A program made the position numbers and the translations under genes. From Candidatus Hikarchaeia archaeon HikBin5 (lineage in GTDB: Archaea > Halobacteriota > Halobacteria > Halobacteriales > Hikarchaeaceae), in contig WTZU01000001.1 in NCBI GenBank assembly GCA_009889625.1, positions 78,574 to 142,573 of the forward strand: a stretch of DNA of 64,000 bases. Direction: 5' to 3'. Shown here in pieces: positions 1-64,000 of the stretch; positions within the stretch are counted from its first letter, which is position 1, and each line of letters starts with the position of its first letter. Below the pieces are notes generated by a model that saw only the letters and a program-made list of their open reading frames with translations, was not told where the DNA came from and made no database searches.

Positions 1-2
1 CC

Positions 3-833
3 GTTATGCTATCTGGGGAAACCGCCATCGGTGTTGATCCAATCGGTGTAGTCAAAACCATGAATGGCATAATTTCCGAAGTGGAATCAAGCAGTGAGTA
101 TGCCAACTCACTTGAACAACGTGTACCTTCTGTTGTTTCTTCTAATACGGGTGCACTTTCTAGATCTGCACGCTATTTGGCTAGGGATATTGGGGCCAGT
201 GCGATAATTGTCGTTTCTGATTCTGGATATACTGCGTTGAAGACATCAAAGTTTAGGCCCATTGTCCCTATCTTTGCAGTTCTCCCATCCGATGATTTAT
301 GCCGCAGACTCGCACTTTCATGGGGCGTTTCTGCTAAAAAAGGACTTTTGCCAAATGAACAAACATTTGAGATAACCAACCACGCTGTTTCTTTGGCCTT
401 GAATTCCAAGTTAGTAAACGATGGAGATACGGTCGTTGTGATCTCTGGAATATTGCCTCATCTATCTTGGAACACTACTAAAACCTTGCAAGTACACGTC
501 GCATCCGAAGTAATTGATAGCGGCGAAGGCATAGTTTCAGGGTTGGTTTCTGGCCCTCTATTCAGATTATCTTCTTCTAATCTAGATTCCATCCCCGAAG
601 GGGCTATAGTCTTCATCCCCAAAGCTTTCACAGAAGAGATCCCCGCAGTGGCCAAAACATATTCTGGAATCTTATACGAAGATTCTGGCTTAACTAGTTA
701 TGTTGCCCTCATCGCCCGGGAATTAAATCTCCCCATGATAAGTGGAATTTCACTCCCCGATTCCCTCTCGAACCAAACTATTGTTACTCTTGATGGAAGT
801 AGGGGACTTCTATATTATGGAAATATTCTTTGA
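3..833 (+). CDS. pyk: Pyruvate kinase, C-terminal part (partial, 5' end outside window) with extra PEP-utilising domain
   Basis: Begins inside 'VMLSGETAIG..P..VVKTM' pyruvate kinase motif; C-terminal GxxTSxxALIARExxxPMxxG resembles the PEP-utilising mobile domain. Confidence 0.93.
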   Translation, partial: VMLSGETAIGVDPIGVVKTMNGIISEVESSSEYANSLEQRVPSVVSSNTGALSRSARYLARDIGASAIIVVSDSGYTALKTSKFRPIVPIFAVLPSDDLCRRLALSWGVSAKKGLLPNEQTFEITNHAVSLALNSKLVNDGDTVVVISGILPHLSWNTTKTLQVHVASEVIDSGEGIVSGLVSGPLFRLSSSNLDSIPEGAIVFIPKAFTEEIPAVAKTYSGILYEDSGLTSYVALIARELNLPMISGISLPDSLSNQTIVTLDGSRGLLYYGNIL

Positions 834-915
834 GAAACTTACTCCCTATTTTCCACTTTAACCTCTCCGTTTCCCCCACCGCAAAAATTAAGTCCATCAC
901 GGATAATTCGACCTT

Positions 916-1398
916 GTGTCTATTTCTTCCAACCCTCCTCAAATCTCATTAGCTTTGATTTTACTCATAGCTGGTATCATTTTAACCACAGCAGAAGCAA
1001 TAGTACCTGGGGCTCATTTTATAGTTTTGGGAGTTGCTCTTATTTCTGCTGGCCTTATAGGGATGATCTTTTCTCCCCTTGACAATCCCATTATACTTTC
1101 CATTCTACTGTTGATCTTCGGTGGGATTGCCCTGTACCTTTTTAGAACTTTGGATATTTATGGAGGAAAGGGTCTCTTCCGAACATCAGACTCAGATAGT
1201 CTCCGTGAAAAAAGAGGGTATGTTTCCGAGTTGGTTACTTCTCAAGGCGGAAAAGTAAATTTATATGATGGCGGATTCGATTCACTATACTCAGCTAGAA
1301 GTACTGGCGAAACCATTCCTGTTGGGGCAGAAATAAGGGTAGTAGACCCTGGAGGTGGCAACATGCTAGTCGTAGAATCTACTGAAAAAAGCTCTTAA
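916..1398 (+). CDS. NfeD-like membrane protein
   Basis: TM helices followed by OB-fold-like C-terminus (G..G.v...l.P.G.v...G...); directly upstream of an SPFH gene, the usual NfeD-SPFH pairing. Confidence 0.8.
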   Translation: MSISSNPPQISLALILLIAGIILTTAEAIVPGAHFIVLGVALISAGLIGMIFSPLDNPIILSILLLIFGGIALYLFRTLDIYGGKGLFRTSDSDSLREKRGYVSELVTSQGGKVNLYDGGFDSLYSARSTGETIPVGAEIRVVDPGGGNMLVVESTEKSS

Positions 1399-1447
1399 TT
1401 TTTCACGTAACTATACGTTTTAATACACAGACATCCAACCTGATTCA

Positions 1448-2482
1448 ATGCTAGATTTACTCCCCTTACAAATTGGATTACTTCCTACCATCCCACTGTT
1501 AATTTTGGCGATTATCATTGTCACCCAAATGGTGGTTATAGTAAATGCATATGAAAAAAAAGCACTAACAATTTTTGGTGAGTATCGAGGCCTACTAGAT
1601 CCTGGTATCCGCTTCGTTCCTCCTTTTGTTTCTCGAACCTATACATTTGATATGCGGACCCAAACTTTAGATGTCCCTCGGCAGGAAGCAATTACTAAAG
1701 ATAATTCTCCTGTTAGGGCGGATGCAGTTGTATATATCCGAGTAATGGATGCAAAGAAAGCATTCCTAGAAGTTACCAATTATAAAATTGCAGTCATGAA
1801 TCTAGCTCAAACAACACTTAGGGCGGTCCTTGGGGATATGGAACTCGACCAGACTTTGAGTAAAAGAGGCGTCATTAATACCAGAATCAGAGAGGAATTA
1901 GACAAGCCAACTGACGCATGGGGGATCCGAGTCGAATCTGTCGAAGTCCGAGAGGTTAGTCCTTCCCAAGAGGTCCAAAAAGCAATGGAAGAGCAAACCT
2001 CAGCCGAACGAAGAAGACGTGCAATGATCCTTGAAGCACAAGGACAAAGAAGAAGTGAGATTGAAATCGCAGAAGGTAACAAAAAATCAGCTATCATTCG
2101 TGCCCAAGGAGAGAAACAAAGCCTCATTTTACAGGCACAAGGGGGTGCAATTTCAACCGTTCTTCGTGCCAAAGCTGCAGAAGCTATGGGGGAACGTGCA
2201 ATTATAAACAAGGCTCTTAATACCATTGTTTCTGTTGGAGAAGGAGAATCCTCTACTATAATTATACCTCAAGAACTTACTTCTCTTCTAGGTCGCTACG
2301 GGAAGCACTTGTCTGGCAGTGATATTTCCGATAACGAGGGCACTCTAGAAAGCCTCGATTTCAGTAATAAAACTCTCAAAATGCTTGGCTTAGATAAACT
2401 CGATCAAATTCTAACAGAACTAGATAAAGATCTGGAATTAGAACCTGTCACGAAAGAAGATATGGACATCCCTGACAATTAA
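1448..2482 (+). CDS. SPFH domain / stomatin-like (band 7) protein
   Basis: N-terminal TM, 'GLLDPGIRFVPPF', 'RTQTLDVPRQEAITKDNSPVRADAVVYIRV', coiled-coil AERRRRAMILEAQGQR. Confidence 0.95.
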   Translation: MLDLLPLQIGLLPTIPLLILAIIIVTQMVVIVNAYEKKALTIFGEYRGLLDPGIRFVPPFVSRTYTFDMRTQTLDVPRQEAITKDNSPVRADAVVYIRVMDAKKAFLEVTNYKIAVMNLAQTTLRAVLGDMELDQTLSKRGVINTRIREELDKPTDAWGIRVESVEVREVSPSQEVQKAMEEQTSAERRRRAMILEAQGQRRSEIEIAEGNKKSAIIRAQGEKQSLILQAQGGAISTVLRAKAAEAMGERAIINKALNTIVSVGEGESSTIIIPQELTSLLGRYGKHLSGSDISDNEGTLESLDFSNKTLKMLGLDKLDQILTELDKDLELEPVTKEDMDIPDN

Positions 2483-2520
2483 TTTCATTTTTATTATGAT
2501 GCCGGGCTTGATACCATCTG

Positions 2521-2554
2521 CGTCCTCGCCTCAGAAGATTAATAATCGAGGACG
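2521..2554. repeat. 8-bp perfect inverted repeat CGTCCTCG-N18-CGAGGACG
   Basis: Directly read; lies between the SPFH gene and the AglD-like gene. Confidence 0.6.
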
Positions 2555-2568
2555 TTCAGTCTCGGTGC

Positions 2569-4344
2569 ATGGCCCCTTCGGTCTCTGTGAGTGCAATCCT
2601 CCCTGCATACAATGAAGCTTCTACAATAGCTTCCGCAGTCGAAGATACTTTAGCACATCTTAAAAATTTCTTACCGGATGGTTCATACGAATTAATCATA
2701 GCTGAGGATGGATGTACTGACGAAACACCAAAAATAGCATCATATCTCGCCAATAAATACGACGAAGTGATACATTATCATAGCCCTCATAGACTAGGTA
2801 GAGGGGAGGCATTAAATAGGGCATTTGAAATTTCAAAAGGTGAAACTTTGCTTTATCTCGACACCGATCTAGCCACTGACAATTCACATCTTGAAACACT
2901 CATAAATTCAATTCAATCTGGGTCTGCAGACATCGCAACAGGGTCGAGATGGTTCCCTGGAATAAAAACAAAACGACCCTTCCATAGATCTATCTTGAGC
3001 AAAGGATTTAATTCCTTAGTTAGATCTCTATTTAGATCCAAATTATATGACCACCAATGTGGATTTAAAGCTTTCAACCGTGAGGTCTATTTTCAACTTT
3101 CACCTTCTCTAAAAGATAATCATTGGTTTTGGGACACCGAAATCCTAGTCAGGGCCCAAAAATTAAATTTGAATATATTAGAAATCCCCGTTTCTTGGAC
3201 TCCTCAAGAAGATACTAAAGTCGACATCTTTCGTGATGTCTTTGCTATGGGATTGAATATCCTTCGACTATGGATTGAATTGTATGTCTACCCACACGCA
3301 ACCCCCTTAAATTCATCATTATTTGGATTTTTTATATCCTTTTTAGCTTTATTTTTGATGGGGTCTTATCTAGATTTAGATTTTAATTTCTTTTATACTT
3401 TCATATCCAATCCAATTTATCTATTATTGTGCATTCTAATTTATTTGTTATCTTGGCCCATTCGGGGAGTTCGATACCAAAAAATACTATCTCAATTGGG
3501 TTTCAATGAACCTCTTTTATTCCTAACTGAAACTATATTTATAAGTCAAACTTGCAATTTAATCATTCCAGCAAGAGCTGGAGATGCAGCTAGGGCTTAC
3601 ATCTTAAAATCAAAGAAACAAATTCCCTATGTATCTGGATTCGCTTCATTATTCTTCGAAAGACTATTCGATCTTCTAACTATCACCACACTGGCTGGAT
3701 TGGTATTCCTACTCACTTTCTTTTTAGAAAATAAATACCCATTTTCATTCTCAATGGGGAATGGTACTATAACTACAAGCGGAGAAATAGCAATTAAACT
3801 AGCATTCTTCGTCGCAGTGGCTGTCATTTTGGCCCTAATTCTTATACTTCTAAGTTATAAAGTTAGGGGCAATCTCATATCTAGATCCTTTCAATTTTTC
3901 AGCAACGATGTGTACATACAACGTTTCTCATCTTCTATACAAACTTTCATAGAAAATATCCAAAAGCTTACTATAAACCCTGCAATTTTTTTCCGCGTTG
4001 GTTTGCTCAGTATCTTAATTTGGTCGTTGGACGTATCTGTAGCAATTATAATATTGCACTCTTTCACTCCTTCTTTACCCTTGCTCACTCTAATTTTCAC
4101 TTGTTTTTTTGCTGTTAGCATTGGAAACCTAGCGAAAGTACTCCCTCTATCTCCTGGCGGGATTGGACTTTATGAAGGTGCATTTACTCTCTTAATTGTA
4201 GGTTTGCTAGGTATTTCCCCAACCCTTGCATTAGGCGTGGCCATTCTTGATCACGCTATCAAAAATATTCTCACAATTGTAGGGGGATTCATTTCTTCCT
4301 TGGATTTGAATCTATCTATAAAAAATACTTTACAAAACAAATAG
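2569..4344 (+). CDS. Glycosyltransferase family 2 fused to lysylphosphatidylglycerol synthase/flippase-like TM domain (AglD-like)
   Basis: GT2 'ILPAYNEASTIASAV...AEDGCTDET...DTDLATD'; C-terminal multi-TM domain with 'ARAGDAARAYIL' and 'LPLSPGGIGLYEGAF'. Confidence 0.88.
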   Translation: MAPSVSVSAILPAYNEASTIASAVEDTLAHLKNFLPDGSYELIIAEDGCTDETPKIASYLANKYDEVIHYHSPHRLGRGEALNRAFEISKGETLLYLDTDLATDNSHLETLINSIQSGSADIATGSRWFPGIKTKRPFHRSILSKGFNSLVRSLFRSKLYDHQCGFKAFNREVYFQLSPSLKDNHWFWDTEILVRAQKLNLNILEIPVSWTPQEDTKVDIFRDVFAMGLNILRLWIELYVYPHATPLNSSLFGFFISFLALFLMGSYLDLDFNFFYTFISNPIYLLLCILIYLLSWPIRGVRYQKILSQLGFNEPLLFLTETIFISQTCNLIIPARAGDAARAYILKSKKQIPYVSGFASLFFERLFDLLTITTLAGLVFLLTFFLENKYPFSFSMGNGTITTSGEIAIKLAFFVAVAVILALILILLSYKVRGNLISRSFQFFSNDVYIQRFSSSIQTFIENIQKLTINPAIFFRVGLLSILIWSLDVSVAIIILHSFTPSLPLLTLIFTCFFAVSIGNLAKVLPLSPGGIGLYEGAFTLLIVGLLGISPTLALGVAILDHAIKNILTIVGGFISSLDLNLSIKNTLQNK

Positions 4345-4430
4345 AGTCTCACCCCCTGATACCTCTCACATCCTCGCGATCTCGTATACTCCTCCGGATA
4401 AGCTAAATACTACGCGATCGGGATGTTAAT

Positions 4431-5102
4431 ATGGACTTCAGCAACTTCGTTCTCGCCGCTAGTGTAACCACATTGGACGATCTCCCACAATCTATTACTC
4501 AAGCCGATGCAATCGAATTCAGAATGGATCTATCCCCTGATCCCCTGGCTGAACTATCTAATTATTCCCTCAATCTCCCTCTTATCGCAACCAATCGAGT
4601 TCTCCATGAAGGAGGACGTTCTATAGAAAATGATTCCAGAATAGATATCCTCTGCGAAGCCATTCCATTCCCCTTTGTTGAGGCCATTGACATAGAATTT
4701 TCGTCCATTGTTTCTGGATTCGGTCAGCGGGCCATCGACACCGCACAAGAACATAATGTTTCTGCAATAGTTTCGACACATAATTTTGATTCCACGCCCC
4801 TTTTACCAGAGATAGAGTCTATCCTGACCGAATCAACTAAACTAGGCGACGTCGGAAAGTTATCAGTAACTGCAAAAGTACCTTCGGATATAATCAACCT
4901 CATGGTTGCCACTTGGAATCAAACTCGATCTGGAAATTCCGTAGCAACAATGTCTATGGGGGAGCTCGGGCGCCATTCTCGCGTAATTGCACCACTATAT
5001 GGGTCTAAAATTGGATATGCACCTCCTGATTTAAACAATGCCACTGCACCTGGGCAATATAGTTTGGAAGTCCTCAGACATCTAATCGGATCTCTCTCAT
5101 AA
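4431..5102 (+). CDS. aroD: Type I 3-dehydroquinate dehydratase
   Basis: 'AIEFRMDL', 'VEAIDIEFS', 'VSTHNFDSTP', 'AKVP', 'MSMGELGRHSRVIAPLYGSKIGYA' type I DHQase pattern. Confidence 0.93.
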   Translation: MDFSNFVLAASVTTLDDLPQSITQADAIEFRMDLSPDPLAELSNYSLNLPLIATNRVLHEGGRSIENDSRIDILCEAIPFPFVEAIDIEFSSIVSGFGQRAIDTAQEHNVSAIVSTHNFDSTPLLPEIESILTESTKLGDVGKLSVTAKVPSDIINLMVATWNQTRSGNSVATMSMGELGRHSRVIAPLYGSKIGYAPPDLNNATAPGQYSLEVLRHLIGSLS

Positions 5103-5167
5103 TGCCATTTTAGTTCTCATTTTTACCTACCGAAACATTCAATTCAATCCAACCTAATCAAATTCCT

Positions 5168-5554
5168 GTGTCTCCTAGAAATAAGAATATTCTAATTGCC
5201 ATTCTATTCGCTTTAATTTATCCTGGATTGGGTCACATTTACCTTCGATCCTGGATACGTGCTATAACCTGGTTTCTATTTGCAATAGCAACTACCATTC
5301 TAGTTGTACCCACTCCTATTATGGAATCAATAGAATCAGGGGGGGTTTCAGTCATTTTTACAGATGCGGCCCAATTGCCCTTCGAAGCATACATAGCTCT
5401 CGCAGCTGTCAACCTGCTCAACATAGTCGATGTATATCTAGTCGCAAAATCAAAGTATCAATCCACTGAATCCACTTCTATATGCACTCTATGTGGCAGA
5501 AAACTAGATCCTGACTTATCTTTTTGTCCCTGGTGCACTGCAGATTTGGAATAA
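5168..5554 (+). CDS. Small membrane protein with C-terminal zinc ribbon
   Basis: GTG start; 'YPGLGHIYLRSWIRA' and C-terminal CxxC...CxxC ('CTLCGRKLDPDLSFCPWC'). Confidence 0.75.
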   Translation: MSPRNKNILIAILFALIYPGLGHIYLRSWIRAITWFLFAIATTILVVPTPIMESIESGGVSVIFTDAAQLPFEAYIALAAVNLLNIVDVYLVAKSKYQSTESTSICTLCGRKLDPDLSFCPWCTADLE

Positions 5555-5613
5555 TTTCATTCAAATTATATTTTCGAAGAATTTTTCCCCCTCTCTATTT
5601 CAAATAGTTTATA

Positions 5614-6318
5614 GTGAAGCTTCCTTGGAAAAAATGGGACCATATACTCAAACTAGACCCTGATAAAGATCTGCCACCTGGAGTAACATATGAAGATGTG
5701 TGCACAACAGGCACTGACGCGATAGAAATAGGGGGGACTACTGGGATCACTAGTTCTAAAATGGAGGAGGTAATTCAAGCTTGCACCGATTTCAATGTTC
5801 CACTCTACCAAGAACCATCTAGTGTAGGTGCCGTTGTCCACCACGAAGGATTAGATGGCTATCTAGTGCCTATCGTTCTAAATGCAGATAGTTCCGTTTG
5901 GGTCGTTGGAGCGCACAAAGAATGGGCAAAAATCGATTCTAATATAGTTTGGGACCGAACTTGGACTGAAGCATATATTGTCTTAAATCCCAACTCTGCT
6001 GTTGCACGTTATACCAATGCATATTGCGACCAAAAACCCGAAGATGTCGCAGCTTATGCTACAGTGGCTGAAAAATTTCTTCAACAGCCTATAGTCTATA
6101 TAGAATATTCTGGAATGTTCGGCGATCCAGAAGTTGTAAAAGCTGCCCAAAAAGCCCTAACTAAATCTTCTCTGTTTTATGGCGGTGGGATATCGGACTA
6201 TGACTCTGCATACGAAATGAAGAGTTGTTCGGACACGATAGTTGTTGGCAATATACTTTATAATGAAGGACTAGATGCAGTAATAGAGACTGTACGTGGG
6301 GCGAAGGATGCTGCATAA
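5614..6318 (+). CDS. Geranylgeranylglyceryl phosphate synthase (phosphoglycerol geranylgeranyltransferase)
   Basis: PcrB/GGGPS family: 'HILKLDPDKDLP', 'TGTDAIEIGGTTGIT', 'YIEYSGMFGDPEVVKAA', 'LFYGGGISDYDSA...VVGNILY'. Confidence 0.92.
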   Translation: MKLPWKKWDHILKLDPDKDLPPGVTYEDVCTTGTDAIEIGGTTGITSSKMEEVIQACTDFNVPLYQEPSSVGAVVHHEGLDGYLVPIVLNADSSVWVVGAHKEWAKIDSNIVWDRTWTEAYIVLNPNSAVARYTNAYCDQKPEDVAAYATVAEKFLQQPIVYIEYSGMFGDPEVVKAAQKALTKSSLFYGGGISDYDSAYEMKSCSDTIVVGNILYNEGLDAVIETVRGAKDAA

Positions 6319-6369
6319 CTCCGATTATAAACATAGCATTTTAAACCCCACAAACTAGTCTTTCTCTAT

Positions 6370-7671
6370 ATGTACGATCGAACTTTGATTAATTCTTCCA
6401 CTCCTGGGGGCACAATAACTGTAATAGGCTGGGTCCATGAGGTCCGCGATCTAGGGGGGTTGACATTTTTACTCTTGCGTGACCGAAGTGGCATTCTACA
6501 AGCCAAGTTCGAAAAAGAGAACCTTTCTCAAGAAATCCTATCTCTACTCGATCAACTATATCGGGAAAGCGTTGTCCTATTAACTGGAGAAATTGTAGAA
6601 GAAAAACGTGCGCCAAATGGAATCGAACTAATACCCAAAACAATCGAAATCATATCCCTTTCCGATCCAAACCTTCCACTTGACCCTTCTGGGAAAGTAA
6701 CATCAGAACTTTCCACAAGACTAGACAAACGATGTATAGATCTTAGAAGACCAGAAAGTAGATCTATATTCGAAATACGTTCAGAGGTACAACGGTCTAT
6801 ACGTCAGCACTTCTATGATATTGATTGCATCGAGATTAACACGCCTAAAATAGTTGCTACAGGAACCGAAGGTGGAACTGATCTCTTCCCCATTGCCTAT
6901 TTTGGAAAAGAAGCTTTCATGAATCAATCGCCACAACTTTTCAAACAACTTGTCGCAGGAGGGGGAATAGAACGTGTATTTGAAATAGGGCCTATTTTTA
7001 GAGCAGAAGAACACAACACAACTCGCCATTTAAACGAAGCAACATCAATTGATTTTGAAGCGGCTTTTATAGATCATGAAATGGCAATGGAAGTTGCAGA
7101 GGAAGTGATTTCAATTGCTTACCACTCTGTCTCTGAAAATTGTCATGAACAATTGCAGATGCTTGGCATCCAAAAATTGACCCTCCCACAAATCCCATTC
7201 CCTCGTATCTCCTATACAAATGCCATTGAAATCGCAAACGAATCTGGAGATCTCCCCGAGCCATTGAATTGGGGCGATGACCTTTCTACTCAAGCAGAAA
7301 GAAGCATTGGTGACATAATGAATTCTCACTATTTCATAACCGACTGGCCTAGTGAAATTAAACCATTTTATATCCAAGACCAAGATGAATCGCCCGAGTT
7401 ATCGAAAGGATTCGATTTAATGCACCCTTCCATGGAACTTGTTTCTGGAGGCCAGAGGGAAAATAGGTATGAATTTTTAATCAATGCTCTTGAAAATCAA
7501 GGCCTCAATCCCTCTGATTTCGAATTTTATGTTGATATGTTTCGATATGGTATGCCTCCTCATTCTGGGTGGGGCATGGGTGCAGACCGTCTCGTAATGA
7601 GCATGTTGCAATTAGACAATGTCCGAGAAGTTGTTCTTTTCCCCCGCGACCGCAATCGACTTGCACCATAG
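6370..7671 (+). CDS. aspS: Aspartyl-tRNA synthetase (archaeal type)
   Basis: OB-fold N-terminus; class II motifs '[27 protein letters not shown]' and '[34 protein letters not shown]'. Confidence 0.97.
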
Positions 7672-7678
7672 ATTAGAA

Positions 7679-8518
7679 ATGATCCCATCTTCTATTTCCA
7701 CATTTATTCCTGCACACGTTTCTCTATTTTTTTCACCATTCCTTTCTCCCGACCCTCTCAAATCTGGATCTACTGGAGCGGGGCTAACTCTGTCTGATGG
7801 AATGACTTTCACTGCATCTTCTTCACAAGAATCCGTGCTTAGTATAAATGGATCCCAAGTCACTATGGATGCTGCAACTATGATTTTTAATTCCATTCCC
7901 TCTCCAATACATGTAGACGCAAAAACCAATTTGCCTCTTGGATCTGGATTCGGCCTATCTGGTGCAGTCGCACTCGGAGTAGCTTCCTCCGCACAAAGTT
8001 TTTTTAACTTACCAATTTCCTCTAAAGAAATAGTCCAGATGGCACATTCCTCAGATGTTTCTGCTGGAACGGGCCTTGGAGATGTAATGTCACAATCTGC
8101 TGCCGGTGCACCCATCCGAATTGCACCCGGGGGCCCCGGCTATGGCCTTCTCGATACAATACCCGAGACCGCACGAATTGAGTACCTATCTTTCGATAGC
8201 ATTGACACTAGTTCTATTTTATCTGGGGATCTTTCTAAACTTCAATCCATAGGCTCACTTTCGCTAGAATCCTTCTTACAAAAACCCTCATTAGATTCTC
8301 TATTTGATATAGGATATAAATTCGCAACCAAAACCAATTTTATGACCCCTGCGATCTCCGAGATCATCAATTTAGTTATGGATTATGGTGGAAAAGCCTC
8401 CATGGCAATGCTAGGCGAAACTGTAATCTCACTTGAAAATGGCCTGAGTGATGCAGGGTATAAACCGAACATTTGTGAAATTTATTCTCCTCCTCAACCC
8501 CCCTTTGACATAACTTAA
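7679..8518 (+). CDS. Pantoate kinase (GHMP family)
   Basis: 'FIPAHVSLFFSP', 'PLGSGFGLSGAVALGVA', 'GTGLGDVMSQSAAGAPIRIAPGGPG'; ATG at 7679 preferred over track start 7619; next to phosphopantothenate synthetase. Confidence 0.9.
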   Translation: MIPSSISTFIPAHVSLFFSPFLSPDPLKSGSTGAGLTLSDGMTFTASSSQESVLSINGSQVTMDAATMIFNSIPSPIHVDAKTNLPLGSGFGLSGAVALGVASSAQSFFNLPISSKEIVQMAHSSDVSAGTGLGDVMSQSAAGAPIRIAPGGPGYGLLDTIPETARIEYLSFDSIDTSSILSGDLSKLQSIGSLSLESFLQKPSLDSLFDIGYKFATKTNFMTPAISEIINLVMDYGGKASMAMLGETVISLENGLSDAGYKPNICEIYSPPQPPFDIT

Positions 8519-8548
8519 TTTTTCCCGTCTGACGACCATTTTAAAACT

Positions 8549-9301
8549 ATGGAAACCCTCCCTCCCGATCACCCTAGATACATTTCACTTCTTATGAGGG
8601 ATCGCCTAATATCTGGAATTAAAGATGGGATCACGAGCCAGCATGGTTTGATAGCCCACGGACGTGGAGAATCCTTCGACTATCTTCTATCTGAAAAAAC
8701 ATTACCCAGTGCAAATAAAGCTGCAAAATCAGCAGCATCACATTTGGCATTGGCTAAAAATCCTGTTATAAGTGTAAATGGAAACACCGCCGCCTTGGTT
8801 CCTGCTGAGATCGTAGAGCTTTCCAAACTCACCGGTGCATCAATAGAGGTAAATCTTTTCCATAGAACTGAAAAAAGAATCAATAAAATTATATCTCATT
8901 TAAATTCTTATGGAGCAACCAATGTAAAAGGTATCTCTGCCACTTCCACGATACCTGGTATCTCCCACGAACGCGCGAAAGTCACCGAAAGTGGATTATA
9001 TTCGGCAGATGTTGTGATAGTTCCTCTTGAAGATGGGGATCGTGTAGGTGCATTCACCAGCATGGGGAAAATAGTAGTAGTTATTGATTTAAATCCCCTC
9101 TCTAGATCTTCTCAGCTCGCTACTGTGCCTATTGTTGATAATGTCTCTCGTGCCATCCCCAATATCATTCATCATTTTAAAAATATTTCCAATTTATCTC
9201 CCGAGGAGCTTCTAACCCTAACAACAACATTCAACCGAGACGCAACCCTCGAAGATGCAGAAAGAATAATCAGAAATGGTTTCCTCGATTTATATCAATA
9301 A
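8549..9301 (+). CDS. 4-phosphopantoate--beta-alanine ligase (archaeal phosphopantothenate synthetase)
   Basis: 'HPRYISLLMRDRLISGIKDGITSQHGLIAHGRGE', 'ISVNGNTAALVPAEIVELSKLTGASIEVNLFHRTEKRI', 'GDRVGAFTSMGK..VVIDLNPLSRSSQLATVPIVDNV'. Confidence 0.93.
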   Translation: METLPPDHPRYISLLMRDRLISGIKDGITSQHGLIAHGRGESFDYLLSEKTLPSANKAAKSAASHLALAKNPVISVNGNTAALVPAEIVELSKLTGASIEVNLFHRTEKRINKIISHLNSYGATNVKGISATSTIPGISHERAKVTESGLYSADVVIVPLEDGDRVGAFTSMGKIVVVIDLNPLSRSSQLATVPIVDNVSRAIPNIIHHFKNISNLSPEELLTLTTTFNRDATLEDAERIIRNGFLDLYQ

Positions 9302-9317
9302 ATCCCATTTAAATTCT

Positions 9318-9899
9318 TCATTTTCTAAATTCTGGGTCAAGTTGAATTTTTGAAGCTTGAGGTCCTTTTTGATCTTGATATTTTGACCCCCTGTCCTTCC
9401 CATATGGCTTCTCTGCAGGTGTTTTCAACTCAGTAAATATGACTTGGGAAATTCTCATTCCAGGAGTTAGGGCAACCGGGGCAGTACCTAGATTCGATAG
9501 CTCTAGAGTTATTTGACCTCTATATCCTGGATCAATGACTCCTGCAGTAGCATGTATCACCACTGCCAATCTCCCCAATGACGACCTTCCCTGCACATGA
9601 GCAATAAGATCTGAAGGAATCTCTACTCGCTCTTTGGTGGTTCCTAAAACAAAATCATTTGGGTGTAGTATGAATTCATCTCCTTCTTTTACAATCGTTT
9701 TCCGAACATATTTTGTAACCTCATCTTCCAAATTTGGATGAATGCATGGTATATTTGTCCGACGAAACTCTAGAAATTCTTCTCCCAATTTTAAATCCAC
9801 ACTTGCAGGTTGAATTTGAAGATCTGGATCATCAAATGGATCAATTACAATTTCTCCATCTTCTATCCTCTTTCTAATATCTATATCCGAGAGTATCAT
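9318..9899 (-). CDS. dcd: dCTP deaminase
   Basis: '[39 protein letters not shown]', '[34 protein letters not shown]'; Met at 9899 preferred over 9920. Confidence 0.95.
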
Positions 9900-9983
9900 T
9901 ACTCTGTATGTCTTCGCCACCTAGATAAAAGTTCCCGCATGCAGCAGAATAGACTTTTATTTAACTATCGCCTTAAACTATTC

Positions 9984-10322
9984 ATGAAGCAGGCCATTTT
10001 GGCACGTTCCGATCTAAATATGACTCCTGGAAAACTAGCGGCACAGGTAGCCCATGCATCCCTTTCCGCATATCTAAAAACAGATAGTAAAACACAGAAA
10101 ATTTGGAAAAATGATGGACAAACTAAGATCGTATTGAAAGTCCCCGACCAAGATCTTCTTTTCGAATTCAAAAAAATTGCAGAAAAACATGACATACCTG
10201 CTGCAATAATTAAAGATGCCGGAAGAACTCAATTGGAACCCGGGACCATCACCACCCTCGGAATTGGTCCTGCAGAAGATTCCCTCATAGATGACATAGT
10301 CTGTGATTTATCTCTTTACTAA
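9984..10322 (+). CDS. pth2: Peptidyl-tRNA hydrolase Pth2
   Basis: 'MKQAILARSDLNMTPGKLAAQVAHASLSAY', 'KDAGRTQLEPGTITTLGIGPAEDSLIDDI'; internal ATG at 9984 is the family start. Confidence 0.95.
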   Translation: MKQAILARSDLNMTPGKLAAQVAHASLSAYLKTDSKTQKIWKNDGQTKIVLKVPDQDLLFEFKKIAEKHDIPAAIIKDAGRTQLEPGTITTLGIGPAEDSLIDDIVCDLSLY

Positions 10323-11635
10323 TGCTCCCCTCTCTACCCGAAGAGCGTGTAATGGGAATAGACCATTTCATAAGTAATCATGAGGGCATTGGTGGCACCT
10401 TGCGTAATGAACCCGAAGATTTCAAAGTCCACGAAATTGAGAATCTAAACTATAAGCCACTCTCTGTAGATTCCTCAATATATCCTTATCTCATTTTCCG
10501 AGCCACTCTTTTAAATTGGGATACAAATTCTTTTTCCCGAGAATTATCTTCATGTCTATCTATCCCCCCGAATCATATCTCCTGGGCAGGAACAAAAGAT
10601 AAACGTGCACTTACTACTCAATTATTTTCTATAAAAAAACTTAGCAACGATGCCCTCCCTCCAATACCTGAAACTACCACACAACCGATCGGACGTATGG
10701 GGCGGAATCTGCTGTTTGGAGATCTAGTTGGAAACCATTTTGACATCACCGTTCGTGAACATACATCCACTGATAATATCTCTCCCATCTCCAACGAACT
10801 CCGCGATTTTGGAAATGGGGTATTGTCATTCCCTAATTACTTTGGTCATCAACGCTTCGGTTCTATTCGACCAATAACTCATATTGTGGGTCTCCAGATA
10901 GCCCAAGGAAATTGGAAAAAAGCACTTATGTCCTATTTGGGAAATCCACACCCTTCCGAACCTGTAGAAACACGAGAAGCCCGGAATTTGGTTCAATCAA
11001 CCCAAGATTGGGAGCTCGCCCTATCCACCTTCCCAAAGTGGTTATATTATGAACGTAATATGTTAAAATCTTTAATCGGCACCGGAGGGGCCACAGAGCT
11101 AGACTACCGAATTGCATTGGAAACTTTGCCTCGGAATTTACAATTGCTCTTGACCCACGCGGCCCAGTCTTACCTTTTCAATCGAATTTTAAGCTATAGG
11201 CTGGATCAGAAATTAACTTTTCATACTGCCATTGTGGGGGACACGGTTTGCTTTTCAGAAAAAATAAAAGGAGTGAATCTTCCCGTTATTAACAAATCCC
11301 AAGTTGCCACACCAAAAAATTTGAATTCCATCAATCGACACCTTTCTCAAAATAGGGCATTCATCGTAGCCCCTCTTATCGGGTCTCAAACCATATTGGC
11401 CGATGGTATCCCTGGAGAAATAGAACAAATGGTCCTCTCTGAAGTAGGACTCTCTACCTATAGTTTTGATCTACCCGGTCTATTCCGTTCCACTGGCACA
11501 CTACGGCCTATATTGGCCAAAACTAAACTAGAATTCCAAGAAGATCCTCTTACCTTTTCATTCGACCTCCCTCGTGGCAGCTATGCAACCATTTTCCTTC
11601 GAGAGTATCTGAAATCATTACCTTCTCAAATGTAA
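10322..11635 (+). CDS. truD: tRNA pseudouridine(13) synthase TruD
   Basis: 'GTKDKRALTTQLFSI', 'NYFGHQRFG', C-terminal 'FDLPRGSYATIFLREYLK'. Confidence 0.95.
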   Translation: MLPSLPEERVMGIDHFISNHEGIGGTLRNEPEDFKVHEIENLNYKPLSVDSSIYPYLIFRATLLNWDTNSFSRELSSCLSIPPNHISWAGTKDKRALTTQLFSIKKLSNDALPPIPETTTQPIGRMGRNLLFGDLVGNHFDITVREHTSTDNISPISNELRDFGNGVLSFPNYFGHQRFGSIRPITHIVGLQIAQGNWKKALMSYLGNPHPSEPVETREARNLVQSTQDWELALSTFPKWLYYERNMLKSLIGTGGATELDYRIALETLPRNLQLLLTHAAQSYLFNRILSYRLDQKLTFHTAIVGDTVCFSEKIKGVNLPVINKSQVATPKNLNSINRHLSQNRAFIVAPLIGSQTILADGIPGEIEQMVLSEVGLSTYSFDLPGLFRSTGTLRPILAKTKLEFQEDPLTFSFDLPRGSYATIFLREYLKSLPSQM

Positions 11636-11637
11636 TC

Positions 11638-12744
11638 TCACTCCTTTTTGTACATAGTTAATCCAATTACTAATATTACAAACCCAGTGAGAATGATAAA
11701 TTGCATATATGGTTCACTCGATATGGCCTCAATAGAACTAATATCTGACCCATCTGAATTTCTTTCCGATGGAAGTTGTTTCTTTCCTCCTGTATTGTAT
11801 TCTTGATAAATTTCTTGTGATATTTTTTCAATCGCAAGAACTATTCTAGGTGCTGGCTGATTCAAATGTTCTACTTCTACTACAATAACTCGCCCATTCA
11901 TACTTGCGTTTGATTTTTGTATAATTTCATCATTCTTTATTCCTTCAACCTCATCAGAATTGATCATGATCCATTCCGGTTTTCCCTCTACTATCAATTC
12001 CTTATTGAGTTGTCTGTACCCTTCAATACCCATTAATTTGGCACTATTTTTTGCCCCTGCCATTTCAATCACTTCATCTATCAAAGTCCCATCTCCTGCA
12101 GTCCATCCATAAAACACGTATAGAATTGTAGGACTTTCTCCATTATGGGCTCCTTCGGAAATCCCCTCGCCGCGATAAATCCCATTCAAAGTTGATTCCA
12201 TCCATTCAATAACCTCTTCTGCACCTTCACATTCCCCTGATAAACGTCCAATTAATCTAGTCTCTTCAATTATATCTTCAATTGTACTGAGTTCTGAGGA
12301 ATAATATACAATTAAACCCGCTTCTCTAAGTTTTTCCACGGTTTTTTCAGGTATTATACTCGGGGCTAAAACTAGATCTGGCTCCAGCGAAACAACATTT
12401 TCTAAAATAATCTCGCCCTCCAGACTAGAGATCACCTCTTTTTCATCTGCTCCTTCTAGATACTCTGCATAGTGAGTAACCCCTATTATCTTCTCACTAC
12501 CTCCAATCTCCCACATAGTCTGGGAAGCACTCGGGGCGAGACTCACTATCCGTTGTGGCTCTTTCTCAATTTCAATCGTCAGGCCACTAGCATCTATTTC
12601 ACTCATTGGAAATTCACACGAATTTTGCATATTTCCTTGCCCATCCTCGATTCCTACTATCCCAATCACCGAACTAGATGCTATGATGATAATACAACAC
12701 AAGAAAGTCTTCCATTTCATATACTCATATTCGAATTTATGCAA
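11638..12744 (-). CDS. Cobalamin/iron-type ABC transporter substrate-binding protein (helical-backbone, BtuF-like) with C-terminal TM anchor
   Basis: Signal-like N-terminus; 'PQRIVSLAPSASQTMWEIGGSEKIIGVTHYAEYLEG...SLEPDLVLAPS'; C-terminal hydrophobic segment then KKE. Confidence 0.85.
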   Translation of the reverse strand: MHKFEYEYMKWKTFLCCIIIIASSSVIGIVGIEDGQGNMQNSCEFPMSEIDASGLTIEIEKEPQRIVSLAPSASQTMWEIGGSEKIIGVTHYAEYLEGADEKEVISSLEGEIILENVVSLEPDLVLAPSIIPEKTVEKLREAGLIVYYSSELSTIEDIIEETRLIGRLSGECEGAEEVIEWMESTLNGIYRGEGISEGAHNGESPTILYVFYGWTAGDGTLIDEVIEMAGAKNSAKLMGIEGYRQLNKELIVEGKPEWIMINSDEVEGIKNDEIIQKSNASMNGRVIVVEVEHLNQPAPRIVLAIEKISQEIYQEYNTGGKKQLPSERNSDGSDISSIEAISSEPYMQFIILTGFVILVIGLTMYKKE

Positions 12745-12874
12745 TAAAAATGTTATTAATACAATTTATATTGATCTAATTTTTTACCAACATTTTGTAC
12801 CAAAACCCCTCTCCACGAAGTAAACTATCATTTACAAAGTCTCTGCACTTAAAGATACATAATTTGCAGATTCA

Positions 12875-12883
12875 TTTAAAAGG
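12875..12883 (+). promoter_or_regulatory. TATA-like promoter element upstream of rpl37ae-rpoP
   Basis: TTTAAAAGG about 40 nt upstream of the rpl37ae ATG. Confidence 0.4.
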
Positions 12884-12919
12884 GTTTATGTCCAAGTCGC
12901 CGCTACAGATAATCTATCT

Positions 12920-13267
12920 ATGGTAAAAAAATCTGGTTCAGCTGGTAGATTTGGCGCTCGATATGGCCGCGTAGCCCGTCGCCGTGTCTCAGAAGTAGAA
13001 GCCTTAATGCGTGCCGATTACTCTTGTCCCAAATGCGGGGCATCCAAGTCTATCCGCCGTATAAGTACCGGGATTTGGGAGTGCAGAAGAAAAAACTGTG
13101 ATTATAAATTCGCAGGGGGAACATACCGTCCCATCACTCCTAGCGGCCTAGTCAGCAGTCGTTCTATAACTCGTTCTGAAACTTTACCATCTGAAGAATT
13201 ACTTGTTACTGCAGTTCCTTCCAATCTTGGAAACCCCGAATCCCTTTCAGAAGAGGTAGAAGAATAA
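12920..13267 (+). CDS. rpl37ae: Large ribosomal subunit protein eL43 (L37Ae)
   Basis: '[47 protein letters not shown]...[12 protein letters not shown]'. Confidence 0.96.
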
Positions 13268-13401
13268 TGCCATACAAATGCTCTCGCTGCAAGAGGGAGG
13301 TCGACTTAGAAGGCGTATTCGGAGTTAGATGCCCTTTCTGTGGGCATAGGGTTCTTCTCAAAGAACGTAGTCCTTTGATAAGGGAAATGCATATAAAATA
13401 A
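13267..13401 (+). CDS. rpoP: DNA-directed RNA polymerase subunit P (Rpo12)
   Basis: 44-aa ORF missing from supplied track, read by me: [44 protein letters not shown]; CxxC...CPFCGHRVL; overlaps the rpl37ae stop (TAATG). Confidence 0.93.
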
Positions 13402-13487
13402 ACCCAACAATAGCTTAACTTTCTTTTACAATTCTACTTACTATAGAAAACGTGGGTTTTTGAGTTCAGGACGTTTACCATACTCAA

Positions 13488-13835
13488 ATGTCAGAACAAC
13501 TTACACCCGAGGCCCGAGAAAAATTAGAAAATCTTCAGACATTTCAGTCCAAGGCCCAACAAGTAACTGTACAAAAACATCATACAGAAGCACAATTATC
13601 AGAAAACAAATCCGCCCTATCCATCCTCTCTAAAACCGAAAAAGATGCCATTTTATATCGGCACACAGGAAATCTGTTAATCGAAACGGATCATAAATCT
13701 GCAGAAACCGATCTTAACCAGCGCATTGAAGCACTTGAAGTTCGGTTGCAAACTTTAAATAAACAAAGCGAAAGAATACAAAAACAGTTCGAAACTTTAC
13801 AAAAAGAAATCCAAGAGCTACTAAATATTTCTTAA
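13488..13835 (+). CDS. pfdB: Prefoldin subunit beta
   Basis: Coiled-coil protein; 'LENLQTFQSKAQQVTVQKHHTEAQLSENKSALSIL...LIETDHKSAETDLNQRIEALEVRLQTLNKQ'; in rpl37ae-rpoP neighbourhood. Confidence 0.9.
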   Translation: MSEQLTPEAREKLENLQTFQSKAQQVTVQKHHTEAQLSENKSALSILSKTEKDAILYRHTGNLLIETDHKSAETDLNQRIEALEVRLQTLNKQSERIQKQFETLQKEIQELLNIS

Positions 13836-13850
13836 TTCCCTAACTGATTT

Positions 13851-15785
13851 CTATGCTGCCGCAAACAAGAACATTAATATGCTTATTGATATAGTTGCAA
13901 TTATCATTGCAGCGGCAAGCGCACCGCCCATGGAAATCATGGCATTCGCATGACTCGCAAGTGTTTCTGTCATATCATTTCCAAACACGGTCAATGTTGT
14001 TTTTCTAGATGCCATTCCTGCTGCAATTGGTTCACAGTCTTCTTTTGCTTCTTTTATTAAATGTTGAATCTTGCGTATCAATTCATTATGGGGTATTTTT
14101 TGACCTACCTGATTCACAGCATCAATGGTATTTACAATATGTGTGTCTGTTGTGATTATTTCTATTCTATCTACCAATTCAATTTCTTCCAATATTCTGT
14201 CCCTTAACCCTGGCTCCATGTTATTCCCATCTATCTGGACATATGCCGTAGAATCTTCTTTCGTTCTGACCACTGCTACCCGTATGCCCAATGGACCCAT
14301 TCCATCGGTCAAATCCCATCCCGTTTTATCCCATGCGATTCCCAATTCAAATGGACTTTGACCCTGTTTAATTAATTCTCTACTTATCTCCTTGGCGGAT
14401 TCAAATAAATCAAATGACCTCTGACTACCCGGGGTTATATGTCCCATTTCCCCGTCCCTAGTTCCATTATTACAGTTATGCGCATCGATTAACATAACAT
14501 GTTTTAAACCCTGGCCTCTAGCCTCTGCCATCGCAGATAACCCAACCGCATAATCTATATCGTCCGCACATCCTGGTGAGTAAGTTACTATCAATATGGC
14601 ACTGTCTCCAAACATCTGCCCTATTATCTCAGCTTCACCCACTCTCTTTCTAATACTCTTAGTTGCAGTCTCACATAATTGAATATCCTCTGCCGTACGT
14701 TTTACTACTTCTAGTATTGATTCCACTTCTCGAGAAGTAGTCAGATTAAAATCATGACCTGCAGTTGCATGAGGTGTAAACGCCAATCCTTCCATGCCCT
14801 TCGCAAGACTTTCTGGAAGGTTTCCTCCTCCAATTGTCCCCATTGGCCCCGGATGGAGCATAGGCAATGAAAAACAAGCTTTTTGATTTCCTCCTCTATC
14901 CTGGTAAGACAATACTGTAATTGGAATCACTGCCGATTCACCTATATTTTCAAAGAAATCTTCTAAGCCTTTAGAATCCTCTGCAACATAGTCTATAAAT
15001 CCCCTTATAAAATCAAAACCAGAAATTCCCAATGTTTTGCGCCAAGGCCTATCTATTACTACTATCAATCCCCACACACTCAATGCATACAGTATACTCA
15101 TCCCAACAAGTATCAATATGTCTCCATGCACTCCTATTGATATTATTTCGGTAATGCCATCTTTTGGACCTCTTGCGTACGATTGGAAATATAATTTACC
15201 TGCCCCTGTCCCCTTGATTGGCACGTAGTTATAACCCGTTCCGATAACGAAGTCTAGGCTCTCTCTCTGTACTTGTGAAGCAGAATATATTACCGCAGCA
15301 GTAACGGTTTGGATACTCGCTGGTATACTGGCGACAAATGGATTTCTATGTGATATGGCCATCATAATTGCCAATCTAAACGCGAATATAATCGCAAGAG
15401 ATGTCAGCAGTACTAGATACACGAAACTCTCAATCTGAAATAATAGGTCAATGATATTTGCAAATAACAAACATATTATGACAATTATTTCACAAACAAG
15501 TGCTAGCAGAGAAGATCTATTGTATGTAATTTTCCCACCCAATAGCCGATCAATTGGAGGTGTGAGGAAACTAGCCAATACGGTGGGGACTCCTATGAAA
15601 GATATCCCCATGAACATCCCTTTCAGACTCGAAGAAAAAATAGACATATTTTCTCCCCCAATGCCAAATGCACTAACTCCTACGACTGCAGATAATGCCA
15701 ATGAGAAGAAAACACTAACTTGCCAGTTCGGAGATTTGAACACATATCTAGATAGGTCCGAAAGATTACGTTGAGATGTTGTCAT
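13851..15785 (-). CDS. DUF2070 family membrane protein
   Basis: Multi-TM N-terminus plus soluble domain 'MLHPGPMGTIGGGNLPESLA...PHATAGHDFNLTTSREVE...LIDAHNCN'; position next to prefoldin beta as in haloarchaea. Confidence 0.85.
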   Translation of the reverse strand: MTTSQRNLSDLSRYVFKSPNWQVSVFFSLALSAVVGVSAFGIGGENMSIFSSSLKGMFMGISFIGVPTVLASFLTPPIDRLLGGKITYNRSSLLALVCEIIVIICLLFANIIDLLFQIESFVYLVLLTSLAIIFAFRLAIMMAISHRNPFVASIPASIQTVTAAVIYSASQVQRESLDFVIGTGYNYVPIKGTGAGKLYFQSYARGPKDGITEIISIGVHGDILILVGMSILYALSVWGLIVVIDRPWRKTLGISGFDFIRGFIDYVAEDSKGLEDFFENIGESAVIPITVLSYQDRGGNQKACFSLPMLHPGPMGTIGGGNLPESLAKGMEGLAFTPHATAGHDFNLTTSREVESILEVVKRTAEDIQLCETATKSIRKRVGEAEIIGQMFGDSAILIVTYSPGCADDIDYAVGLSAMAEARGQGLKHVMLIDAHNCNNGTRDGEMGHITPGSQRSFDLFESAKEISRELIKQGQSPFELGIAWDKTGWDLTDGMGPLGIRVAVVRTKEDSTAYVQIDGNNMEPGLRDRILEEIELVDRIEIITTDTHIVNTIDAVNQVGQKIPHNELIRKIQHLIKEAKEDCEPIAAGMASRKTTLTVFGNDMTETLASHANAMISMGGALAAAMIIATISISILMFLFAAA

Positions 15786-15824
15786 TTCCTAATTTCTCCA
15801 TTCCTCATCAAACATATATGTTTA

Positions 15825-16352
15825 CTAATTATTTTTGTATCTTTCTTTTGCAGACTCAAATTTTGTTTCTTTCATTTCTGCATTTTTTCTCTTCCATAGT
15901 AATTCTAATGCTTTTCTATCTGGGGCCGCATTTTCACTGATTATGGCCCCTGATTTATGGACTTTTGCATGACACCATCTACATAGCATAACTGTTATCT
16001 CATGACTTACTCTTCCCTTGCCCATCGCCGCTTTTCTATACGAAAGATGGTGTCTTTCCAATAACGGACGGCTACTATCATGTGCATTAATTTTCTCTTC
16101 CAACCCACAACGAGAGCATCTATTTTCCATCGACCTAAATCTGAAGTAAGGGCAATTTTCCCATCCCCATTTATCTTCTACTACGGGACAAATATATCTT
16201 CTACCTTCAAGCTCCATTTGAAATGCTTCTTCTACGTTACTGTTTTGTAATGCCAAACGACAAAAACCCTCTCCAGTAAGGTGATCGCATTTATCCACAT
16301 ATGCATAAGGATCTTCCACTCCCACTGGGGTTCCTTTTGGTGTCATTTTCAT
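15825..16352 (-). CDS. Haloarchaeal-type conserved protein with HNH-like zinc motifs
   Basis: 'TPKGTPVGVEDPYAYVDKCDHLTGEGFCRLA', 'CSRCGLEEKINAHDSSRPLLERHHLSYRKA...EITVMLCRWCHAKVH'. Confidence 0.7.
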   Translation of the reverse strand: MKMTPKGTPVGVEDPYAYVDKCDHLTGEGFCRLALQNSNVEEAFQMELEGRRYICPVVEDKWGWENCPYFRFRSMENRCSRCGLEEKINAHDSSRPLLERHHLSYRKAAMGKGRVSHEITVMLCRWCHAKVHKSGAIISENAAPDRKALELLWKRKNAEMKETKFESAKERYKNN

Positions 16353-16466
16353 AACACAATACCATTTTTCTTAAACCAGCAAATTTTATTTTCCATCCCT
16401 CTTTGATCTCCTGTATTCATTGCACTTACGCAGCACTCCTTATTCATACTTTGGGTCGAATGGGGT

Positions 16467-16476
16467 AATTTAAATA
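16467..16476 (+). promoter_or_regulatory. TATA-like promoter element upstream of the citramalate/isopropylmalate synthase gene
   Basis: AATTTAAATA about 40 nt upstream of the start codon. Confidence 0.4.
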
Positions 16477-16516
16477 CCTCCTCCGCCCGCTAAATAGTTA
16501 GGGAAAACCATGACCC

Positions 16517-18022
16517 ATGATCGATTTATTAGGGAACTTATCCCAACTTAAAGATAATTCCCCCAAAACCATAGAAATCCTGGACACAACACTCCGCGAT
16601 GGAGAGCAGGCGCCAGGCATCGCACTTACTACAGATGAAAAAGTTTCGATTGCTACAGAACTTGATAATATAGGAGTATCTGTCATAGAAGCAGGCAGTG
16701 CATGTACAGGTCCCAGCGAACGCGATGCAATCAAACAAATAGTAAACGCAGGTCTAAACGCCAAAATAACTAGTTTTGCACGAGGCATCCAATCCGATAT
16801 CGACCACGCATTGGATTGTGGTGTAGACGGAGTAACACTAGTTGTCCCTTCGAGCGATCGCCATGTAACTGACAAAGTTAGAACAACTCGAGAAGATGTT
16901 ATTTCTAGTTCCGTTTCTTTAATTGAATATGCTAAAGATCACGGAATCTGGGTGGAGTTATTGGGGGAAGATGGAAGTAGGGCAAACATAGATTTCCTTA
17001 GAGATTTGATGAACTCCGGAATCGAAGCGGGAGCAGATTGGATTTGCTGGGCAGACACAGTTGGGCACGCTAGTCCCGAACAAGCCTATTTAGCTGTATC
17101 TGAATTCTCTCAAATAGGACCTACTAGCACTCATACCCACGACGATTTGGGACTCGCAATGTCCAATGTTTTGGCAAGCATTGCGGGAGGTGCTTTGATG
17201 GTTCATGCAACAGTAAATGGTATCGGAGAAAGATCTGGAAACGTTGCGCTAGAAGAGGTGGCAATAGCACTGCATCATTGTTACGATATTGATACAGTAA
17301 ATTTAGATGGATTATATGATCTAGCACAGATTGTATCTAGTGCAACTGGTGTTTCCTTGCCACCTAACAAAGCAGTAATTGGAGAAAATGCATTTACCCA
17401 CGAGAGTGGAATCCATACCGATGGGATATTGAAAGATAATAAAATGTATGAGCCATATCCTCCCGAATTAGTTGGTAGGAGTCGCCGCCTTGCCATTGGA
17501 AAACATGTAGGAAGGGCAGGAGCAAAAGCCACGCTTGCAGAGCATGGCATCACCCCCTCCGATGAACAAATTTCTACCATTGTCAACCGTGTCAAATTAC
17601 TCGCAGAAAGAAATAAACGAGTCACTGACGCAGATTTATTGGCAATATCCGACGACGTTTGTGGCACTCCACGTGATCAAAAAATCACTTTGGTTGATCT
17701 AATCGCCGTTAGCGGAGGTGCAACACCAACTGCTAGCATTCGTCTAAATGTGGACGGTGAGGATAGGTCCGGTTCTGGTATTGGGAGTGGCCCTGTTGAC
17801 GCGGCTATTAATGCCGTTCGAGTCGCTCTGAATGATTCTCGCTTTAGCTTAGTTAGTTATCATGTAGATGCTCTAACTGGTGGGACTGACGCATTAGTTA
17901 CAGTCTACGTCGAAGTGGCCCGCGGTGACCGAACAGTCAGTGTGGCTAGTAGCGATTCTGATATAACTCGAGCCAGTGTATCGGCATTGATAGATGGCAT
18001 AGATCGATTGATGTCCGATTAA
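16517..18022 (+). CDS. (R)-citramalate synthase / 2-isopropylmalate synthase family protein
   Basis: 'IEILDTTLRDGEQAPGIALTTDEKVSIA', 'THTHDDLGLAMSNVLASIAGGALMVHATVNGIGERSGNVALEE', 'ESGIHTDGIL', C-terminal LeuA allosteric domain. Confidence 0.92.
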   Translation: MIDLLGNLSQLKDNSPKTIEILDTTLRDGEQAPGIALTTDEKVSIATELDNIGVSVIEAGSACTGPSERDAIKQIVNAGLNAKITSFARGIQSDIDHALDCGVDGVTLVVPSSDRHVTDKVRTTREDVISSSVSLIEYAKDHGIWVELLGEDGSRANIDFLRDLMNSGIEAGADWICWADTVGHASPEQAYLAVSEFSQIGPTSTHTHDDLGLAMSNVLASIAGGALMVHATVNGIGERSGNVALEEVAIALHHCYDIDTVNLDGLYDLAQIVSSATGVSLPPNKAVIGENAFTHESGIHTDGILKDNKMYEPYPPELVGRSRRLAIGKHVGRAGAKATLAEHGITPSDEQISTIVNRVKLLAERNKRVTDADLLAISDDVCGTPRDQKITLVDLIAVSGGATPTASIRLNVDGEDRSGSGIGSGPVDAAINAVRVALNDSRFSLVSYHVDALTGGTDALVTVYVEVARGDRTVSVASSDSDITRASVSALIDGIDRLMSD

Positions 18023-18038
18023 ATCAAAATTTTTTACT

Positions 18039-19220
18039 TCATTTGGCAGCACTTACAATTTTTATAATGTCTCCGTCTTTCAATATCTGATCTTCTGAAA
18101 TTCTTCTATTTAAACGTGCATCAATGGCATATAAATACCCATCTCCTATGTCTGTATGAACTTCATAAGCCAAATCTCTAGGGGTGGATCCATTCTTCAT
18201 AAGATAGGCGTCTGGTAATGTGTTCCCTCTCCCATCTATCCATTTAGCTTCATTTTCTACTGGAAATACTGTTATCATTCCCATCTCTCGATATACTATT
18301 CGGTCTAATGCGTTTTGCAATCCTGTACCTCTATACCTCTCCATCATCTTTCCAATCTCATTCAATCCTTCTTCCTGCTCAGCTGTAATTTCTCCAATAA
18401 TCTCGAATGTTTCATCCCCTGGATCATATTGTATAATTCCCCTTTCACTTCCTTTTCTAAGTATCAATTCATATTGCGAACTAGCTATTAATACATCTTT
18501 TTCAATACCTGTCAATTGCTTAATACTCTCTTCAGGAGCAATGTCTATTTTATTCGCAATAACTATCAGGGGCTTGGACACTTCCCTAAGTAAACAAGCC
18601 AACTGTTCATAATCCCCATCTGCCCATTCGCTTGGCATTGGTGGGTATTCCATTTCCTTCAAACAGTGTAAAATATCCTGGGACTTTATGCCCAATCCCG
18701 AAACCACACTTGCAATTGACGTTTCGATATTGAATTTCGGCCCTCGAGAGGCTCTTTCAATATTTGTCCAATTACGTTTAATCACTCCTGCAAGCCATAA
18801 TTCAATTTCCCTTTTAATGAATGTCAATTCTTGTATTGGGTCATATTTTCCAATTTCTACCAATTCCCCCTCTTCATTAGTCCTGCCTGAAATGTCAATC
18901 AAGTTAATAATAGCATCTGCATTCATTAAATCATCTAGAAATTGATTCCCTAGGCCCCTTCCTAAATGAGCATCGGGGACTAAACCTGCAACATCGATCA
19001 ATTCAATAGGAATGTATCTTTTCCCATTCCGGCAATGGCTATTTCCACATCTTTTTTCTCTATCTACACATGGACATTCTCTGCGAACATAAGCTATCCC
19101 TCTGTTCGCCTTGATAGTAGTAAATGGATACTCTGCAATTTCTATCTCTGCCAAAGTGGCCGCTTTAAAGAATGTAGACTTCCCCGAATTTGGTTTCCCC
19201 GCTAATGCTAAAACGATCAT
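18039..19220 (-). CDS. Obg/YchF-related GTPase with C-terminal TGS domain (archaeal redox-regulated ATPase type)
   Basis: 'LAGKPNSGKSTFFKAAT', 'PFTTIKANRGIAY', 'ELIDVAGLVPDAHLGRGLGNQFLDDL', 'ANKID', TGS C-terminus; Cys-rich insert CPCVDREKRCGNSHC. Confidence 0.92.
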   Translation of the reverse strand: MIVLALAGKPNSGKSTFFKAATLAEIEIAEYPFTTIKANRGIAYVRRECPCVDREKRCGNSHCRNGKRYIPIELIDVAGLVPDAHLGRGLGNQFLDDLMNADAIINLIDISGRTNEEGELVEIGKYDPIQELTFIKREIELWLAGVIKRNWTNIERASRGPKFNIETSIASVVSGLGIKSQDILHCLKEMEYPPMPSEWADGDYEQLACLLREVSKPLIVIANKIDIAPEESIKQLTGIEKDVLIASSQYELILRKGSERGIIQYDPGDETFEIIGEITAEQEEGLNEIGKMMERYRGTGLQNALDRIVYREMGMITVFPVENEAKWIDGRGNTLPDAYLMKNGSTPRDLAYEVHTDIGDGYLYAIDARLNRRISEDQILKDGDIIKIVSAAK

Positions 19221-19261
19221 ATTCTATTACATACCTCTAGGATTTATGTTAAATATCACAT

Positions 19262-20122
19262 TTACTCCTGCGGCTTGCTATCTTTCGATATAATTTGCAT
19301 CCCCTCCCTTGCGCGTATGGTCCCCTCTACACGTGCACCTTCATGAAGCTCAAGTTCGTTGCAAGACACGTCTCCTAGTATATGGGACCTTTCTCTAAGC
19401 ACTACATTTCCTTCTCTGGTAGTAACATCCCCATGTATCCTGGTGCCTTCTCCTATTGTCACATCTTCCCGCGCCCGTATACTCCCAAATAAATTTACAT
19501 CCTCTCCCACTTTTATATCACTAGAGCGAAAATTTCCATGTAGTCTGCATTCATTTTTAATTATCGCAGAAGTGGGGACTCTCCAGATCTCATCTGATAT
19601 GTAGCTACTTCTTGGAATCAACAGGGGATCTTCATCTTTCTCACTCTTGTCCCCTTCAAGAATTTCTGAGAGTAGCTCTTCTGCAGCATCTTCTTCCCCT
19701 AAACGTAACAATTGTGTCAGATACATGAATAAAAATATAATTGTTGGCAATGGGTTCCTTATATTAATCCAACCATTTGCTTCAAATCCTTCTTCAATCT
19801 GAACATCGTCCCCTATGTCTAGATCTCCTCCTACTGCTAATCTCCCCGAAATTCTAACTCTCTCTCCTAAATAAGCATTCTCTCCGACTAGTACATTTCC
19901 CCCAATTTCACACCATATGTCAATTCTACATTCTTTCTCAACTTCTATATCTCCTTCAAAACGAACTCTCTCTCCTACTATTATGTTCTGAGAACGAACT
20001 CCAAAATTAATATTACTCTGGCCTCCTATTATCACATCCCCTGGGGCCACCAAATCCCGCTCTTCTGCAATAGTGCCTGTTGGGATTATAAGGACATCTA
20101 GTGGATCTTCACTAACTGCCAT
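19262..20122 (-). CDS. Bactofilin-like / polymer-forming cytoskeletal protein
   Basis: Repeated beta-helix turns ('IIVGERVRFEGDIEVEKECRI', 'VGENAYLGERVRISGRLAVGGDLDIGDDVQIEEG', 'IHGDVTTREGNVVLRERSHILGDV'). Confidence 0.75.
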   Translation of the reverse strand: MAVSEDPLDVLIIPTGTIAEERDLVAPGDVIIGGQSNINFGVRSQNIIVGERVRFEGDIEVEKECRIDIWCEIGGNVLVGENAYLGERVRISGRLAVGGDLDIGDDVQIEEGFEANGWINIRNPLPTIIFLFMYLTQLLRLGEEDAAEELLSEILEGDKSEKDEDPLLIPRSSYISDEIWRVPTSAIIKNECRLHGNFRSSDIKVGEDVNLFGSIRAREDVTIGEGTRIHGDVTTREGNVVLRERSHILGDVSCNELELHEGARVEGTIRAREGMQIISKDSKPQE

Positions 20123-20242
20123 GCAATTCTTTACATTCGATACCTAATAAAACCCCCGTGTACCATTTCTTTCAATTCATATTGCCTTTATAACTCCTCC
20201 ATCTGATTTCCCCGCCCTCCCTGCGACATGCTTTTGTTCACT

Positions 20243-20971
20243 TATATGAAATATCATTACATGGAACAACCATCTCCTGAGATAAATTCACTTTCAATTC
20301 GCATAGCGGGAGAAATTGCATTAAGTGAAAAACCTGGAGAAACGCTCCGAAAATGGCGTAGAGAATTCAACTTGAAACAAATAGATGTTTCCAACAGAAT
20401 TGGAATTTCTTCTTCTGTTCTTTCAGATTACGAAGGTGGAAGAAGACCCAATCCAGGGGTCAATTTCATACAAAAAATTGTTCAATCAATGATAGATGCA
20501 GACAAAGAATCCGGGGGGAGAACCATCCGGCGTTATGCGGCGTTATCCCACTCAGAAAATCCCCAACCTTCCATCTTGGCGATTCATGAGTATCTCTCCG
20601 ATGTTCCTCTCTCTGAGTTCTACAATGACATAGGAGGACATGAACTCGTAACTGGACCCGAAGTCATCACAGGATACACTGTTGTTGACAGTATATTGGC
20701 AATTACAACTCTCTCTGCCGGGGACTTATTCAAACTCTATGGACGTAGCACTAGTAGGGCTTTAATTTTTACCAATGTTTCCCGTGGGGAATCTCCCCTA
20801 GTTGCAATGCGCGTCGTTTCCCCTACTCCAAATGCAGTCATACTGCATGGACTTTCCCCTGAAAATATTTGGGAACATGCACCCTCTCTCGCATCACTTA
20901 GTGGTTTTTCACTTGGTGTTACAGATATTCCTCTATCACAATTACTCCAAAACCTCGAATCTACACACTAA
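20243..20971 (+). CDS. XRE-type HTH transcriptional regulator (archaeal family with C-terminal domain)
   Basis: 'GETLRKWRREFNLKQIDVSNRIGISSSVLSDYEGGRRPNPGVNFIQKIV'; start uncertain (20228, 20243 or 20261). Confidence 0.85.
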   Translation, partial: YMKYHYMEQPSPEINSLSIRIAGEIALSEKPGETLRKWRREFNLKQIDVSNRIGISSSVLSDYEGGRRPNPGVNFIQKIVQSMIDADKESGGRTIRRYAALSHSENPQPSILAIHEYLSDVPLSEFYNDIGGHELVTGPEVITGYTVVDSILAITTLSAGDLFKLYGRSTSRALIFTNVSRGESPLVAMRVVSPTPNAVILHGLSPENIWEHAPSLASLSGFSLGVTDIPLSQLLQNLESTH

Positions 20972-20983
20972 TATTATTTCAAC

Positions 20984-22318
20984 CTAAACAAATTCATAGG
21001 TATTTTCTCCCATCTTTCCATACCCTGTACATATAAATTCATTCTTATAATTTGTTAATTCATCCAAATCTATTTCTTTAGAGTAATTGTGCACATCGTG
21101 AATTTGTTCATATTCTTCAAATGACAACGACCGACGCGAATCAAGTTGACTGTATATGTCCATTTTCTTAATTTTTTCTTCCCACCCTTCTTTGATAGTT
21201 TCAACATGAATTTCCGCTTGAGCACCACTTCCATATGAACCAACTAATATCTTTTTATCCACTAAGTCTAACCCTTCACTCTCCGCATGCAATAAGCTAG
21301 ATGCCCGCGCAAGATGGACTGATCCAGTATACCAATTCCCCGCCTTACTTGATATTTGCACCGTTGGTTCTATGACGTGCTTATACCATTTTTTATATAC
21401 TTCTGTCCCTTCTAAGAGTTTCATATATTCTCGAATACTCTCTGTATATTTTTCATCTTCTGAGAATTTTTCCCTCTCTGGTTTTGGTCCTATTAACTTT
21501 TCCAGTTCATTTTCAATCGGTGTCCCCCGAGTCATATATCGGTATCCTAAGCTTGCAGCCTTTCTTACCATTCCTGGAAATGGAACATGAAATGGAACAA
21601 ATTGAAACTCTTCTATATTCATCTTCCCACTTCTCTCTTCAAAATTCATTAATGCATTTCTCATCAATGAAAGATATACTTGAACAGATCTCTTCCCATC
21701 AACACTAGGGAATTGCTGATTTGGTTTGAGAAAATCAGTTTCATCAACACTAGAGTATCCTTGTTTTAGACTTAATTCCATGATAGATGGATCCTCTGAA
21801 ATTAACATGGCAACTGCACCAGCACCTTGTGTTGCTTCACCTGGATTTCCTCTTTCATATAATGCAGTATCCGTTGCAATTACTAATGCAGATTTCCCCT
21901 CGTTCCTGCCTGAAAGAATCCAGTTATGTGCATCATCTATACATTGTGTTCCTGCTATGCATGCAAACTTTCTCTCTCCTTTGTTCACATTACGGAACTC
22001 TTCACCAAACACTTGCTCAAGACAACCTGAGATATACGTGGAAATAGGTTTGGACGAATCAAATGAACTTTCTGTAGCAACATCTATTCTACCAATCTCA
22101 CTTGGGTCTAACCCTTCCGCAATCATCAATTTATAAGCCGCATTTGCTCCCATTGTTACTATGTCTTCTCGAACATCTGGAAATGAACATGTGTAAAGTC
22201 CCAATCCCTTTGTATATTTATCCGGATTTTCTCCAACCGCAGGGGCAAATACATTCGCTAAGTCTAGACTCAACTTACCCGACCAAATGGAAATTCCATC
22301 TATGCCTACACTTTTCAT
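20984..22318 (-). CDS. mvaS: Hydroxymethylglutaryl-CoA synthase
   Basis: 'VGIDGISIWSGKLSLDLA', 'FACIAGTQCIDDAHNWI', 'ATDTALYERGNPGEATQGAGAVAMLI', 'PFHVPFPGMVRKA'. Confidence 0.94.
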   Translation of the reverse strand: MKSVGIDGISIWSGKLSLDLANVFAPAVGENPDKYTKGLGLYTCSFPDVREDIVTMGANAAYKLMIAEGLDPSEIGRIDVATESSFDSSKPISTYISGCLEQVFGEEFRNVNKGERKFACIAGTQCIDDAHNWILSGRNEGKSALVIATDTALYERGNPGEATQGAGAVAMLISEDPSIMELSLKQGYSSVDETDFLKPNQQFPSVDGKRSVQVYLSLMRNALMNFEERSGKMNIEEFQFVPFHVPFPGMVRKAASLGYRYMTRGTPIENELEKLIGPKPEREKFSEDEKYTESIREYMKLLEGTEVYKKWYKHVIEPTVQISSKAGNWYTGSVHLARASSLLHAESEGLDLVDKKILVGSYGSGAQAEIHVETIKEGWEEKIKKMDIYSQLDSRRSLSFEEYEQIHDVHNYSKEIDLDELTNYKNEFICTGYGKMGENTYEFV

Positions 22319-22362
22319 AACGCTGTATAACTTGACCCAATATAAGTGATTGTCGGTGTCCT

Positions 22363-22380
22363 TTCCGTCAATAGACGGAA
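22363..22380. repeat. 7-bp perfect inverted repeat TTCCGTC-AATA-GACGGAA
   Basis: Directly read; lies between the 3' end of the TatD gene and the promoter of HMG-CoA synthase. Confidence 0.6.
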
Positions 22381-22390
22381 TTAATCTATT

Positions 22391-23212
22391 CTATTCTTTT
22401 GTATCGATTCCATAAACATTTTTTGGAGTATCTATATGTGCCACTTCCATCATTTCTATATGCCCTTCTTCTCTCAACGTTTTCGTTCTTTTTGGAACTG
22501 TTTTTATCCCTAGAACTGCACCAGGTCTATTTGGATCATCTAGATAGTCCGTTTCCATCATGAATGGATTTCCATTTTCAATAGCCCTTCTCAACTCATC
22601 CCTTCTGCTAATTACACTCGGGGTTACTCCTCTACAAATTCCCTCTGCGAAATGTTTGACTATTTTTTCCCATGGATGTCCAATTTCCTTTGCCCAATCT
22701 GAAACCTCTGAAAGATCTTCTGTCGTTTCTGTGTGTAACTGAACTGCTATTTCTCTCTCCGATGCCAGTGAAATAGCATATCGAAGTACTTCATTAGAAG
22801 TATCCCATATTTCTTTTGAAACCTCATAATGTGGCCGTCCAGATTTGAGGGCAATAGCATCACCCTTGTCAATTAATTTCGCAGCCATGTCTAAACCATC
22901 ACACATGAATCTACCTGCTTCTTTTGCAGTTTGCCCCTCCGCAACCAATCGAGATATGAGGGCAGGATGCACTCCTAAAACAGCCCAAGCACGACCTTCA
23001 AGAATTTCAGTGGCTTGTTCAACAATCTCAATAGTCTGATAGAATCTCTCTTCAAAATCAGTCATGTCCGACGGGGTTTTGCCATCTTTCCACGAATGCT
23101 GATTCACAATTAACATATGCGTCCCTCCACTTTTGCTAAACTCTTCTACTGCCGCTATTCCCTTCCCCTTCTCTGGATCTAAATGGCAGTGATTATCGAA
23201 AATGGGGTTCAT
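22391..23212 (-). CDS. TatD-family metal-dependent hydrolase
   Basis: 'FDNHCHLDPEKGKG', 'WAVLGVHPALI', 'QLHTETTE', 'FMMETDYLDDPNRPGAVLGIKTVPKRT'. Confidence 0.85.
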   Translation of the reverse strand: MNPIFDNHCHLDPEKGKGIAAVEEFSKSGGTHMLIVNQHSWKDGKTPSDMTDFEERFYQTIEIVEQATEILEGRAWAVLGVHPALISRLVAEGQTAKEAGRFMCDGLDMAAKLIDKGDAIALKSGRPHYEVSKEIWDTSNEVLRYAISLASEREIAVQLHTETTEDLSEVSDWAKEIGHPWEKIVKHFAEGICRGVTPSVISRRDELRRAIENGNPFMMETDYLDDPNRPGAVLGIKTVPKRTKTLREEGHIEMMEVAHIDTPKNVYGIDTKE

Positions 23213-23679
23213 TTGGAATTCAAAACTATACTCTCGTGCGCCGATTTGGACAGCCCCTCTGATTTTCCATGTTCACTCGGAGCAATGACTACTGTCCTAA
23301 GTCCGTACCTTGAAGCCAGCTCTATTGCAGGTTTAAAATCCATGTCTCTAGATGCAATCGCAATGATTTCTGTAGTTCCATTAACAGCTATTTCTGCAGC
23401 ATCAACAGCCAATCTTACATCCACATCCCCACTAGTTATTATTGTCTCAAAACCTCGGGATTCTGCAGCTTGAATCAATCCAGGAGGGGCATATGAATCT
23501 AGATAGCATCTAGCGATTACCAACCGTCCATATTGTAATGCAACTTCTCTTAACTCATCTAAATCACAATCGAATTCTTCCCGGAAACAGTTGGGGCCAT
23601 CAATCAACAAACCAACCGATTTCCATTCCATCGACTGTTTTTTATTTGGCTTTCCATTAACCAATTTTTTGAAATTCAT
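23209..23679 (-). CDS. NYN (PIN-like) domain protein, archaeal LabA/TIGR00288-like
   Basis: 'VGLLIDGPN', 'TSGDVDVRLAVDAAEIA', 'IIAIASRDMDFKPAIELASRYGLRTVVIAP'. Confidence 0.85.
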   Translation of the reverse strand: MNFKKLVNGKPNKKQSMEWKSVGLLIDGPNCFREEFDCDLDELREVALQYGRLVIARCYLDSYAPPGLIQAAESRGFETIITSGDVDVRLAVDAAEIAVNGTTEIIAIASRDMDFKPAIELASRYGLRTVVIAPSEHGKSEGLSKSAHESIVLNSK

Positions 23680-23802
23680 ATATGTTGTTATTACTTAAAG
23701 TGGATATGCTTGGCGATAACACCATTTACGATTAAATCTTTACATCCCTTTCATTTAATCCAAACCTACAAGTAAAATGACATCCACATATATTTATTAT
23801 CT

Positions 23803-24888
23803 ATGGATCTCCGATTATCTCCATTAACCACTTCTCATGAACAAATGGGTGCAAAATTTACAACGTTTGGTGGGTGGAAAATGCCTATCCGATTTAGTTC
23901 TATAATCGAAGAGCACAATTATGTTCGAAATACTGCTGGAAAGTTCGATGTTTCCCATATGGGTCAAATCATTTTAAGTGGAAATGATGCGGAATATTTA
24001 ATAAATAAATTGGTTTCCAACAATGTCACAAATCTTCGAGACGACCAGGCCCAATATGCTATGATAACCAATCAAGATGGAATCATATTGGATGATATCC
24101 TAGTTTATAGGAATTCTTCAGAATCATTCATGTTCATACCAAATGCCGGACACGACGAAGAAATGTTCCTTAGATTTGTACAATTCCGCGATAAGTGGAA
24201 TCTTGACGTAACTGTGCAAAATTCCACCAATGAAATTGCCATGTTTGCAATACAAGGACCAGATGCTGTCAACTCCCTCGAAAAAATATCTTCAGATTCA
24301 ATTTCCAATCTAAAGAGATTCACAACCACTGCTGCAAACATAGCCGGGACACCTTGCACTGTCTCCCGAACCGGATATACTGGTGAAGATGGTTTTGAAT
24401 TATTACTCTCTGCCCAAGATGCACTCGGTTTATGGGGTAATTTAGATTTCCCCTCCTGTGGGCTTGGATCTCGAGACACTCTCCGAACTGAGATGGGATT
24501 TTTACTATCTGGTCAGGATTTTGAATATAAAACCAATCCAAGAACTCCCTTCGAAGCCGGGGTTGGATTCACAGTTGATTTGGAAAAAGATTTCATTGGA
24601 AGGGATGCATTGCTACAGTCAAATTCTCAAACACTTGATTACAATTTTATAGGTTTTTCACTCCAAGATAGATCAATCCCTAGGCCCAATTCTCCTATAA
24701 TGGGCAATACTGGAGAACAGATAGGAATAGTAACAAGCGGAACTTTGAGTCCCACTCTAGGTATCCCGATAGGATTGGGTTATGTCAAATCTGCCCATTC
24801 TTCTATAGGAACTTCTCTTCAGATTACCATCAGGAATGCCGCAAAACCAGCAACGATATGTTCTGTCCCCTTTATTAACCAACAATGA
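23803..24888 (+). CDS. gcvT: Glycine cleavage system T protein (aminomethyltransferase)
   Basis: 'MPIRFSSIIEEHNYVRNTAGKFDVSHMGQI', 'SRTGYTGEDGFELL', 'GLGSRDTLRTEMGF'. Confidence 0.96.
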   Translation: MDLRLSPLTTSHEQMGAKFTTFGGWKMPIRFSSIIEEHNYVRNTAGKFDVSHMGQIILSGNDAEYLINKLVSNNVTNLRDDQAQYAMITNQDGIILDDILVYRNSSESFMFIPNAGHDEEMFLRFVQFRDKWNLDVTVQNSTNEIAMFAIQGPDAVNSLEKISSDSISNLKRFTTTAANIAGTPCTVSRTGYTGEDGFELLLSAQDALGLWGNLDFPSCGLGSRDTLRTEMGFLLSGQDFEYKTNPRTPFEAGVGFTVDLEKDFIGRDALLQSNSQTLDYNFIGFSLQDRSIPRPNSPIMGNTGEQIGIVTSGTLSPTLGIPIGLGYVKSAHSSIGTSLQITIRNAAKPATICSVPFINQQ

Positions 24889-25268
24889 CCTTTTCAGTCC
24901 CCAATGATAGGAAATATTCCCAATCACACGAATGGGCTTTGATAGATTCTCAGACCGCTTTGATTGGAATAACTGATTTCGCACAGGACGAATTAGGAGA
25001 TATAGTTTTTGTAGAATTACCCAATCCCGGGGATTCAATAACAAAAGGTGATATATTCGGACTCGTAGAAAGCATCAAAGCAGTCTCGGATTTATACGCC
25101 CCCCTATCTGGAACTATTTCAGATATCAACCCCCTCCTTGACACGGAACCCGAACAAATCAATGACGATCCATATGGTGCCGGCTGGATGCTCAAAATAG
25201 AACTAACCGACCTCGGAGAGGTCGAAAAATTGCTCACCAAGGATGAATATCAGAGTCAAACAAGTTAA
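24885..25268 (+). CDS. gcvH: Glycine cleavage system H protein
   Basis: 'YSQSHEWALIDSQTALIGITDFAQDELGDIVFVELPNPGD...FGLVESIKAVSDLYAPLSG' with lipoyl-Lys motif; ATGA overlap with gcvT. Confidence 0.97.
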   Translation: MTFSVPNDRKYSQSHEWALIDSQTALIGITDFAQDELGDIVFVELPNPGDSITKGDIFGLVESIKAVSDLYAPLSGTISDINPLLDTEPEQINDDPYGAGWMLKIELTDLGEVEKLLTKDEYQSQTS

Positions 25269-25286
25269 CTAAATAAACATAGCATT

Positions 25287-26621
25287 ATGGATCTGCCACC
25301 TTCTACCCAAAGTCCCTATACTTCACACACCTCTGAAGACGTCGAATCTATGCTTTTTGATCTCGGACTTAAATCAATAGAAGATTTATTTGATATCCCT
25401 TCTTCTGTTAAACTCCAAGACCCACTTGATATCCCTCCGTCATCTGAACATGAAGTAAAAACAAAATTAACAAATCTTTTTCAGAAAAATCTACCTCTTG
25501 TTGAATTTATTGGTAATGGCTATTATTCCCACTATGTCCCCTCTATAGTCAATCACTTGTCCGACCGATCCGAGTTTCTAACTTCTTATACTCAATACCA
25601 ACCCGAGATTTCACAGGGATTTCTACAAGCCTTGTTCGAATATCAATCCATTATAGTTGAGCTAACTGGATTAGAAATAGCCAATAGCTCAATGTACGAT
25701 TTTGCAACCTCTATAGGGGAAGCAGCACTTCTATCTAATAGAATCTCTCCCGATAGGGCTGTTGTATTGGTGCCTGATATTTTAAGACCAGATCGCCTCA
25801 GTGTTTTAAAAAATTATATCTCCAACTCTGGACTTAAAATAGAATTCTATTCCACAAAAGAATCTAATACTGATATGGATCATCTAAGTAATGTACTCTC
25901 CAATGAAATTTCATTAGTCTATGTGGAAAGTCCCAATGCCTATGGCGCACTCGAAGAATCCCTCCGAGAGTTGGTTACAATATCTCACGATTCAGGAGCT
26001 TTGGTCTGCCTAGGCACAGACCCAATAGCATTATCGGTACTAGAGCGACCTTCTTCACTTGACATTGATATGGTAGTTGGAGATGCATCGGTACTTGGAC
26101 TCTCCAATGCATATGGAATGGGGGCAGGCCTGTTCGCTTGCCGAAATGAATACTTGCGAAAAGTTCCTGGTAGATTAGTTGGAATCACTAAGGATAACCA
26201 TGACCGTCGAGCGTATACTCTCACACTTCAAACAAGAGAACAACATATAAGGCGAGAACGTGCAACCTCAAATATTTGCACTAACCAAGCATGGGTCGCA
26301 CTAAGGACTGCAATTCATGCTGCATATTTGGGTCCTTATGGTCTAATTGATTTGGCAAAAAAATGTATAGAACTTCCTCTTGAATTATCTACCAAGCTTA
26401 ATAATATCGAAGGGGTAATTTCTCCTCTAAATGATCGACATCATTTCCGAGAATTCGTAGTGAGAACTACTAAAAAATCCCAAGATATATCTCGTTCACT
26501 AGAATCCAGCGGATATGCAGTTTCTTGCATAAACGACCAAGATTTGCTAATTTGTATCACCGATACCAATGTATCTCATATGGATTCTTTCATTGAGGCT
26601 TTCCAAGAGGCGATGCTATGA
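25287..26621 (+). CDS. gcvPA: Glycine dehydrogenase (decarboxylating) subunit 1
   Basis: 'YYSHYVPSIVNHLSDRSEFLTSYTQYQPEISQGFLQALFEYQSIIVELTGLEIANSSMYDFATSIGEA'. Confidence 0.96.
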   Translation: MDLPPSTQSPYTSHTSEDVESMLFDLGLKSIEDLFDIPSSVKLQDPLDIPPSSEHEVKTKLTNLFQKNLPLVEFIGNGYYSHYVPSIVNHLSDRSEFLTSYTQYQPEISQGFLQALFEYQSIIVELTGLEIANSSMYDFATSIGEAALLSNRISPDRAVVLVPDILRPDRLSVLKNYISNSGLKIEFYSTKESNTDMDHLSNVLSNEISLVYVESPNAYGALEESLRELVTISHDSGALVCLGTDPIALSVLERPSSLDIDMVVGDASVLGLSNAYGMGAGLFACRNEYLRKVPGRLVGITKDNHDRRAYTLTLQTREQHIRRERATSNICTNQAWVALRTAIHAAYLGPYGLIDLAKKCIELPLELSTKLNNIEGVISPLNDRHHFREFVVRTTKKSQDISRSLESSGYAVSCINDQDLLICITDTNVSHMDSFIEAFQEAML

Positions 26622-28057
26622 CTGATTCTTTTACCCCTCCCCATCACCAAACAAAATGGATTTCACAATCCGTTTACGAACCTCTTCTATCTGAAAAAAA
26701 TCTAACTACTGTTTTTTTAGAAGACATGCCCCTGCCACCCCATTTAACACGCGAATCTCTCACTTTACCTAGTTTATCTGAACCAGAGATAGCACGCCAC
26801 TATACGCGACTTTCTCAGATGACATACGGTGTTGACAGCGGTCCCTATTTATTAGGTAGTTGCACCATGAAATATAATCCAAAATTCACCGAAGATCTGG
26901 CCACTCTACCTGGCTGCAATATTCACCCTGATAGGAACCCCCACACTATTCAGGGCACTCTTGAAGTTTTATACACCTTGCAAGAGCATCTATCAACCAT
27001 TGGAGGGATGGATGCAGTAACATTACAGCCCCCCGCAGGCGCATCTGGAGAATTAACCGGAATTTTAATCATCAGGGCTTTTCACGAGTCACGTGGTGAC
27101 TCCTCTCGAAATGAAATTATCATACCAGAAAGTGCACATGGGACTAATCCAGCGAGTGCAGCAATGGGTGGTTACAATATAATTGAAATCCCAAGCAATG
27201 ATGAAGGGCGAGTCAATATAGATGCACTCCAAGCTGCACTATCTGAAAAAACTGCAGCGCTGATGCTAACCAATCCTAATACTCTTGGCCTATTTGAATC
27301 TGAAATAGAACTCATTGCCTCAATGGTCCATAAACAAGGTGGATTGCTTTATTATGACGGTGCAAATCTAAATGCACTTGTGGGCCGTTCTCGCCCTGGT
27401 GATATGGGATTTGATATCATGCATTACAACGTACACAAAACATTTGCGACCCCCCATGGGGGAGGTGGACCTGGAGCTGGACCTGTTGGCGTTGTATCAA
27501 AACTTAAAACATTTCTGCCGGCCCCGATTGTAATAAAAACGGAGGTGGGATTTGATTTCTTTACACCTAAAAACACCATTGGAAAAGTACATGGATTCCA
27601 TGGAAATTGGCTCTGCTTGGTGAAAGCACTTGGATATATCCTCCGCCTCGGAGGCACCGGTCTTCGCGACGCCAGTGCAACTGCAGTTTTAAATGCAAAT
27701 TATCTAGGAAGTAAAATTAAATATGAAATTCCATTCCGGCCATTTTATCATGAATTTGTGGCTAGTTCGGGAGATCAAGATGCCGCTGATGTTGCCAAAC
27801 GCTTATTAGATTATGGGGTCCATCCTCCTACTACCAAATGGCCCTTGATAGTCCACCAAGCATTACTAGTCGAACCAACCGAATCTGAAAATAAAACAAC
27901 ATTGGATAAAATAGCATCTGCTTTCAATGCAGTTGCAAAAGAAGATTCTTCTGTACTAAAATCCGCTCCCCTTTCCACAACTGCAGGAAAAATAGACCAA
28001 ACAACTGCAGCACGATCTCCTATTTTTTCATGGCATTCTATCGATCCATCCTCATGA
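26618..28057 (+). CDS. gcvPB: Glycine dehydrogenase (decarboxylating) subunit 2
   Basis: 'DSGPYLLGSCTMKYNPKF', 'IPESAHGTNPASAAMGGYN', 'DGANLNALVGRSRPGDMGFDIMHYNVHKTFATPHGGGGPGAGPVGV'. Confidence 0.97.
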   Translation: MTDSFTPPHHQTKWISQSVYEPLLSEKNLTTVFLEDMPLPPHLTRESLTLPSLSEPEIARHYTRLSQMTYGVDSGPYLLGSCTMKYNPKFTEDLATLPGCNIHPDRNPHTIQGTLEVLYTLQEHLSTIGGMDAVTLQPPAGASGELTGILIIRAFHESRGDSSRNEIIIPESAHGTNPASAAMGGYNIIEIPSNDEGRVNIDALQAALSEKTAALMLTNPNTLGLFESEIELIASMVHKQGGLLYYDGANLNALVGRSRPGDMGFDIMHYNVHKTFATPHGGGGPGAGPVGVVSKLKTFLPAPIVIKTEVGFDFFTPKNTIGKVHGFHGNWLCLVKALGYILRLGGTGLRDASATAVLNANYLGSKIKYEIPFRPFYHEFVASSGDQDAADVAKRLLDYGVHPPTTKWPLIVHQALLVEPTESENKTTLDKIASAFNAVAKEDSSVLKSAPLSTTAGKIDQTTAARSPIFSWHSIDPSS

Positions 28058-28971
28058 ATAATTCTATTTCGACTCTTTCTAGATATGAACCTCTGCTAGC
28101 CAATTATTCTGATTTCTTAGATAGCTGCGCAACCCCTTTACCACATGTCGCCCGGATTAATACTATCAAAACAACAGTTGACAATACTCTATCTCTTTTA
28201 TCGAAATTATCAATCAATGTCACCCCTTGCCGTTGGAATCCTTTACTTTTTCAGATTGACGATGGATCTCCTGGAAATACTTTGCCTTACCTACTTGGCT
28301 GGCTCCATGGACAAGAAGAAGTATCTTCAATACCTCCTCTAGTTCTAAACCCACAGCCCGGAGACTTCGTTTGGGATGCTTGTGCCTCTCCTGGATCTAA
28401 AACATCACAAATAGCCGCTTTAATGAATGACATTGGCCTTATAGTGGCAAACGATTCCAACCTTAGAAGGATGCCAGCATTGAGATCTAATCTAGAAAGA
28501 TTGGGTGTTACTATTGCTGCAGTCACTCATTCAGATGCCAGACATTTTTCACTAAAACCATTTGAATTTGATCTTTTTGATTCCGCCCTAGTGGATGTTC
28601 CTTGTTCAGGAGAAGGTACTATAAGAAAAAATCCAGTTGCTTTAAAAAATTGGTCAATTGATCAATTATTCTCTCTTCAGAAAGTCCAAATGTCTATACT
28701 AAAAAGGGCCATTGGGGTAGTTAAGAGCGGAGGCACTGTTGTTTATTCTACCTGTACATTTTCCCCTGAAGAAAACGAGATGGTCATAGATAGAATTCTT
28801 TCTGAAGAAAAATGCAAACTTGTTCCATTCGATTTGCCTATGATCTCTTCCCCTGGCGTAACCGAGTGGGGAGGAAATCAATTCAATTCTTCACTAGATC
28901 TTTGCAAACGAATTTGGCCAAATCAAAATAATACTGGAGGATTCTTTGTAGCAAAACTGGAGGTATTGTGA
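28054..28971 (+). CDS. RsmB/NOP2-family RNA (cytosine-5) methyltransferase
   Basis: 'PQPGDFVWDACASPGSKTSQIAALM', 'DVPCSGEGTIRKNP', 'GGTVVYSTCTFSPEENEMVID'; ATG 28054 overlaps the gcvPB stop. Confidence 0.93.
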   Translation: MNNSISTLSRYEPLLANYSDFLDSCATPLPHVARINTIKTTVDNTLSLLSKLSINVTPCRWNPLLFQIDDGSPGNTLPYLLGWLHGQEEVSSIPPLVLNPQPGDFVWDACASPGSKTSQIAALMNDIGLIVANDSNLRRMPALRSNLERLGVTIAAVTHSDARHFSLKPFEFDLFDSALVDVPCSGEGTIRKNPVALKNWSIDQLFSLQKVQMSILKRAIGVVKSGGTVVYSTCTFSPEENEMVIDRILSEEKCKLVPFDLPMISSPGVTEWGGNQFNSSLDLCKRIWPNQNNTGGFFVAKLEVL

Positions 28972-29471
28972 ATTCTCAAACTACCACTTTTGATTTATTG
29001 CCTCTTGAAAATAACAACAGAGAAGACCAATCTCAAATCACAAGGAATGAATTACTAGATTTTTGGAATAATAAATTTGGAATCTCTCCTCAACTATTCG
29101 AAGAATATAGTTTTTGGGAGAAAGGATCTGGAAAAATCTGGGCGTTCAAAGTTAAGTTTTCAAAGAGTATTCCAATAGAGGCCATGGGTATTCGATTCAC
29201 CACGACTAATCAAAAGAGTTGGAAACCCACTACCACTGCAGCACAGAAATTTGGACATCATGCCACAAAAAATGTCTTGTTACTCTCTCCTGAACAAATT
29301 TGGAAATTTGTCCAGGGGCAATCTTTCTCGATAGATTGGAACGGCGAATCTGGATATGTCATCGTACGTGGAAATCTATCCGATTCCGATTTACAGATAG
29401 GAGTTGGGCTGTATTCGCGTGGTGTGCTACATTCCCAAATACCCAAAAGTAGGCAATTACATCTTCACTAA
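28968..29471 (+). CDS. Conserved archaeal protein, probable PUA-like RNA-binding partner of the upstream methyltransferase
   Basis: C-terminal 'GYVIVRGNLSDSDLQIGVGLYSRGVLHSQIPKSRQL' resembles PUA-like tail of NOP2/RsmF proteins; GTGA overlap with upstream gene. Confidence 0.65.
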   Translation: MNSQTTTFDLLPLENNNREDQSQITRNELLDFWNNKFGISPQLFEEYSFWEKGSGKIWAFKVKFSKSIPIEAMGIRFTTTNQKSWKPTTTAAQKFGHHATKNVLLLSPEQIWKFVQGQSFSIDWNGESGYVIVRGNLSDSDLQIGVGLYSRGVLHSQIPKSRQLHLH

Positions 29472-29480
29472 TTCTGTAGT

Positions 29481-29858
29481 CTATTCTATCGACATTTCTA
29501 GCTCCCCTTCTTCTTCAAATTCTTCCAAACTAATTTCAAAAACAGTAGCAGTTTCTATTTTTTCATTCGATTTGACTTCTATAATCTCCGTTTTTTGTTC
29601 AATTTCTCCCTCCACTTTCACTACGATGACCAATTTTCCCATTCTACTATTTCTCCCCTCATTCACTATGATCGTATTCACGATGAGTTTGCCCTCTGGA
29701 GTTGCATCTATGTCAAAATTTTCGACCCTAAGTAGCTCTTTAGCCTGGCGATCCGAAGTTGGTGCACTCCGAACGCCATCTCCACTCCTCGATTCTATAC
29801 ATCCCGTCAACACCAATAGAGCTACCAATATATTTGAAAGAAATAATCTCCTTTGCAT
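29481..29858 (-). CDS. Small putative lipoprotein
   Basis: N-terminal signal with lipobox 'LVLTGC'; short beta-rich domain; fills the gap between flanking genes. Confidence 0.6.
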   Translation of the reverse strand: MQRRLFLSNILVALLVLTGCIESRSGDGVRSAPTSDRQAKELLRVENFDIDATPEGKLIVNTIIVNEGRNSRMGKLVIVVKVEGEIEQKTEIIEVKSNEKIETATVFEISLEEFEEEGELEMSIE

Positions 29859-29947
29859 CTATATTCTATCAATGTCCTCAGACAAAATTAATCTTAAGGA
29901 ATTTTTGTCACAATATATTTATAATTCTACAACAACTCTTATCCCAT

Positions 29948-30604
29948 ATGTCTGATCCATCAGAACAACCTACTAGAAATGATTCTGATTTGGATGAAAA
30001 AAAAATAAATAACATTTTGCCAACGGACCCCGAATCCGAATTAAACATTATATCTTCATGCCTCCATGAGATGTTGCAAATTCATTTTGAAGACAATCTC
30101 CCCTCCTCCATTTCATCTGCTTCAAACAAAGAAAAATTACATTTAATTTCAACCCAATTAACCTCTCAGTCCAATTCCATATCTGAGTTAGAATCTATGC
30201 TCCAGCGTGCCCAAGCCGATCACCAAAATTACAAAAAAAGAAAACAAACACAATATGAAGCAGAAAAACTCAGATCTATAGAAAGCATTTTACTCCGTCT
30301 ATTCGATCTACGTGATGGCCTTGTGCTTCTTTCTGAACAATATCATAATGCAGATGCAGTATCTAGTATGGGGGCAATATTGGCCAATCTAGATTCCACT
30401 TTCGCATCTTCTAATGTAATTCCCATAGTCCCTTCACCCGGAGATCAAATTGACCCTTATGTACATGAGGTTTTTTCTACTATCGAGGGATCTCAACCTC
30501 CTGGAACCATTGAAGTAATCCATAGAATTGGATATTCTTCTGGATCGAAAGTCCTGAGGCCTGCTCAAGTGTCTATTAGTTCAGGTCCTCTCGAAACCCA
30601 GTGA
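29948..30604 (+). CDS. grpE: Nucleotide exchange factor GrpE
   Basis: 'QADHQNYKKRKQTQYEAEKLRSIESILLRLFDLRDGLVL', 'IDPYVHEVFSTIEG...GTIEVIHRIGYSSGSKVLRPAQVSI'; ATG 29948 preferred; upstream of dnaK. Confidence 0.92.
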   Translation: MSDPSEQPTRNDSDLDEKKINNILPTDPESELNIISSCLHEMLQIHFEDNLPSSISSASNKEKLHLISTQLTSQSNSISELESMLQRAQADHQNYKKRKQTQYEAEKLRSIESILLRLFDLRDGLVLLSEQYHNADAVSSMGAILANLDSTFASSNVIPIVPSPGDQIDPYVHEVFSTIEGSQPPGTIEVIHRIGYSSGSKVLRPAQVSISSGPLETQ

Positions 30605-30646
30605 ATTAGTAACCTTTAATGGGATAAACATAATATTTCTTCGCAC

Positions 30647-32479
30647 ATGACAAGTAGTAAAATCATCGGGATTGATTTGGGTACTACAAATTCCGCCTTT
30701 GCGGTAATGGAGTCTGGAGATCCCGAAATCATAGTAAATGCAGAAGGTGATAGGACTACTCCCTCTATCGTCGCGTTTACAACTAAAACGGAGCGCTTAG
30801 TCGGAAAACCTGCAAAAAACCAAGCAATACAAAACCCAGAACGAACAATCCGATCTATAAAACGCCACATGGGTGAAGAAAAATACTCTGTCAACATTGA
30901 TAAAAAAGACTATTCACCCGAAGAAATATCTGCAATAATTCTTCAAAAAATAAAACGTGATGCAGAGGACTACCTAGGAGAACCTGTGACTCGGGCAGTG
31001 ATTACTGTTCCTGCTTATTTCAACGATGCACAACGCCAAGCAACAAAAAACGCCGGTGAAATAGCAGGCTTCACAGTTGAGAGAATAATCAATGAACCAA
31101 CTGCAGCAGCAATGTCCTATGGAATTGGGGATTCTGAAAACAAAACAATTCTAGTTTTCGATCTTGGAGGTGGGACTTTCGATGTCTCTATCCTCGAGCT
31201 TGGAGGTGGAGTTTATGAGGTTCTCGCGACAAATGGAGATTCAACGCTAGGTGGTGATGATTGGGATCAAGCTTTAATAAACCACTTAGCGACCGAATTC
31301 AAAAATTCACATGGTGTTGATCTGTCCGAAGATCTCCAAGCTCTACAACGCTTAAAAGAAGCAGCAGAAAATGCAAAAATAGAATTATCGAGTGCTCTAG
31401 AAACGACAATCAATTTACCTTATGTAACTGCGACCGACTCTGGTCCTCTTCACCTTGAACAAAAAATAACTCGGTCTACATTTGAATCATTGACTAGCGA
31501 TCTTCTAGAACGCACTTCCACACCAATAGAAATGGCACTAAAGGATGCAAATTGCTCCACTTCTGATATCGATGAGGTCATTCTCGTTGGTGGGTCTACT
31601 AGAATTCCTCATGTTCAAGAAAAGGTAGTCTCGATACTTGGAAAAGAACCTAGAAAGAATATAAATCCAGATGAATCTATTGCATTAGGGGCCGCAATCC
31701 AAGGAGGAGTCTTGTCTGGCGACATCCAAGACATAGTTCTCCTCGATGTGACACCTCTATCTCTTGGAATTGAGGTCAAAGGAGGCCTTTTCGAACGACT
31801 CATAATGCGCAATACTACCATCCCAACTGAGGAGTCCAAAATATTCACAACAGCAGCAAACAATCAACCATCAGTTCATATCAAAGTTTCCCAAGGCGAG
31901 CGAGAAATTGCAGATAAAAACGAACTTTTAGGCGATTTCGAACTTTCTGGAATTCCCCCCTCGCCCGCCGGGATGCCTCAAATAGAAGTCACTTTTAAAT
32001 TAGATGCAAATGGAATCACCCATGTCTCTGCTGAAGACAAAGGATCTGGAAATAGAGAATCAATAACCATCGCTGGAGGATCTGGCCTATCCGACGAAGA
32101 AATTGAACAAATGAAGAAAGAAGCCGAAGAACATGCAGAAGAAGATCAACAAAGGAGGTCGTTAGTAGAAGCTAGGAACAATGCTGAGGCCACTATAAAC
32201 CAAGCAAAAACTCTATTGGAAGAACATAAAGAACATGTGGATGAGGATCTCAAGACAGAAATAGAATCTGCCATTTCTGAAGTAGAAGCAACCCTAGAAA
32301 ATGAAGAATCATCGGCAGATGAAATATCAGATTCTCTGGAAAATTTATCTCTAAAACTTCAGGAAATTGGAAAGAGAATTTACGACGAAAATAATGCCCA
32401 ATCTGCAACATCTCCGGATTCTTCTGAAAACCAAGAAGAAGAACCCATTGATGCAGAATTTGAAGATGTAGAGGAATAA
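30647..32479 (+). CDS. dnaK: Molecular chaperone DnaK (Hsp70)
   Basis: '[20 protein letters not shown]', '[17 protein letters not shown]', '[14 protein letters not shown]', '[13 protein letters not shown]'. Confidence 0.99.
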
Positions 32480-32525
32480 ATATTCCTGGTAGTTAAATAA
32501 TTGCTTCACCTATTCGTCCCTATTT

Positions 32526-33659
32526 ATGGGTGAAGATTTTTACGATATTCTTGGTGTAAGCCGGGAAGCAACCACTCCCGAAATCAAACAGGCATACCGT
32601 AAAAAAGCGGCCCAATATCACCCCGATGTCTCTAGTGATCCAAAAGCAGAAGATAAATTCAAAAATATCAAAAAGGCGAAAGATGTCTTAACAGACCCTT
32701 CTCTTCGGAAAACATACGATCAGGTGGGCCATTCCCAATTCGAACAGGCCCAGAAACAAGGTGGGTTTTCAAACACTAATTTCAGTGGAAACCCTAGTGA
32801 TTTCTTTAATAATATCAATTTTTCAACTGGATTTGGAAATCTATTTGATATGTTCTCAGGTGGCCCCTCTAGCGCTGCCCCTATGCGTGGAAAAACTCTC
32901 ACATTATCTCTTGAAATAGATTTAGAAGATGCATATTCTGGCGTGGCAAAAACTATACATTTCAACCGACCAGAATCTTGTTCTAAATGTAGTGGAACTG
33001 GACATCCTCCAGATGCAAAAACCACCAATTGTCCCACTTGCAATGGATCTGGAACCATCACCCGAACAAGTTCGACATTATTTGGTCAAATTCAACAAGT
33101 AATCACTTGTTCTAGTTGCCAGGGCGAGCGAGTATCTTATTCAAAAACTTGTAATTCTTGTTCTGGATCAGGAGTCTCCATGAATAAAGTAGAATTCCCA
33201 TTTCAAATTCCACCCGGGGTCCCCGACTCGACAACATTTCTCTTCCAAGAGGAAGGGGCAGCATTGAAAAATGGTATCAATGGAGATTTAAAGGTCACTG
33301 TGTCGATAAAAAAACATCATCATTTCAAACGTGAAGGTTCTCATATTTATTATTCCTGCGAAATCCCCTTTCAAGACGCAGTTTTTGGGACTAAAATAAA
33401 AGTACCAACTCTAGGTGGTATCTCCGATTTAACAATCCCCCCTGGAACTCAAAATGGTGATACTTTCCGATTATCTGGTTGTGGGATGCCTCAACAAGGT
33501 AGAAAAAAATCTCACGGTGATCAAATAAATAAGATTCGCATACCAACTCCTCACCCTTCTAATCTCTCCAGCGAACAGAAAAAAACACTAAAATCATTTG
33601 GGAAATCTATCGGAGAAGAAACGAAGTCTGGAATTTTCAATAAACTTAAAGAATTATAA
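32526..33659 (+). CDS. dnaJ: Molecular chaperone DnaJ (Hsp40, type I)
   Basis: J domain with HPD ('QYHPDVSSDP'), zinc-finger CxxCxGxG repeats, C-terminal DnaJ domain. Confidence 0.97.
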   Translation: MGEDFYDILGVSREATTPEIKQAYRKKAAQYHPDVSSDPKAEDKFKNIKKAKDVLTDPSLRKTYDQVGHSQFEQAQKQGGFSNTNFSGNPSDFFNNINFSTGFGNLFDMFSGGPSSAAPMRGKTLTLSLEIDLEDAYSGVAKTIHFNRPESCSKCSGTGHPPDAKTTNCPTCNGSGTITRTSSTLFGQIQQVITCSSCQGERVSYSKTCNSCSGSGVSMNKVEFPFQIPPGVPDSTTFLFQEEGAALKNGINGDLKVTVSIKKHHHFKREGSHIYYSCEIPFQDAVFGTKIKVPTLGGISDLTIPPGTQNGDTFRLSGCGMPQQGRKKSHGDQINKIRIPTPHPSNLSSEQKKTLKSFGKSIGEETKSGIFNKLKEL

Positions 33660-34292
33660 TATAATTTCTGTACTTTTGCAGACTCTTCCAAATTTAGATT
33701 CCACATTCATTTCCGTTAATTTCTGTAGTTCTTGCATATCTGTACTCGAACAATCAGAAAGTAATGTTACATCGTATCCATTATCATAAGCATCATAGAG
33801 TGTGGTGGCGACACAAACGTTGGTCGCACAACCTGCAAATAACACTTCTTCGATCCCATTACTTCTCAGATAATCATCTAGGTCTGTATTGTGAAATCCA
33901 CTATACCTATGTTTGATGACTATTATGTCTTCTTCCCCAACTTCCAATTCTGGTGCAAATTCTGCCCCCTCCGTCCCCGGTCGACAGAACCATTTTCCAA
34001 TCCTTTCATATTTTTCACGCAACGGTCTAGATACTGTCTTTTCACTATGTATTGCCCCCACAAATATAGGAGTTCGCCCCGATTCTCTATACTTTTTAAG
34101 AAATTTAACAGTTGCATCTATTGCAGGCTGATGAATTGGATCTTCTACAAATCTATCTAATTCTTCCGAATACTTTTTGCAAAAATCTAGTTGGAAATCA
34201 ACAACAACCAAAGCTGGGTCACTTATCATATCAATTCTATGTTCTATTCGAACCCCTCTCTGATCACCCTTGCGATCAATCATCAGTGCCAA
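33654..34292 (-). CDS. Isochorismatase-family cysteine hydrolase (1 of 3)
   Basis: Asp 'LVVVDFQ', Lys 'VIKHRYSGF', Cys 'ATNVCVATT' triad pattern. Confidence 0.88.
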   Translation of the reverse strand: MALMIDRKGDQRGVRIEHRIDMISDPALVVVDFQLDFCKKYSEELDRFVEDPIHQPAIDATVKFLKKYRESGRTPIFVGAIHSEKTVSRPLREKYERIGKWFCRPGTEGAEFAPELEVGEEDIIVIKHRYSGFHNTDLDDYLRSNGIEEVLFAGCATNVCVATTLYDAYDNGYDVTLLSDCSSTDMQELQKLTEMNVESKFGRVCKSTEIIL

Positions 34293-34325
34293 ATACTTTT
34301 TCCATTAGGGATGCAATGATATTTC

Positions 34326-34907
34326 ATGTACGTCCGAGCAGCCAAGAATCGAGATGAACTTTGGCTTCTAGATCAGATAGAATCCCTCTCAGCGGATGAT
34401 ATCGCTTTCCGCTCTAGAGATTATGTTATCGTAATCGATTCTGATAAACCCACCAAATTGGGTTTCGGGCGAAATAGAATCCATAAAGAACACACAACAT
34501 CCGATTTTTGTGAGATAACTAGTATTTGTATCCTGGACGATTCACAAAAAGAATCTATACTAGCTCACATTTTTGAAAGCCTCATAAAAAAGGCCCAGAA
34601 AGAGGGATTTGATAATTTCTATTTCTTTACAAAAAACACTGATTATCTATCCCAACTAGGTTTTATCTCCCTTGAGGAATCCGACCTTTCACCTCCTGTC
34701 CTGGATAGGTTATCTGAAAAACGAGCCACAATCTCTCCAGAAATTGACCCTCTATTACTCGATTTCCAAGTATTCAAAATACCTTCTCATATCAAGGCCA
34801 CTTTTACCTCTCTCAAATCCACTACGCCTCCTCCTTCTAAATTGACCCCTGAAGATTTTGGAATAAATCCTGAAAAAACTAGCTACAAATATTCTACTCG
34901 GAAGTAG
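34326..34907 (+). CDS. GNAT-like N-acetyltransferase family protein (haloarchaeal type)
   Basis: 'MYVRAAKNRDELWLLDQIESL...AFRSRDYVIVID...GFGRNRIHK...EITSICILDDSQKESILAHIFESLIKKAQKEGF..FYFFTKNTDYLSQLGF'. Confidence 0.65.
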   Translation: MYVRAAKNRDELWLLDQIESLSADDIAFRSRDYVIVIDSDKPTKLGFGRNRIHKEHTTSDFCEITSICILDDSQKESILAHIFESLIKKAQKEGFDNFYFFTKNTDYLSQLGFISLEESDLSPPVLDRLSEKRATISPEIDPLLLDFQVFKIPSHIKATFTSLKSTTPPPSKLTPEDFGINPEKTSYKYSTRK

Positions 34908-34996
34908 AATTATTGGGGCTAAATAAACACTTGCGAATTACTTTTTACAACACTTCATTCAGAAGCTTTTTGTTTTATCCGTGCACACTTCCGTCA

Positions 34997-36757
34997 ATGA
35001 TCGACGATCTAAATTGGGCCATCGGAGGCGAGGCTGGCCATGGGATCGATTCCACTGGAAAAATTTTTGCACAGGCCCTATCTAGGGCAGGGAGGCATGT
35101 TTTCACCTCAAAAGTATTTGCTTCTCGCATACGAGGTGGATATACTTCTTATAAAATAAGAACTGCTATAGTCCCTGTCCAAAGTGTTGTTGATCGTATG
35201 GATGTCCTCGTTGCACTCACTAAACGCACAGTAGAAGAAAATTTGAGCCAGTTGCATGAAAAATCCATAATAATATATGATGGCGAGCGAACTATGATGA
35301 AAGACTTTGAACCACCTGGGGACATAACTAGTCTAAACGTCCCTCTTCAAAGACTAGCCGAAGAAGCAGGGAACGCTATCATGAGAAATATAGTCGCTCT
35401 AGGGGCCACTTGTGCTGCAACAAACTTTCCACTTTCCAATTTGGATGAATCTTTAGAAAAACAATTTTCACGAAAAGGATCTGAACTCGTTGATAATAAT
35501 AAAAAAGCTGCTTTACTAGGTTATAATTATATTCTTGAAAATTACAATCCTAGCGATTTTGGATATATACTAGAGTGCACTGATGCCAACTACGTTTTAT
35601 TAAACGGAGATGAGGCTATTGGGATGGGTGCAATTGCCGCAGGATGTCGTTTATATGCAGGATATCCCATCACCCCGGCTACCGCTGTGATGAACTATAT
35701 AAAAGGAAGAATAGAAAAATTCGGTGGTCATGTCATCCAAGCGGAAGATGAGCTATCTGCAATCAATATCGCTCTTGGGGCTGCAAGAACCGGGGCTAGG
35801 ACTATGACTGCCACATCCGGCCCTGGCATCGACCTAATGACCGAAACATTTGGCTTAGTATCGATGACCGAAACTCCACTTGTCATCTGCAATGTTATGA
35901 GAGCTGGCCCCTCCACTGGCATGCCAACCAAACAAGAACAAGGGGATTTAAATACCATGTTGTACGGTGGCCACAGTGAATGCGAACGATTCGTTCTCGC
36001 TCCCACCACCGTTGCAGAATGTTTCCACAAAACCGTCGAAGCATTCAATCTAGCTGAGAAATACAATTTACCTGTCTACTTGACTGGAGATCTATCGTTA
36101 GCAGTCACTGATCAAACTTACTCCCCCAATGAATTTGATATGGAGTCTATTGTATGGGAACGTGGAAATCTCATCACCGAAACCTCTGAATTAGAACCTT
36201 GGCTCAATTCAAAAGGTCAATTCAAACCACATGCTGACACAGAAGATGGCATTAGCCCTAGGACCTTACCTGGTGTTGAAGGCGGAATTCACATGGTTAC
36301 TGGACTGGAACATGATGAATTGGGGCGAAGGACTGAGCATCCCCCTACTCGAGATAAACAAGTTCAGAAAAGGAAACGAAAAGTAGAAACTGCAATTGAA
36401 CAAGAGACCTTCGATTACCGTGAATTTGGGTCTCCAGATTCCGACATCCTAGTTATTTCATGGGGCTCGAATGAAGGTGCAATAATTGAAGCAATGGATC
36501 AAATAGATCAAAAAATAAGATTCCTCTCCTTCCCTTATATTTTCCCTCGACCTGACATCTCTGAAGAAATTAAAAATGCCTCCATGGTATTCGTCATAGA
36601 GTGCAATGCAAGCGGCCAATTCGCAACACTTTTAGAACATGATTCCCTCTCGCGTGTCACAAGAATATTAAAGTACGACGGAGTGAGGTTTTCTGCAGAC
36701 GAAATAGCAAAAGAGCTTAATTCATATCTCGTACCTGAGGAGGTCGTATTAAAATGA
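34997..36757 (+). CDS. korA: 2-oxoacid:ferredoxin oxidoreductase alpha subunit
   Basis: 'WAIGGEAGHGIDSTGKIFAQALSRAGRHVFTSKVFASRIRGGYTSYKIR', 'GYPITPATAVMNYI', 'ATSGPGIDLMTE'. Confidence 0.94.
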   Translation: MIDDLNWAIGGEAGHGIDSTGKIFAQALSRAGRHVFTSKVFASRIRGGYTSYKIRTAIVPVQSVVDRMDVLVALTKRTVEENLSQLHEKSIIIYDGERTMMKDFEPPGDITSLNVPLQRLAEEAGNAIMRNIVALGATCAATNFPLSNLDESLEKQFSRKGSELVDNNKKAALLGYNYILENYNPSDFGYILECTDANYVLLNGDEAIGMGAIAAGCRLYAGYPITPATAVMNYIKGRIEKFGGHVIQAEDELSAINIALGAARTGARTMTATSGPGIDLMTETFGLVSMTETPLVICNVMRAGPSTGMPTKQEQGDLNTMLYGGHSECERFVLAPTTVAECFHKTVEAFNLAEKYNLPVYLTGDLSLAVTDQTYSPNEFDMESIVWERGNLITETSELEPWLNSKGQFKPHADTEDGISPRTLPGVEGGIHMVTGLEHDELGRRTEHPPTRDKQVQKRKRKVETAIEQETFDYREFGSPDSDILVISWGSNEGAIIEAMDQIDQKIRFLSFPYIFPRPDISEEIKNASMVFVIECNASGQFATLLEHDSLSRVTRILKYDGVRFSADEIAKELNSYLVPEEVVLK

Positions 36758-37617
36758 GTACTGGTGCAAATTTCGCAGAGTTTAAATCTGATAAAAAACC
36801 AACTTGGTGTCCCGGATGTGGGGATTTTGGAACCATGAATGGGATATTAAAGGCCCTTTCGAACACAGGGGCAACTCCTGAGAATACATTTTTTGTTGCA
36901 GGAATTGGATGTTCTGGAAAAATTGGAACCTATGTTCGAACATATTCAATCCACGGTGTTCATGGGAGGGCACTTCCAGTAGGATGTGGGGCAAAAATAG
37001 CAAACCCAAATCTAGAAGTCATGGTCGCAGGGGGGGATGGAGACGGATTTTCAATCGGAGCTGCACATTTCATCCACGCCGTGCGTAGAAATATAAACAT
37101 GACTTATGTTGTAATGGATAATCGTATCTATGGATTGACCAAAGGGCAGTATTCTCCTACAAGTGGCACCGATCTTAAAACTAAAACAAGTCCAAGCGGA
37201 ACCTATATGCCACCTTTGGACCCTCTTGCATTAGCACTAGCTTCTCAGGGCACGTTTATAGCACAGGCCTTCTCTTCGGATCTCAAACGCCTTATTGAAA
37301 TAGTTGAAGCAGCGATAAACCACAACGGATTCGCATTTGTTAATGTTTTCAGCCCATGTGTTACTTATAATAAAGTAGACACTTATCAATACTTCCGAGA
37401 GGCACTCGTCGATGTAAATGATATCGGACATGACCCAAGTGACTACGACGCAGCAAAACAGTTAATCCTTGACACCGAAACCGAATATCAAGGAATATTA
37501 TATCAAAATCAAAATTCAATTTCATATGAATCTTCCCATGGACTAGATTCTCCTATGTGGGATTTGCCTAAAACACCCCCTTCAGACCTCATGAATTTAG
37601 TCCGAGAATTCTATTAA
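36754..37617 (+). CDS. korB: 2-oxoacid:ferredoxin oxidoreductase beta subunit
   Basis: 'PTWCPGCGDFGTMNGI', 'GIGCSGKIGTYVRTYSIHGVHGRALPVGCG', 'GGDGDGFSIGAAHFIHAVRRNIN'; ATGA overlap with korA. Confidence 0.95.
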   Translation: MSTGANFAEFKSDKKPTWCPGCGDFGTMNGILKALSNTGATPENTFFVAGIGCSGKIGTYVRTYSIHGVHGRALPVGCGAKIANPNLEVMVAGGDGDGFSIGAAHFIHAVRRNINMTYVVMDNRIYGLTKGQYSPTSGTDLKTKTSPSGTYMPPLDPLALALASQGTFIAQAFSSDLKRLIEIVEAAINHNGFAFVNVFSPCVTYNKVDTYQYFREALVDVNDIGHDPSDYDAAKQLILDTETEYQGILYQNQNSISYESSHGLDSPMWDLPKTPPSDLMNLVREFY

Positions 37618-37728
37618 TTAGGGATTTTTGAATATCTCCATTTTATCGCCTAAATCGCCCGTAATTTATCTAATTTTCCCCCCGTGCAGATCCCATGCAT
37701 TTTTAACTTCTCCTAACTACACTTTCCC

Positions 37729-39099
37729 ATGGGCGTTCAATCGTATGATATTATTATAGTTGGAGGGGGAACTGCCGGTTCTTTTGCAGCTGCTACTGCT
37801 GCCCGGGATGGATATTCAGTTGTTGTCTTAGAGAGAAAAACAAAAAAAGAAGCTGGAAATATAGCTTGTGGGGATGCAGTAAAAGGAAAAAGTACTTTCC
37901 CCGATGTAATCGATCTAGAGAGATTGGCCAAAGAATCTTTTACAAATAGAAACATAGATCGGGCAGTCTTTGAAAACCCCGGATCTGGCCAAAAGATTAA
38001 TATCCCCTTTGGCAGTACTAAAGGGACCATCCTTGATAGATATGCATATGGGCAGGTGTTACTAGATGAGGTAAAATTATCAGGGGCTGATATCCACTAC
38101 GATACGGTCATTCAAGATGTTACTCAGAATGGTCAAGTGACAGGAGTCACTGGAATACGAAAAGGAAAATCAGTTTCGTACCAAGCTCCTATCACCATCG
38201 ATACTGGCGGTTCCATGTCTTTACTTCAAGACAAAGTTGATTTCTCTGGAACTACATTCGATACAAATGTTTCCTACAGACAATTCTGCTCCGCATATAG
38301 GGAAGTCATTGAATTACCAAAACCCGTAGATTGGCACGATGCTATTATTTTCAAACCCACTGATGAACTAGGCTATCTTTGGTACTTCCCCCGAACACCT
38401 ACTACAATTAACGTAGGTGTGGGGTTCCAAATGAACAAGCCTCCCATGGAACTTGTTAAAGTAGTCCAAGATGACATTCGAGCACATCCTGATTTCAAAG
38501 GTTGTGTCGTAGTTGATAAATTAGGCGCCGCATTACCAACGAGGAGGCCATTTGATTCGGCAGTTGCGCCCGGATTCATCGCAGCTGGGGACTCTGCTGG
38601 TCATGTAAATCCAACTACCGGTGGAGGAATTGGCGCAGCAGCAACCTCGGGTCATTTCGCTGCCCAAACTGCAATAAACGCGATCGAATCCGACGATGTA
38701 AGTGAGTCCTCTCTCTGGGATTATAATGTCAAAGTTATGGAATCTTTTGGCAAGCGATATGCTGCGATGGACTTATATAATATTTGGGGCGGCGCGCATG
38801 ATGTTTCAGAACTCACAGATGTCATTTCGTGCATACCTGGTCAACAACTAGTTGATATCATGAGTAAACATGGAAGTACAACAATGGGGATCTGGGTCAA
38901 ACTTAAAACATTGGCAAAAGCATATCGCCATTGGGGTCTCCTTCTTGAATTATATAGAATTAACAGGGAAGCTGGACGACTCAAACTTCACTATGATCTC
39001 TATCCGGCATCTCCTAATGATTTCGATTCATGGCAAGCCAAACGCGACCTAATCATGGATTCTGTTTATTCTATTTGCAACGCCGAACCAAAGTATTAG
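37729..39099 (+). CDS. Geranylgeranyl reductase family protein (digeranylgeranylglycerophospholipid reductase-like)
   Basis: 'DIIIVGGGTAGSFAAATAARDGYSVVVLERK', 'ACGDAV', 'GFIAAGDSAGHVNPTTGGGIGAAATSG'. Confidence 0.88.
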   Translation: MGVQSYDIIIVGGGTAGSFAAATAARDGYSVVVLERKTKKEAGNIACGDAVKGKSTFPDVIDLERLAKESFTNRNIDRAVFENPGSGQKINIPFGSTKGTILDRYAYGQVLLDEVKLSGADIHYDTVIQDVTQNGQVTGVTGIRKGKSVSYQAPITIDTGGSMSLLQDKVDFSGTTFDTNVSYRQFCSAYREVIELPKPVDWHDAIIFKPTDELGYLWYFPRTPTTINVGVGFQMNKPPMELVKVVQDDIRAHPDFKGCVVVDKLGAALPTRRPFDSAVAPGFIAAGDSAGHVNPTTGGGIGAAATSGHFAAQTAINAIESDDVSESSLWDYNVKVMESFGKRYAAMDLYNIWGGAHDVSELTDVISCIPGQQLVDIMSKHGSTTMGIWVKLKTLAKAYRHWGLLLELYRINREAGRLKLHYDLYPASPNDFDSWQAKRDLIMDSVYSICNAEPKY

Positions 39100-39132
39100 G
39101 GACTTTTTATGTCGCTATAGCCATATAGAACC

Positions 39133-39963
39133 ATGGATACCTCCGATCCAACAATAATTATCCCTCGAAAAAAGGGAATGCCCTCACTGGGCCTTGGAAC
39201 TTGGAAAATGTCAGGTATTTCTTGTACTAATTCAATCCAATTTGCCCTTGAACTAGGCTATCGCCATATCGACACTGCTCAAATTTACGATAATGAAATA
39301 GACATTGGAAATGGAATTTCACAGGCAGAAATAGTAAGAGAAGATCTATTCATTGCAACAAAGATTCACACAAAAAATCTCTCTTATAACCGTGTATTGA
39401 GCGAAGCAGAATCTAGCGTAGACCGATTACGAACAGAATATATAGATCTTCTTTATGTCCATTGGCCTGCTGGAACTTATGATCCAGAAGACACTCTAGC
39501 TGGGTTTTCCGATCTTAGAGACGATGGGGTGATTTCTCACATTGGGGTGAGCAATTTTGAACCTCAACAACTAAAAGTGGCATTAAAAGAATGCGATGCG
39601 CCAATCTTTGCAAATCAAATTGAAATGCACCCCTTTCTACACCAAGATGAGTTGTGCACTTTTTGCAATTCCAATGATATTCTTGTTGTGGCATATTCTC
39701 CAATCGCTAGAGGTGCCATTTTCGATTCTCCCGAATTAACTACCATCTCCAAAAAATATGGGGCGACTGAGGCAGAAGTCAGTCTATCTTGGATCCAAAA
39801 TAAAGGTGCAATACCTATACCAAAAGCCTCTTCTGAAACTCACATTCGCGATAATATACTTTCTTTCCCGTTATCTCTGTCCTCAGACGATATATCTACG
39901 ATCGATTCTATCGAACTAAACGAGCGCCAGGTCGATCCTGAATTTGCTCCTTGGAACCTCTAA
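39133..39963 (+). CDS. Aldo/keto reductase
   Basis: 'MPSLGLGTWKMSG', 'GYRHIDTAQIYDNE', 'IGVSNFEPQQL', 'IPIPKASS'. Confidence 0.95.
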   Translation: MDTSDPTIIIPRKKGMPSLGLGTWKMSGISCTNSIQFALELGYRHIDTAQIYDNEIDIGNGISQAEIVREDLFIATKIHTKNLSYNRVLSEAESSVDRLRTEYIDLLYVHWPAGTYDPEDTLAGFSDLRDDGVISHIGVSNFEPQQLKVALKECDAPIFANQIEMHPFLHQDELCTFCNSNDILVVAYSPIARGAIFDSPELTTISKKYGATEAEVSLSWIQNKGAIPIPKASSETHIRDNILSFPLSLSSDDISTIDSIELNERQVDPEFAPWNL

Positions 39964-39985
39964 CTATTATCTCTCTATGTTTTTG

Positions 39986-40972
39986 CTACATATACCCTAG
40001 ATCTCTAAGACGTTCCATAATCCCTTCTTTATCTTGGGCCCTCCCTTGTCTCTCTGAGGTTTCTTCTAGATTTTGTAACCATGCCGGTTTATTTTCAGAT
40101 TTCATAGATCCCTTTTTTGTACCTAATGATCTAAACCCTTCAAAATATTTTGGCCCAACTGGTATATCTTCAGATAAAATCCCTTTTGGCAGATCATCAT
40201 AATCAGATGGAACATGGCCTATTGGATATCCCTCAACTGAATCTGGAATAACAAATTTCCACATGGCATCCCATAAACTTCTCTCATCAAATTGCAAGAT
40301 TGGATGAATTCTATCATGAGGTGGGTATTTCTTATGGTCATGGCGAGGGCTAAAAAAGGTCTCATTTGATCTAGCCTCTTGTTCATCCCACCTGACACCA
40401 GAAAATATTCCATCAAATCCCCTTGTTATGATCGTATCATTGAGAACTGCAGTCTTTAACAAATGATTACCTACAAATGAATCTGGATCTATGACTATCC
40501 TTTCTTCTTTATAGTCTAATTTTTGCAATTCCTTCTTATTCGACTCATTGAGGTATTTTACTTCTATGCTTTGGCCACTTCTCTCTATGAGATTACCAAT
40601 ATCTTCATTCCTCGCTTTAATTAAATTTAGTTCCCATTTATCTGCCCATCTATCTACAAATTCAGTCACCTCTGGAAAATGTGCAAAGTGATCTAAAAAT
40701 ATCGCAGGAGGGATCTCTTCTCCCCTCTCCTGAGCCACTTCTCGTATCACATAAAGTAATAGTGTGGAATCTTTCCCCCCTGTCCACATAATGGCTGGAG
40801 ATTTATACTGTTCTAAACCCTCATTGACAACTTCGATTGCCTTTTCTAGTTTTTCTTCAAGACTATGATATTCTTTTGCTGAATGGCCTCTACCATCCTG
40901 ATAATCGACCTCAATATAATCTGGAAATTCAACAACCATTCTTCTCATACCTCTTTGCTGTATCGTGGGCAA
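39986..40972 (-). CDS. PP-loop protein of the CysD/PAPS-reductase family (probably not a classical CysH)
   Basis: PP-loop 'WTGGKDSTLLLYVI'; 'GFDGIFSGVRWDEQEARSNE' resembles CysD 'GGARRDEEKSRAKE'; no Cys residue in the ORF. Confidence 0.78.
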   Translation of the reverse strand: MPTIQQRGMRRMVVEFPDYIEVDYQDGRGHSAKEYHSLEEKLEKAIEVVNEGLEQYKSPAIMWTGGKDSTLLLYVIREVAQERGEEIPPAIFLDHFAHFPEVTEFVDRWADKWELNLIKARNEDIGNLIERSGQSIEVKYLNESNKKELQKLDYKEERIVIDPDSFVGNHLLKTAVLNDTIITRGFDGIFSGVRWDEQEARSNETFFSPRHDHKKYPPHDRIHPILQFDERSLWDAMWKFVIPDSVEGYPIGHVPSDYDDLPKGILSEDIPVGPKYFEGFRSLGTKKGSMKSENKPAWLQNLEETSERQGRAQDKEGIMERLRDLGYM

Positions 40973-40991
40973 ATAACTTTTGTATCTGGCC

Positions 40992-41540
40992 TCAATTTAT
41001 ATATTTATTATCTCTCCAGTTTATGCCACTTTCCGCATCTATGTCCTTTCTTTCTTCAGTAATTTTTATCACCGCAGGTTTTATTTCTCCTTCAGTAATT
41101 TTTACCACTTTTAATTGTTCTTCTTCAATATATATGGCTTCAAGAGATCCTTTACTCCCTCTTTCCGCAATCCCACATAAAACTTGAAACATTTGGTATT
41201 GAAAAGCTGTGTTTTGTAATATGGCATCTAACTCCCCTTTGAACGTAGCAATTTCTACTATGTCCATGGGCCGCTCTTGATCTGGTTCAAGTGCTTCTAT
41301 CTCTTCCTCTGTCAATTCTTTCATCACTTTGAGTTCAGTCACTGTCCCTTTTATCACTGCAGTAGGCGTGTATTTTCCTAGATCTGAATCTTCAACCACA
41401 GCTGTTATGATCAATGTGTTACTCCTCCGCTTCATATCTGCACTATCCAATCCTTCTGGAGATTCTAAATTTTTTATATAATCTTCCACTTCCAACAAGG
41501 GAATCTCTAGAGTAGAATGAAGATAATATACTTTATTCTC
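40992..41540 (-). CDS. Conserved haloarchaeal-type protein of unknown function
   Basis: 'MENKVYYLHSTLEIPLLEVEDYI...RRSNTLIITAVVEDSDLGKYTPTAVIKGTVTE'; Met at 41540 preferred; tight spacing to the PP-loop gene. Confidence 0.6.
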   Translation of the reverse strand, partial: ENKVYYLHSTLEIPLLEVEDYIKNLESPEGLDSADMKRRSNTLIITAVVEDSDLGKYTPTAVIKGTVTELKVMKELTEEEIEALEPDQERPMDIVEIATFKGELDAILQNTAFQYQMFQVLCGIAERGSKGSLEAIYIEEEQLKVVKITEGEIKPAVIKITEERKDIDAESGINWRDNKYIN

Positions 41541-41634
41541 CATATTTTTTACCCCTTTTTGCACTCTCACACATACATTCTGTAGGATCTCCTTGAATAT
41601 AGTATTGCCCTTCTCTGTTTCTCTAAATTTAATA

Positions 41635-42309
41635 TCATTTTCGCCCGATTTCTTCTAATTTCTCTACAATTGATTCAAGTGGGGTCACGTCCGCATATTT
41701 CATATCCATATCAAACAAGGATGCCTCATTAGCAAATTTAGATCTATCTGCCACACATTCAATTGGGATTATAATTCTAAAATTACTTGAATGCCCATCC
41801 ACTACCGTCGCTCTCACACACCCCGAAGTTGTCATCCCCGTTACCACTACTGTGTCAATCCCTCTATTGTGAAAAAGCATCGCCAAGTGAGTATCAAAAA
41901 AGGCACTTGCTCTAGGCTTGTCTAATATAATTTCTCCTTGTAATGGGCTCAGTTTTTTATTGATGTTCTGCCCTTTTGATTCTTTCTTTTCAATTGAACT
42001 TCTAGCCCCTGGGCGCTTTGTGGCCCCTGGATATCCTTCTGGGAAATTTCTAGATGGTTTCACATAGTATACTGGAACACCGGCCTTCCTCGCAGCATCG
42101 ATCAATTTCGCCGTAGCTTCAACGGCAGCAGAACCTGTATCTTCTCTCCCCACTCCATAATCCCCCGTGGTAAATTCATCCGTCATATCCACGATTAATA
42201 TTGCAGCAGATTTTCCCCATCCAATTCGATTTCCATATCCTGCTTTTCTAAAATATTCTAAATCTTCTTCTGGAATTATATCTGGAATATATGAATTCTC
42301 GAGTGACAT
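41635..42309 (-). CDS. Isochorismatase-family hydrolase, N-carbamoylsarcosine amidase-like (2 of 3)
   Basis: 'ILIVDMTDEFTTGDYGVG', 'LDKPRASAFFDTHLAMLFHNRGIDTVVVTGMTTSGCVRATVVDG'. Confidence 0.9.
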   Translation of the reverse strand: MSLENSYIPDIIPEEDLEYFRKAGYGNRIGWGKSAAILIVDMTDEFTTGDYGVGREDTGSAAVEATAKLIDAARKAGVPVYYVKPSRNFPEGYPGATKRPGARSSIEKKESKGQNINKKLSPLQGEIILDKPRASAFFDTHLAMLFHNRGIDTVVVTGMTTSGCVRATVVDGHSSNFRIIIPIECVADRSKFANEASLFDMDMKYADVTPLESIVEKLEEIGRK

Positions 42310-42401
42310 ACTTCATTTTCACATGGCCAATGTTAAAACCTATCGAACAATCTCATTTCTTAAATAACAAATGTGATACATTATCTCTTCCTACTATCTC
42401 T

Positions 42402-43397
42402 ATGGAAGATAAATCAAAAATACAGATTCTAGGCACTGGTGGAACCATTGCAAATATCACTGGAAATTACATTTCAGCAGCCGATTTTGTACCTATAGAC
42501 GCACTTCTTGATTTGGCCCCCGAAGAAGTAACCTCTCACGCCGATCTGTCCCTCACAGAAATAACCCACCTTAATAGCGGAGCACTCACTCCGAAAGTCT
42601 GGTTTGACCTCCACGATGAAATCATGCTCCAATCCAATTCAAGTAACCCTCCTGATGGGTTTGTAATCACACATGGATCTAATACCTCGGAAGAAACAGC
42701 CTACTTTTTGAATTTGGTGCTACAAACTGATATTCCTGTAATTATCACTGCAGCTCAACGAAATATAGGTAAGCTAGGGTCTGAAGGATTCAAAAATTTA
42801 TATGATGCCATACGAGTCGCATCCTCTCCCGATTCTAAAGGAAAAGGGGTCTTATTTGTTGCAAATGAAGAAATTCACCATGCACGGGACGTAACCAAAG
42901 TTGCCGCTAGCCGACCCGATGCCTGGAGATCTCCTAATTTCGGCCGCATAGGAGATGTTTTCGACCAAGTACGGTTCTATCGAACTGCCACTCGTGCCTC
43001 TACAACTAAGACTGAATTCGATATTTCCAATTCTTCTATCTCTGAATTCCCATTATTGGATGTGCAAATAGTATATTCTTCTTTCTCCGATGATGGAACA
43101 ATGGTCCGAGCGGCAATAGAATCTGGTGCCAAAGGTATTGTGTGTGCTGCATTTCCCACTTGCAGCCCTGCATGGCCAGATAATTACACAACTCAAGGAG
43201 ACGCCCTCATCGAAGCTACCAAAAAGGGTATACCTGTTGTCCTTTGCAATCGGGGAATTTCTGGATTCAAACCAGTGAAAGAACCATTCTTAAATGGACA
43301 AACTCTCCGTCCTCAGAAAGCACGTATATTATTAGCTTTGGGACTGATGGAAACTAACGACCCCTTGAAATTACAACAAATGTTCGATTCATATTGA
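42402..43397 (+). CDS. Asparaginase-family amidohydrolase with altered active-site motif
   Basis: 'ILGTGGTIANI', 'VITHGSNTSEETAYFLNLVLQTDIPVIITAAQR', 'GIVCAAF'; ATG 42402 (MEDKSKIQ) preferred. Confidence 0.88.
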   Translation: MEDKSKIQILGTGGTIANITGNYISAADFVPIDALLDLAPEEVTSHADLSLTEITHLNSGALTPKVWFDLHDEIMLQSNSSNPPDGFVITHGSNTSEETAYFLNLVLQTDIPVIITAAQRNIGKLGSEGFKNLYDAIRVASSPDSKGKGVLFVANEEIHHARDVTKVAASRPDAWRSPNFGRIGDVFDQVRFYRTATRASTTKTEFDISNSSISEFPLLDVQIVYSSFSDDGTMVRAAIESGAKGIVCAAFPTCSPAWPDNYTTQGDALIEATKKGIPVVLCNRGISGFKPVKEPFLNGQTLRPQKARILLALGLMETNDPLKLQQMFDSY

Positions 43398-43503
43398 TGT
43401 GCCTATCTTATTTTGGCATTCATAACATCTCCGGAAGCCTAAAGTTTGGGTCCCTCTATCCTATTCCACATGAACATGCAATCCGCTCATTGTGAGGTAG
43501 ATT

Positions 43504-44190
43504 ATGAGCATTAAATCTGAACAGATAGAGATTTCCTCATCTGATTTTGGAAAAATGAAAGATTACGTCTATGAGCAACTCGTCGCTAGCACTGTAGGTG
43601 ATGTTGGTGGAAATAGAATGAGGTGGTACCCTTGGCATTCTGCAGAATACCGTTTTACTCACATTCTCAATGTGATTTCTCTATCTACAAAAATAGCACA
43701 AAATGAAGGGGCAAATATAGATCAGGTCCGTGTATCTGCACTCTTTCATGATATTGCAAAATTTTCTTCCACACAAAAAGACCACGCAAAAGATGGCGCC
43801 GATCTAACCTCTGCATATTTACGTGAAAATTTTAATTTCCCCGATTCTTTCCTTGAAAATATTCATAAAATAATCTCCAATCACGTTCATGATGGATCAA
43901 TTTCCCATTTATCACTTGAGGAAAGATGCTTAATTGAAGCAGACATGATCGATAAAATTGGTGCCAATGGATCTACACTTTTACTCCTAAGAATGGGTTA
44001 TGATTCTCATCCTCCTGCCCACATCATGGAAACATTGCAGAAAGTTATCAAACGCGGAAAAGAAACTCTCCCTTATATAAGTACAGATACTGGATACTCT
44101 CTCGCATATCAGAGAATCCAACGTGCAACGTGGTTAAAGGAATGGGTGGAAGATGAAACTCCTGGAGTGTCCGAACTACCCCGTAATTAA
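43504..44190 (+). CDS. HD-domain phosphohydrolase
   Basis: 'YRFTHILNVISL..KIAQNEGANIDQVRVSALFHDIAKF', 'IISNHVHDG', 'EADMIDKIGA'. Confidence 0.85.
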   Translation: MSIKSEQIEISSSDFGKMKDYVYEQLVASTVGDVGGNRMRWYPWHSAEYRFTHILNVISLSTKIAQNEGANIDQVRVSALFHDIAKFSSTQKDHAKDGADLTSAYLRENFNFPDSFLENIHKIISNHVHDGSISHLSLEERCLIEADMIDKIGANGSTLLLLRMGYDSHPPAHIMETLQKVIKRGKETLPYISTDTGYSLAYQRIQRATWLKEWVEDETPGVSELPRN

Positions 44191-44838
44191 AATTGAAATT
44201 GATTTTAACAAAAATATACTACCAAATATAGCTAGTATTGCTGAATTCACCAAAGCAACCACTCTGAAAAACCGTTCATATTTCTTTCCAGCTACTATCA
44301 ACATTGTTGGAAATATTAAAATCCATATTAAAATTCCTCCAAATATCCCTGTGATTACTTCTATAGTTTGCAATTGAATTTCCCACCCTGTGATTTTGGC
44401 TACATTATCTGTAACTATCCCTAACCCTTCATTCTGAAATAATGCTGCAGACAGACCTGCCCAAAAAGCCATTTGCCATGGGTTTACCACCCCCACACCC
44501 AAAGCTTTGAAAAACCCACCTTTATTATTCTTTTTAACTTCCCACTTGACTATTTTCCTCCCTTCTCTGAATGACTTATGTGCAAAAACTAACATTACAG
44601 TCCCGCCCAACCCTATTAACAATCCCTGTAACCATGCTCTAGAAATAACAATAGCTACCATACCCATGTATGCCATTGACAATAAGACTAGATCTGACAC
44701 CATCGCTCCAAAACCAGTTTGTACTCCTGCACCCCATCCCTTATTTATACTCTCGTCTGCAATTATGGCATTCATTGGCCCTAGTGGTGCAGCTAATATC
44801 AATCCGAATAATATTCCTACTATTATTCCTCCTATCAT
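44176..44838 (-). CDS. LysE/RhtB-superfamily exporter
   Basis: 'LGPMNAIIADESINKGWGAGVQTGFGAMVSDLVLLSMAY', multiple TM helices, 'NPWQMAFW'. Confidence 0.82.
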   Translation of the reverse strand: MIGGIIVGILFGLILAAPLGPMNAIIADESINKGWGAGVQTGFGAMVSDLVLLSMAYMGMVAIVISRAWLQGLLIGLGGTVMLVFAHKSFREGRKIVKWEVKKNNKGGFFKALGVGVVNPWQMAFWAGLSAALFQNEGLGIVTDNVAKITGWEIQLQTIEVITGIFGGILIWILIFPTMLIVAGKKYERFFRVVALVNSAILAIFGSIFLLKSISILITG

Positions 44839-44856
44839 TCTATCTTTTCTCTTAAC

Positions 44857-45558
44857 TCATATCTCTCTCACGTGTATGGACATCGACACCTCTTTTGGTA
44901 AGCTATGTTCTCCTTTCTCATTGCTCACTTTAATCATCCCAAATGGGGCCACCGATTCAATTTTCACTTGTTTTCCTGGTATTATTCCTATCTCTGCCAA
45001 ATATTGCAATTCCTCACTATCTCTAGTGCGTGGGGCATTCTCGGAGCCGATGTAATTTTCTTTCACTCTCTCTATCACTACTATTTCTCCAGCACTATGT
45101 TCTCCTAATTTTGTAGTCTCATCTTTGGCAATTGATGTCAGATCTTCACTTGGTATTGGTGCACCATAAAGTCCATATTTTGGATTCCCAAGCGCATTCG
45201 CAATTCTGCGCTCTAATTCTTCTGAAATATGATGTTCCAATACATCTGCCTCTTCGTGAACTTCTGACCAATCATAACCCAAAAACTCCACGAGATATCT
45301 CTCTATTAATCTATGATGACGTAGTATTTCCAGTGCGATAGCTTCCCCTTCAGTATTGAGCTTGGCACCTTTGTATTTTTCATATGTTATGAATCCTTTA
45401 TCTCCTAGCTTGACTAGCATACTCGTCACAGTCGGCGCGCTCACTCCCATCTTCATAGCGAGATCTGAAGTTGATACTTGCCCTTCATTCTCTCGATTAA
45501 TTAAATAAATATTTTTTAAATAATCTTGCATCACATCGCTAGCATGTTCTCGCATCAC
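44857..45558 (-). CDS. DtxR/MntR-family metal-dependent transcriptional regulator with FeoA-like C-terminus
   Basis: 'VSTSDLAMKMGVSAPTVTSMLVKLGDKGFITYEKYKGAKLNTEGEAIALEILRHHRLIERYLVEFLGYDWSEVHEEADVLEHHIS'. Confidence 0.93.
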   Translation of the reverse strand: MMREHASDVMQDYLKNIYLINRENEGQVSTSDLAMKMGVSAPTVTSMLVKLGDKGFITYEKYKGAKLNTEGEAIALEILRHHRLIERYLVEFLGYDWSEVHEEADVLEHHISEELERRIANALGNPKYGLYGAPIPSEDLTSIAKDETTKLGEHSAGEIVVIERVKENYIGSENAPRTRDSEELQYLAEIGIIPGKQVKIESVAPFGMIKVSNEKGEHSLPKEVSMSIHVREI

Positions 45559-45567
45559 TTGATCTTA

Positions 45568-45583
45568 TTTAGACCTATCTAAA
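45568..45583. promoter_or_regulatory. Candidate operator: inverted repeat TTTAGA-CCTA-TCTAAA upstream of the DtxR gene
   Basis: Perfect 6+6 inverted repeat 10 nt upstream of the DtxR start, between the start and a minus-strand TATA-like stretch (AAAATATATG). Confidence 0.6.
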
Positions 45584-45663
45584 CATATATTTTTGGGTAT
45601 TTTTCTATGCCCCCTTCTAACAATCTCTTTTGGCTCTTGCCAAAAAATTTATTCTCTCTTAAT

Positions 45664-46899
45664 CTATATTAAAGGAGTTGGCTCTTGATCTCCTTCATAT
45701 GGTTCTTCTGTATGGTACTCTAGCCAAGCATCACCATTAAGGAAGTTCTCTGGAATGTCTTCTTCCAATGAACCTGCATTTATTTTAACCCAACCTTCGC
45801 CCTCTTTTGACCTCCAGGAATATGCTGCCTTTCCAAGAGCTATGTACACTTCACTTTTCTCTGGTTTAGACTCTCTAAGTTGGAAGATCGCTGAGGATAG
45901 TGTAGTTTCATCGTTATAGTCATTTTCTTGATATCTACAAATTGAGTTCAAACCTGGCCCATTTGTATGGTCTATCGATAAATCTCTCATTGTTTCCACC
46001 GTGACATTTCCTTCATTTTCTTCTAGTACTTCCATGACTCTTTCATACCTACAATAGCTCGAAGGTATCTCCGATCTAGGCCGCGCCAAATGACTTAAAA
46101 TCTCAAATTTATTCCCCCGACCAGTTACTCCATTCTCAATCCATCTGGCCGCAAGATGAGTAAATTCTCCTTCAATTATGATGGCTCTTTTGGCATCTGC
46201 AATAGGAATACTGCCTGGGGATGACATGGGATCTGAAAATAACAACGGCGTAATGACTTGGGCCGCTTCTACTGCGGTATCTCCATGGATCAACCCTTGT
46301 CGCATAAACTCTCCCCTAGATGCAGCTGCCCATTCTTTCGCACTTTTTCCTTCTTCGTCAAATGTGATCGTTCGTGATATATTCGATCCTATTGCAACAC
46401 CTTTGTCATTTATGCCCATCTTTACGGCAGTAGACCCTGCAGCAGCGACCATCACTACATTATTCCCCTCTTCGTGCTCTTCGACTCTAATCACATTTAC
46501 CTGCTGATTCTCATAACAATTCTCGCCAGTGAATTCGCTAGAACCTTTTTTATCCGATTGTTTAAAGAAAATAGTTTCTCCCGTTGCAGCAGCATTCCCC
46601 GCTGCAATAGCAACTGTACAACCATCTGGGGTAATGTTCTCTTCGAACAAATTAAACGCCAATAGGTCTGCATAAGGTACGGAAGCTGATTTGGCCATAC
46701 TTTTAATTTCCACTTTGGTTAATTCTGGCAATCGATAGGAATTTTCTTTCGTAGCTGCGTGTACCTCCTTCTTTTGGATTCCTCTACCATTTGCAGCAGT
46801 CCAAAAATTCTTTAGATTTTGCTCAATGGCCCATTTAAGCATCTCTCCTCTCTTTTCACCTCTCTTTACAGCCCTCCTCTGATTCGTACAATCTGACAT
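45664..46899 (-). CDS. C45 peptidase / acyl-CoA:6-aminopenicillanate acyltransferase-like Ntn hydrolase
   Basis: 'DGCTVAIAAGNAAATGETIFFKQSDKKG', 'GINDKGVAIGSNIS', 'DHTNGPGLNSICRY'. Confidence 0.78.
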   Translation of the reverse strand: MSDCTNQRRAVKRGEKRGEMLKWAIEQNLKNFWTAANGRGIQKKEVHAATKENSYRLPELTKVEIKSMAKSASVPYADLLAFNLFEENITPDGCTVAIAAGNAAATGETIFFKQSDKKGSSEFTGENCYENQQVNVIRVEEHEEGNNVVMVAAAGSTAVKMGINDKGVAIGSNISRTITFDEEGKSAKEWAAASRGEFMRQGLIHGDTAVEAAQVITPLLFSDPMSSPGSIPIADAKRAIIIEGEFTHLAARWIENGVTGRGNKFEILSHLARPRSEIPSSYCRYERVMEVLEENEGNVTVETMRDLSIDHTNGPGLNSICRYQENDYNDETTLSSAIFQLRESKPEKSEVYIALGKAAYSWRSKEGEGWVKINAGSLEEDIPENFLNGDAWLEYHTEEPYEGDQEPTPLI

Positions 46900-46921
46900 T
46901 TTAAAATATTTTACCTTTACT

Positions 46922-48355
46922 TTATTTATAGTGTTTGTATTCCGCTCGCGCTTCAGTCAATTTCCTAGGAGAATTCCAAGGCATTTTGTCTACATCTACT
47001 AATGTCCCGTATCCTCTCTCCCCAACTACTTTTCCATCCTCGTACACAACCTTCCCTCTGACAACTGTTGTAGTAACTTTACCTGTGAACGTTTCTCCAT
47101 CGAATGGAGTTGCTGTATTTTTCGAAAGAAGGGTCTTTCTATCCATGGTCCAGGTTTCATTCAAATCAAAAATGGTGAAATCTGCATCAGTTCCAATTCG
47201 AAGAGATCCTTTTTCTGGATACATTCCCCAAACTTCTGCTGGTCTTTTACTGTGCATTTCTACCCATTTTTCTAATGTGATTTTTCCTTCATTTACAAAT
47301 GTAAGCATAGCGGCAACTTCTGATTCCAGTCCAACAAATCCAGAGATGACATTCCATGTATTTTGGAATGGGTCATCCATACCTTTCTCCTCATCTGTAT
47401 GTGGGGAGTGATCAGTTGCTATGCAATCAATCCCGCCACCATTAATTCCGATGTCCCAAAGCATATCTTGCTCAATTTGGTCTCTAATTGGAGGCTGAAT
47501 TCTCGCAACATTACCTTTCTCTCGCATGACTTCTTCGGTAAACCACAGATAGTGTGGCATAGTTTCAGCGGTTACATTTATGCCCTTTCGTTTTGCATCA
47601 AGCACTTGCTGGGCGCCAGACCCAGATGCCAAATGGAATTCATGGATTGGACATCCTGTGTGCTCTGAGAACAATATGGTTCTGCCCACTGCTTCTCGTT
47701 CACAAACAGGCGGCCTAGACCAAGAATGATATATGGGGTCATTCTTGCCTTCTTCAATAAACTGGGCCTCATAATGTTTCAGGATTTCGTCGTCTTCTTC
47801 ATGGAATCCTAATCTCTTCCCAGTTTTAGCGATGGCATGCATCGCATCAAGAAGCTCACCATCATTTGGAGGTGGAATCGCACCAATCGTGGTGCCTAAA
47901 AACACCTTATACCCTACACAACCTGCTTCATTTAAAGCATTAACACTCTTTTCTGTTGCATTATCTGATGTTATCACAACGTAGGATTGAAAATCAACAT
48001 ATGCCTTTTCTTCTCCTTTCTCAAACTTAAGTTTAAGGTGCTCTGGTGCATCGATAACTGGTTTGCAGTTTGGCATTCCTATGACTGTGGTTACTCCCCC
48101 TGCTGCCGCAGCTTGGGTGGCCGTACCCCAGTCTTCTTTGTATTCGAGTCCAGGCTCTCGGTTATGGATGTGACAGTCTATGATACCTGGGGCTAGATAT
48201 TTGCCCGCAGCATCGATCTCTCGACTGCCGCTTGGCAGTGCATCAGACGAACCTACTGCTATTATTTTTCCGTCTTTTGCAGCTACACCTGCGTTCTCCA
48301 TCAAACCGTCTGGAGTTACTATCGTACAATTCTTAATTACAAGATCTGCTTGCAT
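46922..48355 (-). CDS. Cyclic amidohydrolase (dihydroorotase/allantoinase/hydantoinase superfamily)
   Basis: 'DLVIKNCTIVTPDG', 'APGIIDCHIHNREPG', 'GYKVFLG', 'GFHEED', 'EFHLAS', 'CIATDHSPH'; metal-ligand pattern intact. Confidence 0.92.
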   Translation of the reverse strand: MQADLVIKNCTIVTPDGLMENAGVAAKDGKIIAVGSSDALPSGSREIDAAGKYLAPGIIDCHIHNREPGLEYKEDWGTATQAAAAGGVTTVIGMPNCKPVIDAPEHLKLKFEKGEEKAYVDFQSYVVITSDNATEKSVNALNEAGCVGYKVFLGTTIGAIPPPNDGELLDAMHAIAKTGKRLGFHEEDDEILKHYEAQFIEEGKNDPIYHSWSRPPVCEREAVGRTILFSEHTGCPIHEFHLASGSGAQQVLDAKRKGINVTAETMPHYLWFTEEVMREKGNVARIQPPIRDQIEQDMLWDIGINGGGIDCIATDHSPHTDEEKGMDDPFQNTWNVISGFVGLESEVAAMLTFVNEGKITLEKWVEMHSKRPAEVWGMYPEKGSLRIGTDADFTIFDLNETWTMDRKTLLSKNTATPFDGETFTGKVTTTVVRGKVVYEDGKVVGERGYGTLVDVDKMPWNSPRKLTEARAEYKHYK

Positions 48356-48460
48356 TATACTATAATAAATTCCATTTGTGACAGGTTATATTTATCGAAA
48401 CAAATATGCCCTATTTCACATGTGGTCACCTTTTTAACAATTGGACGTAATCTAAGAACT

Positions 48461-50446
48461 ATGAGCTCTGCCAATTGGACTCGAAACTGCCTAATCCTAT
48501 TGATAACGATAATTCTGATAATTCCTGCACCAGCGCTAGCATCTGCACAAGGAAATCCTAGCATAAGTGTATTCTTACCTGAAGACCGGGTCTCACCCGG
48601 TGATGAAGCAACTTTGTTGTTTTCTATTCTCAATGCTGGACAAATAAGCGTTGGAGGAGGTGCGAGTGCCGAATCTAGAGTTACTACTGCAAGAGATGTA
48701 AAATTAACCCTTTCTCCTGGAACTGCACCCATTCAAATCCTGACCGGAACTATTCCTGTTGGCAATGTGGCAGAAGGAGAAAGTGACCCCGTCCCTGTTA
48801 AAATATCAGTCAATGAAGATGCCAAACCTGGGACTTATTCCCTATCTGTCGAAGTTGCTTATGTTTACACTTATATAATCTCTACAGGCGATGCAGATAG
48901 CCCCGGTCATTATGAAAGAGAAAAAACAATAACTCAAAATGTTAACCTAATAGTGGAGCCAAAACCCATATTCAAAATTGATCAAATCACTTTAGGTCCT
49001 ATTCTTGATGGATATGGTCCACTTAATGTTCTTCTAACCAATAACGGCAGTGAGAATGCAAGAGATGCCACCCTGACCATGGCATCTGAATCCTCTCAAC
49101 TTACTTTTGCTGGTGCCCATGGCTCTCAAAGTGCAAGCGCATTTATAGGCAATCTTCCATCTGGAAATTCTATATCTGTTCCATTCGAAGCCCAACTTGC
49201 AAAAGGATCTATGGGGATAACCCATCCAGTTTCTATTTCTATATCTTACACAGATGAATTCGGAGAAGTTCAACAATCCAAATCAATTAAATCCGGCGTA
49301 TCGCCCATTTCTGATTCTGGAAGATTCTCTGTAGTCTCCAATCCTACTAAACTCTCTTTGGACCAATCCGCCGACATATCGTTCACACTCACAAACAACG
49401 GAGGGGATTCCGTTTCTGACGCACGAGTATTCATACAATCAACGGATCCAAAACTCTCTTTCGGTGGATCTCCTACTGCCGAATCTATGATTGGAAATTG
49501 GCCCGCTTCCGGTCAACAAACTGTTTCATTCAAAGCCGGACTAGCTGACTCTTCCAATATACGGCCCTATCCTGTCACAATAGAGGTTCGCTACAAATCT
49601 AATAATAACTCCGATCGGACTTCTTATGCAATATCTACGGGGGTTACTCCCCTCGGGGAACAATCATTCTCCATCGACGATATTTCTACTAACTTATCTG
49701 TTGGCAGTGAAGGAGATCTTACTGCCAATTTGGTCAACGATGGCCCACAAGAAATTGAAAACGGTGTCATTATTTTTGCATCCGACCTCCAAACAATATC
49801 TTCACTTGAAGATGAATATGCTGTAGGAAGTCTTTCAGCTGGGGAGGCAAAACCGTTTAAATTTTCTTTGGACGTGAGTGAATCTGCAGATGAAGGAAAT
49901 AGACAGGTATCTCTCACCGTAAGATATAGGGACTCGGATGGAAAATCTCATATTTCAGACCCCATCGACGTCATTTTAACAGTCTCTTCTGAGGTGAATG
50001 CATTTGAAGTATCACCTGTTAGCTCTACTTTCGCACCTGGAAACAGTGGCTTGTTAGTCTTGAAAGTAACCAATGTAGACGAAGAGACAATCACTGATAT
50101 CTCTGCAAAGGTATTTCCTGAAAGCCCCATAACAGCAGAAGATGATACTGCATTTATACCCCGGTTATCTCCTGGAGAAAGCACCGAAATAATATTTGAC
50201 ATCACCATGTCTGGCAATGCCTTAGATAAAATTTATCCACTAGATTTGGATTTCCAATATGACACCTCTTCCGGAGAAACACTCCTCTCAGATACCTATC
50301 AAGTACCTGTCACCTCCGATTCCGCCGCAAATGATGGCCAAAGTACTCTCCCTGGTTTTTTACTTCCTATGGTAGTTATCCTTGCCGCAATAGTAGGAGG
50401 GGTCTATTTTTATCGTAGACGTCAAAACTCAAAAACAGAAAGGTAA
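48461..50446 (+). CDS. Secreted/surface COG1361-type repeat protein with signal peptide and C-terminal TM anchor
   Basis: Signal 'NCLILLITIILIIPAPALASAQG'; repeated Ig-like 'N-G...(A/I)..(V/T)' modules; C-terminal 'LPGFLLPMVVILAAIVGGVYFYRRRQ'; ATG 48461 preferred. Confidence 0.82.
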   Translation: MSSANWTRNCLILLITIILIIPAPALASAQGNPSISVFLPEDRVSPGDEATLLFSILNAGQISVGGGASAESRVTTARDVKLTLSPGTAPIQILTGTIPVGNVAEGESDPVPVKISVNEDAKPGTYSLSVEVAYVYTYIISTGDADSPGHYEREKTITQNVNLIVEPKPIFKIDQITLGPILDGYGPLNVLLTNNGSENARDATLTMASESSQLTFAGAHGSQSASAFIGNLPSGNSISVPFEAQLAKGSMGITHPVSISISYTDEFGEVQQSKSIKSGVSPISDSGRFSVVSNPTKLSLDQSADISFTLTNNGGDSVSDARVFIQSTDPKLSFGGSPTAESMIGNWPASGQQTVSFKAGLADSSNIRPYPVTIEVRYKSNNNSDRTSYAISTGVTPLGEQSFSIDDISTNLSVGSEGDLTANLVNDGPQEIENGVIIFASDLQTISSLEDEYAVGSLSAGEAKPFKFSLDVSESADEGNRQVSLTVRYRDSDGKSHISDPIDVILTVSSEVNAFEVSPVSSTFAPGNSGLLVLKVTNVDEETITDISAKVFPESPITAEDDTAFIPRLSPGESTEIIFDITMSGNALDKIYPLDLDFQYDTSSGETLLSDTYQVPVTSDSAANDGQSTLPGFLLPMVVILAAIVGGVYFYRRRQNSKTER

Positions 50447-50457
50447 GTTGACATAAT

Positions 50458-52908
50458 ATGGATCTCGAACCTTATGTAGAACCAATAGTCAAGCTGATTA
50501 CTTCTCAAACGAAGGCGATCATAATTTTATTCCTAGTCCTATCTGTGATCTTCACTGCAGGTCTAGGCAATATCTCCACCGAATCCGGCACAGAGCAATT
50601 CACAACAGATCTACCATCTGAAAAAGCCCTTCAAGAAATCAACCAAGAGTTTACTCCCCGTTTCACCATCGACAAAGAAACTAATACTGGAAGTACTCAA
50701 CTTATTCAAGCCAGTACAAATGTGCTGTCTAAACAGTCTCTTTTACGAATGTTAGAACTTTTGTATGAATTGGAACAGAATGAAGATCTTAGGGTCGTGA
50801 GCACTTCTAGTGTGGCTCAGATCGTAGCAACATCGATCGACCCCTCTGCACAAACTCTCCGAAAACAAATTTATGTAATTGAACAAACTCCCGCTTCTCA
50901 AATTAGATCTACTCTCCGATCCACCAATGAACAGTTCCCTCTAGCTGGCCTTCTCAGTAAAGATTATAATGAAGGATCTATGACTGCAAGTTCTACGATA
51001 GGTGTGGTGATTCATTCCTTGCCCTCTTCTGCACAATCTGCTCAACAAAGTTCTGGTACTAGTGGAACTGATCCTCTGACTGATATACAAGTCAGTGTGC
51101 AAGAAGTTGCTACCATTGGAGGGGATGTAAGAGTATTCGGATCTGGTATATTCTCAAGCGAATTTGGTAGTGTTATTGGAGATACGATGATCATTGTAAC
51201 TCCTGCTGCAGTCTTATTTATAATTTTATTTTTGGTATATTCCTATAGAGATTTAATAGATCTATTGTTAGGAATCCTGTCTTTGTTTATGGCACTCATT
51301 TGGACATTTGGATTCATGGGAATTGCAAACATACCCTTTAGCCAAATGCTCATTGCAGTTCCTCCTATCCTATTGGCCCTAGGTGTCGATTTCGGTATTC
51401 ATGCTATCAACCGTTACCGTGAAGAAAAGAATGAAGATACTAGTGTAAATCAAGCAGCATCTCGGATGCTTCGACAAATTCTCATCGCATTTTTCATAGT
51501 TACTTCAACCACTATAATTGGCTTTTTATCAAATTTAACTAGTGCACTTGCACCTATCAAAGATTTCGGAGTAGTTGCAAGCATTGGCATTATATTTACA
51601 TTTTTAATTTTTGGAATATTCTTGCCTGCTGCAAAAATACATCTAGATCAATTCCGAGGACAAAAACGACGTTCTCGAACACCTCTTGGTGTTGAGGGGT
51701 CTTTTTTAGGTCGTGCATTAAAGATCGGAGTGTGGATTGCTAAACATATCCCTGTTATTTTCCTAATTTTTGTTATCATCGTCTCTGGATTTTCTCTAAA
51801 TTATGCTACTGGAATTGACACAACTTTTGCAGTTGAAAATTTCTTACCGCCCGAAACATCAGCCTCCTATTTGATGGTACTTCCTGAACCTTTCAGGCCC
51901 AGTGAATACTCTTCTATTGGGACCCTCAATTACTTACAAGACAATTTCGACATATCTCAAGAAGGTTCTGTAACTATGTATATAGAGGCACCTATGCGAG
52001 AGGACAGTGCGTTAGAATCACTCTACAGAATTAGTCAGAATCCCCCTGATTCTTTTGCCACCGAAAACAGAATTGCCGTATCTAATAGCATCTTGACTGT
52101 AATCCAAAACACGGCAGCAAATTCTCCTGAATTTGCTAGACTAGTCTCTAAAAACGATAGAAATGGAAATGGAATCCCCGATAAAAACCTCGACGACATA
52201 TATGATGTCCTATTCTCATCTCCCACTGCACGTGCAGATACACTCAAATTCTTATCCGAAGACCGACGTAGTACTCTTGTTATTTATTCTCTTAAAGCTG
52301 GGGCAAATACAGAAGCTGCCGCTTTAGAAGGAAAAATGCTGGCACAAGAACAAAGATATCCTACGATTGCCACTGGCGAAACTGTGGTATTGGAGGATGT
52401 CGTCGAATTACTACTTCAATCAGCAATAAAAAGTCTCTTAGTAGCTCTATCCCTTACTGCTATCTTCTTAATTTTCTTATATTGGCTCCTCAACCGCCGT
52501 CCCTTATTGGGCTTAGTCAATGTATTCCCTATCGTAGTTACAGTGGCATTAGTAGGAGGGAGCATGAGATATGCGGGATTGTCCTTCGACGCCTTCACCG
52601 CAACTGTATTGGCGTTGACAGTTGGACTTGGAGTGGATTATTCAGTACACATTGTACACCGATTTGTCGACGAATATGATTCTAGCAAGGATCTTTTTGA
52701 ATCTCTCAATCGAACCTTACAGGGCACTGGTGGCGCCCTCACTGGAAGTATGCTTACCACTGTGTTCGGAATCGGTGCATTATATCTTGCTGTTTTCCCG
52801 GCAATTGGTTCTTTTGGCCTCCTTACTGCACTAAGTGTACTGTATGCATACCTCTCCTCTATCATTGTTCTCCCCCCTGTGCTTGCACTTTGGACAAAAA
52901 TAGCTTAA
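50458..52908 (+). CDS. RND-family transporter (MMPL/HAE3-like, two sterol-sensing-type TM halves)
   Basis: 'PPILLALGVDFGIHAINRYREE', second half 'LTVGLGVDYSVHIVHRFVDE...TLQGTGGALTGSMLTTVFGIGALYLAVFPAIGSFGLLTALSV'. Confidence 0.92.
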   Translation: MDLEPYVEPIVKLITSQTKAIIILFLVLSVIFTAGLGNISTESGTEQFTTDLPSEKALQEINQEFTPRFTIDKETNTGSTQLIQASTNVLSKQSLLRMLELLYELEQNEDLRVVSTSSVAQIVATSIDPSAQTLRKQIYVIEQTPASQIRSTLRSTNEQFPLAGLLSKDYNEGSMTASSTIGVVIHSLPSSAQSAQQSSGTSGTDPLTDIQVSVQEVATIGGDVRVFGSGIFSSEFGSVIGDTMIIVTPAAVLFIILFLVYSYRDLIDLLLGILSLFMALIWTFGFMGIANIPFSQMLIAVPPILLALGVDFGIHAINRYREEKNEDTSVNQAASRMLRQILIAFFIVTSTTIIGFLSNLTSALAPIKDFGVVASIGIIFTFLIFGIFLPAAKIHLDQFRGQKRRSRTPLGVEGSFLGRALKIGVWIAKHIPVIFLIFVIIVSGFSLNYATGIDTTFAVENFLPPETSASYLMVLPEPFRPSEYSSIGTLNYLQDNFDISQEGSVTMYIEAPMREDSALESLYRISQNPPDSFATENRIAVSNSILTVIQNTAANSPEFARLVSKNDRNGNGIPDKNLDDIYDVLFSSPTARADTLKFLSEDRRSTLVIYSLKAGANTEAAALEGKMLAQEQRYPTIATGETVVLEDVVELLLQSAIKSLLVALSLTAIFLIFLYWLLNRRPLLGLVNVFPIVVTVALVGGSMRYAGLSFDAFTATVLALTVGLGVDYSVHIVHRFVDEYDSSKDLFESLNRTLQGTGGALTGSMLTTVFGIGALYLAVFPAIGSFGLLTALSVLYAYLSSIIVLPPVLALWTKIA

Positions 52909-52965
52909 TCTTCACCCCTCGGTCCAGGAAGGTGGATTTAATAGTATCGGCATCAGCGTTCGATT

Positions 52966-54327
52966 ATGGAACGTGCAGATGTCGCTATCATTGGCGGTGG
53001 TCCCGCTGGGGCAATTGCGGCTCAGTCAGCAGCATCTCGTGGGGCAAAAACGATATTATTTGAAAAAGGAGTCCCTCGCGAGGATCGAAAAAATATTGGC
53101 CCCGATTCTACAGACGCAGCTGGGATCTTAGACTACTGGGTCGATTTAATGGAACTTGATCCTTCAACATTTCCCAATGATATCATCCTTCGACATCTCA
53201 ATTGTGCAGAATTCATCTCTCCCTCGGAAAGCGTCTGTCTACATAAAACTGGAATCAAATCTTCCTACCCTCACTTTGGGTATACTTATAACCGAACTTT
53301 GTTCGACGATTGGATGCTTGAAAGAGCTAGTTCAGCCGGGGCAGACTGCCGAATTGGAGAAACTGTTCGAGAGGTTATAGTCTCAAAAACGGGTCCTCAT
53401 GAATTGATTTTAAGAACTGGGGATTCCCTTTTCGCAAAAAATCTTATCCTAGCAGATGGACCTCAGCGGAGTATTACTTTAGGTGTATTGGATCAACTCC
53501 TTCCTTCTGGAATGGCTTCAAACGCGCTTGGGACCACTGTTGCAAATCACATAGCTTATCAAGAATACCGGAAAATCCCTGAAGACTTATTCGAACCTGA
53601 TAAGATCAAATTTTGGTGGGGGCATATACCTGGTCACACGGCATATCCTTGGATTTTCCCCAATGAAGGGTGTACCGCTAGAATTGGTGTCACTATGCCA
53701 ATCGGAATGGATATAAATGATGTATCCGATCGAGATTCCTATTTATTACTTAGGCCCGAAGATGGACAAATACCAAAATGCAATGATTATATCGAGCGAC
53801 TTCTTTCCTTTATTTTCCCCGATTTGGAGCTATCTGATTTCCCTCTTGTGAAACAGAAAGGAAAACGCAAAGGCACCGAAACTTACCCGATCTCTTCTAC
53901 TCAACCAATAGATTCACCTAGCCATTTCAATATAGCCATTACTGGCGGCGCTATGGGGGCAACATCAGCTTTCCATGAAGGGGGGGCACACGTTGCCATC
54001 CGAACTGGAAAAATAGCCGGAACACTCGCAGCTTCCGATTCTCTAAAACAATACAACTCCCAATGGAAAGCTGCAATAGGAACTGAAATAAGAAGAAATG
54101 TTGCATTTGCCAATTTAGTTCGTGGGTTTGGCCCATCCGATTGGGATTCTGTATTCCGTATTACAAATAGAGTTCTCAACAGTAGCAACACTAGCTCTAC
54201 CTTATCTGCCCTTCGAAGAGCGGGGCTTGGAGGCTTCAAACTCTTAAGTACTTATAAAAAAGAAAAATTCCTACTCAGAGACGGACGTTATGTTCAAATA
54301 ACAGAATCAGATTACCATTCTCCTTGA
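52966..54327 (+). CDS. Geranylgeranyl reductase-like FAD-dependent oxidoreductase (divergent)
   Basis: Rossmann 'DVAIIGGGPAGAIAAQSAASRGAKTILFEKG', 'NRTLFDDWMLERASSAGADCRIG', 'GGAMGATSAFHEGGAHVAIRTGKIAG'. Confidence 0.82.
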   Translation: MERADVAIIGGGPAGAIAAQSAASRGAKTILFEKGVPREDRKNIGPDSTDAAGILDYWVDLMELDPSTFPNDIILRHLNCAEFISPSESVCLHKTGIKSSYPHFGYTYNRTLFDDWMLERASSAGADCRIGETVREVIVSKTGPHELILRTGDSLFAKNLILADGPQRSITLGVLDQLLPSGMASNALGTTVANHIAYQEYRKIPEDLFEPDKIKFWWGHIPGHTAYPWIFPNEGCTARIGVTMPIGMDINDVSDRDSYLLLRPEDGQIPKCNDYIERLLSFIFPDLELSDFPLVKQKGKRKGTETYPISSTQPIDSPSHFNIAITGGAMGATSAFHEGGAHVAIRTGKIAGTLAASDSLKQYNSQWKAAIGTEIRRNVAFANLVRGFGPSDWDSVFRITNRVLNSSNTSSTLSALRRAGLGGFKLLSTYKKEKFLLRDGRYVQITESDYHSP

Positions 54328-54339
54328 TCCCTTTTCAAT

Positions 54340-56175
54340 ATGAATATCCCATCTGAAAAAAATACTCCTTTGTCTTCTACTTCCATGCTGGATCTTTACA
54401 CTCGTTATGGTGCAAATCACCATTTTCATATTTTCTGTGGAGTGTTTGGAACTCTACTCGGGCGTTTCTCTAGCTTGTTACCTGCATTTTTCTTAGGGTT
54501 ATCAATTGATTTGATTTTTTTTAACCAGGATCTCCCGCCTTCTTATATTTTTTCCACTCAACTCAAATCTATTCCTCCGCTTTCGGCTCTTATACTCTTC
54601 TCAGGAATAATCGTATTGTCATTTTTGGTTGGTGCATTTTCTATGTGGCTTGGCGACCGTGGTTGGAACGCCTTTGCCCAAGAAATACAACACGAACTCC
54701 GGATAGATGCATACAATGCCCTTCAAAATTTATCAATGAATTTTTTTGAGGATTCTCGAACTGGGGAGTTATTAAGTATAATCAACAATGATGTAAACCA
54801 GCTTGAGGATTTCTTAAGCACTAGTTTTAGTGATGCCATCCGATTGGTAATAATGGTTATTGGAGTTGGATTTATTCTCTTTTTACTCAACCCCGAACTA
54901 ACTCTCATCGCCATGCTACCCGTTCCAGTCATTGCAATTTTAGCTTATTTATTTATGAAAAATATCCATCCAAAATATGCCGAAATGAGATCTAGTGTCG
55001 GTGGATTGACTTCACGATTGGAAGATAACCTTAGTGGAATTGAAGTAATTAATACCGAATCCACCAAACCATATGAGAACAATAGAGTTTCCAACTCTTC
55101 AACTATGTATTATGATACAAATTGGGCTGCAATCTCCACTCGAATAAAATTCTTCCCCATGGTAACAATAATCACTGGCATTGGTTTTGTTCTCACCTTT
55201 GCGGTTGGCGGGATCTGGGTCCTCTCTGGCCCGCCCCTAGGTTTCACCCGTCCACTAACCCCTGGAAATTTTGTTACTTTCGTTATTTATGTCCAACAAT
55301 TCGTTTGGCCAATCGCCCAATTTGGCCAAATAGTCAATACATACCAACGTGCAAAAGCATCCAATTCTAGGATATTCGGCCTACTTGAGGAATCTCCCTC
55401 TATTGTGGAATCTCCCCTGGCAGTCAATTTTTCTACAGACGATATGACTCTGCGATTCGATGAAGTTTATTTTCAATACCCTTCACTTGATGCCCCTGTC
55501 CTGAAAGATATATCCTTCCAATTAGAAAAAGGAGATATATTGGGGGTGGTCGGGGCATCTGGAAGTGGAAAAACCACTCTCATAAAACTACTTGCACGAT
55601 TATATGATGTGGATAGGGGGTCTATATCTATAGGTGGGAAAGACATCCGAGAAGTGACTCTGCATAGTCTCAGGAATCTTCTTGCACATGTTAGTCAAGA
55701 CAGTTATCTCTTCTCTGGCACCCTCCGTGAGAATATAGAATATGGACAAAAAAATGTAACTGAGGACCAACTAATAAAAGCAACAAAAATAGCACAAATT
55801 CACGATTTCATTTCCACTTTACCAGAAGGATACGATACTCAAATTGGAGAGCGTGGTGTAACTTTGTCAGGTGGCCAAAGACAGCGAGTGGCACTAGCGC
55901 GAGCATTAATCAAAGATTCTCCCATCCTTATCATCGACGAAGGGACTCGATACCTCGACACAGAAACAGAGTCTCTTATAAGGGAAAGTATATTCAATTC
56001 TTCTTCTGATAGGATTACTATTATCATCTCTCACCGTCTCGTATCTGTATCTCACTCAACTAAGCTCATAGTACTAGATGAAGGTGGTATAGTTGCACAC
56101 GGCACTCACGAAAAATTGCTACAAAATAGTTCTCTTTATGCATCTCTTTGGGAAAGTCAGTCAACCCACTCTTAA
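54340..56175 (+). CDS. ABC exporter (fused TM domain and ATPase)
   Basis: TM domain; Walker A 'GASGSGKTTLI'; signature 'LSGGQRQRVALARAL'; Walker B 'PILIIDEG'. Confidence 0.95.
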   Translation: MNIPSEKNTPLSSTSMLDLYTRYGANHHFHIFCGVFGTLLGRFSSLLPAFFLGLSIDLIFFNQDLPPSYIFSTQLKSIPPLSALILFSGIIVLSFLVGAFSMWLGDRGWNAFAQEIQHELRIDAYNALQNLSMNFFEDSRTGELLSIINNDVNQLEDFLSTSFSDAIRLVIMVIGVGFILFLLNPELTLIAMLPVPVIAILAYLFMKNIHPKYAEMRSSVGGLTSRLEDNLSGIEVINTESTKPYENNRVSNSSTMYYDTNWAAISTRIKFFPMVTIITGIGFVLTFAVGGIWVLSGPPLGFTRPLTPGNFVTFVIYVQQFVWPIAQFGQIVNTYQRAKASNSRIFGLLEESPSIVESPLAVNFSTDDMTLRFDEVYFQYPSLDAPVLKDISFQLEKGDILGVVGASGSGKTTLIKLLARLYDVDRGSISIGGKDIREVTLHSLRNLLAHVSQDSYLFSGTLRENIEYGQKNVTEDQLIKATKIAQIHDFISTLPEGYDTQIGERGVTLSGGQRQRVALARALIKDSPILIIDEGTRYLDTETESLIRESIFNSSSDRITIIISHRLVSVSHSTKLIVLDEGGIVAHGTHEKLLQNSSLYASLWESQSTHS

Positions 56176-56200
56176 ACTAATTATATTTGTCCTATGTCTA

Positions 56201-57094
56201 TCAACTTAAAGATAAAAAGGTCAATAGACTTGCTCCAAAAACCACAACAAATGCTCCCACCAATAGTCTAACTGTGACTCTTTCTAATCTTTGTAAGAAT
56301 AGAAATGATATCCCTGCAACTAATAATGGACTAGTTTGCATTATTGGGAAAACAATCGTTACTGGGCCCGAAGATATGGCCAAAAAATAGGCTATTAAAA
56401 AACATGTGTTGCACACGGCGGCAATTAACATCCATTTCCATTGAGAACTATCCATTTTAGATAATATTGGTAATTTTCCATTCCACCACAGATATGCAAA
56501 GAAAACAATTCCTCCCGCCGCTGCTTTAAGTGCCAAACCCACTAATATGGGCGTTCCTTCTTCCAACCCTACCTTATTAAAAACAGGGTCGAGCGCATAA
56601 AAAAATGAGGCCAATAATGTAATCATTATGCCCTTCAAAGATCCTTTCAATTTTTCTTTACGGGATGTAATTTCCATAGAAACCAATGCAACTCCTGTAA
56701 CTATCATCAGTATACCTATGATAATTTCTATCGACAACGTTTCACCTAATAATATAACTGCGGCAATAGCAGCAATCATTGGATTCGAGGCTTTCATAGG
56801 CTCTGCTCTACTCGCGCCAATATGCCGAATCCCTTCATAATATAGTGACCTTGCCAATACCGTTCCCACAATACCTGCAACAATGAACGCACCTATTGAC
56901 CTATATGTCAGTCCATAATTGGGATGGTGTATTAAAAACGCTAGTGGGATGAATACAATTAGATTGACGATTAAAACAACTGCCAAAATGTCAGAAGATC
57001 TATTTTTTTGCGTTCCTATCCGAACTGCCACCGAAGTCATGGCAACAATTAAAGCAGCCAAAAACGCAAAGAAAATGGCACTTATTTCTGACAT
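56201..57094 (-). CDS. EamA/DMT-family transporter
   Basis: Ten-TM duplicated EamA pattern: 'SLYYEGIRHIGASRAEPMKASNPMIAAIAAVILLGE' and 'YFLAISSGPVTIVFPIMQTSPLLVAGISFLFL'. Confidence 0.9.
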   Translation of the reverse strand: MSEISAIFFAFLAALIVAMTSVAVRIGTQKNRSSDILAVVLIVNLIVFIPLAFLIHHPNYGLTYRSIGAFIVAGIVGTVLARSLYYEGIRHIGASRAEPMKASNPMIAAIAAVILLGETLSIEIIIGILMIVTGVALVSMEITSRKEKLKGSLKGIMITLLASFFYALDPVFNKVGLEEGTPILVGLALKAAAGGIVFFAYLWWNGKLPILSKMDSSQWKWMLIAAVCNTCFLIAYFLAISSGPVTIVFPIMQTSPLLVAGISFLFLQRLERVTVRLLVGAFVVVFGASLLTFLSLS

Positions 57095-57111
57095 ATTTTT
57101 CTATCCTGTGA

Positions 57112-57855
57112 TTATACTAAACTCCCTCCATCAACTGCAAGCTCCGAACCTGTGATAAATCCATTTTCGGGATCTGCCAAAAATAAAGCAGCATTTGCTT
57201 GATCTTCTGGTTTCCCCCACCTTCCCACTAATATGGCATCTACAACTTTCCCTGACCTTTCCTGCTCTTCTCCTACTGGGGATCCTGTTCTAGTTGGGGA
57301 AAGTGTATTGACCCTAATCTCCGGAGCAAGTATCTTTGCCATCGACCGTGAAAAATTAACTATTGCTGCCTTTGAAGCAGCATATGCAGGAGCATCCGTT
57401 CTACTACGGTGGGCAGAAGTGGAAGAAACATTTACTATTCTCCCCTCTCCTCTTTTCTTCATAGATTTGGCAACTTCTCTTGTACATAGAAATGCACCTC
57501 TTACATTCACAGCAAAAATCCGATCAAATGTTTCTACAGAAAGATCAAAGAGACCATCATGATCACTAATCGCAACATTATTTACTAGAACACTTATGGG
57601 GCCCCATTCATCTTCAACAGATTCTACCATATGTTTCACTTGATTTTCATCCGTAACATCTGTTATCACTGATATGGCTTCTCCACCTGCCTGTTTTATT
57701 AACTCAACAGTACCTTCTGCACGTTTTTTATCGACATCGACCACTGCAACTTTGGCACCCTCTCTAGCAAACAATTCCGCGGTTTTTCTTCCAATATTTC
57801 TCCCCGCGCCGGTTATTATTGCAACATCTCCTTTGAGCTTTTCTGAATTTACCAT
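57112..57855 (-). CDS. SDR-family NAD(P)-dependent oxidoreductase
   Basis: 'AIITGAGRNIGRKTAELFAREGAKVAVVD', 'LVNNVAI', 'YAASKAA'; Met at 57855 preferred over 57915. Confidence 0.95.
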   Translation of the reverse strand: MVNSEKLKGDVAIITGAGRNIGRKTAELFAREGAKVAVVDVDKKRAEGTVELIKQAGGEAISVITDVTDENQVKHMVESVEDEWGPISVLVNNVAISDHDGLFDLSVETFDRIFAVNVRGAFLCTREVAKSMKKRGEGRIVNVSSTSAHRSRTDAPAYAASKAAIVNFSRSMAKILAPEIRVNTLSPTRTGSPVGEEQERSGKVVDAILVGRWGKPEDQANAALFLADPENGFITGSELAVDGGSLV

Positions 57856-57958
57856 GAATCTTAAAAAATCTCCTACATTTATACATATACTCTTCTCAAA
57901 CACACCCCGTTTCATTTAATAAATTATATATTTGTACTGTTCTAAATTCCTACATACA

Positions 57959-59488
57959 ATGAGTAAAACCACTATAGACTGGATCGGTCTAAGAGAATTC
58001 ATTAGCCGAGCAGAAAAAGTACCTGGTGAGATAGTACATATCGACAATGCCCACTGGGATCGAGAAATGAGTACTATATCCCATGAACTTTGCCGACATC
58101 ACCCACGGCCAGTTCCTGCACCCATTTTTGACAACATCCCTGATTACAAACCTGGTTTCCGAACCATGTATGCAATGACTAATTCTATGAATCGTCTTGC
58201 AATAGCCCTTGGAATGGAACCGAATTACCATCATGAGATGAAGTTCCTGCAAGACTATCGTAAAAAGGCCAAAGAAATGGCGGCAGTAGATGCCATAGAC
58301 CCCGTATTCGTCGAGAAATCTGAGGCACCCGTAATGGAAAATGTAGATCGCGGCAAAGATGTTGATCTTTTGAAATTCCCGGTACCTAAACACCATGAAT
58401 ACGATGGGGGTCGGTATATTGGAACTGCAACTAGTTTTATAACTGACAATCCTGGCATGGGGCGAAAAGCCAATCTCGGTGCCTACCGTGTGCAAGTACA
58501 TAGCGCAAACGAAGCGGGAGTTTATATCTCTCCTGGAAAACACGGTGCGCTAGATATAGATGATTACTGGCAACGCGATGAAAGAGTCCCAGTAGCCGCA
58601 TCATTTGGTCAAGATCCTATACTATTCTATTATACATCTGTTGGAATTGAACATACCCACCCATACGGTGAATACGCCCACACAGGGGGGCTTAAAGGAC
58701 ATCCTTTCCCTGTTATCGAAGGCCCTGTAACTGGACTTCCACTTCCTGCCCACGCGGAAATTGTAATGGAAGGGTTTATTGAGCCACATTCTACCCACTT
58801 AGAAGGCCCATTCGGAGAATGGCAAGGGTACTATGGAAGAGATGCGGATGAAGAACCTTTGATCAAAGTCGAAGCTGTTTATCATCGCAATGACCCAATC
58901 ATGACATGTGCGGTCCCCGCCAGGCCACCTTATGATTATTCCTATCACAAAGCACTAGCAAGATCTGCAACCACGTGGGATTACCTAGATACTGCAGGTG
59001 TCCCTGGTATCAAAGGTGTATGGAGAACTGAAGCTGGTGGATCAAGACTATTCAACATCATCTGTATAGAACAAAGATACCCTGGCCACGCACGCCAAGC
59101 TGGATTCATAGCTCAACACGTACGTGAAGGTGGATATGCAAACAGATTCACTGTAGTTGTCGACGATGATATCGATCCAACAAGCTGGAATGAAGTCGCT
59201 TGGGCGATGAGTACAAGGTGCGATCCCGCAACTGATATTGATATTCAACGAAGAACCTGGAGCACTCCTCTTGACCCTCTCGTCGAATTCCATGGAACTG
59301 AGCCCGGTTTAAAGAACTTAACTTTCAATTCTCGAGCCTTAGTCGATGCAACCATCCCATTCGAACGCCTACACAATTTCCCCAAAGTTGCAGAAGCGCC
59401 TCGTGAATACACAGAAGAAATAATCGATAAATGGCGCGAAGTAATCACTGGTGTCAAATCGAAAGAAAAAGAAACTGTTAAAGAATAA
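57959..59488 (+). CDS. UbiD-family (prenylated-FMN type) decarboxylase
   Basis: 'LREFISRAEKVPGEIVHIDNAHWDREMS', 'NLGAYRVQVHS', 'EGFIEPHSTHLEGPFGEWQGYYG'; ATG 57959 preferred. Confidence 0.93.
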   Translation: MSKTTIDWIGLREFISRAEKVPGEIVHIDNAHWDREMSTISHELCRHHPRPVPAPIFDNIPDYKPGFRTMYAMTNSMNRLAIALGMEPNYHHEMKFLQDYRKKAKEMAAVDAIDPVFVEKSEAPVMENVDRGKDVDLLKFPVPKHHEYDGGRYIGTATSFITDNPGMGRKANLGAYRVQVHSANEAGVYISPGKHGALDIDDYWQRDERVPVAASFGQDPILFYYTSVGIEHTHPYGEYAHTGGLKGHPFPVIEGPVTGLPLPAHAEIVMEGFIEPHSTHLEGPFGEWQGYYGRDADEEPLIKVEAVYHRNDPIMTCAVPARPPYDYSYHKALARSATTWDYLDTAGVPGIKGVWRTEAGGSRLFNIICIEQRYPGHARQAGFIAQHVREGGYANRFTVVVDDDIDPTSWNEVAWAMSTRCDPATDIDIQRRTWSTPLDPLVEFHGTEPGLKNLTFNSRALVDATIPFERLHNFPKVAEAPREYTEEIIDKWREVITGVKSKEKETVKE

Positions 59489-59573
59489 CTCTCTCAAGCT
59501 TTCGCCGAATAAATTTTTTCTTTTCGACCTAGGAAACCCTTTTTAGTTGTAATGGGAAATAACAATCTATATC

Positions 59574-60755
59574 ATGAATTCCTCTAATAACCTCCCTATC
59601 TCCAGACGTGCATTGTCCGCCGAAGCATCTCCTATCAGAGAAATGGCCAATCTAGCCTCTCAATACGATGGAGATGACCTGGTGAGTCTGGCTATTGGAG
59701 AACCTGATTTCACTACTCCTTCTCATATAATCGAAGCCGCTGCGAAAGCAGCTAAGAATGGATCCACACACTATACCCAAAACGCTGGCATTCTCGAGCT
59801 AAGGGAAGCAATATCTGAAAAAATGCGATCTGAAAACAAAGCCGATTTCGATCCTGCTTCTGAGATCGTCGTGACTAACGGGGCAATGCAAGCTCTTTCT
59901 TTTGCCTTACTCGCAATAGTCGATCCGGGATCTGAAGTTATATTTCCCACTCCTTGCTGGCCAAATTATTTCTCGCAAGTAAAACTAGCAGAGGGCAAAT
60001 CAGTCCTCGTTAAACTTCCTCAGTCAAATGGTTTTCAATTAGATCCTGATTTGATAATTAATTCAATAACTAAGGAAACTGCAGCAATTGTGTTGAATTC
60101 TCCCAACAACCCCACAGGCGTCGTTTACGACCGAAAAGCGATAAACGAAGTAGTAACCGCCGCTGCAGATAATAATGCATATGTTATCGCGGATGATGTA
60201 TATGAGGGACTGATATACGAAGGGGACGCAGATAGCATAGTCTCTTATGTTGATCACCCCGAAAATATTTTAGTTGTAAATTCCTGTTCTAAAAAATATG
60301 CTATGACTGGTTGGAGGCTAGGTTGGTTAGCTGGAAATAAAGATATAATCGAAGCCGCAGCAAAACTCCATCAGAGTACTACTTCTTCCGCTTCAAGCGT
60401 ATCTCAAATGGCAGCATTGGAAGCCATAACTGGAGATCAGGGCCCTATCAATTCAATGAAAAAAGAATTCAAAGCCCGGCGAGATTATGTGGTGAGCCGA
60501 ATCGAAGAAATGCAATCAGTTTCATGCCCCCGACCAGGTGGTGCAATATATGCCTTTCTTGATGTAAGTGCTCTGGATGGATCTGACTCTGAAATCGCAA
60601 AACGATTACTCATGGATTACGGTGTAGTCACCGTTCCTGGAAGTGGGTTTGGGGCAGAAGGGTCCTTCCTTAGACTTAGTACTGCAACCAGTATGGATCA
60701 ACTCAAAATAGGATTGGATCGCATTGAAAAATTATTAAAAAATGAGTTAAGCTAA
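59574..60755 (+). CDS. Class I/II aminotransferase (PLP-dependent, AspC-like)
   Basis: 'LAIGEPDFTTPSHI', 'LNSPNNPTGVVYDR', 'VIADDVYEGLIYEG', 'NSCSKKYAMTGWRLGWLAG'. Confidence 0.95.
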   Translation: MNSSNNLPISRRALSAEASPIREMANLASQYDGDDLVSLAIGEPDFTTPSHIIEAAAKAAKNGSTHYTQNAGILELREAISEKMRSENKADFDPASEIVVTNGAMQALSFALLAIVDPGSEVIFPTPCWPNYFSQVKLAEGKSVLVKLPQSNGFQLDPDLIINSITKETAAIVLNSPNNPTGVVYDRKAINEVVTAAADNNAYVIADDVYEGLIYEGDADSIVSYVDHPENILVVNSCSKKYAMTGWRLGWLAGNKDIIEAAAKLHQSTTSSASSVSQMAALEAITGDQGPINSMKKEFKARRDYVVSRIEEMQSVSCPRPGGAIYAFLDVSALDGSDSEIAKRLLMDYGVVTVPGSGFGAEGSFLRLSTATSMDQLKIGLDRIEKLLKNELS

Positions 60756-61369
60756 GATATCTGATCAATGTATCTCGTCACTTCTTGCATTTTTTCTACC
60801 TGGCCATACTTTAAACCCATTTCTACCATGTGATATTCATGGGCTTCAACTCGTTTATCCGATACACACTCCTCGGGAAGTATTATATTAAAATCATTTG
60901 AAAATGCATCTGTAACCGTCGCACGAATGCACCCCGATGTCATCATCCCTGTTATAATCAATGTGTCAATTTTCATCGATGAGAGGTATGTATCTAACAT
61001 AGTTTTAAAGAATGCACTAGATCTACTTTTTTCCAAAACTATTTCATTCTTCATCGGAGCTATATCTGGTAAAATTTCCATATATGGTTTCGCTTCTTCT
61101 TCACTTTCCATTCGAATACCTTCTTTCTTCGCCCAACCTCCTCGCTCAGTATCTGTCATAGGTATCCCTCCGCTAGTATGTGAGAGCTTCCCACCTTTTG
61201 TAAATATCACTGGCATGCCTGCATCCCGCGATTTAATTAGTATTTTTTTTATCGATTTTGCGGCTTCAATGCACGGGGGGTATGCACCTTCTACCGCCTC
61301 GTCCGCTAGAGCGCGAGTCACATCAATAACCAAAAGAGCTGGATTTTCACCCCATTCAAATTCATTCAT
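60752..61369 (-). CDS. Isochorismatase-family hydrolase, N-carbamoylsarcosine amidase-like (3 of 3)
   Basis: 'ALLVIDVTRALADEAVEGAYPP', 'LEKSRSSAFFKTMLDTYLSSMKIDTLIITGMMTSGCIRATVTDAFS'. Confidence 0.9.
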   Translation of the reverse strand: MNEFEWGENPALLVIDVTRALADEAVEGAYPPCIEAAKSIKKILIKSRDAGMPVIFTKGGKLSHTSGGIPMTDTERGGWAKKEGIRMESEEEAKPYMEILPDIAPMKNEIVLEKSRSSAFFKTMLDTYLSSMKIDTLIITGMMTSGCIRATVTDAFSNDFNIILPEECVSDKRVEAHEYHMVEMGLKYGQVEKMQEVTRYIDQIS

Positions 61370-61418
61370 AGGCGTTTACTATTTGATGTAATGGGTCTTA
61401 AATGATCATTTTTCCTAA

Positions 61419-61433
61419 CGAAACTTTTATTTA
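61419..61433 (+). promoter_or_regulatory. Archaeal BRE/TATA promoter upstream of the thermosome gene
   Basis: CGAAACTTTTATTTA, about 55-70 nt upstream of ATG; GGAG Shine-Dalgarno-like element just before the start. Confidence 0.55.
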
Positions 61434-61487
61434 GAACCTTAACTCCATAACTAGTGAACATATTGAAGATTTTTGGAGTTAACTAAA

Positions 61488-63095
61488 ATGGCCTATCAAC
61501 CTATAATTGTCCTGAGTGAGGGCAGTCAACAAACAAGCGGTAGAGATGCACAGAGAATGAACATTGCTGCAGGAAAAGCAGTTGCAGAGGCGGTCCGATC
61601 AACATTAGGTCCTAGAGGAATGGACAAGATGCTTGTGGATTCACTTGGGGAAGTTGTTATCACAAACGACGGTGCAACTATTCTTTCTGAAATGGACATT
61701 GAACACCCCACTGCACAGATGATAGTTGAAGTAGCAGATTCTCAAGAAGAAGAAACCGGAGACGGGACTACATCTGCGGTTGTTTTAACAGGAGAACTAC
61801 TACTTAAAGCGGAGGGACTATTGGATGAAGATGTTCACCCTACCATCATTGTATCTGGTTATCGACTTGCTGCCAAACATGCCCGAACTGTGCTAGACAA
61901 ACTCGCCATAGATGCCGCACCAACCGAAACAGAGACTCTGCTGAAAATAGCAAAAACCTCTATGACCGGAAAAGGTGTCGGCGATTCCCATGATCATCTA
62001 GCCGATTTAGCAGTTAGAACAATACAAGCCATCGAAGAAGACGGAAGAATCGATCTAGAAAATGTTAAAATAGAGACTGTTTCTACTGGTTCAATCGATG
62101 AATCTGAACTAATAGAAGGTGTGTTAATCGATAAGGAACCTGTCCATGAAAACATGCCCACCAAGGTAACAAACGCAAAAATAGCTCTACTAGGAACTGC
62201 AATTGAAATCGCAGAAACAGAAACTGATGCAGAGATCAGCGTATCCGATCCTGCTCAATTACAACAATTCCTTGATGCAGAAGAACAACACATGCGAGAT
62301 CTAGTAAATGCAGTTGTGGATGCAGGGGCAAATGTTGTATTCGTTCAGAAAGGTATCGATGACCTAGCACAACATTACCTAGCCAAAGCGGGAGTCCTCG
62401 CGATTAGACGAACTAAAAAAAGTGATCTAACAAAACTCTCTCGTGCAACAGGGGCAAAAGTAGTGTCAAAAATCACTGATATCTCTAAAGATGATTTGGG
62501 ATCTGTTGGCTTAGTGGAACAAAGAAAAATTGGAGAAGATGAGATGATATTTGTCGTTGAATGTGACAATCCAAAAAGTGTATCTCTCATTTTACGTGGG
62601 GGAACTGAACACGTCGTAGAGGAAGTAGAACGGGCCCTCAATGATGCACTAGAAGTTGTTAGGGTTACCATTCAAGATGGAAAAGTTCTCGCAGGTGGTG
62701 GATCCCCTGAAGTTGAGGTCTCTCTATCCTTGAGAAGCTATGCTGATTCAGTTGGTGGAAGGGAACAACTCGCAATTGAAGCATTTGCAGACGCAGTTGA
62801 AGTCATCCCTCGAACACTAGCTATCAACAGTGGATTGGATCCTATTGATTCTATAGTTGATCTAAGAGCTCAACACACAGCAGGTAATACACACGCTGGT
62901 CTTTCTTCTGTTGAAGGGGGCGTCGCCGATATGTTGGCAGAAGGAGTCGTAGAACCCCTCCGTGTCAAGACCCAGGCAATATCTAGCGCCCAGGAAGCAA
63001 CGGATTTAGTCCTTCGAATAGATGATATCATTGCAGCTGGGGATCTCTCGAAAGGACCCGGGGGCATGGAAGATGACCCCTTTGAACACGTATAA
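61488..63095 (+). CDS. Thermosome subunit (group II chaperonin)
   Basis: '[65 protein letters not shown]'; ATG 61488 preferred. Confidence 0.98.
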
Positions 63096-63136
63096 TCTCC
63101 GATAAAAATTTTATTCTTATAATACCAAAATACTGT

Positions 63137-64000
63137 TTATCCCAGGCTTCCTTCCATCTCTAGTTCTACTAGTCGGTTAAGTTCAACAGCGTACTCGATT
63201 GGCAGTGATTCTGTTATCGGTTCAATAAATCCTGCAACTATCATTTTCTTGGCATCTGTTTCTGAAAGCCCTCTAGATTGTAAGTAAAATATGTCTTCAT
63301 CTCCTATTTTACCAACCGTTGCCTCGTGAGCCACATCCACATTATTTTCATGAATCTCAACGTGAGGCATTGTATCCGAAGTCGAACCATTGTCAAACAT
63401 TAATGCATCACATTCAACCGTAGAAGAAGACCCAGTCGCCCCCTTTGCGATATGGACCAATCCTCTATAATTTGTCCTGCCTCCATCTTTGGAAATAGAC
63501 TTGGATTCTATACTAGATTTGGTATCTGGTGCATTATGGTATACTTTCGCACCCGTGTCGATATTTTGACCCGAACTAGCAAATGCTATCGTCATATGGG
63601 TGTCAGTTGCACCTCTGCCCTTGAGGACTGTGCACGGATACAACATAGTTGCCTTGGACCCCATCGACCCCGAAATCCATTCCATACGACCTTCTGTTTC
63701 TACTATTGCACGTTTTGTATTCAGATTATACGTATTCTTCGACCAGTTTTGTACAGTCGAATACTGGACATGGGCATGATCTTTAACAAATACTTCTACA
63801 CAGCCTGAATGAAGATTAAAAGCAGAATATCTAGGGGCTGAACACCCTTCTATGTAGTGCACTTCAGATCCTGCTTCTGCTATTATCAAAGTATGCTCAA
63901 ATTGTCCCATCCCTGCCGAGTTCATTCGGAAATACGCTTGGACTGGCATTTGAACTTGAACATCTTCTGGAACATATACGAACGAACCACCCGACCAAAT
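63137..64000 (-). CDS. sufB: Fe-S cluster assembly protein SufB (partial, 5' end outside window)
   Basis: 'MPVQAYFRMNSAGMGQFEHTLIIAEAGSEVHYIEGCSAPRYSAFNLHSGCVEVFVKDHAHVQYSTVQNWSKNTYNLNTKRA'; frame stays open to the window end. Confidence 0.95.
   Translation of the reverse strand: MWSGGSFVYVPEDVQVQMPVQAYFRMNSAGMGQFEHTLIIAEAGSEVHYIEGCSAPRYSAFNLHSGCVEVFVKDHAHVQYSTVQNWSKNTYNLNTKRAIVETEGRMEWISGSMGSKATMLYPCTVLKGRGATDTHMTIAFASSGQNIDTGAKVYHNAPDTKSSIESKSISKDGGRTNYRGLVHIAKGATGSSSTVECDALMFDNGSTSDTMPHVEIHENNVDVAHEATVGKIGDEDIFYLQSRGLSETDAKKMIVAGFIEPITESLPIEYAVELNRLVELEMEGSLG

Follow-up and report, generated by a model that had tools for sequence, protein, structure and literature searches.

The window, that is, the whole 64,000-nt stretch of DNA analysed here (GC content ~40%), carries a DtxR-family metalloregulator gene followed on the same strand by a gene for a LysE-type translocator. 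The locus comprises the following features:

45594-45584, minus strand: TATA box AAAAATATATG (from the sequence; A/T block conserved in aligned orthologous promoters)
45568-45583, no strand assigned: operator, perfect inverted repeat TTTAGA-N4-TCTAAA (from the sequence and orthologue conservation)
45562-45564, minus strand: predicted transcription start at ~45563, assuming a distance of ~26 nt from the TATA centre
44857-45555, minus strand: dtxR, three-domain metalloregulator with an ATG start (Pfam PF01325, PF02742 and PF04023; metal ligands)
44839-44856, minus strand: dtxR-lysE intergenic stretch of 18 nt, the place occupied by gdt1 in many haloarchaea
44176-44838, minus strand: lysE, LysE-type translocator (PF01810, E=7e-11; haloarchaeal orthologues)
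43504-44190, plus strand: HD-domain phosphohydrolase gene (PF01966), convergent with lysE and overlapping it by 15 nt

A previous sequence-only reading had described a perfect inverted repeat ten nt from the DtxR start, a TATA-like element beside it about 30 nt from the start codon, and 18 bp between dtxR and the LysE gene. The repeat (TTTAGATAGGTCTAAA, minus strand 45583-45568) and the 18-nt gap are present as described. The repeat lies just upstream of dtxR, at a distance of 12 nt from the ATG, or 9 nt from an alternative in-frame GTG at 45558. AAAAATATATG directly abuts the operator, with its centre ~33 nt upstream of the ATG; from this position, and with the usual archaeal spacing between TATA box and start site, transcription is predicted to begin near 45563, so that the leader would be just a few nucleotides long. 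lysE is probably co-transcribed with dtxR, and the HD-domain gene, a neighbour that many haloarchaea share, is a syntenic marker rather than a component of the switch. Upstream of dtxR and on the same strand (45664-46899, minus) lies a C45-type autoproteolytic acyltransferase gene. An Rfam search of 43400-46400 returned no match.

The regulator exceeded the cut-off for all three of its Pfam models (PF01325, PF02742 and PF04023), which correspond to a helix-turn-helix, a metal/dimerisation and a FeoA domain, respectively. By these domains as well as by its conserved metal ligands it belongs to the DtxR/MntR family, as had been proposed: D11, H81, E85, H100, E107 and H108 were invariant in 30 orthologues, and D104 was found in 29. 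Compared to the DtxR reference, the protein carries Asp at the Met10 and Cys102 positions, while His100 corresponds to DtxR His98; compared to MntR, Lys14 occupies the Glu11 position. It is thus no Mn-selective MntR of the Bacillus type, a two-domain protein with Asp8 and Glu11 as ligands: the protein keeps the Asp but has Lys14 instead of Glu11, and it possesses a FeoA domain. Its best curated family match, a Thermococcus-type Mn regulator, fell below the cut-off. The same combination of Lys at the MntR Glu11 position with His98 occurs in DR2539 of Deinococcus radiodurans, a Mn/Fe-dependent repressor of mntH that binds an inverted repeat in the promoter (PMC3327659). DR2539 differs in being bacterial and in its reported target, which is mntH and not a lysE operon of its own. 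This match in ligands makes metal-dependent autorepression by the window regulator a well-supported prediction.

Perfect inverted repeats are common in this DNA. The window holds 29 of the 6-N4-6 form, and 199 with spacers of 0-10 nt, so that the repeat by itself is weak evidence. The exact operator sequence occurred once in the 1.07 Mb of the own genome, and matches with one mismatch were not enriched there (10 vs. 16 for the reversed control pattern); the motif scan suggested previously hence gave no regulon signal within this genome. One near match, at 40802-40817, was considered as a further site and dropped, as it falls within a predicted gene. What lends the repeat its significance is conservation at orthologous dtxR loci, and not its perfection alone. 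Among 80 dtxR loci found in public genomes with a DtxR alignment (nearly all of them haloarchaeal, and related by descent, so that they do not amount to 80 independent events), 47 matched the operator in at least 10 of 12 letters just ahead of dtxR, compared to a mean of 0.12 and a maximum of 1 in dinucleotide shuffles. Common as perfect repeats with 6-bp arms are in the window, a functionless chance repeat is therefore highly improbable: across many haloarchaeal genera the arms are conserved in letters and position, and the spacer is variable. The palindrome upstream of dtxR is very probably a real switch.

The comparison drew on three relatives from the window's own genus (~1 Mb) and on haloarchaeal-type genomes from its order; the window itself may stem from Hikarchaeia/Marine Group IV. 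Two of the genus relatives retain versions of the operator with 10 of 12 letters, and the dtxR locus of Halobacterium salinarum has all 12. In aligned operators, variation falls on the four spacer bases and on the outermost base of the arms, which are otherwise nearly invariant. In aligned promoters, positions -10 to -3 relative to the operator form an A/T-rich, TATA-like block, with the TATA box at the same distance, which supports the earlier proposal of a near-leaderless promoter with the operator inside the core promoter. As in SirR/MntR operons, the shared operator thus sits between TATA box and dtxR start. The core TTAGA-N4-TCTAA occurred 132 times in 94 genomes of the haloarchaeal type, vs. 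49 times for a control pattern; among the 75 core-motif sites listed, 24 preceded a dtxR match by no more than 70 nt. The remaining 33 of the 80 dtxR loci, the Halorubrum group among them, lacked an operator at 10 of 12 letters. In that group, the dtxR-lysE linkage persists without it.

Operators in haloarchaea also precede genes for GDT1, a ZnuA-type ABC importer, ArsP_2 and a ZIP-like permease. The gene after an operator-bearing dtxR (n = 47) encoded GDT1 in 24 cases, a ZIP-like protein in ten, LysE in four and ZnuA in three, with six unassigned. Characterised members of the GDT1/UPF0016 family transport Mn. Several haloarchaeal loci read dtxR-gdt1-lysE with an HD-domain gene convergent on lysE, which is the arrangement of the window plus gdt1; dtxR-gdt1-lysE was probably the ancestral order. 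Neither GDT1 nor ZnuA was found in the four genomes of the genus, each 58-78% complete. In three genomes (L205-L207: G016, G056 and G049), GDT1-LysE pairs unlinked from dtxR had an operator of 10 of 12 letters upstream, preceded by a TATA-like block in the two sequences inspected; such pairs resemble operons that have lost a leading dtxR. Where LysE genes had neither dtxR nor GDT1 as a neighbour, no operator lay within 1.5 kb.

Further sites were observed elsewhere. In three genomes of the genus (L119, L120 and L121; G000:C22, G001:C41 and G003:C34), the start of the ArsP_2 gene is preceded at exactly 39 nt by TTTAGAnnnnTAAAAT, with varying spacer. With 9 of 12 operator letters matched, ArsP_2 is tentatively a second target of the regulator in this genus. 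At L065 (G041:C5), an operator is flanked by a ferritin-like gene on one side and a divergent gene for a metal-binding solute protein on the other, and may therefore serve both. Locus L104 (G072) has one operator before dtxR (3180-3195) and another directly before the znuA-type importer operon that follows (3994-4009). No convincing operator was found upstream of the Nramp genes in G001 and G002.

We consider it quite probable that the locus is a reduced form of an archaeal autoregulated operon of the SirR/MntR type, in which metal-loaded DtxR represses dtxR-lysE and gdt1 has been lost. DtxR loaded with Mn(II), possibly Fe(II), would bind TTTAGA-N4-TCTAAA between TATA box and transcription start and block assembly of the transcription complex, so that dtxR, and lysE as part of the same transcript, would be silent under sufficient metal and expressed under scarcity. 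The lineage of the window would have lost gdt1 from dtxR-gdt1-lysE, with lysE left as the sole transporter under the switch. Conservation of operator and TATA position, together with the metal-transporter genes that share the operator, agrees with the autoregulated metal homeostasis that the sequence-only reading had put forward. Against a reduced operon of this kind, a repressed GDT1 or LysE makes poor sense as a detoxifying exporter, 33 of 80 loci have no site at 10 of 12 letters, and one-mismatch sites are not enriched in the own genome.

The inverse logic, with the bound regulator activating uptake and repressing efflux, was also considered, because certain ZnuA operators looked as though they preceded the TATA box. 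It was dropped: ZnuA in L104, the locus where the operator position was resolved, has the order TATA-operator-start, like dtxR, and deletion of Halobacterium sirR was reported to raise the mRNAs of the importer genes zurM, zurA and ycdH in the presence of Mn (PMC1779511). The autorepression of dtxR-lysE predicted under sufficient metal fits these SirR data.

LysE itself may carry a metal, an amino acid or a metal-related ligand. Its match to PF01810 (42.3 bits vs. a cut-off of 25.6) places it in LysE/RhtB, a family best known for amino-acid export. All 26 homologues scanned matched plain PF01810, and none of them matched the metal-transporting families MntP, CadD or GDT1 at E up to 1. An AlphaFold model of the protein had a pLDDT of 81, and its best Foldseek match in the PDB, at E=0.086, was uninformative. 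The haloarchaeal partner of lysE in the operon, GDT1/UPF0016, belongs to the LysE superfamily (PMC7380456), although the window LysE is no GDT1; the same review regards the transport directions of GDT1 as speculative.

That LysE exports a metal had been proposed from the sequence, and a stronger version would make it a Mn exporter and the operon a metal-detoxification unit. We regard the latter as unlikely, even though the company LysE keeps speaks for it: in many haloarchaea LysE adjoins GDT1 or follows one gene later, the pair retains the operator where it is unlinked from dtxR, metal transporters often occupy the position following dtxR, and the haloarchaeal GDT1 proteins at these loci keep the EFGDKT motif. 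The proposal has to contend with the confinement of the 26 homologues to PF01810, with the missing operator at LysE genes that have no dtxR or GDT1 neighbour, and with Halobacterium, where the sirR transcript correlates with those of zurA, zurM and ycdH, all of them importer genes (PMC1779511). It also conflicts with the promoter: with the operator placed between TATA box and start, transcription should be shut down at high metal, whereas a detoxifying LysE would need to be induced under that condition. Metal export is thus only suggested, being favoured by the linkage to GDT1 and opposed by the repressor position, and the locus presents a checkable contradiction, with supposed exporters under a promoter expected to be off at high metal.

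Alternatively, LysE could export an amino acid or a related compound and merely hitch-hike in the operon, the switch serving dtxR and, in relatives, gdt1. This is a serious possibility to which we give somewhat less than even chances. It accords with the plain PF01810 assignment and with the many genomes in which LysE is unlinked and operator-free, but is opposed by the dtxR-lysE linkage, kept in the genus despite the absence of gdt1, and by the conservation of GDT1-LysE pairs in different settings. A bolder and rather doubtful idea is that the PF01810 LysE proteins of this clade could be metal transporters acting with GDT1 or in its place, with a repressor-type promoter driving their expression when metal is scarce. 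If true, this would extend an amino-acid export family to metals and call the assumed direction of transport into question.

Archaeal DtxR-family regulons with palindromic operators were reportedly described by Leyn and Rodionov in 2015, in FetR, MntR and ZntR groups with metal transporters. Haloarchaeal SirR/MntR regulons are already described, and the window operon is of that known kind. The GDT1 review cites Leyn and Rodionov on the metal control of four UPF0016 genes from halobacteria (PMC7380456), and these four cases appear to have been predicted already. SirR of H. salinarum, an autorepressor that is reported to control Mn uptake in a Mn-dependent manner (PMC3600143), resembles the window regulator in belonging to the DtxR family and in its link to metal transport. 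The best-matching H. salinarum locus, in which a TATA box precedes all 12 operator letters and dtxR is near-leaderless, is likely the published sirR gene; there dtxR adjoins gdt1, with no lysE found beside it, whereas the window has lysE without gdt1. For the reduced dtxR-lysE form and the operator-bearing GDT1-LysE pairing, we found no description in the accessible literature. The locus contributes a well-defined archaeal operator at a fixed place in the promoter, which haloarchaea share with a low-GC relative of ~1 Mb, and an uncharacterised LysE-family gene tied to manganese-type control through its GDT1 partner.
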